DNA of 64,000 bases from a cyanobacterium endosymbiont of Epithemia clementina EcSB (lineage in GTDB: Bacteria > Cyanobacteriota > Cyanobacteriia > Cyanobacteriales > Microcystaceae), in NCBI RefSeq assembly GCF_029919255.1, contig NZ_CP123991.1:985110-1049109 (forward strand). The letters run 5' to 3'. Position 1 is the first letter of the stretch. Each line of letters starts with the position of its first letter. A program made the translations under genes and the position numbers. Positions 1 to 64,000 of the stretch are shown here, in pieces. The notes beneath the pieces were generated by a model, which saw only the letters and a program-made list of their open reading frames with translations, had not been told where the DNA came from and did not search any database.

Positions 1-1
1 C

Positions 2-1378
2 TTGTCTCTAGTCAATCGAGTCGATCAAGGGGGATTACCATTCTATTTTGTCAAAAATATTGAGACAACCAGCAATGGAGGGGAATTACAAACCTCGAAT
101 TCTAACATTTGTAACAGTATTCCGATTGATAACCCTCGTATCTACTTTGGGGAATTGACCGATACTTACATTATGACTAATACGGAAGTACAAGAATTAG
201 ACTATCCCAGCGGTCAGGATAATGCTTACAATGTCTATGATGGTCAAGGAGGTATCTCTATTAATTCGGCGGTAAGACGACTACTATTTGCCGAGTATCT
301 CAAAGACTGGCAAATGCTATTTACTAAAAATTTTACGTCCCAGACTCGTTTATTGTTTCATCGTGATATTAACCGTCGCATTCGTAAGATTGCCCCTTTT
401 CTACACTTTGATCAAGATTCTTATTTAGTCAGTGCAAAGGTAGATGACTCTAACTCTCATAGGTTAGTCAGTTCCAGTACCCTCTATTGGATTATTGATG
501 CTTATACCACCAGTGGTGGCTATCCCTACTCTGATCCAGGAAAACACAACTTTAACTATATTCGCAACTCCGTCAAAATTGTAATCGATGCCTACAATGG
601 AAACGTACAATTCTATGTGGTTGACCCTAGTGATCCGATCATTAAAACCTGGCAACAAGTTTTTCCAGACTTATTTAAACCTCTGGGAGAAATGCCTGTC
701 ACCCTCAAAGCACATGTTCGCTATCCCAAAGACTTGTTTAATACGCAATCAGAAAGACTGTTAACCTATCACATGACTGATGCTCAGGTATTTTACAATC
801 GTGAAGATCAATGGCGTATTCCCCAGGAAATCTACGGAGGAGAACAACAACCCATTGAACCTTATTATCTCTTGATGCGTGTGACTGGAAAGTCTCAAGA
901 ATTTATTTTAATAAACTTTTTTACTCCTACAAGTCGTAATAACTTAATTTCAGGTTTATTTGCTCAGTCTGATGGAGAAAATTATGGCAAATTGAATTTA
1001 ATTCAATTACCCAAGCAGCGAGTCATTTATGGACCTGAACAAATTGAAGCTTTGATTAATCAAGACCCAGTAATTTCTCAACAGATTTCCCTTTGGAATC
1101 GTCAGGGATCTCGTGTTATTCAAGGTAATCTTTTAGTCATTCCTTTTTTTGCTGAACAATCTCTTCTTTATGTAGAACCCTTATATTTAGAAGCAGAACA
1201 AAATAGCCTTCCAACTTTGGTAAGGGTCATCGTGATTTATGAAAATAAAATTGTTATGGCCCAGAATTTGGATAAGGCACTTCAATCAATTTTTGAACCT
1301 TCACAATCTACCCCTGAGACAATTATTCGATCTCTTACAGAAGGAAAAGGACGAACATTACCAGAAGAATTAAAATGA
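2..1378 (+). CDS. UPF0182 family membrane protein, C-terminal part (5' end outside window)
   Basis: The reading frame is open to the left edge, so the true start lies upstream; 458 residues are visible. The sequence resembles the C-terminal soluble half of the UPF0182/COG1615 family, large proteins of roughly 900-1000 residues with an N-terminal multi-helix membrane domain that is not in this window. Family-like segments include [22 protein letters not shown] near residues 42-50, [15 protein letters not shown] near 120-134 and [18 protein letters not shown] near 350. The visible part has no membrane segment. The molecular function of the family is unknown. The stop overlaps the start of the next gene (ATGA), which suggests translational coupling. 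Confidence 0.85.
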
Positions 1379-2136
1379 ACAATTATCAGACTCAGACGAA
1401 CGCTCTAATTTTTGGAGCATCAAGAGGAATTGGTTTAGGTTTTGTTAAAGCTCTTCTCAAAAAACAGAACATCAATATTTATGCAACTTATCGTCGAAGA
1501 AATGTAGCTGCCGAATTACTTTCCTTGGAGACTACACATCCCCAGGTACTTCATTGCTTAGCCGTAGATGTAACAAAAGAAGACCAAATTGCTAACCTTT
1601 CGGATTATATACAACAAATGGAGTCTAAACTTCATCTAGTGGTTAACTGTGTGGGAATTCTACATCAAGGAGCCTTACAACCTGAAAAAAGTCTCAGACA
1701 GATTTATTCAGAAAACTTAGTTTATTATTTTCAAGTCAATAGCATTGCTTCGACTTTAATTGCTAAGCATTTGCTACCATTATTTTGTCATTCAAATAAA
1801 AGTATTTTGGCTTTTATTAGTGCAAAATTAGGTAGTATTGGTGATAATCATTTAGGAGGTTGGTATGGCTATCGCGCTTCTAAAGCTGCTCTAAACATGT
1901 TGATGAGAACAATTGCCATAGAGTATGGTCACAAATGCCCTCAAACAATTGTAGTTAGTTTACATCCTGGGACAACTGATACGGATTTATCAAAACCTTT
2001 TCAAAAAAATATTTCTTCTCATCAATTATTTTCAATAGAAAAAACAGTCAATCAACTACTAGAAGTGATTAATAGTTTGACTGAAAACGACAGTGGATAT
2101 TTTTTCTCCTGGGATGGCAATCGTGTGCCCTGGTAG
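1375..2136 (+). CDS. Short-chain dehydrogenase/reductase, C-factor-like
   Basis: A 253-residue classical-type SDR. The nucleotide-binding motif GASRGIG is at residues 14-20, an acidic residue in VDVT follows beta-4 (about 65), NCVG (91-94) stands in for NNAG, and the catalytic Y166-R-A-S-K170 is complete. HPGTTDTDL follows near residue 197, as in C-factor/CsgA-like SDRs. It is a predicted cytoplasmic NAD(P)-dependent oxidoreductase; the substrate cannot be read from sequence. Its ATG overlaps the stop of the UPF0182 gene by four bases (ATGA), so the two are probably one transcript. A hairpin lies directly after the stop. Confidence 0.85.
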
Positions 2137-2583
2137 CATCATTAAAGTTAAGTCTTAACTCAACTTTAATGAAAGTAACTAATTTACCATCGATTGATTT
2201 CTGATTGGCGTGACCGACATTGTTCTCGATTAAACTTAATCTGTTCTATTGTCTAAATAGTGTTGTTAGAAACGCAAAACTAGTCTATTTAGATCAAAAA
2301 AGCCAATTGAAGATGTCAAACTATGTAAATCTCAATTGAGTTAGTTAATTTAATAACGTATTGAGTATGATCTTGTTTTACAAGGGAGTCTGTTTTCCTT
2401 GAAAATTAATTCTTTTCAATTATTAAGTCTTCTCGACTTATTTCCTTCGACGTTTTTCCGTGAACCTTCTGTTTACAGTTATGATGGTGGCAGGTGATTT
2501 GTTACACTAATTCGCAAACAAATCCTACCCGCAAAGCATTGTCTTAGATGTGAGTTCTAAGATGAATAACCGAGGATACTCCC
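2137..2583. other. Intergenic, no gene recognised
   Basis: AT-rich spacer of about 450 bp. Apart from the hairpin at its left end and a GAGGA ribosome-binding sequence at 2572-2576 serving the next gene, I see no coding remnant or known RNA. Confidence 0.5.
2140..2171 (+). terminator. Hairpin after SDR gene
   Basis: A 10-bp perfect stem (CATTAAAGTT / AACTTTAATG) with a 12-nt loop starts 3 bases after the SDR stop codon. There is no U-rich tail. The position suggests a transcript 3' end; the structure alone is weak evidence. Confidence 0.45.
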
Positions 2584-2964
2584 GTGAATAATAAGTTCCC
2601 CGAATTTGTCTGGCTTAATAACTTCGGCCTTAGTTGCTTATTGACATTCTTGTTGTTAGGGCTGTTTTTGGGTTTGGTGGGGCTAAGTTGGGTCTTTAAT
2701 AGCTTTCTTATCCTTGTCGCTTTGATTTTTATTGCTCCAGCGATCATTTTATGGAGAATACGCTGGTGGCTTCAACGAGATTTAGTTGAAGATGAGTGTC
2801 CAGTCTGTAGTTATGGGTTTACGGGATTTAATAAAACCGAAGGTCAATGTCCTAATTGTGGTGAACCTGTTAAGATAGAAGGAGGACATTTTCATCGCGT
2901 TATCCCACCAGATACAATTGATATTGATGCCGTAGAAGTCTCTGTCAATCAATTGGAAGACTGA
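2584..2964 (+). CDS. Two-helix membrane protein with C-terminal zinc ribbon
   Basis: A 126-residue protein read from a GTG start, chosen because GAGGA lies at 2572-2576, 7 bases upstream. Two hydrophobic segments span about residues 15-36 and 40-57. A cytoplasmic zinc-ribbon-like domain follows, with CPVC at 72-75 and CPNC at 89-92. The tail is acidic. I read it as a conserved cyanobacterial protein of unknown function. The intact cysteine pairs and the clean frame between fossils argue that it is still used. A 13-bp hairpin follows the stop. Confidence 0.7.
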   Translation: MNNKFPEFVWLNNFGLSCLLTFLLLGLFLGLVGLSWVFNSFLILVALIFIAPAIILWRIRWWLQRDLVEDECPVCSYGFTGFNKTEGQCPNCGEPVKIEGGHFHRVIPPDTIDIDAVEVSVNQLED

Positions 2965-2966
2965 TT

Positions 2967-3005
2967 GAACAACTGTCATCAATCGATGACTAATGACAGT
3001 TGTTC
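2967..3005 (+). terminator. 13-bp hairpin downstream of zinc-ribbon gene
   Basis: Perfect inverted repeat, arms 2967-2979 and 2993-3005 (GAACAACTGTCAT and its complement), 13-nt spacer, starting 3 bases past the stop codon. There is no T-tract. It is either a factor-assisted terminator or one of the many palindromes of this window. Confidence 0.5.
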
Positions 3006-3223
3006 AGACATAATTACTAGTGAGTGATCGCAAGGTAATTATTACATACTTTAAAATTACGTCTGCTTTTAGCAAAAAGAATGTGCTCTGTGCAGTATGC
3101 TAGGTCATAATTTAATTTAGAACTTTTAAAAAACTCAAATAAGATTATTCCTTAAGACACAAGAAATCTGTCCCGGAGATGGTTTTCTATCTTGCCAGCA
3201 TTGAATATGCCAAGCCTTCGTAT

Positions 3224-3260
3224 GCCAAGGCCCCTACAAGACTTTTGTAGGGGCCTTGGC
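3224..3260. repeat. GC-rich 16-bp perfect hairpin
   Basis: Arms 3224-3239 and 3245-3260 are perfectly complementary, with a 5-nt loop. The stem is about 60% GC in a strongly AT-rich region. A partial direct copy of the left edge (ATGCCAAG) occurs just upstream at 3207-3214. There is no T-tract and no intact gene within 250 bp upstream; the psaC fossil starts 90 bp downstream. Function unknown. Confidence 0.7.
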
Positions 3261-3349
3261 GGATGAAAGAGGGAGTTCCACATATAAACTATCAGTTTTG
3301 ACTGGGGTGTGTTATGAAAGAAAACACTCGGTTAAGGAACCAATAATCA

Positions 3350-3593
3350 ATGTCTCATAACCTCAAAATCTACGCCACTTGTATCTGCTGCATTTAATGC
3401 ATTAGGGCTTGTCCTCTTGATATTTTTAGAGATGGTCCCCTGGGATAGCTGTGGGGTTGGTAAGGTTACTTCGTCTCCTCCTATAGAAGACTGTATTGGT
3501 TGTAAGTGATGTAAAACAGCCTGCCAGACTGATTTCTTAAATGTATGTGTCTATCCAGGGAAACAAACTACTCGTAGTATGGGTCTTTCCTAT
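3350..3593 (+). pseudogene. psaC: psaC pseudogene (photosystem I iron-sulfur subunit VII)
   Basis: The translation follows PsaC from [12 protein letters not shown] to TTRSMGLSY, the normal N and C termini of this 81-residue protein. Both [4Fe-4S] cysteine sets are visible, the first in CICCI-stop-CIRAC and the second in CIGCK-stop-CKTAC. Two stops interrupt it: TAA where PsaC has Gln and TGA where it has Arg. Both fit C-to-T changes (CAA to TAA, CGA to TGA). An extra T in the run near codon 25 shifts the frame. The normal stop codon now reads TTA. PsaC binds the terminal electron acceptors FA/FB and is essential for photosystem I, so its decay means photosystem I is lost. No intact copy is in this window. 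Confidence 0.93.
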
Positions 3594-3756
3594 TTAAGAT
3601 GTCTGAATTTAAGTGTGCTATATGTCAATATTTTTTTAAAATCTGAGCAATTTTCCCACATAAAGGGAGCAAACTGCTCTCTTTCTTGTATTTTTTAAAA
3701 AATAAATTGTAGTGGGGTAGACGACGCTAAACTTACAGGTTGAAAAAATTTTAGTT

Positions 3757-4375
3757 TAAGCAGAGACAGTTCCTGATTTTTGTGTAACGATTTCGAAAAT
3801 TTTGTTACGTTACTCTATTTGAAATAGGGATGATACGCAAATTTTCGCTACTTTTCGTTGCGGAATACTTCCTTCAAACGAAGCATATGCTAATAACATC
3901 AAAATTGGACACGAGTTGTCTTCACTTTTAAGACGACCAGAATGAACAATTGTATTAAGTTAATCTACTGTTTTGCAGACAGATTTCCACCAGCTTTTTC
4001 TAAAGTAAGACTAATTAAACAAGGTTTAACCAGTGAAAAAAAACGAATACAGACAGGGAAGAGACAGAAACAACCTGTTTAATCCCATGATCTTTAGCTA
4101 AATTAACTTTTAATTCTTTGACAATCTATCTGATACGGTCCCCTCGGGTCAAAACTAGATCTAGCTCCAGTAACACTAAGTAGTGTGTTGCAATCAGTAA
4201 CAGTCTAGGTCAAATTTTCTGCTCTGAAAACACCGCCAACGACTAACTCAATTTCAGAAGGAGAAGTCTTTTTTGCTATTTCTAAATTCCTGCTCGAAAT
4301 TTTAACCGGAATTTGATAACTGGTCAATTATTGAATAATATGTCCCCTGATCTCTCCTGTTACTAATGCTTTTAT
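3757..4375 (-). pseudogene. NmrA-like / atypical SDR NAD(P)-binding protein, pseudogene
   Basis: Reading the minus strand across several frames gives an eroded ~215-residue atypical SDR. It has a start region KALVTGE for the usual LVTGATG Rossmann loop, then GARSSFDPRGPYQIDCQ, DHGIKQVVSVSSL, SGRLKSEDN and FEGSIPQRKVA, and ends KSGTVSA-stop. The order and spacing match the single-domain NAD(P)-binding proteins (COG0702-like) common in cyanobacteria. The start codon reads ATA, and stops and frameshifts occur throughout. It is dead; the original substrate is unknown. Confidence 0.75.
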
Positions 4376-4574
4376 CTGTCTCTCCTTAAGTTGTTTGTCT
4401 AACTGGACTGATTTGGCTCATATTTATCAGTCTAGATACTTAAAATCTGATAAGGTTGCTTAGCATTTCTCTTGAAGATTAAATACAACGATAATTGGTT
4501 GTTCCTTTTTTTTCTAAGAAAAGAGAGCCTTTCAACAGATTAAGTTAACTTTAAATGTTCTATAAAGGTTTGCT

Positions 4575-5306
4575 ATGGAATGCCAATGGACTGAAAATAA
4601 TTTAACTGATGTTTCTAAACCATCGGAACCCTTTGAGGAAAACCCAATTTGTTTCCAGACGAAGTTTATTGGCTATATGGAAATGTACAGTGATCAGCAA
4701 ACGGTAATTAACTATCTTAATGCTCATCAAGGATGGTTTTGTCGTTGTGCTGAACCGATGAAAACTGAAGCTATGGGAGAAAATGGTTATATCTTATCAG
4801 TAGGACGGTTTAGTTCTTTTGGATATGAAGTGGAGCCAAAAATAGCTGTAGTTTTATTATCGTCTCAAGATGGAATATACCTAATGAATACAATTCCTTT
4901 TCCTGAAGAATCTAATTTAGGTTATGAGATAGATTATAAGGCTTCTATGCAATTAGAAGAAGTTTCTGCCAAACTAGCAGGAGAGGGAATAGTAAAAGCT
5001 TATAAAAAGCAAGGTTTCTCTCAGTTACCAGACGTGATCACTAAAGTTCGATGGCAATTACAGATGGATGTTGCTATTCAATTTCCTAAATTTATTCACA
5101 AGTTACCTTTAAGAGTAATTCAGCAAACTGGTGATAGCCTTTTGAGTCAGATTATTCGCCAAATTTCTCCTCGTTTGACTTATAAAGTTCAAGAAGACTT
5201 TCATACTTATCGTCATCTTCCCGTCCCCCCAAAAAATAGCTGCTACTTAGAGAAAGTTATGGTTTCTAAAGAAAAAGCTACCTTTAAATCCTTATTTAAA
5301 GACTGA
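4575..5306 (+). CDS. DUF1997 family protein
   Basis: A 243-residue protein matching the DUF1997 family of cyanobacteria and plastid-bearing eukaryotes. Family-like stretches are MECQW at the N terminus, LNAHQGWFCRCAEPM (about 48-62), LSVGRFSSFGYEVEPK (about 74-89) and the IDYKASMQLEE strand. There is no signal peptide or membrane segment. The function of the family is not established, to my knowledge. It stands alone between pseudogenes, with its own start ATG preceded by AAAGG. A short hairpin follows. Confidence 0.8.
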   Translation: MECQWTENNLTDVSKPSEPFEENPICFQTKFIGYMEMYSDQQTVINYLNAHQGWFCRCAEPMKTEAMGENGYILSVGRFSSFGYEVEPKIAVVLLSSQDGIYLMNTIPFPEESNLGYEIDYKASMQLEEVSAKLAGEGIVKAYKKQGFSQLPDVITKVRWQLQMDVAIQFPKFIHKLPLRVIQQTGDSLLSQIIRQISPRLTYKVQEDFHTYRHLPVPPKNSCYLEKVMVSKEKATFKSLFKD

Positions 5307-5343
5307 AAAGAAATCTGATAGAAGCCTAGCCGTGTTTTTGTCT

Positions 5344-5376
5344 AACTAATTAGGACGATAGTGAGACTAATTAGTT
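5344..5376 (+). terminator. Hairpin after DUF1997 gene
   Basis: A 10-bp perfect stem (AACTAATTAG / CTAATTAGTT) with a 13-nt loop, 37 bp past the stop. No T-tract. Possible 3' end of the DUF1997 transcript. Confidence 0.35.
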
Positions 5377-5530
5377 GGGCTCAAATGAGCGTAGAATAGA
5401 AAAGTAGTTGAAAAAGAGCGATTGCGATTATTAGATACCAGGCTACCTAGAAAATCAGCTAAAAAACTTAGAAGAGTAAAAACTATCGAAGTTTACTCGC
5501 ACCACAAAAATTATATACAAAATAGGAACA

Positions 5531-6310
5531 AATGCTACAATCTCTAGAAGTTGAGTTCAATTGCCACAATTAAGGTAGCCATCATAGTAAATTAACTCTA
5601 CTTAAAACGGTAGAACTAAAAGTTTATAATCATATTTCAGGGGGTAGACGAGAATTTGTAGTCACGAATCCAGAAGTAGGTAAAATTAGGTTTGAAAATC
5701 GACGAAGCATTGTAGGAGTCGATATTTTTCCTTTTATTGATCGGTTATCCTGAGAAAATTCTACTGAGAGTTTTTCAACGACTAATACTAGTAAAATTAC
5801 CTTCCCAGTGGGAAATATTATTGAAGTCTTTGGAGCGGGGTCCAGAATATTATTGGTGGATGAAGATACAGCTCCAACCAACTTTATAATCCGTAATCGC
5901 CGAATGCAACAATTCATTGCTCACGAAAAGAATCCATGTTCTTTTTTTGATAAAGTTCGGCAACTATATACAGATTATGGAGTGTCTATAATTCCAGTTA
6001 TAAGAGATAGTGGAAATTATTTTTATGTAGCTGATAAGGTAATTCCTATGGAAAATTTTTTGATTTTAAATATTACTAATTAAGCTATAACAATATATTA
6101 ACAAGGTCTAAATAATCGCCTTACAGATGGGCAGATAAATTTGATCATAGTCATTCCTAGAATTTTTCTATCAGAAGGTGTTGATATAAGTAGAGAAAAA
6201 TAGGCAATTACAGTTAAACATTCGAGATGTAGCTTAGAAAGCTTTTGGGATAGAAGATCTTGATTGAAGGACAGTAGAACAAATTGTTGAAGTTGGACAA
6301 TTGCTGGTGC
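5531..6310 (+). pseudogene. ABC-class ATPase (COG3044) pseudogene
   Basis: Consecutive pieces follow the predicted ABC-class ATPase family COG3044. LQSLEVEF is followed by a damaged P-loop region (GSHHSKLTLLK for GGGFHGKSTLL). REFVVTNPEVGKIRFENRRSI and GVDIFPFIDRL follow. The Walker-B segment ILLVDEDTAPTNFIIRNRRM is intact, then FFDKVRQLYTDYGVSIIPVI and YFYVADKVIPMENF. Downstream of a stop, NIRDVA and TVEQIVEVGQL continue the C-terminal region. The open stretch 5808-6083 (91 codons) is only the best-preserved middle and should not be called as a gene. The N-terminal half of the ~550-residue family length is not visible. Confidence 0.8.
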
Positions 6311-6623
6311 TCGTAAGAAGATTTTTTTCTTCCAAAAAAGAAGTATTTTGATCTTTGTCGAACCTTGTCGTAAATCTTAAGTTAAATGATAGCTAATCTA
6401 ACTCATTAAAGGTTAGATATCTTAACAGAATTTACCCAGGAAGATTTAGTTTTGTTTGGGGGTTAAAATGGTTATTTGGCGAGTTTTGAGTCTTAATGGA
6501 AAATGCTGCTAAACCGGAGAAAGTCTTTACTGAGCAGAGTAGAGTTGAGATTTTTTCAACAATAGAAAACGCTAATTCTTCAATTTATCGTATTTATAGT
6601 ACAGTTTTAGCTTAGCCTAGTTA

Positions 6624-7020
6624 TTAAATAAAGTTTCCATAATTGTAACCTAAGTTATTATTAGGGTCGAAGACCTTGTTCAGCTTAATAGTCGTTTTGT
6701 CTAATCTAATATTGTTTGGAATTATTATTGCAGTGTTAAAAGTTTTAGATTTGCATACTCTTTAAAAATTTGGATTCTTTCTATTTCTAGTCCAAGATTA
6801 TAAACTGAGATAATTTTAGGATAATTTGTCTGGGTACTCGCAACTAGTTTGATGAAACTATCATAACCTTTCGAAATAAAAATTTAGGACTTATTAAACT
6901 TCAGATGACAAAAACAACCAACCCCTAATATAGCTTTATTTTGTAATTTTTCTTTTACAGAGATAATTATTTGTATTTCTTGGAAGATTAAAAACAAATA
7001 TTTCGAAACGACAATATTAA
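6624..7020 (-). pseudogene. Possible glycosyltransferase-like remnant
   Basis: About 90 codons of the minus strand are open apart from one stop. A frame-shifted continuation then ends in DKTTIKLNKVFDPNNN and a TAA stop. The core, SFIKLVASTQTNYPKI then VYNLGLEIERIQIF, resembles the start of bacterial glycosyltransferase-like proteins that read VYDLGL after a Rossmann strand. Family assignment is weak. The region lies between the COG3044 fossil and mlaE. Confidence 0.3.
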
Positions 7021-7246
7021 TATTTTTACATTAAAAGTATGGTAGGACTTAGCTTTCTAAGTTAAAGGGTATAGTGTTAAAACAAATTAACACGTACTTG
7101 CTTTTTACATTTTGTTTCACAAGCAATAGTAAATATTATAGCATCAGCATAAGTTGGAAATAGTCAATGATAGCCTTTGGCTAATGCCATCATTGACCAG
7201 TATTTTTAGTTTTGGCTAATTTAGTTGATTGAGATCTTTTTTAAGT

Positions 7247-7321
7247 AAATAGTTAATAGCTTAGCACGTAACAGGATAGTGAAAGTGAACGTTATTAATC
7301 TTTAAAAGCTATTAACTATTT
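7247..7321. repeat. 16-bp inverted repeat, 43-bp spacer
   Basis: Arms 7247-7262 (AAATAGTTAATAGCTT) and 7306-7321 are perfect complements. A smaller palindrome sits at 7163-7197 (GTCAATGAT / ATCATTGAC around an inner AGCC/GGCT stem). Both are downstream of the minus-strand mlaE gene. Neither has a T-tract. Confidence 0.6.
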
Positions 7322-7408
7322 AAATGGCTTTTTATCCTTCTTTCTGAACCTCTGATTTTGAAGCAGGATAAATTTTCCTATTGTTAAATATATTGAATTA
7401 AAGTCTCA

Positions 7409-8200
7409 TTAGAGAGAAGCTGTTCCTGTTCCTTGAAACATAAACCAAGAAAGGAAAAAGTTAACAACAAATACAGCCAATAAAGCTGTTACAACTGCTG
7501 TTGTCGTAGACTGTCCTACCCCCTTAGCTCCCCCCGTGGTAGTTAACCCCCAACTACAACCGATCACTGCAATTAAACTACCAAAAACAATCGATTTAAT
7601 CATCGAAGTCAATAAATCCCAAAGTTCAAGAAAATTACGGGCAGATTTTAAAAAAACTACCGGAGAGATATCGTATAAACTATCAGCAATTAATAACCCT
7701 CCGGCCATCCCAGTCATCAAGGAAAGAAGGTTTAAAACCGGCAACATCATACAACAGGCTAAGACACGAGGAACGACTAAGTAATCGATGGGGTCGGTTT
7801 TCAGCATATAAAGAGCATCAATTTGCTCCGTTACGCGCATTGTTCCGATTTCGGCGGCAAAAGCTGACCCCACCCGTCCTGCTACCACCACAGCTGTGAG
7901 AACGGGGGCTAATTCCCTCGTTAACGCTAAGGATAAAACGCCGCCAACGGTGCTGGCTGCGCCAAAATGAATAAATTCCCTAGCTACTTGAATTGTAAAT
8001 ACCATTCCTACAAATCCTGCCGTGACTAAAGCGATCGTTAAAGACTCAGGGCCAACTACACTCATTTGTTCTAGGGTGTTGCGTCGGTGAATTCTGCTTT
8101 TCAGCAGGTGAAAAAAGACTTGTCCTCCTAAGAGGATAGCCGCTAGCAACCGCTCAAACCATACAGCAAAACCGCGACGGGTACTTGTCTGGTTAGTCAT
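7409..8200 (-). CDS. mlaE: MlaE-type lipid ABC transporter permease
   Basis: A 263-residue integral membrane protein of the MlaE/YrbE permease family. Family blocks include RRNTLEQM and VGPESLTIALVTAGFVGMVF (about 40-70), TRELAPVLTAVVVAGRVGSAFAAEIG (about 93-118) and VTEQIDALYMLKTDP (about 122-136), followed by four further hydrophobic segments. It is the inner-membrane channel subunit of a lipid importer/exporter that works with an MlaF-type ATPase and an MCE-domain protein, neither of which is encoded here. The pilI and pilJ fossils lie just upstream on the same strand, the order also known from Synechocystis (pilI-pilJ-slr1045). Survival of only the transporter suggests envelope lipid transport is still needed. 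Confidence 0.88.
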   Translation of the reverse strand: MTNQTSTRRGFAVWFERLLAAILLGGQVFFHLLKSRIHRRNTLEQMSVVGPESLTIALVTAGFVGMVFTIQVAREFIHFGAASTVGGVLSLALTRELAPVLTAVVVAGRVGSAFAAEIGTMRVTEQIDALYMLKTDPIDYLVVPRVLACCMMLPVLNLLSLMTGMAGGLLIADSLYDISPVVFLKSARNFLELWDLLTSMIKSIVFGSLIAVIGCSWGLTTTGGAKGVGQSTTTAVVTALLAVFVVNFFLSWFMFQGTGTASL

Positions 8201-8374
8201 TGATTTCCTATTCTGTAAATTATGTCTCTTTCATTATCAACCAACGACTCTAAATTACCCTAGGTTTCATTTTTGTCAAACAAAATAAATTGTGGGGAAC
8301 AACCGCTAGATCTTGTAAATAACCTACTCACATGCTAAGACTTTTGGGAGAATTCTTATGCCATAACTTAGGTA

Positions 8375-8770
8375 ATGCAATCGGTGGAATTGACGGCACA
8401 AAAATCTTCCCGTTGTTGAATAGTATCAACCGTAATCGAGCGCACTAGACTATAAATACAGTTGGAAAGATCGATAATATCTTTAAAGGATCTTCAAAGG
8501 AGATTTTTGTCTGTTCAGAAGTATTTACTAAATTGATGACCTTTTGAATTTCTTCTTCGATGGCTGTCATAATTAAACCTGTTTCACTTTGGATTTGCAA
8601 TATGATTTGTTCAATTTTTTTGAGAGATTTAGCCGAACAGTTAAATAACTGACAGTGTAGTCACAGAACATCAGGATTGTCTCGATAGGTTTCAGCTCCA
8701 GCGATAGGCTGAATAATCGTGGTTACTTCCTGGCAAGTTCCCTGTTCGTAAGCAACATGATCGTCATTGT
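8375..8770 (-). pseudogene. pilJ: Methyl-accepting chemotaxis protein (PilJ-like) remnant
   Basis: The minus strand reads SAKSLKKIEQIILQIQSET then MTAIEEEIQKVINLVN and FEDPLKIL. This parallels the signalling helix of PilJ/MCP proteins (SAEATTEIEKLVQEIQTET...AMETGIQQVVQGTNLV). It is broken by stops and lacks the HAMP and most of the cytoplasmic helix bundle. Identification is helped by position: it is directly upstream of mlaE and downstream of a CheW-like remnant, as in the Synechocystis pilG-H-I-J-slr1045 order. Confidence 0.6.
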
Positions 8771-9099
8771 GTAGTTTAGAATAACCCCTTGTTTGTGCTA
8801 TTGTCTCTTTCTTCGTGACTTAGTTCAGTGACTGAATTTTAATAATTACTGGTTTAATACTTGTGGTGTCCCTTCTCTCATCAGGAATTGTTTTAGGTAA
8901 CCAATTGGGCTGAACATAAAATCGCAATGTGGTTTAACAGAAGCAAAACTTCCTCGGAACTATTATCCTCTTAATTATTTAATACTCACTCACCTTAGAC
9001 ATGAGGGAGAATATGATTCAGAGACATTTGTTAGAATTGTTAATTTTTTAACATTTAGTCATCTCGTCTCTCTGAATTCTTCGATCAATGGCTAATCTT

Positions 9100-9372
9100 A
9101 AAATATTTTTTTTTCTTCAATGGCAATAAAAGGAATTTCAGGGAAGTTCGTTTTAAGCAGAACGCGATCACCTAAAAATTGTCCTAAATTAGCAACCTAA
9201 ATCATCTGACCCCATAAATAAATAGCTCTCAGTAGTAAGGTGAAGACACTACAAATAAGCGTATTATGACTAGGATCGTTGTATCACTTTCTTAATAGTG
9301 GTTGCTGGTAGAGCAAATTCATTCTGAAATTTTTAAGTAAAAAAGTAAGTGTAATTCTTCTTCTGAGGTTTG
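9100..9372 (-). pseudogene. pilI: CheW-like (PilI) remnant
   Basis: Mixed frames of the minus strand give SEEELHLLFYL, FALPATTIKKVIQRS, AIYLWGQMI with VANLGQFLGDRVLLKTNFPE, then IPFIAIEEK and LAIDR. This is the order of a CheW domain (start strand, V..R... loop, G..N.RG..VPVVDL, I.V...). It is destroyed by several frameshifts and stops. It precedes the PilJ-like remnant and supports a dead type IV pilus chemotaxis operon. From 9373 to about 9780 nothing recognisable of pilG/pilH remains. Confidence 0.55.
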
Positions 9373-9787
9373 TAAAGACTTAATTTCAGAGGAGATTTCT
9401 TGATCTTTAACTCTGCCTAGTTGAGGATTCCCAAATATCTTAACTTTCTGTAATCTTTGTTATCAGTTTTTTTTAGAAAAGATTTTAATCAATCCTAAGA
9501 TTCATTTCTTTATAAATAAGATTAAATATTAATTATCTTGAATAAATCAAGTAATCGCTATATTTTAGCTTAAATAAAAATTATTATCACTGAGTAATTT
9601 TTAAGGAAAATGATGAAAATAAATTTTAGTTAAGATACTGATAAAATAAAATCATGATTATCTTTAAGAGATAAGTTTATGGTAATGTTATACCAACAAT
9701 CAATTAATTTTTTTATTGAAACTAACTTTATAAAAGCTGATAAAATACGAAAAAATAAGTTAAAGTCACATTATAGTTTCTAACTAT

Positions 9788-9848
9788 TAAGTTATTGATC
9801 ATTACCACACAATACTAAAATAACTGTGTAGTAATGGACAATAACTTA
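9788..9848. repeat. Long imperfect palindrome (24-nt arms)
   Basis: Arms 9788-9811 and 9825-9848 match at 21 of 24 positions with a 13-nt spacer. It starts TAAGTTATTG and ends in the complement CAATAACTTA. It is in non-coding DNA with no adjacent gene end, so a terminator role is unlikely. Confidence 0.7.
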
Positions 9849-10159
9849 ATGAGTTGTTTTAAATTGAATAAACAAACTGTTACTAACCTAATTTTAGTAT
9901 TAATTTTTTAAACCAAATAAATATTATATTAAACGATATTTTCTTACTTTTTCAAAAGAATTGTGACTATTTTCAACTAAAATAAGTGAATGGTTGTCTT
10001 ATTTTTTGTATATCTAGGCTTTTAACCGATTTGTACTCTCCCATTTTGATTAATGCTTATTGATTGTCAGCCATTTCTAGTATAAAAAATAATTTATAGT
10101 CATGAGATAAATAATTAAATATCTATGATAAACAATTACGGCTTTAATATTTAGATTCA

Positions 10160-10354
10160 GCGGTTAAATGCCAAATTAAATATCAACGTAAAACTCAAGG
10201 GTTCAAAGTGGAGCAAGATGATTGAGCTCAAGCTCCATTCGAAGTTATTCAACTTGCCAGCCACTTAAGTTTCTATCAAGGACTGTTGTGCTCAACCGAA
10301 GATCAACTAGATAAGTCAATCTATCAATATAAAGAGATTACAAATATGGCTTAA
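10160..10354 (+). pseudogene. Remnant of a small conserved protein, unidentified
   Basis: The plus strand reads about 64 codons with one stop (TGA), including AVKCQIKYQRKTQGF, KVEQDD, then APFEVIQLASHLSFY, QGLLCSTEDQLDKSIYQYK and EITNMA-stop. The composition is protein-like and unlike the surrounding AT-rich DNA, but I do not recognise the family. The internal stop and the missing start make it a pseudogene rather than a gene. Confidence 0.35.
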
Positions 10355-10632
10355 CTATGATTAATATCGTTGCTACCGAACCTGTCATTAATAATTTATA
10401 TTATAGGGGTAGAAAAGAAGAAATGGGGAACAGATTTTAACTTTCTAGTTTTTTTAGTAAAACTAATCATCATTCTACTTGCCTCTTTTATTCATTTTCA
10501 GGAAAAATTTTAGCAAAAAAACATCACTTTTTTTAGTGATATCCATACTTTATTATATTTTTCTATGTTTTGAAAATCATTAATATCTGATATTTATTCA
10601 TTTTTTTATCTTACAATTTTGATCCATTTTTT

Positions 10633-10794
10633 TTAAAATAAAGTATAAATAAAAGGAGCGATCACTGATCCTTGCGTAAATACAATTAAAGTCCCTAATA
10701 ACACTAATGTAATAACTAACGGGGCTAACCAATACTTTTTACGCTCATTTAAAAATGCCCAGATATCTTTGATCAAATCAATAAAGTCTTCCAT
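10633..10794 (-). CDS. SxtK-like / DUF5989 small membrane protein
   Basis: A 53-residue ORF, starting MEDFIDLIKDIWAFLNERKK and then one hydrophobic segment (about 21-48) through LAPLVITLVLLGTLIVF to the C terminus. It matches the short DUF5989 proteins found after NodU-type carbamoyltransferase and SxtJ genes (sxtK of saxitoxin clusters). Its ATG overlaps the SxtJ-like stop by one base (TAATG), so it is translationally coupled. Its function is unknown; a membrane partner of the carbamoyltransferase is a reasonable inference from conserved linkage. Confidence 0.75.
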   Translation of the reverse strand: MEDFIDLIKDIWAFLNERKKYWLAPLVITLVLLGTLIVFTQGSVIAPFIYTLF

Positions 10795-11198
10795 TAATAT
10801 GGTTTCTCCATACTATTTTTTTCTTTAATGAAACTTGAAATACGATAGGTTTCCAAGCTATAACTAATCTTTTTCATTGTATCTCGATTAAATAATTGCA
10901 TAATAAATGCCATAGGAGTGATAATTAAAAAGAAGATTAGACCCAGAATAATTCTTGTATTAATCCAAGCAAGTACCTGCGTCACTTTCATCCAATTATT
11001 ATAAATTGGATCGAGAGACTGGGGGATGAAAGTTGCTAACCCATACATTACTCCTGTAATAATCCAGGGGGTTAATGGCAACTTATCTCCCGAAATTAAA
11101 GGCATAACTAACCCAAATAATCCAGAAATAATTGTTCCAGTTAATAAACCAAAACGTCGTAATTCTTTTCGATTTAACTTAGGAATTTTATAAGACAT
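10794..11198 (-). CDS. SxtJ-like membrane protein
   Basis: A 134-residue protein with an N-terminal basic stretch (PKLNRKELRRFG) and hydrophobic segments at about 16-34, 42-60 and 72-103. It closely fits the SxtJ family, which accompanies NodU/CmcH carbamoyltransferases. It lies 44 bp after the carbamoyltransferase stop and overlaps the downstream SxtK-like start, forming a three-gene operon. Its role is unknown; it probably anchors or assists the carbamoyltransferase at the membrane. Confidence 0.78.
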   Translation of the reverse strand: MSYKIPKLNRKELRRFGLLTGTIISGLFGLVMPLISGDKLPLTPWIITGVMYGLATFIPQSLDPIYNNWMKVTQVLAWINTRIILGLIFFLIITPMAFIMQLFNRDTMKKISYSLETYRISSFIKEKNSMEKPY

Positions 11199-11242
11199 AT
11201 CTTTATATTTAACTCAATAAATAGTGAGAAATAATTTTTCTA

Positions 11243-13093
11243 TTAATCTAGTTCAAATTCATATTGCCACTCATTATCTTTCTGCCATTGTAGTTGTTCT
11301 GATTTAGCTAGTAAATAATTCTCAATTACTAAATAATCCATTTCAGTACGCATAAAACAACGATAGGCATCTTCAGGGGTACAAACAATTGGTTCTCCTC
11401 TAACGTTGAAGGAAGTATTAACTAATACTCCACATCCTGTTAATGTTTCAAATTCTTTAATTAATTGATAGTAACGAGGGTTAGTTTCGGGATGGACCGT
11501 TTGTATTCTTGCCGAATAATCAACGTGGGTAACAGCCGGAATTTGTGAGTGAGGAATTTTTAATTTTTCTATGCCAAAAAGTTGCTTTTGTTCATCCATC
11601 ATTAATAGATGTAAATCTTCTTTGACAGAAGCAACTAATAACATATAAGGACTTGGTTTATCTAGGTCAAAATAATCAGAAACTCGTTCAGCCAAAACTG
11701 CAGGTGCAAAGGGGCGAAATGACTCTCGATATTTAATTTTTAAGTTCATCATTGACTGCATTCTCTCGTTACGAGGATCACCAATAATTGAACGATTACC
11801 CAAAGCACGAGGTCCAAATTCCATGCGACCTTGGAACCATCCAACTACATTTCCCTTAGCAATAATTTCAGCTACTCTTGAGAATAATTCATTGTTGTCT
11901 AGAAGAATATATTGAGCGCAAATATCATTAAAATATTGACCAATTTCTTCCTCATGAAATTGAGGACCTAAATAAGTTCCTTGCATTCGATCTAACTCAA
12001 TTCTTGAATCACTCATATTCCGGGGATTTTCTAAATATTGATGCCAAATCGCTAAAGCTGCTCCAATTGCTCCTCCTGCATCCCCTGCGGCAGGTTGAAT
12101 CCAAATATCTTTAAATTTACCTTCCCGCAAAATACGCCCATTAGCGACACAATTTAAAGCAACACCCCCGGCTAAACAAAGATTATCTACTTTTAATTCT
12201 TTGTAAGCTGTATTGGTCAATTTTAAAACAATTTCTTCAGTCACTTTTTGGATTGAAGCCGCAATATTCATTTCTCTTTGAGAGATTTTACTTTCTGGTT
12301 TACGGCGAGGTGCACCAAAAAGCTGGTTAAACTTCTTATTAGTCATTGTTAACCCTGTTGCGTAATTGAAGTATTTCATGTTCAGGCGGAATGTGCCATC
12401 TTCCTTAATATCAATTAAATTTTCTAAAATAATATCAACATATTTGGGTTCACCGTAGGGAGCTAACCCCATTAGCTTGTATTCTCCAGAGTTAACTTTA
12501 AAACCAGTATAGTAAGTGAAAGCAGAATAAAGTAGTCCTAAAGAATGAGGAAAATTAATTTCCCATTGAGGTGTTAATATGTTATTTTTTCCTAGCCATA
12601 AAGAAGTTGTTGCCCATTCTCCCACTGCATCTAGACACAATACCGCAGCGTCCTTAAAAGGACTGGGGAAAAAAGCAGAGGCTGCATGAGACTGATGATG
12701 TTCTGTAAATAATAATGGTGGAAGTTGGGAGGGTTGACAATTAGCAAGTTTGGCTAATTCTCTTTTGAGGATGATCTTAAGATAAAGTTTTTCTTGTAAC
12801 CAAGCTGACATCGCGGCGACAAAAGAACGAAATCCTTGAGGTGCGTACGCTAAGTAAGTTTCCAATAGACGTTCAAAAGTAACGATTGGTTTCTCATAAA
12901 AGACAATATAATCTAACTTCTGTAGAGGAATTTTTGCTTCTGCTAGCACATAGAGAATAGCATTTCTAGGAAATTTTGCATCATGTTTTTTACGAGTGAA
13001 GCGTTCTTCTTGGACTGCGGCGATAATAGTTCCTTCTTCGACCAAAGCTGCTGCACTGTCATGATAGTAGCCTGAAATCCCTAAAATTCTCAT
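11243..13093 (-). CDS. NodU/CmcH-type O-carbamoyltransferase (SxtI-like)
   Basis: A full-length 616-residue carbamoyltransferase. The N-terminal ASKHA-fold Kae1-like domain begins RILGISGYYHDSAAALVE (2-19), with EERFTRKKHD (29-38) and the metal-binding histidine motif EHHQSHAASA (131-140). LCLAGGVALNCVANG lies near 306-320 and FQGRMEFGPRALGNRSI near 420-436. The C-terminal YrdC-like part ends with NTSFNVRGEPIVCTPEDAY. The family transfers carbamoyl from carbamoyl phosphate through an adenylate to a hydroxyl of a sugar or small molecule. First gene of an operon with SxtJ- and SxtK-like proteins. The acceptor is unknown; nothing else of a saxitoxin pathway is in the window. Confidence 0.9.
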   Translation of the reverse strand: MRILGISGYYHDSAAALVEEGTIIAAVQEERFTRKKHDAKFPRNAILYVLAEAKIPLQKLDYIVFYEKPIVTFERLLETYLAYAPQGFRSFVAAMSAWLQEKLYLKIILKRELAKLANCQPSQLPPLLFTEHHQSHAASAFFPSPFKDAAVLCLDAVGEWATTSLWLGKNNILTPQWEINFPHSLGLLYSAFTYYTGFKVNSGEYKLMGLAPYGEPKYVDIILENLIDIKEDGTFRLNMKYFNYATGLTMTNKKFNQLFGAPRRKPESKISQREMNIAASIQKVTEEIVLKLTNTAYKELKVDNLCLAGGVALNCVANGRILREGKFKDIWIQPAAGDAGGAIGAALAIWHQYLENPRNMSDSRIELDRMQGTYLGPQFHEEEIGQYFNDICAQYILLDNNELFSRVAEIIAKGNVVGWFQGRMEFGPRALGNRSIIGDPRNERMQSMMNLKIKYRESFRPFAPAVLAERVSDYFDLDKPSPYMLLVASVKEDLHLLMMDEQKQLFGIEKLKIPHSQIPAVTHVDYSARIQTVHPETNPRYYQLIKEFETLTGCGVLVNTSFNVRGEPIVCTPEDAYRCFMRTEMDYLVIENYLLAKSEQLQWQKDNEWQYEFELD

Positions 13094-13941
13094 TTTCCTG
13101 TTATCTTCCCCTCTGTTACACCATTGACAATGGAAACCATAAGTACTTTACAAGTCAAGGTATAAGATATCATACATGTGGAGTTTCTCGGACTTATTAG
13201 CTACACATTAACTCTATTTTCTGTTCAGGCGGCATTTCTTGTTCTGTCATACTAAAAACTCTGCTATCATTCAAAATTTTATCTGTATTAATGAGTAAAC
13301 ATGAAATAATACAGAATAGAATTTTCGAATATCTGCAATCTTTTTAAGATACTTTCATTAACTTCAGCATGAAAATATATATTGATAGATTTTAAATTTA
13401 ATAATTATTTTCTATATGAGAGCTATTGTTCTTTACAATATTAACTATTCAAATCAATTTCTTAAACTAAAACATACTTTTTTTCTCTATTTTATTCAGA
13501 TTTTGATTTTTCATTTTTACGATAAATCTCACTGCACTTAAGATTAAAAGTTTAACCCCCTTATCCTTATCTTCCAAATATACTAACTTCGTTTTCCCGT
13601 CATTATAAGCAACCTCACGTTTTTCTTACTCGATACACTTATCACATAGACGAACAGCAGGATGCATCTCCTCTATATTATCGGAACCTCAAGTGTTCCA
13701 TATCTGAGATGACTTTGTCTTCATATCTCATGTTTCGCTAACAAACTTATTAGAATATCATAACAGCTAATTTCGAGCGGGGTTACTTTAAACTCTAGCA
13801 TCTGACAGAAAGAATGAGCTCCAATAAAGTTGTCACACTCTTCATTAATATTTCGTCTTAACCGAGGTCTACATTCCACCAAAATTATACACTATTGCCA
13901 AATCATCCAAAACTTGTCACGGTGACTTTCAGTCGTCTACG
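13094..13941. other. Intergenic, one unrecognised coding-like remnant
   Basis: AT-rich DNA of about 850 bp. On the minus strand around 13520-13700 the frame reads IEEMHPAVRLCDKC, then (after a stop) REVAYNDGKTKLVYLEDKDKGVKLLI. This looks like eroded protein sequence with a Cys-x2-Cys pair, but I cannot name it. Otherwise nothing is recognised. Confidence 0.35.
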
Positions 13942-13971
13942 ATGCACAATTGTTTTAAGTTGCTACTGACT

Positions 13972-14124
13972 ATGACTAATTCTAAGCAATATGAGAGAAA
14001 ATTTGGTTTCACCGCCTACGCTGAAACTTTGAATGGCCGTCTAGCGATGATTGGTTTTCTTGCTGTCTTGATCACTGAGTTGGTGACCGTTCAAGAAGTT
14101 CTCCATTTCTGGGGTCTGCTTTAA
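13972..14124 (+). CDS. hliA: High-light-inducible protein (HLIP/Scp), one-helix chlorophyll-binding family
   Basis: A 50-residue protein from the ATG at 13972 (MTNSKQYERKFGF). An in-frame ATG at 13942 would add ten unconserved residues, so I prefer the shorter form. It carries the chlorophyll a/b-binding helix FTAYAETLNGRLAMIGFLAV, with the ExxNGRxAMIGF signature complete. HLIPs bind chlorophyll and carotenoid in the thylakoid membrane and act in photoprotection and chlorophyll recycling. An intact copy near a dead psaC is odd. The gene is followed by a good intrinsic terminator and converges on rpoD. Confidence 0.88.
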   Translation: MTNSKQYERKFGFTAYAETLNGRLAMIGFLAVLITELVTVQEVLHFWGLL

Positions 14125-14171
14125 ACCCTTAGTTGGTGTACTATAATCGCCGTTGTTAATCCCCTTGTTCG

Positions 14172-14202
14172 ACTGGGTTCTCCTCGGACAACCCAGTTTT
14201 TT
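14172..14202 (+). terminator. Intrinsic terminator between hli and rpoD
   Basis: An 8-bp stem ACTGGGTT / AACCCAGT (14172-14179, 14190-14197) with a 10-nt loop is followed by T5 at 14198-14202. This is a classical Rho-independent terminator for the plus-strand HLIP gene. On the other strand it has no T-tract, so it is directional. Confidence 0.8.
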
Positions 14203-14217
14203 AAGTGATTAATTGTA

Positions 14218-15357
14218 CTAACGGACATATTCTTTGAGAATACTATTGCGATTAGGATGTCGCAATTTCCGTAGAGCCTTAGCTTCGATTTGACGAATTC
14301 GCTCGCGAGTGACATTGAAAATTTGTCCAATTTCCTCTAGGGTTTTCATGCGTCCGTCATCTAAGCCATAACGTAGGCGGAGAACATCCCGTTCTCGTGG
14401 ACTCAAGGTATCGAGAACATTTTCTAAATCTTCCCGCAGTAGATTTTTAGAGACTTCATCTTCTGGATTTTCTCCATCAGCTTCAATAAAATCACCCAGA
14501 CGAGAGTCTTCTTCCTTACCAATAGGGGTTTCTAGTGAGATAGGTAGTTGGGCTGATTTAGCAATAAAACGAAGCTTCTCGATGGTCATTTCCATACGCG
14601 TGGCAATTTCTTCTTCGGTGGGTTTACGGCGCATTTCTTGGGAAAGAATCTTAGTAGTTTTCTTTATTCTAGAAATGGTCTCGTAAAGATGAACTGGAAG
14701 ACGAATGGTACGCGATTGATCGGCAATCGCTCGAGTAATAGCTTGACGAATCCACCAAGTAGCGTAGGTCGAGAATTTATAACCCTTTTCGTGGTCAAAT
14801 TTTTCGGCTGCTCGAATTAAGCCCAGAGATCCTTCTTGAATCAAATCCTGGAAAGATAGCCCCCGATTCATATATTTTTTAGCAATAGAAACCACCAGAC
14901 GCAGGTTAGAATGAACCATTTTGTCCTTAGCTCTACGTCCTAAAAAAAGACGGCGTTGGAAAGCGTGCCAATCGACATTGACGGCTTCTGCCCATTCTTT
15001 CTCAGTGGGGAAGCGTCCCATATGTTCACTGAGTTGTTCTCGAATTCGTTCTAATTCAAGAAGATCAGCAATTTTACGAGCCAATTCAATTTCTTCTTCA
15101 GCACGCAAGAGTCGAATACGACCAATTTCTTGAAGATAAACCCGAATTGAATCCTCTGTGTAAGGCTTTTTCTTACTTTGATCGCGACGGCGAGAAGCAC
15201 TCAGTTTTCGGTTTTTTTTCCCTTCTGGTCCAGTTAGTCCCTCATCGAGTACCACATCATCAGCCGATGCTTGTATGGCTTCATCATCATCGGGGATGAA
15301 GAATCCCACATCAATCTGAGGTTCAGTAAGGGTTAATAGCTCATTAGCCTGCGTCAT
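14218..15357 (-). CDS. rpoD: RNA polymerase principal sigma factor SigA/RpoD
   Basis: A 379-residue group 1 sigma-70 factor. I chose the ATG at 15357 ([10 protein letters not shown]) because GAGGAA precedes it at suitable spacing; an in-frame ATG at 15387 would add ten residues. Region 1.2 has [16 protein letters not shown]. Region 2 has [23 protein letters not shown], and the -10 recognition helix includes [18 protein letters not shown]. Region 3 follows. Region 4 is [13 protein letters not shown] with the -35 helix-turn-helix [20 protein letters not shown], then KALRKLRH. It directs housekeeping transcription. The N-terminal acidic region is short, as in cyanobacterial SigA. Confidence 0.95.
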
Positions 15358-16427
15358 GCCGTTTTCCTCTTGCTCCTTGAAGTGCACAACTAGAAGATAG
15401 GGTGTGATAGTAGAGTTTATGAATTCAACCTCCCTAAAGTATACTTACTTAGGAGTGATTCATAAGGTTTCTTGGGGAAAAGCTGTTTGAACTAGCCTGC
15501 TTGGAGTTGACTATCATAAGGACTATGAGTCTTAAGCAACCAGTTTGGAAAGTTCCCAAGAACAAAGTCGGAGGTCAAAAAATTTCGAGACCTCTCCGAT
15601 TGTAGCCTCGATTACAAAAAATCGGGTAAAGTTTTTGTTTTAACTGCACAAGATCCTTTAAGATTTCGGGTAGGGTTAAGAACACTGGATAAAAGATAAC
15701 TAGACATTTAGATTTAATCAGGTGAAGACATGGCTAATGGAGGTCATTAACAAACAAATTCTCGAGTGAATTGCGTTGATAACAACGCTCATCTTTAAAT
15801 CTACCTACCTAGCTAGTTTTAGAAAGACTGGAGAACAGACCAAAGTCTTACTCGAACTTAGGGAAGCTCGAGCTTGGGTCTCCTTAGCAGACTCAATCTT
15901 TAAAGCTAGGCAAGGCTCCTCAACACTGGTTAAATCTTCAGTCATCGTTTTGAGTTTCTCATCAAAGTCCGAGGACATTCATCCCCAATAAACGAGGATG
16001 TTCACTGACATAAAAACAGTACGTTCGTCCTTGAAAGAGAAAAATTTTGTGCCCTTGCTATTCATACGTTAGCAAAGTTTCTTCTGTGCCGATCACTTAA
16101 GCATCAAGAAAATCGAACTAATGTGAAAGTTTGATGACCTAGACTTTTATATTAGTCGCTGCACTTACTCTAAAGTTACCTTGGTAATAATCCCGTTATA
16201 ATCGTTGAACTCTGCATTTGACTATGACTTACACCATACTTCTTTAAACAGAAGTTAATAAATAAAACTGAACTATTTGTTCGTTTAAAAAATCAAGGAA
16301 TGTTAAGACTCAATATTGGTCGAAAAAAGCCTTTAGTATTGCTAATACTGGGTTACCTTTTTCCGTTGCTTATCCGACTCAGTGCAAAAAGCTTCAGTTA
16401 AGAGCGTTAGAGAGGTGGCGGCTAATA
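15358..16427. other. Intergenic upstream of rpoD, no gene recognised
   Basis: Contains the rpoD promoter region and about 1 kb of decayed-looking DNA. On the minus strand 15820-15980 a 57-codon open stretch (MSSDFDEKLKTMTEDLTSVEE...) looks like coiled-coil protein sequence and may be a remnant. Its plus-strand shadow (15776-15991) is not a gene. I could not identify the source. Confidence 0.35.
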
Positions 16428-16883
16428 TCAAAAAGCAGGTAAAGCCAAAACTGAAATGCCAACCCCCCAAGCCAAGCCGACAAAAACCTGAAAAGGTGTG
16501 TGGCCCAGTAGTTCTTTCAACCGCTCTTGGTTAAGATGGTGGCCATCTTGAAAAAATTCATCTAGGAGTTGATTGAGAATCTTTGCCTGGGCTCCTGCAG
16601 CTTGACGAACGCCAGCCGCATCGTACATCACAATTACCGCAAATAAAGAGGCAATAGCAAATTCCGGACTATTCCAGCCGACGGTTAATCCTACGCCAGT
16701 AGCTAATGCTCCCACTAGAGCCGAATGTGAGCTAGGCATTCCTCCAGTAGTGACGAGATAGCGCAGATTCACTTTACCGTTACGAAATAGCTCAATAATT
16801 GTTTTTAATCCTTGAGCCGAAAAACAAGCCAGCAAAGACGCCGAAAGGATTGGATTGTGGAAAATCGTCTCAAAATCGTGCAT
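16428..16883 (-). CDS. DUF212 (divergent PAP2) family membrane protein
   Basis: A 151-residue protein of the DUF212/divergent PAP2 family. Key features are the N-terminal NPILSASLLACFSAQGLK (10-27), the GGMPSSHSALVGALATGVG block (about 47-65) with its conserved Ser-Ser-His, VMYDAAGVRQAAGAQA (about 86-101), and LGHTPFQVFVG near the end. Four hydrophobic segments are visible. The family is related to acid phosphatase/haloperoxidase folds, but its activity is not established. It starts 20 bp after crtE on the same strand, so the two are probably co-transcribed. Confidence 0.85.
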   Translation of the reverse strand: MHDFETIFHNPILSASLLACFSAQGLKTIIELFRNGKVNLRYLVTTGGMPSSHSALVGALATGVGLTVGWNSPEFAIASLFAVIVMYDAAGVRQAAGAQAKILNQLLDEFFQDGHHLNQERLKELLGHTPFQVFVGLAWGVGISVLALPAF

Positions 16884-16903
16884 GGTTAATTTTTTAAGAG
16901 CAT

Positions 16904-17833
16904 TTAATTTTTACGGGTGACGATAAAGTTGGCTATTGCCCTTAAGGGGTCAGCCTTGGCTCCGTAGGGTATTAACTCAGTAATTGCTCCAATTACTAAG
17001 TTTTGAGCTTGTCTTTTTGATTCTTCAAGGCCCCAAAGGCTTGGATAAGTAACTTTTTGGTCTCGCAGATCCTTTCCAGATGTTTTCCCTAATTCTTCTT
17101 TGGTGGAGGTGACATCTAAGATATCATCAACAATTTGAAATGCTAAACCAATGTTTTGAGCATATTGAGATAATCGTTGCACTTCTTCTTCTGAAGCTCC
17201 AGCTAAAATAGCCCCTGATACCACTGATGTTTCTAATAAAGCTCCGGTCTTATGAGTATGAATAAACTTTAAAGTATCAACGCTAATATCGTCTTGCCCT
17301 TCCGATTCTAAATCCAATACTTGACCGCCGACTAATCCAGCTGCCCCTACTGTGCGACCTAAGCGGGCAAGAACAGTAATTAAATTGTGGGGAGCGACAT
17401 TACGCGTTTGGGTAGCTGCATATTCAAACGCATATGCCAATAAACCATCTCCAGCTAAAATTGCAATGTCTTCCCCATAAACCTTGTGATTTGTTAATTT
17501 TCCTCGACGATAGTCGTCATTATCCATTGCTGGAAGATCATCATGAATTAAAGACATGGTGTGAATCATTTCTAGGGCACAGGCAGTAGGCAATGCTATT
17601 TCGTTGGTGCCACCCATCAACTCACAAGTGGTTAAGCAAAGAATTGGGCGCAGTCGCTTTCCCCCAGCTAGTAGAGAGTAGCGCATTGCTTCATAAATTT
17701 TTTTGGGACAAGTAATGGAGAGGGAACTATCTAATGCTGCTTCAACGAGTTGTTGTTTTTCGTTAAGATAGGACGCAAGGTCGAAATGTAATACTTCTCG
17801 TTGCGCCACAAGGTTTTCGCCTGTTGTGACCAT
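16904..17833 (-). CDS. crtE: Geranylgeranyl diphosphate synthase
   Basis: A 309-residue trans-prenyltransferase. The ATG at 17833 is preferred; the frame continues upstream only to a TTG at 17857. First aspartate-rich motif DDLPAMDND (D98, D99, D103), second DDILD in [12 protein letters not shown], with GGKRLRP (about 57-63) and the isopentenyl-binding GxKxLRP type. It condenses IPP with allylic diphosphates to GGPP, the precursor of phytoene. Here it serves crtB and crtP at 59-62 kb, and prenyl tails of quinones in general. It is followed by a DUF212 gene in the same orientation. Confidence 0.93.
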
Positions 17834-20789
17834 GTCTAAATACCTTGAACCAAGCAACTTTTTTAATATTATCTTTATTCAGTTTACACTGAGATCTTCT
17901 TACTCGACTTTAAGCAGCTATTTTTAACTCTTCTAGTCACAATGTTCTCTTAGTCTATCCCATGCTTGAAAGAAGTGTGATAAACCGCATCTGCCTTTAG
18001 GTGAAGTAAAAATGTGTTACTATGTCCTTGACAGCGAGACGAGTGGAACATTCTCTGGTGTCTTTCAATATGGAATTTTTTGGAATTCCGTAATCAGAAC
18101 AGCTATAGTAAACTCTCTCTGAGAGGTTTTCCTTAACGGACAGAGCCTGGTCAATGCTGTCGGGCAGTCAGCAAACTATAAACAGATGCTTGTACAGGAG
18201 AATCTGGAAAAGACTTTTATCGAAACTACTGCTCGATCAAAGAAAAAATTTCTTGGTATTGGATATTGCGTGTGTACTTGATAAATCTTTTTGTGAGTGA
18301 TATCCAAGGCAGTTAGTCGACCACTGCGTTGATGATAAACTTTATATGTCGATTCAATGTCAGGCTATCGACAGTCTGAGATTAACTTAACAGAAGGTAC
18401 TTCAGAAAATGTCAAGGGAATAGTATAGCCGATAATAATCGGTACATATTACAATTCGTACTTGAAATAGAGCTTGCTAATATTATGGAATTGACTGCTT
18501 ATTTAGCATATTTATTCTAAAGTTTGTTGTTCAAGGGAAAGGGTGGGATTAATTTCAGCATGGACTAACCAAACATTTTTTATATCTAGATAGTTAAAAT
18601 GGGGAGTTCATCCCTTCAATGTTTTCTTAGAAAATTTGGTAACTCTAGCTTAGGACATCAATATTGTAAATACAATATTGATGTCCGTAAAGTCTATTGT
18701 CAGCAATGCTAGGACGAACATTGTATATTGATCAAGTGACGTCAAACATGCGTTTTTCGGAATAGGTAAAACGACCACCGTATCAGACTAACTTAAAATT
18801 GATCAATCAATGACCAGATATATTAAAAAATCAGGGGCTTAATTTTGGCTTGAATATTCTAAAGTACAACTACGATTAACTTTAATAGATGACTCTTTTG
18901 ATACCAAATATGAATTAATTTCGTAGCCTTTATAAACTTTTATTTGAGAAAAGCCCCAAAGTATTCAAGAAACAAGTCAAGACTACCTCGAATTCTTTGA
19001 CTATAAATTTATTTATTCAACCTAATGACCTTAGATATAAATGGTGATATTCAATCACTCAATAAGTTTTTTAAAATTTAAAAACTGGACTTTTACTAAT
19101 CTTGTTTAAGTCTCGAATTTCTAATTATTAGACTTTGAATTTTTCAAATTATTTTAAACAAACAATTGCTCAGTTTTCTTTTTTCTAAATAGTTTTAGCC
19201 GACTGGCACTCTTGTTTATTCTTGATCGAGACTTGTACTTTTCAGGCATTCTTATCATTTTATCGGGTCTTTTCTAGCTCGTCAAAATCTCTGTCTATTT
19301 ATTGTAAGGACTCTTAAAAGCAGGTTAAGCAAAACAATAAAAATGGGGTCATTTGAATTTGATTGAAGTTATCATTACTAATTAAGATCAATGTCTAACT
19401 TACACCAGTAAGTTGAGAGCCGAGAGTTATTCCTTCAAGATTATCTCATGTGATATCCAATTAACTTAAATCTAGCAATTTTTTTTTGAAGGGGTTAAAT
19501 ACTCCTAAATTTTATGTCAAATGAGTCACACTAGAGATATCAAAATTATTAGCCTTGATGAGGATGAAGAGCCTGGCACCATGACTAAACAGACCAAAAG
19601 TTCGTTCTAAACTGAGCTAATTTTCTTCCTCAGTTAAAGCAACTAGCTTGGTCAATCCATTGATAATAGTTATCGTTTAGGAGTTAGTTAGATAGGTAGA
19701 TATGTTCAGCAATAATTTGTTTAATGTTTGGGCTGTATTTTAGTTTAAAGAGAATTCAGTTGTGATGAATAGTCGAAAAGAGACATCTCTAAAAGTGCTT
19801 GTACTACTAGTTGTTAATGCTTTAAATCCTAAATTGTCGGCCACACCCAAGGACTCCCACCAGGTTTTTTCCCAGTAAAAAGCTTTGAGGAGCCGGAGAG
19901 TCTGTTTAACTTATCCAGTGTTGAGGTTAAATTCTCCTATAAACGGATTAATCGATTACTTGGGAACTCCTTCACTTGAAATCAAGACTGTCTTCTTAGA
20001 AAACAAAGCGATTTATTCAGGCTAAATAGTTTGAGGTGGATAGAGTTTTCCTTGTTTATTTTAAGCACATTGACATTTTCTATATTTATCCTTTCAATTG
20101 GATGGTTGCTTATTTTTAAGGAGGATTAAGGACAATTGTAGGGGATAGAATCGGGTTAATATGCCTTGTAAGTAATTATCAGATAAGGCATAAAAGTGAT
20201 CAGTTTAGCGATTATTAAGTAACAGTCGATAATTAGCCTACAGTCTTTTTAAAAAAGTTTGTGTTGGCAACCAATATTTTCTTTTCTAGGAAAAAATTGG
20301 AAAATAATTTTTACTAATCCCTAACTTGAGAGATTGTTTTAACAAACAGTTAAGACAGTAATTAAACTGAGACTAATGATAACGCTGAGGATATTCTATA
20401 CTCTCTAATTTCTAAATTTTATCAGGACATCAATTTTTTTCTAAAAAAATGTGGCTCTTCTCGACCGAGTATGATAGATTAATAGCCAATAACTTCCATA
20501 ACTCTTGTTCTAACTGTATTCTATAACTCTGATAACTTTATCTTGAATAAGAATTAATTGTTTATAACATTCAAAACCTTGTAAAGTAAGACTTTAAGAT
20601 TTTTTTATTATGATTTTGTCACAGCTAGTCTAAAAAAAACAAGAATGCTACATTGTATTGACCGTAGCAATCCTAAATAATCCGCAAAATTCGTGGTTGC
20701 TTTTCCCTCGAGATTTTTCTGACATCTAATTCGATAATTGCTATCTCGATTCCCTTTGATCGTTAATCATCACTAGTTGATAGAATTTT
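17834..20789. other. 3-kb spacer of decayed DNA
   Basis: No intact gene. Unidentified protein-like stretches occur on the minus strand. Near 18200-18360 it reads STYKVYHQRSGRLTALDI then HKKIYQVHTQYPIPRNFFF. Near 18640-18780 it reads SDTVVVLPIPKNACLTSLDQ, running into a palindrome. Near 19760-19920 it reads RLLKAFYWEKTWWESLGVAD then NLGFKALT. All contain stops nearby and are best read as fossils of genes I cannot name. Confidence 0.4.
18653..18686. repeat. 16-bp perfect palindrome, 2-nt loop
   Basis: Arms 18653-18668 (GGACATCAATATTGTA) and 18671-18686 are perfect complements separated by AA. It lies in a decayed region, inside or at the end of an unidentified coding-like remnant on the minus strand. 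There is no T-tract. Confidence 0.75.
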
Positions 20790-22037
20790 ATGTTCTTCTT
20801 TCCAAAAGAAATTAGCAAAGTCTTCCCTTTAATTACTGTACTAATAACAGTCAATAACCCTAATATTTGGATTCACTCATTACCGGTACTGGCTCAAGTT
20901 GTTGAACTTGAGCCCAACCCCTTAGCGACTCTTATCGAGGATCCTCTTCTTCCTTCAGTTCCCCGTCCTCTCACACCATTTGAACAGCGTAAACTGAGAG
21001 AACAACTAAATGCTTTAAATGCTGAAGCTCAAACTCAATTGCACGCAGATAATGATAATGTAGCCTTCGAAATTTGGTATCGGGAATTGAGATTACGGAG
21101 AGTTTTAGGACGCTTAGAGGAGATTAAATCGTTAGGAAGAGTAGGGGAAATTGCTTGGAATCGGACACGAACTGAAGATGTCCAAGTTATTAACAAACGA
21201 TTAGTGACTTTGCAAGAATTATCAGAAAAAGAAGATTCTTTAAGTCCCGCCTTATTAAGGGCATTAGCGGATGCTTATAAAAAACTACATGCTCTAGATA
21301 ATTCCTTAATGATCTATCAAAAAGTTCTCAAGAATGCCCGTCAAGATAATGACTTCATTGCTGAAGAAGCTGCTATCAAAGAGTTAGGTCAATTGTATTT
21401 AGCTAAATTTGACTATCCCAAAGCTGCTCCTATTTATGAAAACTTACTCAACCGCGCCCAAACTAGACAGAATATCTTAGAAGAAGGAGCATATTTGCAA
21501 ATATTAGCTGAGATTTATGGCCGATCTTTACAACCAGAAAATGCAGCTAAAATCAAACAACAGTTAGTTGAAAACTATCTATCAAGTCAAGAACTAGAGT
21601 TAATTCCTCCTCTTAAAATTGCCATAGGAAAAGATTACGAAACTTTAGAAAATCCAGAAATTGCAAGTCGAAACTATCAGGAAGCTTACTCATTAGCTTG
21701 GTCATTCCAATTATTTGGAGCAGCAGCAGAGGCGTTAACACAATTAGGAAAACTTTATCAAAAGTATGAACAAAATGACTATGCTTTACAGATTTATAAA
21801 AATTTAATCCAAGTAGAACAATTATCCTATAATTATTATGGGTTAATGAGAGCCTATGAGAGAATTGGTAAGATTTACATGGTTAGTCAACAATATAAAT
21901 TAGCTTTAGATTTTTTTAAAAAAGGATTGATCTTAGCCCAATCTCTTAATTATAAACAAAATGACTTTTTAGCTTATATACGAAGAGCTAATACAAGAAT
22001 AGAGAGAGAAGAAAATCAAAAAGAAGTTAGCCCTTGA
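20790..22037 (+). CDS. Secreted tetratricopeptide-repeat protein
   Basis: A 415-residue protein. A hydrophobic N terminus (residues about 10-36, ending SLPVLAQ) looks like a Sec signal peptide, so a periplasmic location is likely. An alpha-helical body of about ten helix pairs follows, with TPR-type spacing of A, Y and L residues: LLRALADAYKKL, EAAIKELGQLYLAKFDYPKA, AAEALTQLGKLYQKYEQNDYA, and RIGKIYMVSQQYKLALDFF at the C terminus. It is probably a scaffold in envelope protein assembly; the partner is unknown. It stands alone, with a 2.9-kb dead zone upstream. Confidence 0.7.
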   Translation: MFFFPKEISKVFPLITVLITVNNPNIWIHSLPVLAQVVELEPNPLATLIEDPLLPSVPRPLTPFEQRKLREQLNALNAEAQTQLHADNDNVAFEIWYRELRLRRVLGRLEEIKSLGRVGEIAWNRTRTEDVQVINKRLVTLQELSEKEDSLSPALLRALADAYKKLHALDNSLMIYQKVLKNARQDNDFIAEEAAIKELGQLYLAKFDYPKAAPIYENLLNRAQTRQNILEEGAYLQILAEIYGRSLQPENAAKIKQQLVENYLSSQELELIPPLKIAIGKDYETLENPEIASRNYQEAYSLAWSFQLFGAAAEALTQLGKLYQKYEQNDYALQIYKNLIQVEQLSYNYYGLMRAYERIGKIYMVSQQYKLALDFFKKGLILAQSLNYKQNDFLAYIRRANTRIEREENQKEVSP

Positions 22038-22122
22038 TTACAAGGATAACCCTAATGTCTATTCGAAATAGAGGTTTCTCGTTTTCAGACAGGGGAAAAC
22101 TATTAACTTCCTTTTGACCTAA

Positions 22123-23166
22123 TCAATCTTCCAATACTTTTTCTATTTTTACAGAGTTAAACTCAGAAAAATAAATTATTTTCTTGAATCTGTTATAAGT
22201 TTTACTTAGAGATTTGTGATAGGCAGGATCATAGTGAGTTATTAATAAGTCTTGTACTAAATCAAACCATTTTTTTTGATCAATCAATTTAAACCAATCA
22301 TCTATTTTTCCTTTACCATAACGAGATTTTAGATAAGTTAATCTTTTTTTTAAAATGCTTGGATAGGTAATTAAATAAGTATATTTTTTTAGTAAAAAGT
22401 TAACTCTTTCAGAGAGAGGAAGTTGTACTTCAAAACAAGGCGATTCTTTCATTTTATGCCAAAGTTTTGAAGGTAGATAAACTTCACCGATTTTATAACT
22501 TTCTGATTCAACCCATATAGGTTTAGTAAGATCAAAACTTTTAAATTGTTGTAATAAAAGTGAATCGAAATATTTTTGTGAAGGCTGATAGTCTATTTTT
22601 TTTTCCCATTCTTTTCCTAAAAGTGAACCTCGATGATTGGCTATTTTTTCTAAGTCTAAAACTTGATATCCTTGTTTAGAAAGCTGATGTAATAAATCGG
22701 TTTTACCAGTTCCAGTTAATCCGCACAGGATATTGTAATTAAACTTCAACGGTAATATTTCTAACTCTTGTCGTACATGTTGACGATAAGTTTTATAGCC
22801 TCCTTTTAATACCTGAACTTGCCAACCAATTTGGCTTAAAACAATGGCTAAACTATTTGATCGTTGACCTCCTCGCCAACAATAGATTAAAGGAACATAG
22901 TTTTTATCTTTTGTAAAAAAGTATTTTTCTAAAAAATGACTAATATTTTTTGTGACTAATGAAGCCCCTATTTTACGAGCTTTAAATGGAGAAATCTCTT
23001 TGTAAATTGTTCCAACTTTTGCCCTTTCTTGGTTATTAAGAACTGGCAAATTAATGGCTCCAGGAATATGATCTTCCACAAACTCATTTTCAGAACGGAC
23101 ATCGATAATTTCACTGCAATCATTTTTTTCACTAATTTGATCAATAAAATAAGGCGACTTTACCAT
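22123..23166 (-). CDS. mnmH: tRNA 2-selenouridine synthase MnmH (SelU/YbbB)
   Basis: A 347-residue two-domain protein of the usual family length. The N-terminal rhodanese domain carries IIDVRSENEFVEDHIPGAINLP (20-41) and the catalytic Cys96 in IYCWRGGQRS. The C-terminal P-loop domain has GLTGTGKT (149-156) and DLEKIANHRGSLLG. MnmH geranylates 2-thiouridine at the wobble position of tRNA Lys/Glu/Gln and can exchange sulfur for selenium. Whether selenium is used here cannot be told, because no selD is visible in the window. The ggt fossil lies upstream on the same strand. Confidence 0.9.
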   Translation of the reverse strand: MVKSPYFIDQISEKNDCSEIIDVRSENEFVEDHIPGAINLPVLNNQERAKVGTIYKEISPFKARKIGASLVTKNISHFLEKYFFTKDKNYVPLIYCWRGGQRSNSLAIVLSQIGWQVQVLKGGYKTYRQHVRQELEILPLKFNYNILCGLTGTGKTDLLHQLSKQGYQVLDLEKIANHRGSLLGKEWEKKIDYQPSQKYFDSLLLQQFKSFDLTKPIWVESESYKIGEVYLPSKLWHKMKESPCFEVQLPLSERVNFLLKKYTYLITYPSILKKRLTYLKSRYGKGKIDDWFKLIDQKKWFDLVQDLLITHYDPAYHKSLSKTYNRFKKIIYFSEFNSVKIEKVLED

Positions 23167-23274
23167 AATTTAGTTTAATTTACTATTAATCTATAGAAAT
23201 TAAATTCGTTAGAAGTAATTTTTTCTAAAAATTAAAAGTCAATATTTTATTATTAACACACCTAGTATACCGGC

Positions 23275-23830
23275 ATAAAATTTCGTAAAAAACTGACTCT
23301 TTATAAGAATTTTAGTACTATTCATGACAAAACTGCTATCAATTGTATGACCTTTATTTTTTAACAATTAGATTGTAGCATTATTAGGTCCCTTTTTTAA
23401 GTGAATTTTATCGGGGAACAATTGATAATGAAGACGAATTACATTAGTTGCCTCTACAACACTTATTCAATGATCATGAGTGTCATGATCATTGAATAAG
23501 TGTTGGTGGTACGAATAGAACGTTTACCTTGACTTACTTTCAATAACTAAGGTTTCCTGTGCCTTATTATAAGAGCAGACGTTATGGAACTGAGTATCTG
23601 TTTTTGAGGAGTAATACCATTTTTTTCTCCGATCCAGTTTATAAGTATTTGCAACTCTGGATTTAGCTGTTAAATCATTTATTTGATAATTTAATAAAAT
23701 TCCAGTTTCTGAAACAGTTAAAACACTACCATAACTAAAGTTTAAGGTAGTCTAACTATTAGAAACAGCATTTCCATATGGAATAATAAGTCACTTATGT
23801 ACTTTCGCTAAGTTGGAATAAAAGTTAAAG
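23275..23830 (-). pseudogene. ggt: Gamma-glutamyltranspeptidase (ggt) pseudogene, C-terminal part
   Basis: The minus strand keeps the small-subunit region of GGT in order. PYGNAVSNS-TTLNFSYGSVLTVSETGILLN corresponds to GNAVSNTYTLNFSFGSG...GTGILLNN. NDLTAKSRVANTYKL follows, and then, shifted, ITPQKQILSSITSALI. A palindrome (23457-23505) comes next, then VEATNVIRLHYQLFPDKIH with LKKG and, shifted, KNKGHTIDSSFVMNSTK. Stops and frameshifts occur throughout. GGT hydrolyses or transfers the gamma-glutamyl group of glutathione. The large-subunit half, expected at about 23870-24900, is not recognisable. Confidence 0.82.
23457..23505. repeat. 23-bp perfect palindrome inside the ggt fossil
   Basis: Arms 23457-23479 and 23483-23505 are perfectly complementary around a 3-nt loop (GTG). 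It sits between the GGT segments GSxGGxRxxTT and EATNxxRLHxQ, and takes up about the 15-16 codons expected there. It therefore replaced coding sequence at constant length rather than being inserted. Confidence 0.9.
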
Positions 23831-23870
23831 CAAAGTTTTTTAAATAAAAAAACTTTGCTTTAACTTTTAT
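23818..23870. repeat. 24-bp perfect palindrome
   Basis: Arms 23818-23841 and 23847-23870 are perfectly complementary around a 5-nt loop (AAATA). It lies at the upstream edge of the readable ggt fossil, just before the GNAVSN segment on the minus strand, so it too probably arose in former coding DNA. Confidence 0.9.
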
Positions 23871-24609
23871 TTGATTACCCCTAAATTGTTTTAAGGAATT
23901 TACCTATAATTAATTACTATATACGCTCAAATTTTATTCGTTATTTTTTTTGAAACAATGTGTTATTTTTTCTATTAGAGAAAAATCTAAAACCAGGAGA
24001 AAACTCTGGTTCTCAAAGAAGTTCTCTGATTTGATAAGGACTGCAATCGACTTTATTTAAAATTCCTAGACTAGAGAACGACTTATGTAAATTTTTTGGT
24101 AAACACAAAGTAATTATACAAATTTTTATTTAAAAAAATAACTTCTATGGCAGTTTAATAGCAGGGTATAAAACTAATTTGGAATAAATTGTACCGTACT
24201 TTTATAAAGCCATTAAGAACTTTACAATCATCCCTAAAGAAAAAAAAATAATAATTAAACTCATATATATATATGTTCAGATAACATGTCTTTATCAATA
24301 AGAAGAGAAGCTTTTTTTATAGTCAAAAGCGATGTTTATTTATTGCTCAACTAAATAGATTAATTAATATAAATTTTCTATGTTTAGAATTGTTAGTTTG
24401 AAATAAATTAACTGCTAAAATAAATTGAGTTATTGCCGCTATACTAATTACATTAACTTTCTATTTAAATACTTATAAACTGGGTTAAAATACTCAATAT
24501 TTTTACAAATTAATTATATATTATTTGTCAATAAACAAGCAAAATAATAAGACTAATTGATAAAAATATTTTGATTTGTAACTCTGATTGTAGTAACATA
24601 AAAGCAGCA

Positions 24610-24642
24610 AATTACAAGTTTTTTACAAAAAAACTTGTAATT
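24610..24642. repeat. 15-bp perfect palindrome, with a second just downstream
   Basis: Arms 24610-24624 (AATTACAAGTTTTTT) and 24628-24642 around a 3-nt loop. A further palindrome, TTTTACTAAATT-A-AATTTAGTAAAA, follows at about 24664-24688. The sequence is AT-rich, so the shorter one is less significant. Confidence 0.6.
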
Positions 24643-26681
24643 ATAAAAATAATTTAGTTACATTTTACTAAATTAAATTTAGTAAAAATAAGTTAAAGAA
24701 AAAGATATAAAATTCTAATAAATTAGAAAATTTTTATCCTAGAAATCTTCATTACTAATTGTTTCACTCCAATCACCTCCCATGCAGTCCCCATAAATAT
24801 TAATATTAGATAATCTGTTTCTCGTCTATGTGGAAGCAATGGGCATAAAATAACAACTATACTACTAATTCTAGTTTCTATATGACTGCTTATAAGGTAT
24901 AAATGGAAAAAACTCTTAACAAAAAATATTGATCGTTCTTATTCTCAGCGCATCTTGAATATCAAACTGAGTGAAAATCAGAAAATTATTATTTCTAAAT
25001 TTTAAAAATTTGTTAACGCTAAGATGGTGATTAAACTTTGTAATCAACCTGAAATGAATATAAAGTCTTCAGATTATCAATACTAGAAAAGTAGGTTTAG
25101 AGTTTTAAAAAACTCTAAAAATAACGAATATTAGCTGGATATTTCTCGGGAGGAATATGTCTAAACTAATATTTATTATGCAGTAACAATTATTAATAAG
25201 AAATTTTTTGATAAAATGAGAACGAATACTTAAAATTGGGGATGAGATTACAATAATAATTAAGTTTTAGGTCAAAAAATGAGTTCTACGAATATCGTTG
25301 GGTTGATCAACTATAGTTAATAGTACTATGTTAGTTCAAGTGTATGGACTAAAAATAAAAGAGTTTAATTTCTGAAATAAAAAGTTTGTCAACAAAAATG
25401 AATTTAAAATTGAATAGCTGTAATAATTACTATATTAATAGTATACCCCGACTATACAACCTTAGCCAAGGTTATTATACAGATGTTTTTACTACCCAAA
25501 AATAATTAGGCTCATGGTACTCACTCTATCCTCGTAGCCCTGTGTACAACTTTATTAGATAATATTTACAGTGTTCAAATTTAAAAATATAAACATAATA
25601 ACTTGTCCCACAGCCTTGGAATTATGTATTTTTCACCCCCCGATTTTGGAAACAATATATACATGATATTAGATGTGTCTTTCCATCTAAAATTATTGGC
25701 GGCGTTGCTGGTAAATCTGGATTGCTTCTTAGGACTTTTCTACTTTTTCTCTTGACTAGAGTTTTCCGAAGAATAGGTTCAGAATCGCACTTATACAAAC
25801 AATATGTATAATACAATTATAGGCATATTCTATTCTAGTCTACAACTTTACGATTAGAGCATATGAAGTAAAAACATAGTCATTTAATTTTTGACTCTCT
25901 ACCTAACTAAATTTTTAGTAATAGCTAAATATTTAGTTGAATATTGCGAGTTTCAATATTTCGTTTCCGAGTTGTTTCCAAGTTCTTTGAGAGTAAAACT
26001 TATTCTGCTTTAAAGATGCGGAGTTTGTTTTCTTCTGGTAGAAGAATATTATTTTTTTAGACCTTAGTCTATTGAATAAGCTTGTAAGTAAATCTTTTAA
26101 AAAGAATTTTTTGAACATCAATAATATTTATTTATCTAGAGTTGTTAACTTTATAAAATTGATTATTATATTCGTTTTTTAAAAATTAAAATAATTAAAT
26201 CTTCTCGGTCTAGAGTGAGTAACAACTCAATAGTTTTCTTATAAGTAAGGGGTGACATTTTGTCTTTAGATAGTTGTAAAAGAATAAAAAGGTTATTAAA
26301 ATGATATAAACTACAAAAAAATAGGCGTCTAATTATTGAACAATTTTTCTGATTTCTGATTATAGAAAATACTAAATAATATATTTATACCTCTTTTAGG
26401 GAATTTAAATCTAATTAAATAGAAAATTCATAATAGGTTTATATTTAATTATATAATAATTTAATTATTAATTAAATCCTCAATTCCAATGATTATCTCT
26501 AGTTTTTCTTGAAAAAATTTTAAAAAATATTATAGTTTATTATTTTTTAATAATAATTAAGAGTTAAAAATTGTATTTTACAAAAAACTTATCAACTTCT
26601 GAGTAAAGTAATTCGATAGTGATTGTAACACTTTTGAGGTAGTTTAAAATGAAGAGAAATTCAGTTTAAATATTTATTTGG

Positions 26682-26735
26682 TTTTCAAAAAAAAGATTAA
26701 AAAATAGAGCTATTTTTTAATCTTTTTTTTGAAAA
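26682..26735. repeat. 26-bp perfect palindrome
   Basis: Arms 26682-26707 and 26710-26735 are perfectly complementary with only two bases between them (AG). It is the longest perfect inverted repeat seen in the window. It is AT-rich (A8 and T8 runs), but 26 matches in a row are far beyond chance. No gene ends nearby. Confidence 0.9.
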
Positions 26736-27812
26736 TGATAAAACTATAGATTTACCAGCTTTTGTGTCTATGTTAGACATGTATAAAAAATTGTACAAAA
26801 TACTTGATTCCTTTGATTGTGTAAGTTTTATCTCATTACTGGTAGTATTGAAAATGATTGACATATTAATTGAAGTATTATATTGTAGTTTTATGCAGAT
26901 CTCCTTAATAAAGACAATTCTTGTTAAGATGATTTATACTGTTGTTGATAATTATCTGATGATGCAAAGATTAGCTTAACCTGGTTATGCTATTAGCTAA
27001 TCAGTTTTACCAGGACTTGCTATTGTTTTTATTTTAGGTATAAATATATTTATCAAAACATTTATTTATTGTAGGTTTATTTAGTATTAGTTAAGTTATT
27101 TAAACTAACATTAAAACGCGATTACTTCTGAAATAGAATGCCACAATTGGGATTATTTCCTTATTTTTCTTATTGAAAGTTGATCCAAGTATTTTTACTT
27201 ACAAATTTAATATTTATGTATTTAATAAAATCTTAGAGCTTGCCAATGGAGATGAGAGAGATATCTTAATTAAGAAGAACTATTGTTTCTTTTTAATTAA
27301 GTAGATATATAAGCAGTAAAATTACTAGTTTAACTACTAAGCTTAGAAGTAAAAGTACTAGTTTTGCTGATAATTGTTGCTAATTTAAAAACTATTGAAG
27401 TCATACTAGTTTTATCTTTATTGATTACCCTAGCAGCAGCGTATTAGTGAGTCTGCTACATTTAAAGATGATGTTTGAGGTAGTAATTAGGGATAATTGC
27501 CAGTATCAGTGGGATGTATCTCAGTTATTTTTACAAAAATCTCCAGTCAGGAACTGCCATTGTTTTAGTTGCGTCCAGGTTGTTTGTCATAGCTTTGTTG
27601 TTTAGTCTTCGATATTGCTTACTTACCCAGTCTATTTTCGGAACTTCAAATTCTTAGGAGGAATTGATTATCCATTTATTATTTTTTTGTATAAATTAGA
27701 AGAGATTTGTATTTAATATCTCTAGTTTTGGCTGCTTTATTAAATTCATATAATGATGACGAAATGTCTGTCTTCAGTTAACATTAGGTTTAAATTTTAA
27801 ACAGTAAATTAC

Positions 27813-28739
27813 ATGAGAATTCTAGTAACAGGCGGTGCTGGTTTCATCGGCTCCCATTTAATTGATCGCCTAATGGAACAGGGACACGATGTCCTGTGCT
27901 TGGATAACTTCTATACAGGTCACAAACGCAATATCGAGAAGTGGTTTGATAATCCCTATTTTGAACTGATCCGTCATGACATTACTGAACCCATTCGTCT
28001 TGAAGTAGATCAAGTTTATCATCTTGCTTGTCCAGCCTCTCCGATTCACTATCAATTTAATCCCGTTAAAACGATTAAAACTAACGTTTTAGGAACCTTG
28101 CATATGTTGGGTTTAGCTAAACGGGTTAAGGCAAGGTTCCTGTTAGCATCTACCTCGGAAGTTTATGGAGATCCTGATGTGCATCCCCAACCTGAAGAAT
28201 ATAGGGGAAATGTTAATTGTACAGGATTACGAGCTTGTTATGATGAAGGAAAACGAGTTGCTGAGACCTTAGCTCTTGAATATTATCGAGAACATAAAGT
28301 TAATATTCGGATTGCACGGATTTTCAACACTTACGGTCCACGAATGCTAGAAAATGACGGTCGTGTTGTTAGTAATTTTATCGTTCAAGCCCTAGAAAGA
28401 AAACCTTTAACAGTTTATGGAGATGGCTCTCAAACCCGGAGTTTCTGCTATGTTTCTGACTTAGTTGAAGGTTTAATTGGACTTATGAATAATGATTATA
28501 TTGGCCCAATCAATTTAGGTAATCCTGGGGAATATTCTGTTCTGGAACTTGCCCGGATTATCCGAGGAATGATTAATCCTGATATGGAATTAGTCTATAA
28601 AGCTTTACCTCAAGACGATCCGCGAAAACGGCAACCTGATATTACCAAGGCCAGAACTTACCTAGCTTGGGAACCCACAATTTCTTTAAAAGAAGGTTTA
28701 GAGTTAACTATCAAAGATTTTCAGCAACGAATTTCTTAA
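27813..28739 (+). CDS. uxs: UDP-glucuronate decarboxylase (UDP-xylose synthase)
   Basis: A 308-residue extended SDR. NAD-binding GGAGFIGSH (7-15), LDNFYTG after beta-2, [15 protein letters not shown] with the catalytic Ser/Thr, and the active-site YDEGK (YxxxK). The substrate loop [13 protein letters not shown] and [18 protein letters not shown] are as in UXS rather than UDP-glucose epimerase. It converts UDP-glucuronate to UDP-xylose in the cytoplasm. The next gene, 44 bp downstream, makes UDP-glucuronate, so the pair forms a UDP-glucose to UDP-xylose route for envelope or exopolysaccharide sugars. Start ATG at 27813; no strong ribosome-binding site. Confidence 0.92.
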
Positions 28740-28783
28740 ACAATCATTGACATTTAAATTATCAATTTAGAGGATAGAAAACC

Positions 28784-30130
28784 ATGCGCGTTTGTGTCAT
28801 TGGAACTGGTTATGTTGGATTGGTAACAGGAGTTTGTTTAGCCCATATTGGTCATAATGTTATTTGTGTTGACAATAACGAAGAAAAGGTCAAGTTAATG
28901 AAGTCGGGACAGTCCCCCATTTATGAGCCTGGACTTTCGCAATTGATGCGCGAATCTGCTGATCTTGGACGGTTAGAATTTACAGTAGATTTGTCCACAG
29001 GGGTGGCCCACGGAGAAGTTCTTTTTATTGCAGTGGGAACCCCTGCCCTACCTACCGGCGAAAGCGATACCCGTTATGTAGAAGTGGTTGCTCGTAGTAT
29101 TGGCACTAACTTATATGAAGGGTACAAAGTAATAGTCAATAAATCTACTGTTCCCATTGGTTCAGGGGACTGGGTAAGAATGATTGTGATGGATGGCTTA
29201 AACGAACGTCCCAATAATAGTAAGGTCGAGTTTGATGTGGTTAGTAACCCAGAGTTTTTACGAGAAGGGTCAGCTGTTTATGATACTTTTAATCCTGAGC
29301 GTATTGTTTTGGGGAGCAATAGCAATAAAGCTATTGCCATAATGCAAGAACTCTATAGTCCTTTAGTGGAGCGTAAATTTGCTAATAATACCGCCTTAAA
29401 TCCTGTTCCAGTAGTAGTAACTGATTTAAACTCTGCAGAAATGATTAAATATGCGGCAAACGCATTTTTAGCAACTAAAATCAGCTTTATTAATGAAGTA
29501 GCCAATATCTGTGATCGCGTCGGAGCCGATGTAACTCAAGTAGCTGAGGGGATTGGATTGGATTCCCGTATTGGTAATAAATTCTTGCAAGCGGGTATTG
29601 GTTGGGGGGGATCTTGTTTCCCCAAAGACATTCTAGCTTTAATTCATACTGCAGCCGATTACGGTTATGAGACAGCATTACTCAATGCTGCCGTAGCCGT
29701 TAATAAACATCAGCGATTAATTGTTATTGAAAAGCTACAGCAGGAACTGAAGATTCTTAAAGGTAAAACCATTGGCTTGTTGGGGTTAACCTTTAAACCT
29801 AATACCGATGACATGCGAGACGCTCCATCTTTAGTTATTATTGAACAACTCAATCGTTTAGGGGCTAAAGTTAAGGCTTATGATCCCATTGTTTCACAAT
29901 CAGGGTTAAGTCATGGATTATCCGGAGTTATTATTGAAACCGATCCCGAAATGTTAGCCGATAGCTGTGATGCATTAGTGTTAGTAACAGACTGGCAAGA
30001 GTTTCTTAAATTAGACTTTGAAAGGATGGCCAGTTTGATGGTTAGTCCTGTAATAATTGATGGTCGTAATTTCTTAGATCGATCTAACCTTGAATTCTTT
30101 GGATTTCGTTATTTAGGAATTGGTCAGTAA
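28784..30130 (+). CDS. ugd: UDP-glucose 6-dehydrogenase
   Basis: A 448-residue protein of the UDP-glucose/GDP-mannose dehydrogenase family. N-terminal NAD domain with GTGYVGLVTGVCLA (7-20) and VDNNEEKV, central helix with LNSAEMIKYAANAFLATKISFINE, the catalytic cysteine in GIGWGGSCFPKDILAL, and C-terminal LGLTFKPNTDDMRDAPS and YDP. It oxidises UDP-glucose to UDP-glucuronate with two NAD+. GAGGA precedes the ATG. Same operon as uxs, but in the order product-enzyme first. Confidence 0.94.
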   Translation: MRVCVIGTGYVGLVTGVCLAHIGHNVICVDNNEEKVKLMKSGQSPIYEPGLSQLMRESADLGRLEFTVDLSTGVAHGEVLFIAVGTPALPTGESDTRYVEVVARSIGTNLYEGYKVIVNKSTVPIGSGDWVRMIVMDGLNERPNNSKVEFDVVSNPEFLREGSAVYDTFNPERIVLGSNSNKAIAIMQELYSPLVERKFANNTALNPVPVVVTDLNSAEMIKYAANAFLATKISFINEVANICDRVGADVTQVAEGIGLDSRIGNKFLQAGIGWGGSCFPKDILALIHTAADYGYETALLNAAVAVNKHQRLIVIEKLQQELKILKGKTIGLLGLTFKPNTDDMRDAPSLVIIEQLNRLGAKVKAYDPIVSQSGLSHGLSGVIIETDPEMLADSCDALVLVTDWQEFLKLDFERMASLMVSPVIIDGRNFLDRSNLEFFGFRYLGIGQ

Positions 30131-30222
30131 TTTGTAAACACAGCTTGCCACTGACCATTAGCATTCTAACGATGGATTGATCGATTGAGCAAGGTCTACC
30201 TGAAAAAAAATTATCTATTTAG

Positions 30223-30906
30223 CTAGGGTAAACACCATTTTTCAGGTTCAAATTCTTCTAAGGAATTGAGAACTTGATCAGCCTGGTCGAATAATTGGCA
30301 ATCACTCGTTTTCTCAGGAACTACTACCGTCGACATTCCTGCCGCAATCGCCGCTTTCATCCCCGCTAAGGAGTCTTCAAACACTAAACAAGCACGGGGA
30401 TCTGCCTTCAATCTTTGTGCCGTTAATAGGAAAATGTCAGGGGCAGGTTTACTGTGTTTTAAATCAGGATCATCTCCGAAAACAAAGTGGTCAAAACAAG
30501 ATACCCAAGAAGGATAAGACGACATTTTTAACTCAAAATGATACTGAATAGAACTCGAGGCAATAGCTTGAGGAATGCCCTGTTTAGCAAAATGCTGAGT
30601 CAATTCTTTTGCACCCGGAAGAGGTTGGACAGTGGCATAAAGTGGATAGAGGAGAGCATAACGTTCTTTTATGTATTCTTCGGGAGTCAGGGGAATATCA
30701 AGTAATTCTACAAACAATTGTGCTGACTCTTGAGTGCGGCGGCCAGCCATTTTTGCTTTAACTGAGAGCTCAAAGGTTTTTCCATAGCGTTGGGCAATGA
30801 TTTGGTTTACCTTTTGATAAAGGGTTTCTGTCCCCAAGAGTAGGCCGTCCAGATCGTAAATTAAATGGGTTATAGGTTTGAAAGAACAGGGCGAGTAGTT
30901 CATCAT
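30223..30906 (-). CDS. HAD-like phosphatase, subfamily IA
   Basis: A 227-residue HAD hydrolase. Motif I is DLDGLLLGTE (Asp nucleophile and the +2 Asp), motif II is the Ser-Ser in IASSS, motif III Lys lies in KHSKPAPDIFLL, and motif IV is FEDSLAGMKAAIAAGM. The TE after motif I and KPxPD resemble pseudouridine-5'-phosphatase/beta-phosphoglucomutase-type enzymes. The substrate is uncertain. Start: two adjacent methionines; either is possible. It converges on ugd. Confidence 0.82.
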   Translation of the reverse strand: MMNYSPCSFKPITHLIYDLDGLLLGTETLYQKVNQIIAQRYGKTFELSVKAKMAGRRTQESAQLFVELLDIPLTPEEYIKERYALLYPLYATVQPLPGAKELTQHFAKQGIPQAIASSSIQYHFELKMSSYPSWVSCFDHFVFGDDPDLKHSKPAPDIFLLTAQRLKADPRACLVFEDSLAGMKAAIAAGMSTVVVPEKTSDCQLFDQADQVLNSLEEFEPEKWCLP

Positions 30907-31088
30907 AAACTGCTTATTTTAATCATTCAATGGCAATAATTTAAATCCCTAGTTTTTTTATTCTCGAAAAAGTATCGAAACTTCTAGATCATACCATTCT
31001 GGTTAAAGTTGTTAAGTTTTTCAAAAAGCTGACATGAAAAGAAATATTTATTTGTAATCCGTTATCATGCCTTAATAAGTAGTGAATT

Positions 31089-32498
31089 ATGGAAAGTGTA
31101 ACGGACATGAATCAATTTTCTTATCAAGCGGGAACCTTCGCAAAATACACCAAGACAAATTACCTTTTAAAGCAGGGTATTAGTCTAATCAGTGGACTTA
31201 GTGTCGTTGGTGGTCAGCTATTGCTAGCTCCAGTTAATGCCTCCACCGATACTTTAATTATTCCCGATACCATAACATCATTAGGCAAACCGGGGACAGT
31301 TGAGCCGTCTTTCCAAAAAATTCCGAAATCTTCTCCTCGTATAGTACCTAATCGTTCTGCAGCCAATAAGCCTGTCTTAAGTACTCCTTCCGTTAAACCT
31401 ACCACTCCGAAAATAGATCCCAAACCTTCGGTCCCCAACCTCACTAGGGGAAATGCTGCTCCCAAAGTGGGATTATCAGCCCCCAAAGTCTTGCCCTTAA
31501 CCTCTAAAAAGTCTTCTGCTGCTTCTGTAAGTGAACTGCTAACACCCTTTCAATCAGAAGAAAATAAAATCACCCCTTCAATAGCTGCTCAGGGTAAAAA
31601 TAGTTATATAGATTTCACTAATTACGCTACAAACCCTAAACAATCAGTAATTTCTTCCAGTTCCGTCATTCTCACCGAACGGTCAACAGGATGTCAAATT
31701 GTTTCCCAAAACGGTCAACTGCTTAAAGGTAGTTGTGGTTCAGTTGCTAAGCCGGAGTTTTCCAAAGCAAAACCAGCCTCAGCAAACCATCATGTTAATC
31801 TCGTCAGTCGTCAAAGAAAAGCTTCCTCTAGGGTTATTAGTTATTCCCGTTATGCTTCTTCAGTGCAACCTGTCCATTTCAAAGATCATCCGCTTAGTCC
31901 TCAACAAGTGGTCAGTTTAAAGCCCATCACTAGAAAAAGATTATCTATTTCCTTAGAACCTGTTCCTAAATATAATCGAGCAGCCAGTCTCTATAGTCGT
32001 CTAAATTCTAACGCTCCTGAACAAAGCCAAACAGACTTAATGTACCCTTTGCCCGTGGTTGCCAGTATTACTTCGGCTTTTGGGTGGCGTACTCATCCTA
32101 TTTCGGGAACTGGTCGTCAACATAGCGGGACAGATATCGGTGCCCCCATTGGGACCTCCGTTCTAGCAGCTTATGACGGGGAAGTTTTCCAGTCCGACTG
32201 GCTTGGAGGGTATGGTTTAACAGTGATTCTGCGCCATCTAGAGGGAACTCAAGAGTCTCGTTACGCTCATTTATCAAAGGTTTATGTTCAACCTGGAGAA
32301 TGGGTTAACCAGGGAGCCGTCATCGGACAAGTAGGAAGTACGGGTTATTCCACTGGTCCCCATTTACACTTTGAATGGCGACATTTAACTGACCAAGGTT
32401 GGGTCGCTGTTGATGCGGGACTACATTTAGAGTATGCTTTAACAAATTTAATGCGTTCGATGCAGATGGCTAAGGCTGTAAAAACTTCTGAGGGCTAA
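31089..32498 (+). CDS. M23 family metallopeptidase (LytM-type murein hydrolase)
   Basis: A 469-residue protein. An N-terminal hydrophobic segment (about 29-50) probably exports it, and a long low-complexity, proline/serine/lysine-rich linker follows (about 60-310). The C-terminal LytM domain (about 320-450) has SAFGWRTHPISGTGRQHSG with the zinc His and HSGTDIG, GGYGLTVILRH, RYAHLS, and the final HLHFEW. All zinc and catalytic residues appear present. It probably trims peptidoglycan cross-links during growth or division. Its retention fits an endosymbiont that still has a wall. It has a strong terminator. Confidence 0.88.
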   Translation: MESVTDMNQFSYQAGTFAKYTKTNYLLKQGISLISGLSVVGGQLLLAPVNASTDTLIIPDTITSLGKPGTVEPSFQKIPKSSPRIVPNRSAANKPVLSTPSVKPTTPKIDPKPSVPNLTRGNAAPKVGLSAPKVLPLTSKKSSAASVSELLTPFQSEENKITPSIAAQGKNSYIDFTNYATNPKQSVISSSSVILTERSTGCQIVSQNGQLLKGSCGSVAKPEFSKAKPASANHHVNLVSRQRKASSRVISYSRYASSVQPVHFKDHPLSPQQVVSLKPITRKRLSISLEPVPKYNRAASLYSRLNSNAPEQSQTDLMYPLPVVASITSAFGWRTHPISGTGRQHSGTDIGAPIGTSVLAAYDGEVFQSDWLGGYGLTVILRHLEGTQESRYAHLSKVYVQPGEWVNQGAVIGQVGSTGYSTGPHLHFEWRHLTDQGWVAVDAGLHLEYALTNLMRSMQMAKAVKTSEG

Positions 32499-32551
32499 AT
32501 TTAACTACCAAAATTAACTACTCAAACTTATTTTTATAATGGTATTATCGA

Positions 32552-32586
32552 GCCCCCTGCAATTATATGTAGGGGGTTGATTTTTT
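32552..32586 (+). terminator. Intrinsic terminator of the M23 peptidase gene
   Basis: Stem GCCCCCTGCA / TGTAGGGGGT with two G-T pairs (32552-32561, 32568-32577), 6-nt loop, followed by TGATTTTTT. It starts 53 bp after the stop. Confidence 0.85.
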
Positions 32587-33383
32587 GTCGTCAAAATTCT
32601 GTAGTGATAACTCTTGAATACACAATTATTGTATTAATTGCGTAATAGCTATTTGTCTTATCTGTACAAGTTGTCTTATTTATACAAATTTAGTGAAAGC
32701 AATATGCTAATAACTTATCGAATATCTTGTTTATAGATTATCTCAAAAGGTTAAAAATGTTCAATTGTATTTAAACTGCAGACTAGTAAAAATATTTTTT
32801 CACTAGTCTAGTAGCGACTATTATTACGTCTTATAAAGACATAAAATAAAATAATAAAATACAACTAATTAATTAGGCTTTTAAAAGCTGTAGCATGTTT
32901 GCTACCGTAAATACGGTAGCTGATTCTTGTGGCTCCAATTAATACCTGTTTAATATTCCATTAATATAATAATGTATTATTACATTTATTCTATAATTTT
33001 TACTACTCTCTTAGTAACCATTGACTTCGCTTTAAACTTGCTATCATCGTCAAGACAAGAGGATTTATCGACAATTATTTAGTGGCAGTAGCATTATTTA
33101 TTTTTTGTTATAACCGTTACTTATTTCAGTTTATTTTAGTTGACTTTCTTTTCTATAATCAGAAGTTAACTAAATATTGGTTTTGACTAAAATTAGTCAC
33201 TTTATCTTTATCAAGCTATAAAAGCATAAAATAAGTAAAACTTTTATTTTCTGACTTTAAAATAGTTAATTACCTTAATTTTAAGATAGTATTTAATTTA
33301 AAGATAAATTAAATTAATAAAAGTTAGTCGTTGCTGAAGATAAACACTTTATCCAACTTCTCTAATATCACTAACTCCATTGT

Positions 33384-33411
33384 TATTTTTTAGAGTTAAC
33401 TCTAAAAAATA
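33384..33411. repeat. 28-bp perfect palindrome without spacer
   Basis: A continuous self-complementary sequence, 14 bp per arm, centred on GTTAAC. It is AT-rich, in gene-free DNA. It could form a cruciform, or act as a symmetric protein-binding site. Confidence 0.65.
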
Positions 33412-33697
33412 TAGTTAAATATTTTAATCAAGTTGACTTTACCTAAAGTAGATTTAATAGGATAACTTAAATTAGCTTTTTTTAGCGTTCTTATTCTGAT
33501 TATTTTAAAAAAAAGTTAGATTATTATTTATAATTTTAAACCTAAAATAAGTCTAATTTACCCTGAGATTAAGTACAATTAACTAATTTTTGAGAGTATT
33601 TAAATTTAACTTTTCATAACTAAACGCAAAAATTTTAGCTAAAAGTTACCTTGTTTCTTGATACCTAAAAATAATCTTTGAAGTTTAATTATAAGTG

Positions 33698-33754
33698 TTA
33701 AGAATTTCTCATCAAATGCTTAAAAAGTTCAAGCATTTGATGAGAAATTCTTAA
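33698..33754. repeat. 24-bp perfect palindrome
   Basis: Arms 33698-33721 and 33731-33754 are perfectly complementary with a 9-nt spacer. The arms contain mixed sequence (TTTCTCATCAAATGCTT), so chance is very unlikely. It lies about 110 bp beyond the stop of the minus-strand YqaE gene. Terminator use is possible but is not supported by a T-tract. Confidence 0.88.
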
Positions 33755-33862
33755 AAAGTTATTAAGAGATTTTTTAAATACTTCTTTAAAACTTCTAAAA
33801 TCACTATTTTATTTTTCACTTAAAAATGTCCCCTTTAGCTAAAGGTTAAAAAATATTCTTCT

Positions 33863-34027
33863 TTACTTTCTTGCAATTACCCAAACAGCATGAACAATTC
33901 CAAGAATATAGAACCCAAAAATTGTTAACAATAAATTAATCCAAAAATCTTGACCTAACCCAACTTGTAGAAACACCCCAAGAGGAGGCAACAAGATAGC
34001 ACAAATAATTCGAATTAAATCACCCAC
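33863..34027 (-). CDS. YqaE/Pmp3 family small membrane protein
   Basis: A 54-residue ORF read from a GTG at 34027, with AGGAGG about 10 bases upstream. It matches the YqaE/Pmp3 family: DLIRIICAILLPPLGVFLQ, a short polar turn with GLGQDFWINLLLTI, then GFYILGIVHAVWVI, giving two transmembrane hairpin helices with the typical LPPLGVFL and LGxxHAxWVI motifs. The family affects membrane potential and stress tolerance in other organisms; its role here is unknown. It is intact, with a clear ribosome-binding site in otherwise decayed surroundings. Confidence 0.85.
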   Translation of the reverse strand: MGDLIRIICAILLPPLGVFLQVGLGQDFWINLLLTIFGFYILGIVHAVWVIARK

Positions 34028-34256
34028 AGAACTATAACCTCCTAGAGATAATAAAACTATAGACGGTAGTAGAGCGGATAAATATTAGAACTGTTTTGAC
34101 TAACCATTCATCCCCGAACTCCTGTCTACTCTAGAACTCATTTTAATTGTATATGAGTAGATCAGTGAAAAAATCATAGAGGCATAAGAGATTATGCCTC
34201 TATAGTTTATTCTATTGAATTCAAAATTTCTGCAGTCAACAATCAACAATAAACGT

Positions 34257-36044
34257 TTAAGACATTGCAGACGCAGTTGAACGACGACGACGATAGGTTT
34301 TCGTTACTGGACGTTCTCCAGGTTCTGGTTCTTCAGGAGTTTGAAGGAGAAAAACCACCATCGGTTGAGTTCGTAATTCGCGCCTGATTAACCGTTGTAA
34401 CGTTGTTTCAACTTCCTCTTGGAGAAATTTCCAATTAACCTCAATCCCACTACGATTATTTTCGTGGGAAAATTCATCCCAACGCTCAGTTAAAATTCGT
34501 TCAATAGCGCGAATAATCAACTGTTCCAACAGCGATCGCTCTACTTTTGTCACCACACCCCGCAGATGCACTTCCGGTTTTGCCATCAGTTTTCCCTGCC
34601 AATTAATAGCAGTGGCTACTGTAACCACTCCTTCTTCAGCTAACTGTTGACGATCATGCATAATATGATCATGCACCACACCAGCCTGATCTACTAATTC
34701 AATTCCAGAGGGAACTTGACCAAGAACATCGATATTATCTGGAGAAACCTCAACAATATCTCCATTCTTTATAATTACCATGTTTTCCGTAGGGACGCCC
34801 ATACTGTGGGCAGTCTGGGCGTGTTTAAGCAACATCCGGTGTTCCCCGTGAACCGGAATAAAGAATTTTGGACGAGTCAAAGCCAGCATTAATTTATGTT
34901 CTTCTTGGCAACCATGACCTGACACATGAATTCCTTGATGACGACCATAAATGACCTCAGCCCCCTGCATCATCAAGCGATCAATGGTATTTACCACCGC
35001 AATAGTATTCCCTGGAATGGGGTTAGCAGAGAAGACAACCGTATCCCCTTTTTGAACTCTGATATGAGGATGTTGTCCTTTAGAAATACGGGTTAACGCT
35101 GCTAAGGGTTCCCCTTGAGATCCCGTGGTTAGGATCAATACTTTTTCATCGGATAAATTTCGCACTGCTTTGAGGGATACAAAAACGTCATCAGGACATT
35201 TAATGTAGCCCAATTCTCGCGCATGAGCGATGACATTAAGCATTGAACGTCCCACAACTGTGACTTTTCGTTTATGCTTTTGGGCAAGTTGTAAAATAAT
35301 ATTGACCCGATGTACCGAAGAAGCAAAAGTCGTAATCAACAACCGTCCAGGGGCTTGATTTATGATGCGATCAAGGTTGGGATAAACCGATCTTTCCGAA
35401 GGGGTTGTCCCTGGAATTTCAGCGTTAGTAGAGTCACTGAGCAAACATAAAACACCTTTTTCTCCATGTTCAGCGAGTCTCTGTAGATCGAAGTACTGGC
35501 CATCAACAGGAGTATAATCAACTTTGAAGTCTCCTGTATGAATAACCACTCCTAACGGTGTGTGAATGGCTACGGTAAAACTATCCGTAATGGAATGGGT
35601 ATTACGGATAAACTCCACTAGAAAAGAATCACTAATTCGGACCATATCCCTAGGTCCAGCCGTTTTTAAAGTTGTGCGATCGCTGACTCCGGCTTCTTCC
35701 AATTTATCGCGCAATAAGGCAATCGCTAGTTTTGGTCCGTAAATTACCGGAATATCAAATTGTTTTAGATGATAGGGAATGCCTCCAATATGGTCTTCAT
35801 GACCATGAGTTGCAATCATTCCCTTAATTTTAGTGCGATTTTCCCGCAAATAGGTCATGTCAGGGAGAACAATATTCACCCCATGCATTCCATCAGTAGG
35901 AAAAGCAATTCCCGCATCTATCAGCAAGATCTCATCCCCATACTCAAAAATACAAGTATTCTTGCCGATCTCGTGTAATCCCCCCAGGGGAATAATTTTT
36001 AACGTTGGTTTTGTTGACTTTGTTAGTTTTTGACTCATTGGCAT
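34257..36044 (-). CDS. rnj: Ribonuclease J
   Basis: A 595-residue metallo-beta-lactamase/beta-CASP nuclease. Zinc motif HGHEDHIGG (80-88), GDFKVD, beta-CASP blocks with LSDSTNAEIPG and TTFASSVHR, GSQGEPLAALTRIS, FSANPIPGN and VHGEHRML, and a C-terminal RNase J domain. It performs 5'-to-3' exo- and endonucleolytic RNA decay and rRNA/mRNA processing in the cytoplasm. It is third in the minus-strand order asd-dapA-rnj, a widespread cyanobacterial arrangement. The tail ends in an arginine-rich KTYRRRRS stretch. It contains the only two intact HIP1 octamers I found (34532-34539 and 35676-35683). Confidence 0.95.
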   Translation of the reverse strand: MPMSQKLTKSTKPTLKIIPLGGLHEIGKNTCIFEYGDEILLIDAGIAFPTDGMHGVNIVLPDMTYLRENRTKIKGMIATHGHEDHIGGIPYHLKQFDIPVIYGPKLAIALLRDKLEEAGVSDRTTLKTAGPRDMVRISDSFLVEFIRNTHSITDSFTVAIHTPLGVVIHTGDFKVDYTPVDGQYFDLQRLAEHGEKGVLCLLSDSTNAEIPGTTPSERSVYPNLDRIINQAPGRLLITTFASSVHRVNIILQLAQKHKRKVTVVGRSMLNVIAHARELGYIKCPDDVFVSLKAVRNLSDEKVLILTTGSQGEPLAALTRISKGQHPHIRVQKGDTVVFSANPIPGNTIAVVNTIDRLMMQGAEVIYGRHQGIHVSGHGCQEEHKLMLALTRPKFFIPVHGEHRMLLKHAQTAHSMGVPTENMVIIKNGDIVEVSPDNIDVLGQVPSGIELVDQAGVVHDHIMHDRQQLAEEGVVTVATAINWQGKLMAKPEVHLRGVVTKVERSLLEQLIIRAIERILTERWDEFSHENNRSGIEVNWKFLQEEVETTLQRLIRRELRTQPMVVFLLQTPEEPEPGERPVTKTYRRRRSTASAMS

Positions 36045-36218
36045 CCTTTTTATTTAGCTACTTTGATTGTCAACGCGTTAGTTATCCAAAAAAAATATAA
36101 TTTTTCAGAAAGATTTATCTAGTCTTCTTCCTAGAATTAGCTGAAGTAAATTCTACAATTGTCGTTTATTTAACTCCAATTGATCTTAGCCTATTTATTC
36201 CATCATAAAGCCTAATTC

Positions 36219-37109
36219 CTAAACAAGAGATAGGTGTTGTAAAACTGATTCTAATTCTTGTTTTAAGTCAGGAGATAGTTCTATTAGGGGAGGTCTTAGT
36301 CCTCCTACTTTCCATCCTTTTAAATTAAGTGCTGCTTTGATTGGAATAGGGTTAGTTGTGCAAAATAGTGCTTTGAATAAGGGAAAAAGCTTTAAATTAA
36401 TGTCTCTTGCAACCGTGGCTTTTCCTGTTCCAAATGCTTGAACCATTTCTTGTATTTGTTGCCCCACTAGATGACTAGCAACGCTGACGACTCCTATTCC
36501 ACCAACGGTCAACAAAGGTAGGGTCATAAAGTCATCTCCTGCATAAATTGCAAAAGAGTCGGGGGTTAAACGACGAATTTGACAAGCTTGCTCTAAGTTT
36601 CCAGTAGCTTCTTTGATGGCAACAATATTTTCAATTTCTGCTAATTTAGCCACTGTTTCAGGTAAAAGATTTTGTCCAGTACGCCCCGGCACGTTATACA
36701 ACATAATTGGTAAATCAGGGGACTTTTGAGCAATTTCTTTAAAGTGTTGATACAGTCCCTCTTGAGGGGGTTTATTATAATAAGGAACCACTTGTAATGA
36801 GCCATCTAAACCTAATTTAGATGCCTTTTCCGTCGCTTCTATCCCTTCTTTTGTGGCGTTAGAACCAGTGCCCGCAATAATTTTCCCTCGATCACCAACG
36901 GCTTTTTTAACTACCTGAAATAACTTATATTCTTCAGACCAACTTAAGGTAGGAGATTCCCCCGTCGTGCCGCAAATCACTAAGCCATCGCTACCATTTT
37001 CTACTAAATAGTTAGCTAGTTCCTCGGCTACTGCGTAATTCACCTGACCATTGTTATTAAAGGGAGTCACCATGGCGGTGATTACTCGTCCAAAACTGCG
37101 ATCACTCAT
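36219..37109 (-). CDS. dapA: 4-hydroxy-tetrahydrodipicolinate synthase
   Basis: A 296-residue TIM-barrel enzyme of normal length. [10 protein letters not shown] at 46-55 binds pyruvate, Tyr138 lies in [11 protein letters not shown], and the Schiff-base lysine is Lys166 in VAIKEATGN. It condenses pyruvate with aspartate semialdehyde, the first committed step to diaminopimelate and lysine. asd lies 56 bp upstream and supplies the substrate. Diaminopimelate is also needed for peptidoglycan, which agrees with the retained M23 hydrolase. Confidence 0.95.
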
Positions 37110-37165
37110 TCTTTCGTTTACTTTTTCAAAGGTTAGTGGTTAATTTTTAATCTAAAAGCCTTTAT

Positions 37166-38215
37166 TTATTGGCCAAGTACAGCCCTTGAGGCAGAAGATT
37201 TAAGCCAATTTTTTTTGATCAACAACTCCGCAATCTGCACTGCATTGAGGGCTGCCCCTTTGCGGATTTGATCTCCACAGAGCCATAATTCTAAGCCATT
37301 AGGGTGAGAAATATCCTGACGAATTCGCCCCACCAATACCTCATCTCGGCCTGAAGCGTCCATGGGCATAGGGAAGTAATTTCCTGGCCAATCTTCAACT
37401 AGTTTAAGCCCTGAGGAATTTGCTATAATCGCCCTGGCCTCGGTCACAGAAAATTGAGCAGAAAATTCCAAGTTAACAGCTTCTGAGTGGGCACGTAGTA
37501 CGGGAACCCGTATGCAAGTAGCCGTCACTCTTAAATTAGGTTCATTAAAAATCTTACGCGTTTCATTGACCATTTTCATCTCTTCGGTACAATATCCCTC
37601 GTGGTTGAGAGGAGAATTGTGGGGAAATAGATTAAAAGCTAAGGGATAGGGAAAGATTTCTGTTTGGGGGGTTTGACCGTTTAAAATAGCCTGAGATTGT
37701 ATTTTTACTTCCTCCATCGCTCTGGCCCCCGCACCACTTGCTGATTGATAGGTAGAAACAACAATTCTTTTAATAGGTTGAACTCGATGAAGAGGATAAA
37801 TCGCAATCCCCATCAGGATTGTCGTGCAGTTGGGGTTAGCAATGATTCCTTTGTGGTACTTAGCGGTTTCAGGATTGATTTCAGGAACAACTAGGGGAAC
37901 CTCTGGCTCCATACGAAAAGCGCTGGAATTATCTACCATTACTGCTCCTGATTCTACAATATTTTTTGCCCAGGTTTTGGAAGTTACTCCTCCCGCCGAG
38001 GCTAGTACTAAATCAATATCCCTAAAGGAGTTTTCTCTAACCGCTTCGACCAGCAGTTTTTTCCCTTTAAAAGTCAAGGAATTTCCAACAGACCGTTCAG
38101 AAGCGAAGAGTTTAAGACTAGCGACAGGAAAGTCACGATGTTCTAATAAGCTAATCAACTCAGTGCCAACGGCCCCAGTCGCCCCCAGAATAGCTACCCT
38201 AACTGGTTTAGACAA
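37166..38215 (-). CDS. asd: Aspartate-semialdehyde dehydrogenase
   Basis: A 349-residue enzyme. N-terminal NADP loop GATGAVGTEL (11-20), SAGG near 73-76, and the catalytic Cys130 in ANPNCTTILM. YQSASGAGARAMEE, RVPVLRAHSEAVNLEF (substrate His/Arg) and DQIRKGAALNAVQ close to the C terminus are also present. It reduces aspartyl phosphate to the semialdehyde for lysine, diaminopimelate, threonine and methionine. It heads the asd-dapA-rnj group and is divergent from tig. Confidence 0.95.
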   Translation of the reverse strand: MSKPVRVAILGATGAVGTELISLLEHRDFPVASLKLFASERSVGNSLTFKGKKLLVEAVRENSFRDIDLVLASAGGVTSKTWAKNIVESGAVMVDNSSAFRMEPEVPLVVPEINPETAKYHKGIIANPNCTTILMGIAIYPLHRVQPIKRIVVSTYQSASGAGARAMEEVKIQSQAILNGQTPQTEIFPYPLAFNLFPHNSPLNHEGYCTEEMKMVNETRKIFNEPNLRVTATCIRVPVLRAHSEAVNLEFSAQFSVTEARAIIANSSGLKLVEDWPGNYFPMPMDASGRDEVLVGRIRQDISHPNGLELWLCGDQIRKGAALNAVQIAELLIKKNWLKSSASRAVLGQ

Positions 38216-38665
38216 TGAATATTACCTCCTAGCTAATCGGTTAAAAATCATGAATTGCCATCGATTAATTTTCTGTTCTGAAGTTAAGAAAATTTTGACT
38301 TATAAGGGTTGAATTATTAACACTTAATCAGAATTTACACAGAGAAAAACATGTCTTAGTTGTGTCCACAACATCCCTGTATATCAGACCATGCCAACTC
38401 GGTTTAGGGGAAAGGCTTATCTTGATTCGGTCTAAAGGTGTTGTAAATGACCTAGTTTACCCTATCATAATAGAATGATGCGACAATGTACTATTATCGA
38501 TAGGGACAGATCCTGGCAAACCCTGTCAACCGACAAAAGGCCAAGGGACTAATGATTTATCCTTAATGTTTTTAGGATATCACGAGCTGCTTGCCCTTGA
38601 AGCATTAAGTTTAATTTAAGCTTGTATCACTGTAGTTTAATGTAATTGTTTGAGATAGAACGTCG
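38216..38665. other. Divergent control region between asd and tig
   Basis: A 450-bp spacer carrying the promoters of both divergent operons. It is less AT-rich than the dead zones. A conserved-looking stretch at 38500-38560 (GACAGATCCTGGCAAACC, then CTGTCAACCGACAAAAGG) may be a tig leader. I recognise no known riboswitch. Confidence 0.4.
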
Positions 38666-40060
38666 ATGAAAGTAACTCAGGAAAGACTCCCTGATAGTCA
38701 GGTTGGCTTAGAAATTGAAATTCCGGCTGAAACCTTAGAGAAAGCCTACGAGAAAAAGGTCAATACCTTGGCACGTACTGCCAATATCCCTGGGTTTCGC
38801 AAGGGGAAAGTTCCCCGTACAATCTTGCTTCAACGCCTAGGAACCAAATACGTTAAGGCCGCAACTCTCGAAGAATTGATTCAAGAAAGCATAAAAAAAG
38901 CTGTTAAGCAAGAAGAGCTAGAATCGTTGGGTAATTATCGGCTATGTTCTGATTTTGAGGAATTGCTGGAAAAATTTAATCCAGGGCAGTCTCTAACTTT
39001 CTCCGCTGCTGTAGATATTCCCCCCAGCGTCGAACTAGGAGATTATAAAACCCTAAGTGTGAAAGCTGAAGAAACCATCTATGATTCAGAACAGGTGGAA
39101 AACTGGTTAAAAGAACGACGTGAACAACAAGCTGCCCTAATTCCCGTCGAAGATCGTTCCGCTCAGATGGGAGATGTGGCTATTGTTGATTATACAGCGC
39201 ATTTTGTATCGGAAGAGGGGCAAAAAGTTGATGGTAAAGCAATTCCAGGGGTACAAGGGACAGATTTTCGTGTGGATCTCGCAGAGGGACGTTTTATTGA
39301 AGGCATGGTAGAAGGAATAGTCGGAATGAAACCCGAAGAAACCAAAGAACTTAAGGTGACGTTTCCTGAAGACTATCCCAGAGAAGATTTAGCTGGACGA
39401 CCATCGGTTTTTACCATTACCCTCAAAGAACTAAAAGAGAAAGAACTTCTCGAACTTAATGACGATTTAGCTGGAGAAATTAGCGAATTTGAGACAATAG
39501 CCGAGTTAAGGGAGTCTTTAGAAAAACAGTTTATAGAAGAAGCCGAAGAAGCAACTAAGAAAAGCATCTATGATGGCATTATTGCTCAGCTAATGGCAGT
39601 CTGTACGGCTGATATTCCTGAGACTCTGGTTCAAGAAGAAATAACTCAAGTTTTGACTCAAACAGCCATGCAGATGGAACAAATGGGTATGGAGGTTAGC
39701 CGACTGTTTACCCAGGAAAATCTTCCAAAACTGCGGGAAAATGCTCGTAAAGAAGCAACAGAAAGATTAAAGCAATCCTTGATTCTCAAGGAATTAGCTA
39801 AAGTTGAAGGTATTGAAGTTAAACAAGCTGTTTTTGACGAAAAAATTAACAAGATTAAAGAACAACTTTCAGACCAAAAAATAGATCTTAATAGATTGAA
39901 CCAGATGGTCACAGACGAACTTCTAACAGAAGCTACTCTCGACTGGCTAAAAGAGCAAGCTACTATAGAACTAGTTCCTGCAGGAACCTTAAAGAAAAAA
40001 GAAGCTGAGGAATCTTCAGCCGACTCTGGAGAACCATTGACAGCTACTGTAGAAGGATGA
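38666..40060 (+). CDS. tig: Trigger factor
   Basis: A 464-residue ribosome-associated chaperone and peptidyl-prolyl isomerase. The N-terminal ribosome-binding domain has IPGFRKGKVPRTILLQRLG (40-58), the signature loop. The FKBP-like middle domain (about 160-250) has DVAIVDYTAHF and ..FIEGMVEGIVGMKPEETKEL, and a long helical C-terminal domain follows. It binds nascent chains at the exit tunnel. It leads the tig-clpP-clpX group, which is typical of bacteria. Confidence 0.95.
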   Translation: MKVTQERLPDSQVGLEIEIPAETLEKAYEKKVNTLARTANIPGFRKGKVPRTILLQRLGTKYVKAATLEELIQESIKKAVKQEELESLGNYRLCSDFEELLEKFNPGQSLTFSAAVDIPPSVELGDYKTLSVKAEETIYDSEQVENWLKERREQQAALIPVEDRSAQMGDVAIVDYTAHFVSEEGQKVDGKAIPGVQGTDFRVDLAEGRFIEGMVEGIVGMKPEETKELKVTFPEDYPREDLAGRPSVFTITLKELKEKELLELNDDLAGEISEFETIAELRESLEKQFIEEAEEATKKSIYDGIIAQLMAVCTADIPETLVQEEITQVLTQTAMQMEQMGMEVSRLFTQENLPKLRENARKEATERLKQSLILKELAKVEGIEVKQAVFDEKINKIKEQLSDQKIDLNRLNQMVTDELLTEATLDWLKEQATIELVPAGTLKKKEAEESSADSGEPLTATVEG

Positions 40061-40075
40061 ACCTCTCTTTAGTTT

Positions 40076-40138
40076 TGTCAACATTATGCCTTGGTTAATC
40101 TAATTCACTTTTTTCACACTTGAGGCATAATGTTGACA
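40076..40138. repeat. 16-bp perfect inverted repeat between tig and clpP
   Basis: Arms 40076-40091 (TGTCAACATTATGCCT) and 40123-40138 are perfect complements with a 31-nt spacer, starting 15 bp after the tig stop. There is no T-tract. It could attenuate or stabilise the tig-clpP message, or be another product of the palindrome-forming process. Confidence 0.75.
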
Positions 40139-40319
40139 GAGGGGATCAATTTGCTGCTCCAGTCCGGGTGGACTGAAAATGGAGAATGCACAACTAAACC
40201 TATTAGGAAATGAGCCATTATTCAAAATCTTCCCCCTGACAGTTTAATTAAAGGCTATGAATAAATCGCGATTACTAGACTATTCCATCACCAACCAGCG
40301 TCTTTCAGAAATCTATTCC

Positions 40320-40937
40320 ATGAGTCAAAATATCGTTCCCATGGTAGTAGAACAATCTGGGGTAGGGGAAAGAGCCTTTGATATTTATTCGAGATTGTTA
40401 CGAGAGCGTATCGTTTTTCTGGGAACCTCTGTTGACGATCAAGTTGCAGACTCAATCGTCGCACAATTACTTTTCCTTGACGCTGAAGACCCAGAAAAAG
40501 ATATTCAGCTTTACATTAATTCCCCCGGAGGGTCTGTTTATGCCGGTTTTGCTATTTATGATACCATGCAGCAAATTCGTCCCGATATAGTAACCATTTG
40601 TTTTGGATTGGCTGCTAGCATGGGAGCGTTTCTTCTATGTGGAGGAGCTCCTGGTAAGCGGATGTCCTTACCTAGTTCGCGCATGATGATTCACCAACCT
40701 TTAGGAGGAGCTCAAGGGCAAGCCGTGGAGATTGAAATTCAAGCCAAAGAAATTCTCTATATAAAACGGCGGTTAAATGAGATGCTGGCCTATCATACCG
40801 GCAAACCCATCGATACCATTGCAGCTGATACAGAACGAGACTTCTTTATGTCGGCGCAAGAGGCAAAAGAATACGGTTTAATCGACAAAGTGATTTCTCG
40901 GCAATATCTGTCTGACCCTACCATTCCCGTTACCTAA
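40320..40937 (+). CDS. clpP: ATP-dependent Clp protease proteolytic subunit
   Basis: A 205-residue serine protease from the ATG at 40320 ([14 protein letters not shown]), which matches the usual N terminus. An in-frame ATG at 40257 would add 21 residues and has AAAGG upstream, so the start is not certain. Catalytic Ser in [11 protein letters not shown], His in MMIHQPLGG, and Asp in the [11 protein letters not shown] segment. [11 protein letters not shown] marks the oxyanion region. It forms the degradation chamber that works with ClpX, encoded 21 bp downstream. Confidence 0.94.
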
Positions 40938-40958
40938 CTCAACTAACTCCAAGAGCTT

Positions 40959-42302
40959 ATGTCTAAATACGACTCCCACCTAAAATGTTCATTTTGCGGC
41001 AAATCCCAGGAACAAGTGCGAAAATTGATCGCCGGTCCAGGAGTCTACATCTGCGATGAATGTGTTGAGCTATGCAACGAGATTTTAGATGAGGAATTGA
41101 TGGATACTCCGACAACGGCAGTGTCAGCCGGTTCCTCAAGAGCTGAAGAGTCCCAACCTAAACGTCGTTCAAGTCACGAACATCTTTCCCTAAATCAGAT
41201 CCCCAAACCTAGGGAAATTAAAAACTATCTCGATGAATATGTTATTGGACAAGATGAAGCCAAAAAGATTCTCTCCGTCGCAGTTTATAATCATTACAAG
41301 CGTTTGAGCCTTAGCCCATCTCCAGAAGGAGATGGGCCAGACGATTTTGTTGAACTACAAAAATCGAATATTTTATTGATGGGGCCAACAGGTTCAGGAA
41401 AAACTCTCCTCGCACAAACCCTAGCCCAGATCTTACAAGTCCCCTTTGCTGTTGCCGATGCCACCACTTTGACTGAGGCTGGTTATGTGGGGGAAGATGT
41501 GGAGAACATTCTACTACGGCTATTACAGGTAGCTGACTTAGATGTGGAAGAAGCCCAACGAGGTATAATCTATATAGATGAAATTGATAAAATTGCTCGT
41601 AAGAGTGAAAATACCTCTATTACCCGTGATGTTTCTGGAGAAGGTGTCCAACAAGCCTTACTCAAAATGTTGGAAGGGACAGTAGCCAATGTCCCTCCCC
41701 AGGGCGGCAGAAAACACCCTTATCAAGACTGCATTCAAATTGACACCAGCAACATTCTTTTTATCTGTGGTGGGGCGTTTGTCGGTTTAGATAAGGTGAT
41801 TGAACAACGACGGGGTAAAAAATCCATAGGCTTTATCCGCCCTGGAGATGGTAGTCAAGCTAAAGACAAGCGCTCAGCTGACTTAATGCAACAAACAGAA
41901 CCTGGCGATTTAGTTAAATTTGGCATGATTCCTGAATTTGTAGGACGAATTCCGGTAATGGCTGCCTTAGAGCCCCTAGATGAAGATGCCCTTATTGCCA
42001 TTTTAACTAAACCCCGCAACGCCTTGGTAAAACAGTATCAAAAACTCTTGAAGATGGACAATGTTCAGTTAGAGTTTAATAAAGAAGCAGTGCGGGCTAT
42101 CGCAAAAGAAGCTCATCGTCGCAAAACAGGGGCGAGAGCATTACGTGGCATTGTAGAAGAATTGATGTTAGAGATGATGTATGAATTGCCTTCCCGTAAG
42201 GATGTTAAAAGGTGTATGATTACTGAAGAGATGGTCGAAAACCGTTCAACGGCTGACCTGTTAGTCCATCCCTCGTCCTTGCCAACCCCAGAGTCGGCTT
42301 AA
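40959..42302 (+). CDS. clpX: Clp protease ATP-binding subunit ClpX
   Basis: A 447-residue AAA+ unfoldase. N-terminal zinc-binding domain with Cys10, Cys13, Cys32 and Cys35 (CSFCGK...ICDECVELC). Walker [12 protein letters not shown], Walker [11 protein letters not shown], sensor/pore regions including GGRKHPYQD and IGFIRPGDG, and C-terminal [14 protein letters not shown]. It recognises and unfolds substrates for ClpP, the preceding gene. The linker before the AAA+ core holds a short insertion, [11 protein letters not shown], whose DNA forms a perfect 10-bp hairpin. Confidence 0.95.
41314..41337 (+). repeat. 10-bp perfect hairpin inside clpX coding sequence
   Basis: GCCCATCTCC / GGAGATGGGC (41314-41323, 41328-41337) around AGAA. 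It encodes part of the variable linker between the zinc domain and the AAA+ core, where insertions are tolerated. Confidence 0.8.
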
Positions 42303-42447
42303 AGTTTAGTTAAACGTCAGCCATAATTTAGTAAACACATATGATTGACTCAACTAATTATGGGTCTAGCTAGGGGCATTTAGATACTAGATTTCACCAG
42401 TTAAGCTTTCTCAGATGTGATGAGTTCACCCCAACAATACAATTAGA

Positions 42448-43259
42448 ATGGTTGACATTTATAGTGTCGCTAATTACTATGAGTGGGTGCGCCATACGAG
42501 AAAATCACCCAAAAAACCGGTGATAGTTTATATTTATGTCCAGGCAGGTTCGACTTGATATTAGCACAGAACGGACCAAAAATTGAATGATACTTAAATC
42601 ATTGTCTATAATGTAATTTACGGGAGTTTGGAAAGTCTAAACTACTCTATAGTCCTGTGCGCTTAAGTTATGACCTAGAAGGGTATATCCAAGATTTTAA
42701 AATACTTCTTAGGCACTTTAAGAATTGAGAACGGCTATTCTATAGTCACTTGATGGGTACTTTTGTCAAGACTTTGTTCATTATCATGTATCCCGAGTAG
42801 AAAAGATTATCCTTACTTGTAAGGGGATTTTTAAATATAAAAAACAGGCATTAATTTGGTGGATATATTGTTAAATTCCCTTATCTTTAGTTTCTAAAGG
42901 TTTCTTTTGCGGATTAATTATTTATGGCAAGGTTTTTATATACTCCAATTAATCAAGTAGAACGGAGTGCTTTTTTAGCAAAATTTATTCTTGTAGATTA
43001 TGAAGTAACATTAGGAACAATTTACACATCTGTGAGCCAAAGAGCAGTTACTGTTATGCTCTAGTTTGCAGAAATATCAGTTCCGACATTATTGATTTCA
43101 GGGGAAAAAGATATTGTTCTCTCGGTTGAGATGAAGCGAGTGGCAGCAGGATTGACTTAAAACCTTCAATATCTGAAAATAGTAGAAATATTTCTTTTTC
43201 CTATGTTAAAAAATGAAAAAACTTATTTAAAAAATGTTCGGAAATTTTTAGAGGTATAA
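42448..43259 (+). pseudogene. Alpha/beta hydrolase pseudogene
   Basis: The plus strand keeps an alpha/beta hydrolase in order across frames. VDIYSVANYYEWVRHTRKS with PKKPVIVYIYVQAGS stands for the HG-x-W oxyanion strand. SYDLEGYIQDFKILL-type sequence follows, then a damaged nucleophile elbow (SHLMGTFVKTLF for GHSMGG). RFLYTPINQVERSAFLAKF, DYEVTLGTIYTSVSQRAVTVM, ISSDIIDF in-frame with PTLLISGEKDIVLSVEM, and HFPML-like FPMLKNEKTYLK come next, ending VRKFLEV-stop. At least five stops or shifts. The length (about 270 codons) is close to full, so decay is by point mutation rather than deletion. Confidence 0.85.
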
Positions 43260-43298
43260 TAACTGCTCTCTGGGCATAATGTAATTCTTGGAACTAAA

Positions 43299-43871
43299 AT
43301 GGTCTCTTCTGAGAAAAAAGAGTTACGACGGAAACTCTTAAAACAACGTCAATCTTTAAATAAAAAAATATGGCAGGAAAAAAGTAATCGCCTCTGTGAA
43401 AGGATAAGATCTTTATCTTTATTTCAGGAGTCCAAAACAATTCTGGCGTATTTTGCCTTTCGCCAGGAACCTATTATTAATTCTCTCTTTACAAGAGAAC
43501 ACTGTTGGGGTTTTCCTCGTTGTGTCGATCAATCCTTAATTTGGCATTATTGGACTCCTGGAGATGCTTTAAGTGTAGGAACTTATGGAATTTTAGAACC
43601 TGATCTAAATGCCCCAATTTTAGACTCTTGTGAGGTTGATTTAATCTTGGTTCCTGCTATCGCTTGTGATCGTCAAGGGTATCGCTTAGGGTATGGAGGA
43701 GGGTTCTATGATCGTTTGTTGAATTCTCCTCAATGGCAACATATTCCTACCATAGGGATTGTTTTTGATTTTGCCTATGTTAGTCGACTATCAGTTGAGC
43801 CTTGGGATCGTAAATTAAAAGCAATTTGCACCGAAACACAATACTTAAATTTATTAGAATTAGACAATTGA
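43299..43871 (+). CDS. 5-formyltetrahydrofolate cyclo-ligase
   Basis: A 190-residue enzyme of the 5-FCL/YgfA family. N-terminal KKELRRKLLKQRQSL, the FAFRQEP strand, LILVPAIACDRQGYRLGYGGGFYDR (the signature, about 117-141, with the phosphate-binding GYGGGFYDR), and the C-terminal WDRKLKAICTE. It converts 5-formyl-THF to 5,10-methenyl-THF with ATP. Its start is only 39 bp after the end of the alpha/beta hydrolase fossil, so the two may once have been an operon. Confidence 0.9.
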   Translation: MVSSEKKELRRKLLKQRQSLNKKIWQEKSNRLCERIRSLSLFQESKTILAYFAFRQEPIINSLFTREHCWGFPRCVDQSLIWHYWTPGDALSVGTYGILEPDLNAPILDSCEVDLILVPAIACDRQGYRLGYGGGFYDRLLNSPQWQHIPTIGIVFDFAYVSRLSVEPWDRKLKAICTETQYLNLLELDN

Positions 43872-43946
43872 GTATATCTGCTTAAAAATAGATAAATTTG
43901 TCTATCATTAAAATTTATTAATTTACTGCAAGATTCTCTAATACTT

Positions 43947-44162
43947 TTGACTGAACAAATGTCCAGCATCTTCAAACATTTCGCTAGCAGCACTATCATT
44001 TATAGTAGTCAGTGTCTTAAAATTACTATACGGAAAGTCGGCATTGCGGCTACCATAGGTGAATATACTGGGTCAAACTGCCTATCCGAACAATCAGTGC
44101 CGTTGTTTTTTCAATATTTATTATCCGTTAAACCTCTTTCAAAAAAGTATGTTGCGTTATAA
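43947..44162 (+). pseudogene. ABC transporter permease fragment (nitrate/taurine/thiamin-precursor type)
   Basis: A 71-codon open frame, which should not be taken as a gene. SIFKHFASSTIIY, LKITIRKVGIAATIGEYTGSN and the following residues parallel the C-terminal loop of BPD-type permeases (IFKHxxxPASLPxIFxGLKIxxxxxVIGAxxGEYxGSxxGLG). The remaining 150-200 residues of the permease are absent upstream, where 5-FCL ends only 75 bp away. It is a truncated relic. Confidence 0.5.
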
Positions 44163-44980
44163 AGTCAGATTGTTTACACAATTCTTCCCGTTCAGTATAA
44201 AGAGAAAAAATACTTCACATTTTTATACTAAAAAAATTAGTAAATATTATTAATCAGTAGTTATTGACTCTGGATAAAAGTTATTAAATATTAGTTAAAT
44301 TAAAATTTAATCAGTTAAATTAATGCCATGAAATAAAGTAGCTTATAGACAACAATTGTTAGACCTTTTTCTAGTAGTTTAGCTGCTTTTTATACAGGCT
44401 ATATTTATAATCAATTTTTTTATATTTGCCGTGTAGAGACAATTCCCCCCATTTTGGGTGGATGGTGTCCTCAGTCTTTGACCAACTCCCCTAATGACTG
44501 CGGTAAATTCCTATTTACATATCACCTAGCCAACTACAGAGTTTGATTAATTGAGGATATAACTTTTTGACGGGTTCCACAATTTCTTTATTAAATATCA
44601 AGCTACTAGATAGGGGAAAAAATCGTTAATTTGCTCTAAGAAGATTAGAATTTTATTTTGAATAGTGAACTATTTAGCTATAAATATTTAGTTGAAAGAC
44701 ATGATAAGCAAGCTTCGAATTACTGATTTGGACTGCTGCTCAAATAATACCATCAGTCTAATTATATTGGACTCGTTCAAGAATATTAGATTTAAGAATC
44801 AAACTGAAAAAGAAGATTAGTTCTGAGATGTTAACTTTTTTTAAAAAACTTATATCAAAACATATATATTAGTACATTGTAGCAAAAAAAGAAGAAAAAC
44901 TAATAAAAACAATAGAGTTTATCTAATGTTCCATACTTAAATATTTGGTTCATAAATAGTAGCTTAAAGAAATCTATTAA
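44163..44980. other. Gene-free spacer, possible remnant
   Basis: About 800 bp. On the minus strand near 44430-44600 the frame reads IVEPVKKLYPQLIKLCSWLG then GIYRSH and KTEDTIHPKWGELSLHGK. It looks like eroded protein sequence that I cannot assign. Nothing else is recognised. Confidence 0.35.
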
Positions 44981-45964
44981 TTATCTATCAAAAATCTGAC
45001 ATAATTCAATAGTTTTAGTTTGTAAGTTGGCTAAAGCATCACCACCCCGTTTTAAAGAAAATTCTAATTCCAATAAAATAGGCAAGGTTGCTAAGAGTTG
45101 TTGACCAGAAAAAGATTGTAATTCTCTCCGCAAAAAATAAAGGCGTTTGGGGTTAGTAATATCGGCAGCTTTGGCAATCATTTTGTCATCTTTTTGACCA
45201 GATTCAATGTAGAGTTTAACCATTGCCCAAATGCGGAATTGTCCTACTAGAGTGGCTACAAGTTTTAAAGCGGGTTCATTTTGGGAAATCAAATCAGCAA
45301 TTAATTGTAAAGATTGTCCTTTATTCCCCTGACGAATAGCTTGAGCAAGTTGTAAACTGTTTTGGCTATTGACATTGACTAAAGTACTAATAGTATCTGT
45401 ACCTAAGGGCGTGGTTTGATCGAGACTATAGAGGCTTAACTTTTCTAGTTCATAACTTAATTTCCGCGTGTTATTCCCGATAGACTCTACTAATAACTCT
45501 GTTGCTTGAGGCGTTAGTTGAACGCCAACTTCCTGAGAAATACGCTTAACTTGGTTAATTAATTCATCAGTTTTCCAAGGAGAAATAAGAGAAAGTTCTT
45601 GAACTTCGGCATATTTTTCTAAAAGTTTAGTAGATTTTAGTCGGTAATCAGGTTTTTTGCTTGATGTTAACAATAGGTGAGAATTTTGGGGAATAGCGGG
45701 TAAAGTTTGTTGTAGTTGGGAAAAGACCTCTTCCGAACACTCTTGACAGATGGTAGTGTTTATAACCCAGACAAGTCTTTCTCCCATACCAAAAACTGAA
45801 GTTATTGCTTGATTTAAGGCCTTTACTATAGCATTAGGCTCATTTCCATAGATTTTATCGTAATTAAATTGAAGCCAGTTAGGATCGAGGAGGGTTTCTA
45901 GTTTTTTCTTAACAGTTTGGGTGATCGCAAAGTCATCTTCACCCCACAATAAATAAATTGGCAT
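44981..45964 (-). CDS. holA: DNA polymerase III subunit delta
   Basis: A 327-residue clamp-loader subunit. N-terminal MPIYLLWGEDDFAITQ (the family start), FGMGERLVWV, LLLTSSKKPDYRLKSTK, the helical middle domain with LVESIGNNTRKLSYELEKLSLY, and a C-terminal collar domain with RQGNKGQSLQLIADLI. It opens the beta clamp within the clamp-loader complex. It is divergent from the DUF1868 gene with a 66-bp gap holding both promoters. Confidence 0.9.
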   Translation of the reverse strand: MPIYLLWGEDDFAITQTVKKKLETLLDPNWLQFNYDKIYGNEPNAIVKALNQAITSVFGMGERLVWVINTTICQECSEEVFSQLQQTLPAIPQNSHLLLTSSKKPDYRLKSTKLLEKYAEVQELSLISPWKTDELINQVKRISQEVGVQLTPQATELLVESIGNNTRKLSYELEKLSLYSLDQTTPLGTDTISTLVNVNSQNSLQLAQAIRQGNKGQSLQLIADLISQNEPALKLVATLVGQFRIWAMVKLYIESGQKDDKMIAKAADITNPKRLYFLRRELQSFSGQQLLATLPILLELEFSLKRGGDALANLQTKTIELCQIFDR

Positions 45965-46030
45965 AGAAAATCTAAGATAAATTAGAGAAAATAATAATAT
46001 CAGGTTGTTGAACTCTTAGAGGAAGAAAGC

Positions 46031-46804
46031 TTGGACGAAACTTATCAAACCTATGTTAATCGGGTAGCACGACTGACCATACCCGATGTTTATCAAACTC
46101 AACTTCAGAATATCCAAAAATCACCTAAATTTCAGAGTGGAAAATTTGTTGCTTTTCCCGGTTATACAGTTCTCACTCCTCTTTATACAGAAGATTCTCT
46201 CAATGGGGAATTTTATTTTCATTTGAAAACCATACAACAGCAATTGTCGGAACAAATAGAGTCAGATATGATTGCTTGGGTTCCTCCAAATAGTTTTCAT
46301 TTAACATTGGCTGATTTAATTTGGGATAAAAGTTATCAAGAAGCAGTTCAAGATCGTCCTAATTTCGACCAAAAAATTAAAGTCTATATAGAGGAAAGTT
46401 TTAAAAACTACCAAAAAGTTGAACTAGAAACAAATGAAACTAAATGGCAATTATTAGGTTTATTAGTATTTCCTCGTGCTCTAGTAGCAGGATTAGTACC
46501 TTGTGATGAATTATCCTATAAAAAAATTGTTCAATTAAGGCGGTCGATTTATCAAAATATGGATTTAATAGCTTTGGGGATTGAACAACAGTATCATTTT
46601 ACAGCTCATATTTCTTTGGGATATTTTACGGAAAATATATATGAGCTTGATCGGGATTACTTAGCCTCTGTTTTAACTACCTTTGATGATAAATGGTTGG
46701 AAGCAGAACCAAAGGTTTTAACGATTAGCCAGGTTGAGTTACGTAAATTTGAAGATATGACGAACTTTTTACCAAGGGATGATAATCCTAAGGTAGAACT
46801 TTAA
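46031..46804 (+). CDS. DUF1868 protein, 2H-phosphoesterase-like
   Basis: A 257-residue protein with two H-x-[ST]-type motifs, HLTLADLIWDK (about 98-108) and HFTAHISLGYF (about 197-207), the signature of the 2H phosphoesterase/LigT-like fold. The reading starts at a TTG at 46031, chosen because GAGGAAG lies just upstream (46018-46024) and no ATG is suitable. By family it is expected to act on a 2',3'-cyclic phosphate or related nucleotide/RNA end; the substrate is unknown. It is divergent from holA. Confidence 0.78.
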   Translation: MDETYQTYVNRVARLTIPDVYQTQLQNIQKSPKFQSGKFVAFPGYTVLTPLYTEDSLNGEFYFHLKTIQQQLSEQIESDMIAWVPPNSFHLTLADLIWDKSYQEAVQDRPNFDQKIKVYIEESFKNYQKVELETNETKWQLLGLLVFPRALVAGLVPCDELSYKKIVQLRRSIYQNMDLIALGIEQQYHFTAHISLGYFTENIYELDRDYLASVLTTFDDKWLEAEPKVLTISQVELRKFEDMTNFLPRDDNPKVEL

Positions 46805-48813
46805 GTCTTTACTTTAGTTATAAAATAGGGAAAATTAGATATAGTCTTTGACTATCTTAGAGATTGTTTGTTGATAAGAAAAATAACTAGAAATTTCATC
46901 TCATCTTTTTTTAGGGTGGTTAAATTTTAGACTATCTAAATAGTTAGTCAAGATAGTTACCGTAATTTTCCACTCTATGGGTTTCAATTTTTATTGATAA
47001 ACAGTCTCTTCAGATTTTCTTGAATTTATAATTTGTTATCTATTAAATTAGGGTATTAGCATAAAAAATATCCGATGCTGCAACTGTGGGAACATTAATG
47101 CCAGAAAGGGCACTACATTCTTACTCGATACAGTCCTTCAATAGGAACATGGCAACTGGGAACAATTGCCTGTTATGCCGCGATTTTCAGTCTATAGGTT
47201 TCTTGACAACGGCGTATAAGTAGGCTATTAATTAGAGGGGGTTTTATTGGTTTTAAAACTATTCTTTGACAAATATAAGAAATAACTTTTTCTAAATCAC
47301 GATAAAGGGATTGCAACTGCTCTTTTTTCAGAAGTTGATAGTTCTGATTTTTTCCTATCCTTGATAAGGTTTTAAAGTGTAAACGTGAATTCCATAATAG
47401 CCTTTACTTTTATCGCAAATCAAGACAACAGAAATTATGCAAGTAGTCCGAAAGTTTGTAATGTTCTTATTGCTATTGTATACAACAATATTATGTTCCA
47501 TTAATTTTTCCATTCCCTCTAATTTAATTTATAGATGGATGAACAAAAGCTTTAAAGTAGGTACTTTAAAGACTTTTTTACGTTTTTTGTACAAAATATT
47601 TAGGAATATACAATTCCTTACTTATTTAATTCCCTAACCAAAACATTAACAATAGCTTGACTTCCGCCTAGGAGGTATTCAGCCTCTACATCGGCACCAA
47701 TGAGATTTTAAACCTGATATAAAGAAAACATCCTAAATCAATTAAGCGATGTGCCCAATAATTTTTAACAGTTTTATCCATTAATTCTCTCCATAACTAT
47801 TAATAGTTTTTAGTTGAAACTACCTATTAACTAAAATAAAAAATAACAATTAATTAAAGTTAAAGTTTATAGCCAGTCAGCTAATTATATAAATCCTTGA
47901 AAAATAAGAATAAATAGCCAATATTTTTATTCAATTTATTCTTACTCTTTTTTTCTTTAAGTTGTTATTTAAACAACGATTTAACAAAAATGTATAAATT
48001 AACAAAAATAGGAAATCTGCCATCAGGCAAATGATAGCTTTTTAGAGATTCATAGAGAACAAAGTCTAAAGATTCTTTAAACTAAATCTAAGACTTGTTC
48101 AAAAAGATTTAATTTTAGTTAATCATTCTTTAACCTGCAACAAAAAGAAGCTCCACTATCAAATTTGAATCCTTAGTCTGAAAAACTATGATCTACTCCT
48201 CCAGCAATGGTATGACTTTCAAAAATAACTATTGTTTGCTATATTGAGCTGGTAATATCCCTGCGGTATAGCACTATTTAGCAATAGCTAAAATAACAAA
48301 CATACTTTTTAAAAGTAAAAAAAACTAAATTAAAATTTTGAACACGTCAATATTAATAGTTTAAAACTACAGGCTCAGTAGAAACTATTTTTTTACTTTT
48401 GTAAATTACATTATATCTATTGCGAGTAAAATTTAAACTGAATATTTCATTTTTTTTAAACTATTTCCTATTTCTAATTATTAGCTCACTATCTTAAGTC
48501 CAGTAAAACTACATATTTATAATGTCCTGGCTCTAAAGTAACATAAGGACTATGAACAATATATTTATTATTTATAAAGCCAAGATCATATGATGAAGTT
48601 CTTTCAACTCCTCCATAATTATGATGATTATGTTCCATATTATTAACATAATAGAAAAATGTTTACTTTTATTGATAGTTATTCAAGATTAAGTCTAATT
48701 AAATTTATTGTTTTATGCCTTGATAATTTTTTTAAAAATTTTTTAACAAGCTCTTTTTTTTGTTTAATCAAAATGAGCTTAACCATACGCTAATCTTGGC
48801 GTATGGTTAAGTC
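46805..48813. other. 2-kb decayed spacer with unidentified remnants
   Basis: No intact gene. Minus-strand protein-like stretches include 47110-47340 (LKKEQLQSLYRDLEKVISYI then PPLINSLLIRRCQETYRL), 47640-47720 (GADVEAEYLLGGSQAIVNVL) and 48490-48660 (SSYDLGFINNKYIVHSPYVT then LEPGHYKYVVLLDLR-stop). I cannot name any of them. The plus ORF at 47437-47637 has no ribosome-binding site or family resemblance and is left out. Confidence 0.4.
48778..48811 (-). terminator. 13-bp hairpin after the minus-strand membrane-protein gene
   Basis: Arms 48778-48790 (CTTAACCATACGC) and 48799-48811 are perfect complements with an 8-nt loop, ending 3 bp from the stop of the 48814-49131 gene. The position is right for a terminator of that gene; there is no clear T-tract. 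Confidence 0.6.
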
Positions 48814-49131
48814 TTAAGAAGACTTGTTTTTGAATAAAGCTTTATACAAAGCAAACAAAATAGCCCCTAAGATTCCGAGCACAATTACAGAGGTCACTAA
48901 CCGTAAGATACTATTGAGTAAGGACAAAGTAGCAATAATAGCTACAATAGTCAGGCTTACTTTTACAGGAGTAGCCAGGTTACTGTACCATTGTTTGAGG
49001 CGAACTAGGAGACTTTTAGCCTTTTCATTAGCCCTAAAAGGCCGCACAGGGGATGCTTCAGATTCTTGGTTTATTTCCGTTTCTAAATCTTTGAGGCGTT
49101 GTTCACAGTCTTGATGATTTTGCTGACTCAT
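48814..49131 (-). CDS. Small membrane protein, cyanobacterial, unknown function
   Basis: A 105-residue protein with a charged N-terminal half (CEQRLKDLETEINQE, coiled-coil-like, about 9-23; then PFRANEKAKSLLVRLKQWYSN). Two hydrophobic segments follow, about residues 53-71 and 76-95, and a basic tail FKNKSS. I do not recognise a named family; the layout is typical of small conserved cyanobacterial membrane proteins. The clean frame, the hairpin directly after the stop and protein-like codon use support a real gene. Confidence 0.6.
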   Translation of the reverse strand: MSQQNHQDCEQRLKDLETEINQESEASPVRPFRANEKAKSLLVRLKQWYSNLATPVKVSLTIVAIIATLSLLNSILRLVTSVIVLGILGAILFALYKALFKNKSS

Positions 49132-49534
49132 AGAATTTGAATGTTAACTGCAATTGCTATCTATATTCTGTGTCTATTATAAGGGCAATACTAAAACATT
49201 GGGATAGAATAAATATTGGTGTTCTTAATCTTTTTATAGCCTTTTAGAGAATTTTTATTACAAGAAAATCAAGAAAAAGTATTATCATTTTATAGCCTAG
49301 ACAATTATTCAGCAATCTATGTGTCTTAAATATAACTATCGTATTTACCAAACCTACAATTTTAATATTTCGATGATATCTTGAGTGACTGTTTTTTGAT
49401 TTTTTTATAAAAGTATATTATCCTGCATTTAAGTCTATAATTTTCAGGATTTTAACATCCTAAGTTTTGTATGATTACTTTAGCTTTAGCTAAATTGTGT
49501 ACTCACAAAAAGCTCGTTATAAACAATTGAGAAT

Positions 49535-49855
49535 CAAGAAAAATAAGTATTGATAGCCGTCGTCACTGTTGCTTCCAAACTATGCCAAGCTGATTTTACT
49601 TTACAAGGAGTGATCTTGCATACTTTATCTAAGGCGTTTTCTGATGGTCCAGATTATAGCAAAATAAAATGTTTTTATATTTCAAGAATCTGAATTATCT
49701 GAATATAATGACTCAAATTTCTAAGTAATTAAAGTAAGTACTTCCCAAAATAACTTCAAAGAGGGTGATTGACTCAATCAATTGGGATAACGGTCAAATT
49801 ACAGCACATTATTGGACTTTAGAACTAATTGAATAGATTAAGGGGTATATCTAAA
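49535..49855 (+). pseudogene. CysQ-like 3'(2'),5'-bisphosphate nucleotidase pseudogene
   Basis: Two separated pieces of an inositol-monophosphatase-fold enzyme. IAVVTVASKLCQADFTL corresponds to the N-terminal AIxAVxxASxLCQ helix. Downstream, VIDSINWDNGQITAHYWTLE and LIE-stop-IKGYI correspond to VIDWIDxGxGxPxGRYWTLDPIDGTKGFL, the metal-binding DPIDGTKGF motif now ruined. The roughly 50 codons between are unreadable and the C-terminal half is absent. Confidence 0.65.
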
Positions 49856-50279
49856 AAATTAATATTTGATTGCCCTGGCATTACGGAGCAAAATATTTCA
49901 TTTTTAATATATAAAAAATACCTGATCTTATCAAGATATCTATTAATGTAAAGGTCAAAATACTAAGGACTTAAAAAGTATTCTCATATATCTTCAAGAG
50001 CACTTTCTAGTTAAATATTTTTAATAATTAGTTAACGATAATAAAAAATATAATAGATAATTTTTATACAGAATGATAAAAATAGGGAGAACTAAAACGT
50101 GTACTTATTAATAAGTAAGCTAGTAAAAGTTACACCCAATAAGTCCGTTAACTATCTTAATTAGATCTAAAATTAATGATAGTAAAAACGAAATAATTGA
50201 TAAGTTTATAAAAACTAATTATTATAGTATAATTATACTATATTTTTGATATAGATCATGCATATTTTATGTTCTATAT
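49856..50279. other. AT-rich spacer, nothing recognised
   Basis: About 420 bp downstream of the methyltransferase stop; very AT-rich, with no coding remnant or clear terminator. Confidence 0.5.
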
Positions 50280-51605
50280 TTAATTTTTGTTGGATTCTTT
50301 TAGTGACTTTTTATTAGTATTTTGTCGAATTCTTTTATTTATTAGACTATAATTGACTCCATAATATTGAGCTGCGCGAGACATATTAAAGCTTAGTATT
50401 TCTTCTTTACTGAGTGGATATTGAGCTATAGGTTTAATTAATTTAACATCAAGACATTTGATAATCTCTGTTGCAATTGCTTTCGCTAATAAAGGAGGAA
50501 CGGAATTACCTACCTGACGAAATCCATGCCATTTGGTAACATGAAATCTAAACCAATCAGGATAAGAATGAAGTCTTGCAGCTTCCCTCACAGTAATACA
50601 TCTAGGGGTAATAGGATGAATAGGACGGGGGGAAGTATACGCTCCTCTACTACTAGGAGTTCCTGCTCTTAAGGTATTACATAAACCATCACGATGTAAC
50701 CTCAAAAATCGACTAATAGGTTCTATTTTGCCCGGCAGAGTTTTATCAAATCTTTCCTTAGACTCAAGAGTATGTTTTGTTCTCAAACTCGATGTCAAAA
50801 GATTCTCATCATAGCTTCTTTTATAAGAAAAGTCATTGTCTAAGTCTACTAAAAGTCTTAGTTTTTTTACATAATTACTTTGCGTTCCATAATTAACAAT
50901 AGTCCAATCTCTCTTTTCAAGTTCTGGATGATTATTAACTTCAGGTAAGTCCTTGATTGCATCCCAAACAGTAGGACACTTAGGTAAACTAGATTTCTTT
51001 TTTATTGCTGATTTATGCGTAAAATTATTACTAATAGCTTGAGGATAGTTAGGTAAAGTTAATTCCTTTTGACATCCCAACAGAAAAAGTCTTTCCCTAT
51101 TTTGGGGAACTCCATAACTAGCAGCATTTAAAATTTGATAATTACTCTCTGTTTGATAGTTATTTTTACTAAATTCATTGGAAATATTTTGTAATAGTTT
51201 TTGATGTTTTCCAATAGCCATTCCTGGAACATTTTCAAGAACAAAATACTTTGGTTTCAACTCCAAAATCAATCGAACAAAATGATAAACTAATACATTT
51301 CTTTCATCTTCTAAAAGGCGTTTACCTATCAAAGAAAATCCTTGACAAGGAGGTCCACCAAATATAACATCAATGGAGCGATCACCAATTTTTGATAGTT
51401 GTCTAATTTCTAATCCAGTAATTTCTTGGATATCCCGACAAATGATTGTCCAAAACGGAAAATTATATTCATGAATAGCACAATGAATAGGATCTATTTC
51501 TACTGATGCAAGAACATCAAATCCAGCTTGTTCAAAGCCTAACGTCATTCCTCCTGCACCAGCAAATAAATCAACAGCAATTGGTCTTTTGTAATCAATT
51601 AGCAA
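50280..51605 (-). CDS. Orphan DNA (cytosine-5) methyltransferase
   Basis: A 441-residue C5-methyltransferase. Motif I DLFAGAGGMTLGFEQAG (12-28), the catalytic PPCQGFS motif IV with Cys87, ENVPG motif VI, NRERLFLLG motif VIII, an RxxHP-like RLHRDG region, and GNSVPPLLAKAIA motif X. A C-terminal extension with RAAQYYGVNYSLINKRIRQN looks like a short helix-turn-helix. The reading starts at a TTG with AAGGAG about 10 bases upstream. No restriction endonuclease is adjacent, so it is probably solitary. Cyanobacterial solitary C5 enzymes often modify CGATCG (the HIP1 core), but the target here is not known. It lies 14 bp after xthA, so the two may be co-transcribed. Confidence 0.9.
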   Translation of the reverse strand: MLIDYKRPIAVDLFAGAGGMTLGFEQAGFDVLASVEIDPIHCAIHEYNFPFWTIICRDIQEITGLEIRQLSKIGDRSIDVIFGGPPCQGFSLIGKRLLEDERNVLVYHFVRLILELKPKYFVLENVPGMAIGKHQKLLQNISNEFSKNNYQTESNYQILNAASYGVPQNRERLFLLGCQKELTLPNYPQAISNNFTHKSAIKKKSSLPKCPTVWDAIKDLPEVNNHPELEKRDWTIVNYGTQSNYVKKLRLLVDLDNDFSYKRSYDENLLTSSLRTKHTLESKERFDKTLPGKIEPISRFLRLHRDGLCNTLRAGTPSSRGAYTSPRPIHPITPRCITVREAARLHSYPDWFRFHVTKWHGFRQVGNSVPPLLAKAIATEIIKCLDVKLIKPIAQYPLSKEEILSFNMSRAAQYYGVNYSLINKRIRQNTNKKSLKESNKN

Positions 51606-51619
51606 ATTGCAATTACTCC

Positions 51620-52408
51620 TTAAAATTCAACAATAACTGGAGCATGATCGCTCGGCTTTATCAATTTTCTTGGCTCAACATCAATAGTGCAACTAAGAGC
51701 TTTTTCATAAAGTTTTTGGGTAAGATAATGGTGATCAATCCGCCATCCGCGATTGTGCTGAAATCCGCCCGCTCTATAGTCCCACCAGCTAAAATACTCG
51801 CCCTCTGATGTAAATTTTCGAAAGGCATCTTTTAATCCTAACGAAAGGATGTCTTGTAAAGCTTTCCGTTCTAATGGAGAAGACATAATATGATTTTCTT
51901 TAGACTTATAATCATAAATATCCCTATCTTCTAAGGCGATATTAAAATCTCCACAGATACATAACTTTTGATTAGACTTATTCAAAATCTCAGTTATATA
52001 TTGTTTTAGAACTTTTAACCACCGTAATTTATAATCGTATTTTTCACTTCCTACAGAAGTACCATTAGGAACATATAAATTGACAATCCTTACCTCCTCT
52101 AAGACTCCTGTAATAATTCGTTTTTGCTCATCAAACTCTTCTAATGAAAAATCTTTAATAATAGGACTAAATCCAGTGCTAACATCTTCTAGGGGTTGAC
52201 GACTAAGAATAGCCACTCCATTGTAAGCTTTTTGTCCATAAACATAAACGTGATAACCCAACTTTTCAAAAGTTCTTTTAGGAAAATCGTGATCAACCAC
52301 TTTAGTTTCTTGTAAACAAAGAGCATCCACAAAATTACTATTTAACCAGTCTATGACATGAGGTTGTCTAATACGAATTGAGTTAACATTCCAAGTAGCA
52401 ATTCTCAT
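51620..52408 (-). CDS. xthA: Exodeoxyribonuclease III
   Basis: A 262-residue AP endonuclease/exonuclease of the EEP fold. It starts MRIATWNVNSIR, with CLQETKVVD (metal Glu), YNGVAILSRQP, CGDFNIALEDRDIYD, the WWDYRAG substrate loop, GWRIDHHYLT, and the C-terminal PSDHAPVIVEF with the catalytic His. All active-site residues are present. It repairs abasic sites. It is immediately upstream of the methyltransferase, which is fitting because 5-methylcytosine deamination creates T:G mismatches handled by excision repair. Confidence 0.93.
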   Translation of the reverse strand: MRIATWNVNSIRIRQPHVIDWLNSNFVDALCLQETKVVDHDFPKRTFEKLGYHVYVYGQKAYNGVAILSRQPLEDVSTGFSPIIKDFSLEEFDEQKRIITGVLEEVRIVNLYVPNGTSVGSEKYDYKLRWLKVLKQYITEILNKSNQKLCICGDFNIALEDRDIYDYKSKENHIMSSPLERKALQDILSLGLKDAFRKFTSEGEYFSWWDYRAGGFQHNRGWRIDHHYLTQKLYEKALSCTIDVEPRKLIKPSDHAPVIVEF

Positions 52409-52691
52409 ATACTATGGTAGACTTTGTTAGTTGATAATATTGAATTTATTTTAAGCGACAGTGGTTCACAAAAAATCAAAAGTTTTCACAAATGCAAACT
52501 TTAAATTATCTGAACAGAGGTCTAAGTTCTCTATCATCTAAATCAACTAATAATTGAGACTAATAGAAAAAAAAGGAAGAAATTGACAGTTCTCATTAAT
52601 TTAGACTATGTTCGGTTCAAAAGTACAGCAATTTACAAGTAAAAACTATGAGAAGAAAAGAGCCTAGACAAATACTCTAACAAACCTTAAT

Positions 52692-53933
52692 TCAAGAAGT
52701 ATGAGCCACTGCCATATTACTTGTTAAAAGCTTAATAGCAGCTTGGTATTGTAGATCTGCATCAGTACCAATTTGTCGATAACTAATGGGGTCTTGGGGG
52801 ACGATTTCATCAGGAACAATTCCTAACTTATGAATATCTTTGTGGTTGGGAGTCTCATATTTAGCTACTGTTACCGCTAATCCTGCTCCATCAGGTAACT
52901 CGAATAAAGACTGAATCAAGCCTTTGCCAAAAGTTTTTTCGCCGACCAATATACCTCGACTATTATCTTGTAGTGCCCCTGCTAAAATCTCACTAGCACT
53001 GGCGGTTCTTTCGTTCACTAGTACTGCTAAAGGAGCTTCTGTCAACGCGGCACCAAAGGCAGAAAAACTATCTTGGATCCCTTGACGATTAACCGTATGA
53101 ACTATAGTACCGTTATTCAACCAAAGACGAGCAACTTCAATCCCTGCTTGTAACAATCCCCCTGGGTTATTTCGTAAATCCAAAATATAAGCCTTAGTTC
53201 CTTTTTGTTCTAAATTAGCCACTGCATCAGCAACATCTTGGGCTGCATTAGCACTAAATTGATTAATGCGAACATAACCAATAGGAATACTTTGGGTTTG
53301 ATTATCAAGCTCAGCAAATACGGGACTTAGGGAAATATGAGCTCGTATAATGTTAATTTGACGAATGACTTTTTCATCTTGATAAGGTTTAATGGTTAAA
53401 GAGACTTGTGTTCCACTCGACCCACGCATTTTGGTAGCTGCTTCATCGAGAGTTAAAGTGGCGGTGTCTACTCCGTCAATTTTTAAGATGCGATCACGTG
53501 CTTTAATACCAGCGGACTCAGCTGGTGAGTCTGTTAAGGGGGCAACTACTTCCAAATTGCCCGTCTCGGGATTAATATTGATCTGTAAACCTACTCCTGA
53601 TAACTCTCCAGCCGTACTCACTTGTAAGTTATGATATTGTTCTGGTCGTAGAAGTCGAGTAAAAGGTTCATCAAGAGTAGCCAACATTTCGTCAATGGTG
53701 TCGTAAGTTTCTTCACGATTATGAAGATTTCGTTGCAGAAACTCTTGACGTAGTAACCACCAATTTTGGTTATTAAATGAATTATCTATGTAGGCTTGAT
53801 TAACCAATCGCCAAGACTGAAGTAAGAGTTTTTGATCTTGTGTAAACGCTAAAGCAATTGGAGTCCCAACGAAGCAATTGAGTAAAAGGGAACAAATAAT
53901 CAAGATAGTAACCCAAAACGCACTTTTTTTCAT
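52692..53933 (-). CDS. ctpA: Carboxyl-terminal processing protease CtpA
   Basis: A 413-residue S41 protease from the ATG at 53933 (MKKSAFWVT). This start gives a clean signal peptide ending near TPIALAF; an in-frame ATG at 53984 would add 17 residues. The PDZ domain (about 105-185) has ELSGVGLQI and GIKARDRILKIDG. The catalytic Ser/Lys dyad is in ERTASASEI (Ser312) and GEKTFGKG (Lys337), with LDLRNNPGG between them. In cyanobacteria CtpA cleaves the C-terminal extension of the photosystem II D1 protein in the lumen. It is intact here although photosynthesis is being lost, so it may have other periplasmic substrates. Confidence 0.92.
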   Translation of the reverse strand: MKKSAFWVTILIICSLLLNCFVGTPIALAFTQDQKLLLQSWRLVNQAYIDNSFNNQNWWLLRQEFLQRNLHNREETYDTIDEMLATLDEPFTRLLRPEQYHNLQVSTAGELSGVGLQININPETGNLEVVAPLTDSPAESAGIKARDRILKIDGVDTATLTLDEAATKMRGSSGTQVSLTIKPYQDEKVIRQINIIRAHISLSPVFAELDNQTQSIPIGYVRINQFSANAAQDVADAVANLEQKGTKAYILDLRNNPGGLLQAGIEVARLWLNNGTIVHTVNRQGIQDSFSAFGAALTEAPLAVLVNERTASASEILAGALQDNSRGILVGEKTFGKGLIQSLFELPDGAGLAVTVAKYETPNHKDIHKLGIVPDEIVPQDPISYRQIGTDADLQYQAAIKLLTSNMAVAHTS

Positions 53934-55655
53934 GAGAAAGGTAGATAATTGATGTTTGGTCTTCTGTAAAAAAAAGGGACTCATGGCAGAAGTCAGAAAT
54001 AATAAGTCAGAAGTAAAATTTCTTTGCTGGGTTAGGTTTGAAAAAAAAGTTTTATCAATCCCTATACTTCTAATGCTATGGTCTCACTGTGTCGAAAATT
54101 TTAGCAAAAATTTTACTAAAAACTTCTACTTTAGTTTGACCCAGAAATCTAACTGATAGGTTTTGTAACATAAATAGGAATAGTTATTCAAGCAACCGAA
54201 GTTGCTTTTGCCATCATGCACAGAAGTACTGCTAACAATGAAACGCAAGGGCCAATCACCACATGAGTGGACCATCACAGGGTAAAGCGAAGTGTTTGAC
54301 TGAATCTCTCTTTGTAGCACAATCTAACAGGAAGTAATTAAATTGTTATTATGCTCTTGCTGCCTCTTTTCGAAAGTTAAAGCAATAAAGACTTTTCAAA
54401 CTGATAATGAGGCTTATACAGCTACTTCAGCTTGATTTCCATGGTTTTTAGAAAAACAATCAGTAAGATTAGTTTTTGAGGTGAATTAAAAACTGATCCT
54501 ACTGATTGTTTGGAAAACTCATCGATGATGGAAAACCGTCTTTAGCCTAAAAAGCAGAAAAGGAGCAAAAGTTCGCTCAAGTCTTGGATGTAAAATCATA
54601 CAATGGGTCTCAATCAATGAAGCGATTAATTTAGGAACCGATAAAAAAATAATTGGCTGGTTTTACTACTGCTGTTATTACAGGCTATCCAATTTAAAAC
54701 TACCATATTCCCCTTTGAGAGGGGAACAGGCAAGGAGCAAGAGCAAAAATTTGAGTTGACATTAAAATCTGTTGAAACCATTTCGTTTCTTCTCTTCTTT
54801 CAATCAATAGGTTAAATCCAAGTTCACATACTTTTCGGCATTACCTGTTGCCTTAAATAGCAATGGAAGTTTTAGAAAAATAGGAAAGAACTTATAAAAC
54901 TTTTCTCCTCACTTTTAGCTAAGAAAACGCAATTATCTATAGATTCTGTTCAGTTTAACCAAACATAGTTAGAAAGATTAGCTCATACATTTTTAGGAAA
55001 AAAATATATGATTTATATAAAAAAATAAATATTGAGGATATTGTTTGTACTTGTTGGTATTACCTTAGATTTTATAATTTTATTTATCTTTTCAAGATTT
55101 AGCTTTAAAAATAACGTTTTTACTTTGGTACTAAATTTATTTTTTTATGAGAAAATAAACTATTAATGACTTATATTTAATTTCTTTAAAACCACTTTTG
55201 CTCTAGTTATTAAAGTTTAAAAAATAGAAATATTTATTATTTTTTCTATTAGAACTTATCTCGAATGGTCTAAGTTTAAGAACAAAATATAAAAAATACA
55301 AGTTAAATTACTTATACTAGAAAATTTAAATCTAACTAAAAGTGTTATTTTTACTTTTATGATGCTAATTAGTTCATAAAAAAATAAATTTAATTGATTT
55401 AGCTCTTCCAGACTAGCTGTAACAAAATGAGAGTTTCAAAAGTTAAGTTATTAATTACTCAGCTAGGATGCTTCAGTCTAGAAGAGCTATTAGTTTAATA
55501 ATATACTCCCTAAAATTTTTGATTACCTATTTTTTATTCTCTTCTCTAAAACTTAGAAATTTAGTAAAAATAAAATTTTTCTACGTTCACTTTGTTGAGA
55601 GTTTTAAGAAAAAATGTCATACTGAATGAGTCTTAACCACTCCCCATGAAAAATT
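53934..55655. other. 1.7-kb decayed spacer with transposase debris
   Basis: Contains an IS630 C-terminal scrap (54611-54696) and otherwise unassigned DNA. The minus-strand ORF 54126-54320 reads VHSCGDWPLRFIVSSTSVHDG and is not recognised. No intact gene. Confidence 0.4.
54611..54696 (+). mobile_element. IS630-family transposase remnant (C-terminal tip)
   Basis: SINEAINLGTDKKIIGWFYYCCYYRLSN matches the typical end of IS630/Tc1-mariner transposases (..AITDxDIIGWFxHCCYxxS). The nucleotides are also clearly similar to the end of the IS630 remnant at 62.7 kb. No other part of the element is readable upstream, and no terminal repeats were found. Confidence 0.6.
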
Positions 55656-57380
55656 TTGGACAAAACCACTTTTAACTTTATCAGCCATAATATCTCTCTT
55701 TTTCGAAAAAAACTAAGATTCTATCATTGGCAAAAGTCCGTTATTTGGTTATTGTTAACAGGGCTTATATTACGTTTAATAATTGCTTGCTGGCTGTTTC
55801 CTGGTTATGATGAAGGTTACTATTATCTCTACACTCGCCATTTAGATTGGAGTTATTTTGATCATCCGCTATTAGTTGCTCTAACGACGAATTTTGGTAT
55901 TTGGATCACTGGTATCACTTCCCTTTTGACTCTACGTTTGGGAACAGTAATTTTATATACAGGAAGTTTATGGTTACTATATTTAACTAGTGCTAGACTA
56001 TTCGATCATCAAACGGCTAAATTAACCTTAGTAATCGCCTCAGTAGTTCCTATTTTTAATGTAGGGTTTGGGGTAATTACTCTTCCTGATAGTCCTTTAA
56101 TCTTTTTTTGGACTGCAAGTTTATATTGTGCAGCTATTGAGTTTTTCCCCAATTCTAATCAAAATTTCTATCCTACTTATCGCCTCGCTATTTTAGGAAT
56201 TCTTGTTGGATTAACTTGTTTGGGTAAGTATCATGGATTTATATTAGGGTTAGGATTAATTGGATTTTGTTTAACCAGTCCTCCCCATCGCCGCGTCTTC
56301 CTATCTCGTTGGACAGGATTAGGAATCCTATTATATATATTAACTTTATTTCCCCTCTGGTTTTGGAATTTAAACCATGATTGGATTTCATTTCGTTTTC
56401 AATTATTTAATCGCTTTGAACCTCCTCCAGAAGGACAGATATCATCGTCAGGATTTAGTTTATTAAATGCATTTAATGTTTTTCTAACGGGACTTAGTTT
56501 ACTATTTCCTACTATTGGTATTCCTTTATGGTGGGTTGTTTTGAAGTCAAGTTTATCTCAGTTTATGAGATTATTTAATAATAAAATACCTAGAGGGTTT
56601 AAAAAATTAAAACAGACATTCAGCGAATATAACTTAGTTCAAAAACAATTATTTATTCTGTGGGTTTCTCTTCCCTTAATGCTAGGATTTACTTTGCTTG
56701 GCGGTAAACAGCAAATTCTTGTTACTTGGCCAATTCCAGGATTTTGGAGTGCAACTTTATTATTAGGATTTTATGGTATTCAATGGAAACAGCAGTCATC
56801 TAATTTAATTCGATGGTGGATTAGAGGAACAGGGATAATAACTACTGTTATTTTACTTCTATTACTACTTCATACAACAACTGGAACTTTTTATAAATCT
56901 AGTCAATATTCCCCTTTTGGGATTTTTCTAACTCCTCAAAATGATCCTGCTAAGGAACTAATTGATATTAAACAATTGCGAAAAGTTTTTGCACAATCTT
57001 CAGAACTTATGAATGCTTTAGATGAAACAACTTTTATTTTTACTAATGCATATTACTTGGCTGGATTAATCGATTTAGCTTTGCGACCTTTAAAAGATAT
57101 TCCTGTGACTTGTTTTAGTTATGATATGCGAGGATTTTTTTTCTGGTATGAAACTAATCAATGGGTTGGAAAAGATGGACTTTATATTACTTTAGAACAA
57201 TTCAATAAGATGCCTCATTTAAAAAATGATTTTAGTCGTTATTTTGAAGAGTTCCAAGAAATTGGTACTGTTCCTATTCGTTTAGGAGGGATGGTGGTTA
57301 ATGTGTTTCATGTTTATAAAGCGAAAACTTTTCTTAAACCCTATTCTCCAGAAGAATCTTTCTTATTTTATAAAAATTAG
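55656..57380 (+). CDS. GT39/ArnT-like polytopic glycosyltransferase
   Basis: A 574-residue membrane protein of the dolichyl-phosphate-mannose protein mannosyltransferase/ArnT fold. The first periplasmic loop carries the conserved acidic pair in YDEGYYYLYTRHLDW and YFDHPLLVAL (about 50-75). LPDSPLIFFW (the second acidic motif, about 148-157), GLTCLGKYHGFILGLGL, and about 10 hydrophobic segments up to residue 420 follow, then a soluble C-terminal domain. It would move a sugar from a lipid-phosphate donor onto a lipid or protein at the outer face of the inner membrane. The only in-frame start candidate is a TTG at 55656 with a weak ribosome-binding site. Confidence 0.85.
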   Translation: MDKTTFNFISHNISLFRKKLRFYHWQKSVIWLLLTGLILRLIIACWLFPGYDEGYYYLYTRHLDWSYFDHPLLVALTTNFGIWITGITSLLTLRLGTVILYTGSLWLLYLTSARLFDHQTAKLTLVIASVVPIFNVGFGVITLPDSPLIFFWTASLYCAAIEFFPNSNQNFYPTYRLAILGILVGLTCLGKYHGFILGLGLIGFCLTSPPHRRVFLSRWTGLGILLYILTLFPLWFWNLNHDWISFRFQLFNRFEPPPEGQISSSGFSLLNAFNVFLTGLSLLFPTIGIPLWWVVLKSSLSQFMRLFNNKIPRGFKKLKQTFSEYNLVQKQLFILWVSLPLMLGFTLLGGKQQILVTWPIPGFWSATLLLGFYGIQWKQQSSNLIRWWIRGTGIITTVILLLLLLHTTTGTFYKSSQYSPFGIFLTPQNDPAKELIDIKQLRKVFAQSSELMNALDETTFIFTNAYYLAGLIDLALRPLKDIPVTCFSYDMRGFFFWYETNQWVGKDGLYITLEQFNKMPHLKNDFSRYFEEFQEIGTVPIRLGGMVVNVFHVYKAKTFLKPYSPEESFLFYKN

Positions 57381-58295
57381 TAGCTGTTATTCTAAATAAC
57401 ATGATTGATATTTATTAATTTCTTTAAAAAGATGTTAGTCTAAAAAATTAGATATTTTTTTAAAAAAAAAGAAAAATTAAAGTTATTTTCATAAATTAAA
57501 GTGCAAAAACTCTACATAATTGACTTGAATTGTTACTTATATATAGTTTATATCTTACTTAAGAAAGGAAAAATATCTAAATTAGAGCTTAAAAACTTAA
57601 TTAAACCCATAAAAAAGATGCGTTGTAGTTTAAATATCCTTTTAACTACGAATTTAATAATATTACTTATGAACTTCTAAATATAAATATCAAGTATTGA
57701 AGCGTTCTAACAGTTTGCTTTCCTCTATTTAATAACACCGCAAACTAATTTAAAAAGTCTTTGGAAAAAATATTAGTCTTGCTCAGGATGTAAAGGAGTT
57801 TACTCCTGATAAAACCAGATTAGAAATGACAATTTTTCTTCAAAACTATCTTCTTCTAAAAGAAGATATCATTAATTATGATTATTTATTTCACTAGTTA
57901 AGCAAATTTAAAGTAAATAATTTATATTTAAAATTGTATTTACAGTTTTTTAAAAAAAATGAAGTTATCTATTAAAATTAATAACATTTGCTCTAGAATA
58001 TCTAGGTATTTTCAGTTCTTATCAAATAAGATAAAATTAATACAATTTTTTTAAAAATCTGTTGAATAGGGTTTAAACCTTATAAAAAAATACTCTAAAA
58101 CTTAGAATAATAAACCGACAATAAGAAATCATTAGATGGAATATTTGTTAAAAAAATATTTATTTATTTGTAACAATTAAGTAATTAATTTATCTATTTT
58201 TTATAAAAAGTAATCAATAAAAATAAGTTTTATTTTTTAAAATATTTAATTTAATATTAAATAGTATTTAATATTAAATAAATTAGCTTGCAATA

Positions 58296-58328
58296 AACTT
58301 AATTAATAATTTAATTATTAATTAAGTT
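58296..58328. repeat. 16-bp palindrome overlapping a coding remnant
   Basis: Arms 58296-58311 (AACTTAATTAATAATT) and 58313-58328 around one base. The right arm contains the last codons and stop of the minus-strand remnant. A similar AT palindrome (TTTAATATTAAATA) lies at about 58252-58280. The sequence is only A/T-rich, so significance is moderate. Confidence 0.6.
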
Positions 58329-58670
58329 ATATTCCTGTAATATTTTTTGTCCTGAGACAGAATATTTATAAATTTGGGGATTGCTTCTTTTAAGATTTTC
58401 TAGTTTTTTTTGAATCTTCTCTAAAAGAGATTGAGCTTTTTTAAAAATTTACTATTAAATCCAAGATTTAAATTGTGTTTATGTCATAAGATTAATTTTT
58501 AATTCTAATAAGTTTTTCTGGTTGACAATTAATCCTACAGAAAATTGAAACATTATTTGAGCTAGAAAATAATCTATTATAATATCAATATTATTGTCAG
58601 CTTTTCTTTTACCGACTAGATTAAAAACTTTTAAATTTAATGCACTGTATTTATAAGCAATACTTGACAT
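58311..58670 (-). pseudogene. Unidentified helical protein remnant
   Basis: The minus strand has 63 open codons (MSSIAYKYSALNLKVFNLVG, then KRKADNNIDIIIDYFLAQIM and FSVGLIVNQKNLLELKINL) ending in a stop. A shifted frame follows with 46 more (KKAQSLLEKIQKKLENLKRSN, PQIYKYSVSGQKILQEYN) to a TAA at 58311-58313. Together they look like one protein of about 120 residues split by a frameshift. I do not recognise the family. Confidence 0.35.
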
Positions 58671-58763
58671 TTTCTACATTTTAATTTTTTAGTAAAATTT
58701 TTATTTTTTAATTTTTATAAAATTTATACAAAAAAATAAGTTAAATTAATCTCTAAGTCAAGG

Positions 58764-58809
58764 ATATATTTAATTGATTATTTTTAAAGAAATAATCAAT
58801 TAAATATAT
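58764..58809. repeat. 20-bp perfect palindrome
   Basis: Arms 58764-58783 and 58790-58809 are perfectly complementary around a 6-nt loop (TTAAAG). The nearest intact gene starts 500 bp away. Confidence 0.85.
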
Positions 58810-59318
58810 TTCTCAATAAATTTTTGATAAACTCTGTAAATAAAAACTCTAATTATTATTATCAATATGATATGAGGTAAAAGTTTACGAAAGTAACTGA
58901 TATAATTTTGTTTTGTAAGTACTTAATTTTTGCGACTGTTTTGTTATTTTTTTATTGATTGCTTATACCTATTTATTTGAAAACCCTATATTCCAATTTA
59001 AGTTAACAAGGTAAGTCGGTATTAATTTCTATAAAAAAATAAAGTTTTTACTGTTGAAAATTGCTATTTCAGACAATTATTAACCTCATCTTATTTTGAG
59101 TTAGTCATTGAGAATAAGAACCATGTATTTAAATCTTATTGAACTCACGTTTATTTAAATGAACTATTTGGATTAGATATTTCCGTTCTTATTTTGTTCA
59201 GTTTCCCATTTATAGATTCATTTTTAATGAAAATTTCAAAATTTTTAAAAAATGTAACGAAATGAAAAGTACAATAAAAATAATTATAAACACACCTATC
59301 AAGACGAGAAGATTATAG

Positions 59319-60713
<1,395 letters not shown>

Positions 60714-60728
60714 TCTAAGCAACTTAAA

Positions 60729-60771
60729 AAAATAGTCTTTAGTTTAATTCATTTAAACTAAAGACTATTTT
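60729..60771 (+). terminator. 19-bp perfect hairpin after crtP
   Basis: Arms 60729-60747 and 60753-60771 are perfectly complementary around a 5-nt loop, starting 15 bp after the crtP stop. The 3' arm ends ACTATTTT, so there is a weak T-tract. It may separate crtP from crtB; it also fits the set of long palindromes. Confidence 0.65.
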
Positions 60772-60894
60772 AGTAACTTAAACTAATGACGAAAAGATCA
60801 TTAGAATGCGACAATGAATGCTAAATATCTAACGGTCAACCATTAGGTAAAGTCACTTTTTCTCCTCTATAAACAATCATTCTGCTTGTGCTGA

Positions 60895-61827
60895 ATGCTG
60901 CAACTGCCTGAACCATCCCAAATCCAAAAGAACCTCGTCTCCTTGACGGAATCTTACGAACTCTGTCGCCAAATTACGGCAAAATTTTCCAAAACATTTT
61001 ATCTAGGAACGTTGTTAATGCCTCCCGAAAAGCGTCAAGCAATTTGGGCAATCTATGTTTGGTGTCGTCGCACTGATGAATTAGTTGATGGCCATCAAGC
61101 TCAATTGACAACAGTAGAAACCCTGCAACGTTGGGAAAAACATTTGGAGATGATATTTTTAGGTCATCCTTTTGATAATGAGGATGTAGCACTAGTTGAT
61201 ACTCTCCGACGCTTTCCCATCGAAATTGAACCATTTCAGGAAATGATTGCAGGACAACAAATGGATTTGTATCATAGTCGGTATGAAACCTTTGAAGAAT
61301 TACAACTGTACTGTTACCGTGTGGCGGGAACGGTGGGGTTAATGTCCAGTTCGGTGTTAGGAATCAATGGAGATAAGTGCAGCGTTCCCGGGCAAGAGAG
61401 TCAAAACCATTATATTCCCAAAAAAGAAGCAATCGCCCTCGGAATTGCTAACCAATTAACCAATATTTTACGGGATGTAGGAGAAGATGCCCAACGGGGA
61501 CGGATTTATCTTCCTCTAGAAGACTTGGAAAAATTTAATTACACTCAAGACGATTTATTAGAGGGTGTTGTTGACGAACGGTGGTGTAACCTAATGCGTT
61601 TTGAAATTGAACGCGCCCGCCAATATTATCGGGATGCCGAACGGGGAATTCATTTTCTATCTCAAGATTCCCGTTGGCCAGTATGGGCAGCATTGATGCT
61701 CTATCAAAGTATTTTAAACGTGATAGAAGCCAATAACTACGATGTGTTTACCAAACGGGCTTTTGTTCGAACTCCTAGGAAAATACTGTATCTTCCGGTG
61801 GCTTGGTTACGAGCACAAGTTCTTTAA
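60895..61827 (+). CDS. crtB: Phytoene synthase
   Basis: A 310-residue squalene/phytoene synthase. First aspartate motif in VWCRRTDELVDG, substrate segments YHSRYETFEELQLYCYRVAGTVG, and the second motif NILRDVGEDAQRGRIYLP. It joins two GGPP molecules to 15-cis-phytoene. It lies 181 bp after crtP in the usual cyanobacterial order. The start ATG at 60895 has no clear ribosome-binding site. Confidence 0.95.
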   Translation: MLQLPEPSQIQKNLVSLTESYELCRQITAKFSKTFYLGTLLMPPEKRQAIWAIYVWCRRTDELVDGHQAQLTTVETLQRWEKHLEMIFLGHPFDNEDVALVDTLRRFPIEIEPFQEMIAGQQMDLYHSRYETFEELQLYCYRVAGTVGLMSSSVLGINGDKCSVPGQESQNHYIPKKEAIALGIANQLTNILRDVGEDAQRGRIYLPLEDLEKFNYTQDDLLEGVVDERWCNLMRFEIERARQYYRDAERGIHFLSQDSRWPVWAALMLYQSILNVIEANNYDVFTKRAFVRTPRKILYLPVAWLRAQVL

Positions 61828-62089
61828 AAGATTTTACATCCTAGAGAAGTTTTATGAGCGTTAAATCCCATAGATAAACAATTAAAAGTTAACTGTAAAG
61901 ACATTTCATAGATATTTTCAATAGAAACTAACAATAATACCAATCAACTCAATAACTAGCAGGGCGTTTTCAAGTCAATTATATTCAGTTGTGGCGTTGT
62001 CAATTGTTTTCTTAGACGTTATGAAACTATATGTAGTATAAAACTATTCCTCATAGCTGAGGAAAATTTCTTTTAATTTAAGACAGATA

Positions 62090-62745
62090 TAGATGTCGTA
62101 GAACAATTGCTAGAATAAGATGACGATGCGACTCTACAGGGACTAAGTACTCGCTTATGCGAAAAAATAGATGTTACAGTTGGTCTTCCTGCCAGGTGCT
62201 CTTTGCTCTAAAAATTTAAGTTAACCTAAAAAGAACACTTTAGTCCTTGGAAGCTTACAGATACAGAGTGAAAACCTTGAGGCGAAAATATTGAATTACA
62301 CCTGGAAAACTCAAACTTTCAGACCTAGTTTTTCTTGACAAAACCGGAGTTCATATAGCCATTATTCGTTACTTTACCAGGGCAACTAAAGGGAAATAAA
62401 TCTATAGAAAATAGACGATAATCTAGGAAAAAATATTACATTACTTGGGATGCTCATTACATCAGTTTTTTAGCCATTTTGACTTTTGAACAATTGACAA
62501 AGAAACTTTTCTCACTGATGAAACAGAAGTCTAGTCATAGATAATTTATCGACTCATAAAGCAATAAAAGATTAGAGGACTGATGGAATCTATTTTCAAT
62601 GTGGTTGATATCAGGAGAATGTTTGTTAACTCAAAAATTTAGAAATTCTTAAGACTTAAATCAGGCAGTTAGTTCAGTAACCAATGAAGAGATAATTGGC
62701 TAGTTTATCTACTGTCATTATTATGAGCTACCTAGTTGAACTTAC
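62090..62745 (+). mobile_element. IS630-family transposase pseudogene
   Basis: Mixed frames follow an IS630/Tc1-mariner transposase. VEQLLE-stop-DDDATLQGLSTRLCEKI matches the linker between the helix-turn-helix and catalytic domains, followed by DVTVGLPA. LSDLVFLDKTGVHIAI carries the first DDE aspartate, with YFTRATKGK. KNITLLGMLI and LVIDNLSTHKAIKD (second Asp) follow, and near the end the EIIG-stop-FIYCHYYELP segment. It has many stops and shifts. The HTH part and the terminal repeats could not be located. It lies between crtB and the M16 fossil and may have been inserted in the latter. Confidence 0.75.
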
Positions 62746-62754
62746 TTTCCATAA

Positions 62755-63144
62755 TTTTAGGTATGGGACAGTTTTCTCACTTGGTTCAAGAACGACGCTA
62801 ACACAAGTAGTTAGTTCTTAGGATCGAAAGTAACTTTTCCTTGTAACGATACTCTAGTGTACTTACTCTTAAAGAATGCTTGACTCTTCAGCATTTAGAA
62901 ACGCTAGGATATCTAATCCTAGACGTGCTAGAGATACTAAAAGTCTAACCTATTACTGAAGAAGACTTAGCTAAAGCCCAGCTTCTATTATCTCATGATC
63001 ATATTTTTCCACGGAAACCTCAAGTCAATTAGCAGGGTTATAAGGCCGTTATCATACTATTGTCTCAGTCTCAGAATTACAGCGCGTTGCCTATCAATGT
63101 TTGTCAGATGAACGATATGCTATTACAGTAGTGCAACCCTATTA
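62755..63144 (+). pseudogene. M16 family zinc peptidase pseudogene (C-terminal part)
   Basis: The plus strand reads LGMGQFSHLVQERR, then with stops SNFSL, SSVLTLKECLTLQHLETLGYL, KV-stop-PITEEDLAKAQLLLSHDH and IFSTETSSQLAGL. It ends LQRVAYQCLSDERYAITVVQPY-stop. This is the C-terminal half of a bacterial M16 (processing-peptidase-like) protein. No N-terminal half with the HxxEH zinc motif is recognisable; IS630 debris occupies that place. The intact paralogue starts 26 bp downstream. Confidence 0.78.
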
Positions 63145-63170
63145 ATTTTCCAAAAATTCTTAATTAAGAT

Positions 63171-64000
63171 ATGCAAAAGGTTCAAGGGACCAACAGCCAG
63201 CGATCACCTCATTATCTAAAATTAAACAATGGAATAACAGTCATTTTAGGAGAAAACCCCGCAGCAGATTTAATTTCAGGTCGTATTTTTCTAAAAAACG
63301 CAGGAGGCTTATGGGAACCGAGAGAAAAAACTGGACTGTTCCATCTTTTAACTACGGTAATTACCAAAGGAACTGACAATTTGTCTTCAGTAGAGATTGC
63401 TGAAGCGGTTGAATCTATTGGAGCTATTTTAGGAGCTAATGCCACTGCTGACTATTTAGTAATAGGGGTAAAAACCGTTTCTTCAGATTTTCAGGAAATG
63501 TTAGCGTTAGTGGGAGAAATTTTGCGAGTACCGATTTTTCCTGAAGCGGAAGTCGCTTTAGAAAAAAAGCTTATTCGTCAAAGTATTCGGTCTCAACAAG
63601 AACAACCGTTGAATATAGCTTTTAATCAGTTACGAGCAGCTATGTATGAAGAGCATCCCTATGGAACTTCTATTTTAGGCAAAGAGGAAACTGTTAAAAA
63701 TTTGACTCGGGAAGATTTACAATCCTATCATCAGAATTACTTTCGTCCAGATAATTTAATTATTAGTTTATCAGGGGTTTTAAATATTGATCAGGCTGTT
63801 TCTTGGGTAGAAAAAACCTTTGGTGATTGGCCAATTCCTGATGATTATTTAATCATACCTACCTTACCTAATCTCGAAGTTTGTCCTTGTGAGAAATTCA
63901 CTTTCCAGGAGACTCAACAATCCATCGTTATGTTAGGGTATTTAACTGCAGGAGTCCACAGTCCTGATTATCCTGTTTTAAAATTATTAAGTACCTATTT
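63171..64000 (+). CDS. M16 family peptidase paralogue, N-terminal part (runs off window)
   Basis: The frame is open from the ATG at 63171 to the right edge (about 276 codons). It begins with a strand LNNGITVILGENPAADLISGRIFLKNAGGLWEP. At the position of the zinc motif HxxEH it reads GLFHLLTTVITKGTDNLS, so the glutamate and second histidine are missing. SVEIAEAVESIGA, VALEKKLIRQSIRSQQEQPL and the EEHPYGTSILGKEETVKNLTREDL block are as in M16. This is the non-catalytic-type subunit that normally pairs with an active M16 protein. The adjacent partner gene is dead, so it works alone, has another partner, or is starting to decay. Confidence 0.85.
   Translation, partial: MQKVQGTNSQRSPHYLKLNNGITVILGENPAADLISGRIFLKNAGGLWEPREKTGLFHLLTTVITKGTDNLSSVEIAEAVESIGAILGANATADYLVIGVKTVSSDFQEMLALVGEILRVPIFPEAEVALEKKLIRQSIRSQQEQPLNIAFNQLRAAMYEEHPYGTSILGKEETVKNLTREDLQSYHQNYFRPDNLIISLSGVLNIDQAVSWVEKTFGDWPIPDDYLIIPTLPNLEVCPCEKFTFQETQQSIVMLGYLTAGVHSPDYPVLKLLSTY

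Follow-up and report, generated by a model that had tools for sequence, protein, structure and literature searches.

We find that a decayed gamma-glutamyltranspeptidase gene (ggt) in EcSB, the cyanobacterial endosymbiont of Epithemia clementina, carries a perfect palindrome with 23-nt arms that lies over homologous sequence at near-constant length, with one arm ancestral, the spacer inverted and the palindrome itself absent from sister genomes. The palindrome is very likely a mutation made by template switching, by either an intermolecular or an intramolecular route, and a one-step intermolecular switch is the probable form of this event.

A perfect palindrome at a site of near-constant length in a decayed ggt

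The window, the whole 64,000-nt stretch of DNA that was analysed, is G000:C1:985110-1049109 of the single-contig EcSB genome (G000; 3,072,807 bases). The features that matter here, in window coordinates, are the following.

22123..23166, minus strand: open reading frame of an mnmH-like gene, the syntenic anchor adjoining ggt
23242..24234, minus strand: decayed ggt remnant, host of the palindrome; found by tblastn with L006, L009, L012 and other queries, and by PF01019
23457..23479, minus strand: template (ancestral) arm; the 3' arm on the ggt sense strand, running in-frame into VEATN
23480..23482, no strand assigned: spacer; GTG on the plus strand, CAC on the ggt sense strand, inverted relative to the sisters
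23483..23505, minus strand: rewritten arm, the exact reverse complement of the template arm; the 5' arm on the ggt sense strand
23817..23871, no strand assigned: second perfect hairpin in the same ggt pseudogene, with arms of 25 and a spacer of 5

The ggt remnant consists of a C-terminal part (23242-23847) and an N-terminal stretch (23944-24234), and is matched in tblastn by the open ggt of the same-genus genomes G001 (L006, E 2e-28) and G004 (L012, a query that ends at a contig end, E 5e-27), while its PF01019 match (G000:C1:1008735-1008896) is interrupted by a stop. The initial annotation had read the palindrome as perfect, with 23-bp arms and inside a ggt pseudogene, and had found GGT-like sequence on both sides of it; the tblastn matches and the stop within PF01019 agree with this, the arms (23457-23479 and 23483-23505, around a 3-nt spacer) are 100% complementary, and YGNAVSNS and LNFSYGS are readable ahead of the palindrome and VEATNVIRLHYQLFPDKIHLKKG behind it. 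We take the adjoining open frame to be an mnmH-like tRNA 2-selenouridine synthase gene; homologs occur in G001, G002, G003 and, broken, in G005, none was found in G004 or G006, and in G001 the mnmH-like gene and ggt lie on one contig about 1.8 kb apart. Remnants of two other ggt paralogs are found at G000:C1:511055-511462 and G002:C1:423140-423301; EcSB and the E. turgida spheroid body thus differ in which copies have decayed.

In a DNA alignment of EcSB with G005, G002, G001, G004, G008, G014 and G020, the sequence facing the palindrome is homologous in every genome except G002. The Rhopalodia gibberula spheroid body (G005, NZ_AP018341.1) has the same ggt remnant, collinear and without the palindrome, and the palindrome is absent from every aligned ortholog, including five open-frame ggt orthologs, one of which is cut by a contig end. 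The aligned site spans 190 nt in EcSB, 189 nt in G005 and 188 nt in each of G001, G004 and G014, a net change of +1 or +2 nt rather than +49, and from this near-constant length it follows that the palindrome did not insert, as had been proposed from the window alone. Neither of the two outcomes that would have spoken against that proposal was seen in the aligned sequences: no functional ggt there carries the same palindrome, and no net insertion of about 49 bp is present. The Epithemia turgida spheroid body (G002; L047, ~4565-4594) is without about 59 nt, starting where the centre of the EcSB palindrome sits, and thus cannot polarise the template arm.

Arrival of the palindrome as a small mobile or dispersed palindromic element is therefore refuted at this site by the alignment, and we regard it as the least probable of the explanations weighed here; the arm, moreover, recurs nowhere else in the 724 kb of EcSB genome examined (next best, 18/23), and a 12-mer is shared by only 4 pairs among 111 hairpins. 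Five replicate first-order simulations of 364 kb of EcSB sequence, with simple sequence taken out, never produced arms of at least 14 nt.

Ancestral arm, inverted spacer and route of the switch

The template arm aligns without gaps to five of six orthologs and with one gap to the sixth, G008. It matches G005 at 18 of 23 positions, with two of the five mismatches being transitions; against the other ungapped orthologs most mismatches are transitions, with, out of 23 positions, 14 matches and 7 transitions in G001, 15 and 5 in G004, 16 and 5 in G014, and 12 and 7 in G020. The rewritten arm requires gaps totalling at least 2 nt against each of the six orthologs in which both arms are present, and its identity to G005 is 61%, vs 83% for the template arm and 78-79% for the flanks. 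The expectation that one arm would keep ancestral sequence and the other would be its complement is thus borne out, although the edges of the rewritten arm still resemble the ancestral arm at that place (15-16 matches, with gaps). On the sense strand, EcSB reads ATGACACTCAT at the spacer vs ATGAGTGTTA in both G005 and G002, i.e., CAC vs GTG; the copied piece therefore appears to include the spacer, an inversion that rests here on 3 nt.

For each of four references, a four-point aligner gives a template-switch gain of 13.0-18.2 log units, and it places the source segment on the template arm with G004 and G014 and overlapping the template arm with G001. When G005 is the reference, the aligner instead favours an upstream segment that is unrelated (15/22 identical), so that divergence blurs this formal template-switch test.

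The initial annotation had proposed that template switching converted an imperfect into a perfect palindrome; the switch itself is upheld, but a pre-existing imperfect palindrome at ggt is not well supported. Ranked by arm complementarity, the ancestral site stands at 53/567 in G005, 22/608 in G008, 342/588 in G001, 172/488 in G004, 236/608 in G014 and 245/608 in G020, i.e., high in G008 and ordinary in G001, G004, G014 and G020. Judged from sequence comparison, these ranks argue weakly that the ggt ancestor may already have been an imperfect palindrome.

During replication of the dead ggt, the growing strand would have come off its own template close to one edge of the site and taken some 30 nt in reverse from the opposite strand, a piece made up of the ancestral arm, the 3-nt spacer and a few further nt, before rejoining its own template in a second switch. 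The outcome would be that the other arm is overwritten with the complement of the ancestral arm and the spacer inverted, with length nearly kept. We infer a single event and an intermolecular switch, in which short matches at both edges would have steered the strand. The inverted spacer is what favours an intermolecular switch over simple self-correction of a folded hairpin. In the intramolecular alternative, the nascent strand folds at an imperfect hairpin and copies one arm from the other, and a second switch, or recombination once the palindrome is complete, subsequently flips the spacer. According to the portion of PMC8604942 available, completed palindromes in yeast are known to flip their spacers; but this route needs two events where one suffices otherwise, and five of the six orthologs, G005 among them, have no notable imperfect palindrome at the ancestral site. 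We consider it unlikely, though far less so than any explanation that dispenses with a switch.

Hairpins and RNase HII across endosymbiont genomes

Perfect hairpins recur in this DNA. Around the second ggt hairpin (23817-23871) the net length is 68 nt below that of G005, and a further long perfect hairpin lies in the same decayed interval at window 26682-26735 (26/2). The mnmH pseudogene of G005 carries a perfect 18/3 hairpin (L046:4608-4646) with a net length change of 0 relative to the open EcSB mnmH, where one half matches the open gene and the other half is the complement of that half.

We counted hairpins with arms of at least 16 nt and spacers of at most 12 nt, after removal of simple sequence, in samples of five endosymbiont genomes and five larger-genome relatives. 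The endosymbionts are EcSB, the two spheroid bodies G005 and G002, G003 (2,483,960 bases), presumably a fourth spheroid-body genome, and G013 (1,443,806 bases), which we take to be UCYN-A; of the relatives named here, G006 (C3) is the Rippkaea orientalis PCC 8801 chromosome, and G001, G004, G012, G015 and G016 are presumed to be free-living. Table 1 of PMC11131595, the part of that paper used here, gives sizes of 3,020,309 for the R. gibberula spheroid body, 2,794,318 for the E. turgida spheroid body and 4,679,413 for the chromosome of free-living PCC 8801. The endosymbiont samples hold 94 hairpins in 724 kb (G000), 74 in 810 kb (G005), 26 in 151 kb (G002), 15 in 150 kb (G003) and 9 in 140 kb (G013), and none was found in 791 kb of the relatives (G001, 251 kb; G006, 280 kb; G012, 80 kb; G015, 80 kb; G016, 100 kb). 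Outside long open frames, the five endosymbionts have 20-35 per 100 kb, and the five relatives none in 124.5 kb, a length in which 25 would be expected at the G005 rate. Palindrome formation of this kind thus seems common in these symbiont genomes and rare in their larger-genome relatives.

Hairpins with arms of at least 14 nt were then compared between EcSB and G005, leaving out those with simple-sequence arms, missing flanks or sites unresolved to 30 nt. Of 84 EcSB hairpins sought in G005, 70 had both flanks and 37 were resolved to within 30 nt, with 8 found in both species and 29 in one; the same steps for G005 hairpins sought in matched stretches of EcSB give 87, 58, 31, 8 and 23. The net length change at lineage-specific hairpins is at most 4 nt in 20/29 cases in EcSB and 14/23 in G005 (34/52 together), two and three, respectively, are insertion-sized, and the remainder are between or shorter. 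At random non-coding positions (1,500 drawn in each genome, 742 and 528 resolved), 576 and 400 lie within 4 nt and 18 and 14 are insertion-sized. Hairpin sites are therefore slightly less often constant in length than control sites, with insertion-sized changes slightly in excess, yet most hairpins call for no insertion. This slight excess (5/52) and the occurrence of the same arm in two of the five insertion-sized hairpins are the points that speak for dispersed elements; a pair of hairpins with closely similar arms (TTCTATAAxTCCAAAAACTTAATT) is seen at L060:6804-6859 and L064:14517-14572. The earlier suggestion that the other palindromes arose in the same way as the one in ggt accordingly holds in part: many needed no insertion, and five are insertion-sized. 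Hairpins in decaying genomes are easily mistaken for regulatory elements or insertions, and most of those that can be resolved here needed no insertion.

Selection for a functional hairpin, e.g., a transcription terminator, would fit the location of 91 of the 94 EcSB hairpins with arms of at least 16 nt outside long open frames, as well as the eight resolved hairpins per species that have a hairpin counterpart at the corresponding position in the other. For the ggt palindrome we nevertheless hold this to be very improbable. The host gene is dead, no T run lies beyond either end of the palindrome (GTGGTACGAATA, TAGAGGCAACTA), and a terminator scan of 23150-24100 passes over it, with both terminator-like matches falling on the 23817-23871 hairpin; more generally, T runs follow 15 of 111 hairpins vs 0.110 of random positions. 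The 23457-23505 hairpin shows no sign of function.

At the constant-length sites, arm complementarity in the other species is 0.629 and 0.645 vs 0.473 and 0.459 in controls (p = 2.8e-7 and 2.6e-6), part of which may reflect old, decayed hairpins. The difference between the better and the worse arm in the 20 and 14 constant-length hairpins is not clearly above control (p = 0.13 for G000, 0.048 for G005), and the better arm is less conserved than control sequence in G000 (0.79 vs 0.87, p = 3e-4), with 0.84 vs 0.87 in G005 (p = 0.44). The low value in G000 is not predicted by a clean rewrite of one arm and counts against the template-switch reading. Most stems are perfect: those with 0, 1 and 2 mismatches number 69, 6 and 3 in G000 and 65, 8 and 2 in G005, under a scoring that favours perfect stems.

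Spacers can be compared in 24 different hairpins, once those shorter than 3 nt, those with gaps and those with a net change above 4 nt are left out and two inverted cases seen from both sides are counted once; eight are inverted (two of them on 2/3 letters), 13 direct and three ambiguous, and 78 of 20,000 control k-mers are classed as inverted. The 13 direct spacers indicate that spacer-keeping events are common, which favours the intramolecular route, as do the spacer flips found in some hairpins shared by EcSB and G005 (CGAATA/TATTCG, TTCAT/ATGAA, TTTT/AAAA), where both arms have also changed together. The TTCAT/ATGAA pair, mutual reverse complements, belongs to a perfect hairpin common to the two species at window 60729-60771. 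Ordinary substitution models can misjudge divergence at sites with such concerted arms and flipped spacers.

Many hairpins in these endosymbiont genomes are probably products of template switching, which would also still be homogenising them. An assembly or amplification artefact could mimic this, since fold-back chimeras are likewise inverted copies and the ggt palindrome is read from an assembly. Fold-back chimeras, however, lengthen the sequence, and length is kept here; the hairpin excess is found in five genomes, and where species share a hairpin, the differences between them are paired across the two arms. We give an artefact very little credence.

Several repair genes were considered as a possible cause. 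Full-length matches to sbcD, sbcC and recJ, free of stops, are present in 7/7 genus members, which rules out SbcCD or RecJ loss. xseA was not found in the four spheroid bodies, in G004 (87% complete) or in G006, and its loss is not a sufficient cause, as G006 has no hairpin of at least 16 nt in 280 kb. RNase HII (PF01351) has no match in the four spheroid bodies and is present in the three other genus members; among 22 relatives, it was not found in G013 or G023 and is present in the remaining 20. Among 155 class members drawn evenly, 154 have it, and the exception is EcSB itself. None of the hairpin-rich genomes gave a match to it, whereas the five relatives that lack hairpins of at least 16 nt in 791 kb all have it. 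RNase HII is missing from all endosymbionts examined in PMC12903740, as far as the text available goes, and loss of yeast RNase H2 raises mutations that extend arm identity in imperfect inverted repeats under high transcription (PMC3820800, available portion).

A 60-kb sample of G023 (4.8 Mb), taken from one contig and drawn to test the RNase HII idea after it had formed, holds two hairpins of at least 16 nt and five of at least 14 nt (simple binomial p = 0.005 and 0.0014, with comparison genomes of another family); on visual inspection, one of them looks like a bidirectional terminator and another like a dispersed repeat, and the absence of RNase HII could be a gap in a draft assembly of ~170 contigs. 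In RNase HII-bearing samples (L107, L100, L101, L103, L119, L027), 6/9 hairpins of at least 14 nt have GTAGGGG...-like arms, apparently a dispersed palindromic repeat. The link of RNase HII to hairpins is suggestive, a presence/absence correlation among genome sequences with small numbers, in which AT content and relaxed selection are confounded. We propose tentatively, as a possibility that is not the likelier one, that loss of RNase HII, an enzyme otherwise almost universal in cyanobacteria, sets up a mutational regime in these N2-fixing endosymbionts: template switching would gradually convert dead DNA, without changing its length, into perfect hairpins that homogenise themselves. If the correlation is true, endosymbiont genome decay would have a mutator that can be identified and put to the test in laboratory bacteria.

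Relation to known template-switch systems

The ggt palindrome offers a resolved natural case of a perfect palindrome that was very likely born by template switching in a bacterial chromosome, along with evidence that such events are not uncommon among these endosymbionts. Quasipalindrome-associated template-switch mutation in bacteria has reportedly been described by Ripley and by Lovett. As in those mutations, one arm in EcSB is rewritten as the complement of the other with length near constant. In the laboratory, such mutations typically correct a few nt within a quasipalindrome that was strong to begin with; in EcSB, unlike these, much of a 23-nt arm was altered, starting from an ancestor that was no more than weakly palindromic.

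Endosymbionts such as Buchnera have a high frequency of inverted repeats according to the accessible text of PMC10434271, which does not mention template switching; the arms counted there are 6 bp or longer, according to a passage in PMC13155455. Among the literature matches listed, none concerns palindrome formation in spheroid bodies or UCYN-A, judging by titles and the starts of abstracts, and the terms palindrom, inverted repeat and hairpin are absent from the main texts of the spheroid-body papers PMC5638926, PMC2246100, PMC11131595, PMC11070190 and PMC12903740. In RNA hairpins, perfect stems can come from a single mutation, and loop inversion marks an interstrand route (PMC8794818, in the part available); those hairpins are functional RNAs, whereas the EcSB hairpin is without sign of function. 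The yeast RNase H2 case (available portion of PMC3820800) resembles EcSB in that arm identity is extended, but was seen there only under high transcription, and the bacterial link is a correlation of presence and absence.

An intermolecular strand switch is named in the title of Rosche 1997, as cited in PMC7202029. The closest likeness is to yeast REG2, where, in the portion of PMC8604942 available, one intermolecular switch accounts for arm conversion together with spacer inversion and takes 5-bp arms to 16-bp arms; the EcSB palindrome likewise combines the two changes. REG2 is the only combined event among the ten spacer inversions listed in that portion, and lies in a yeast coding gene, whereas the EcSB palindrome lies in non-coding endosymbiont DNA that holds many similar hairpins.
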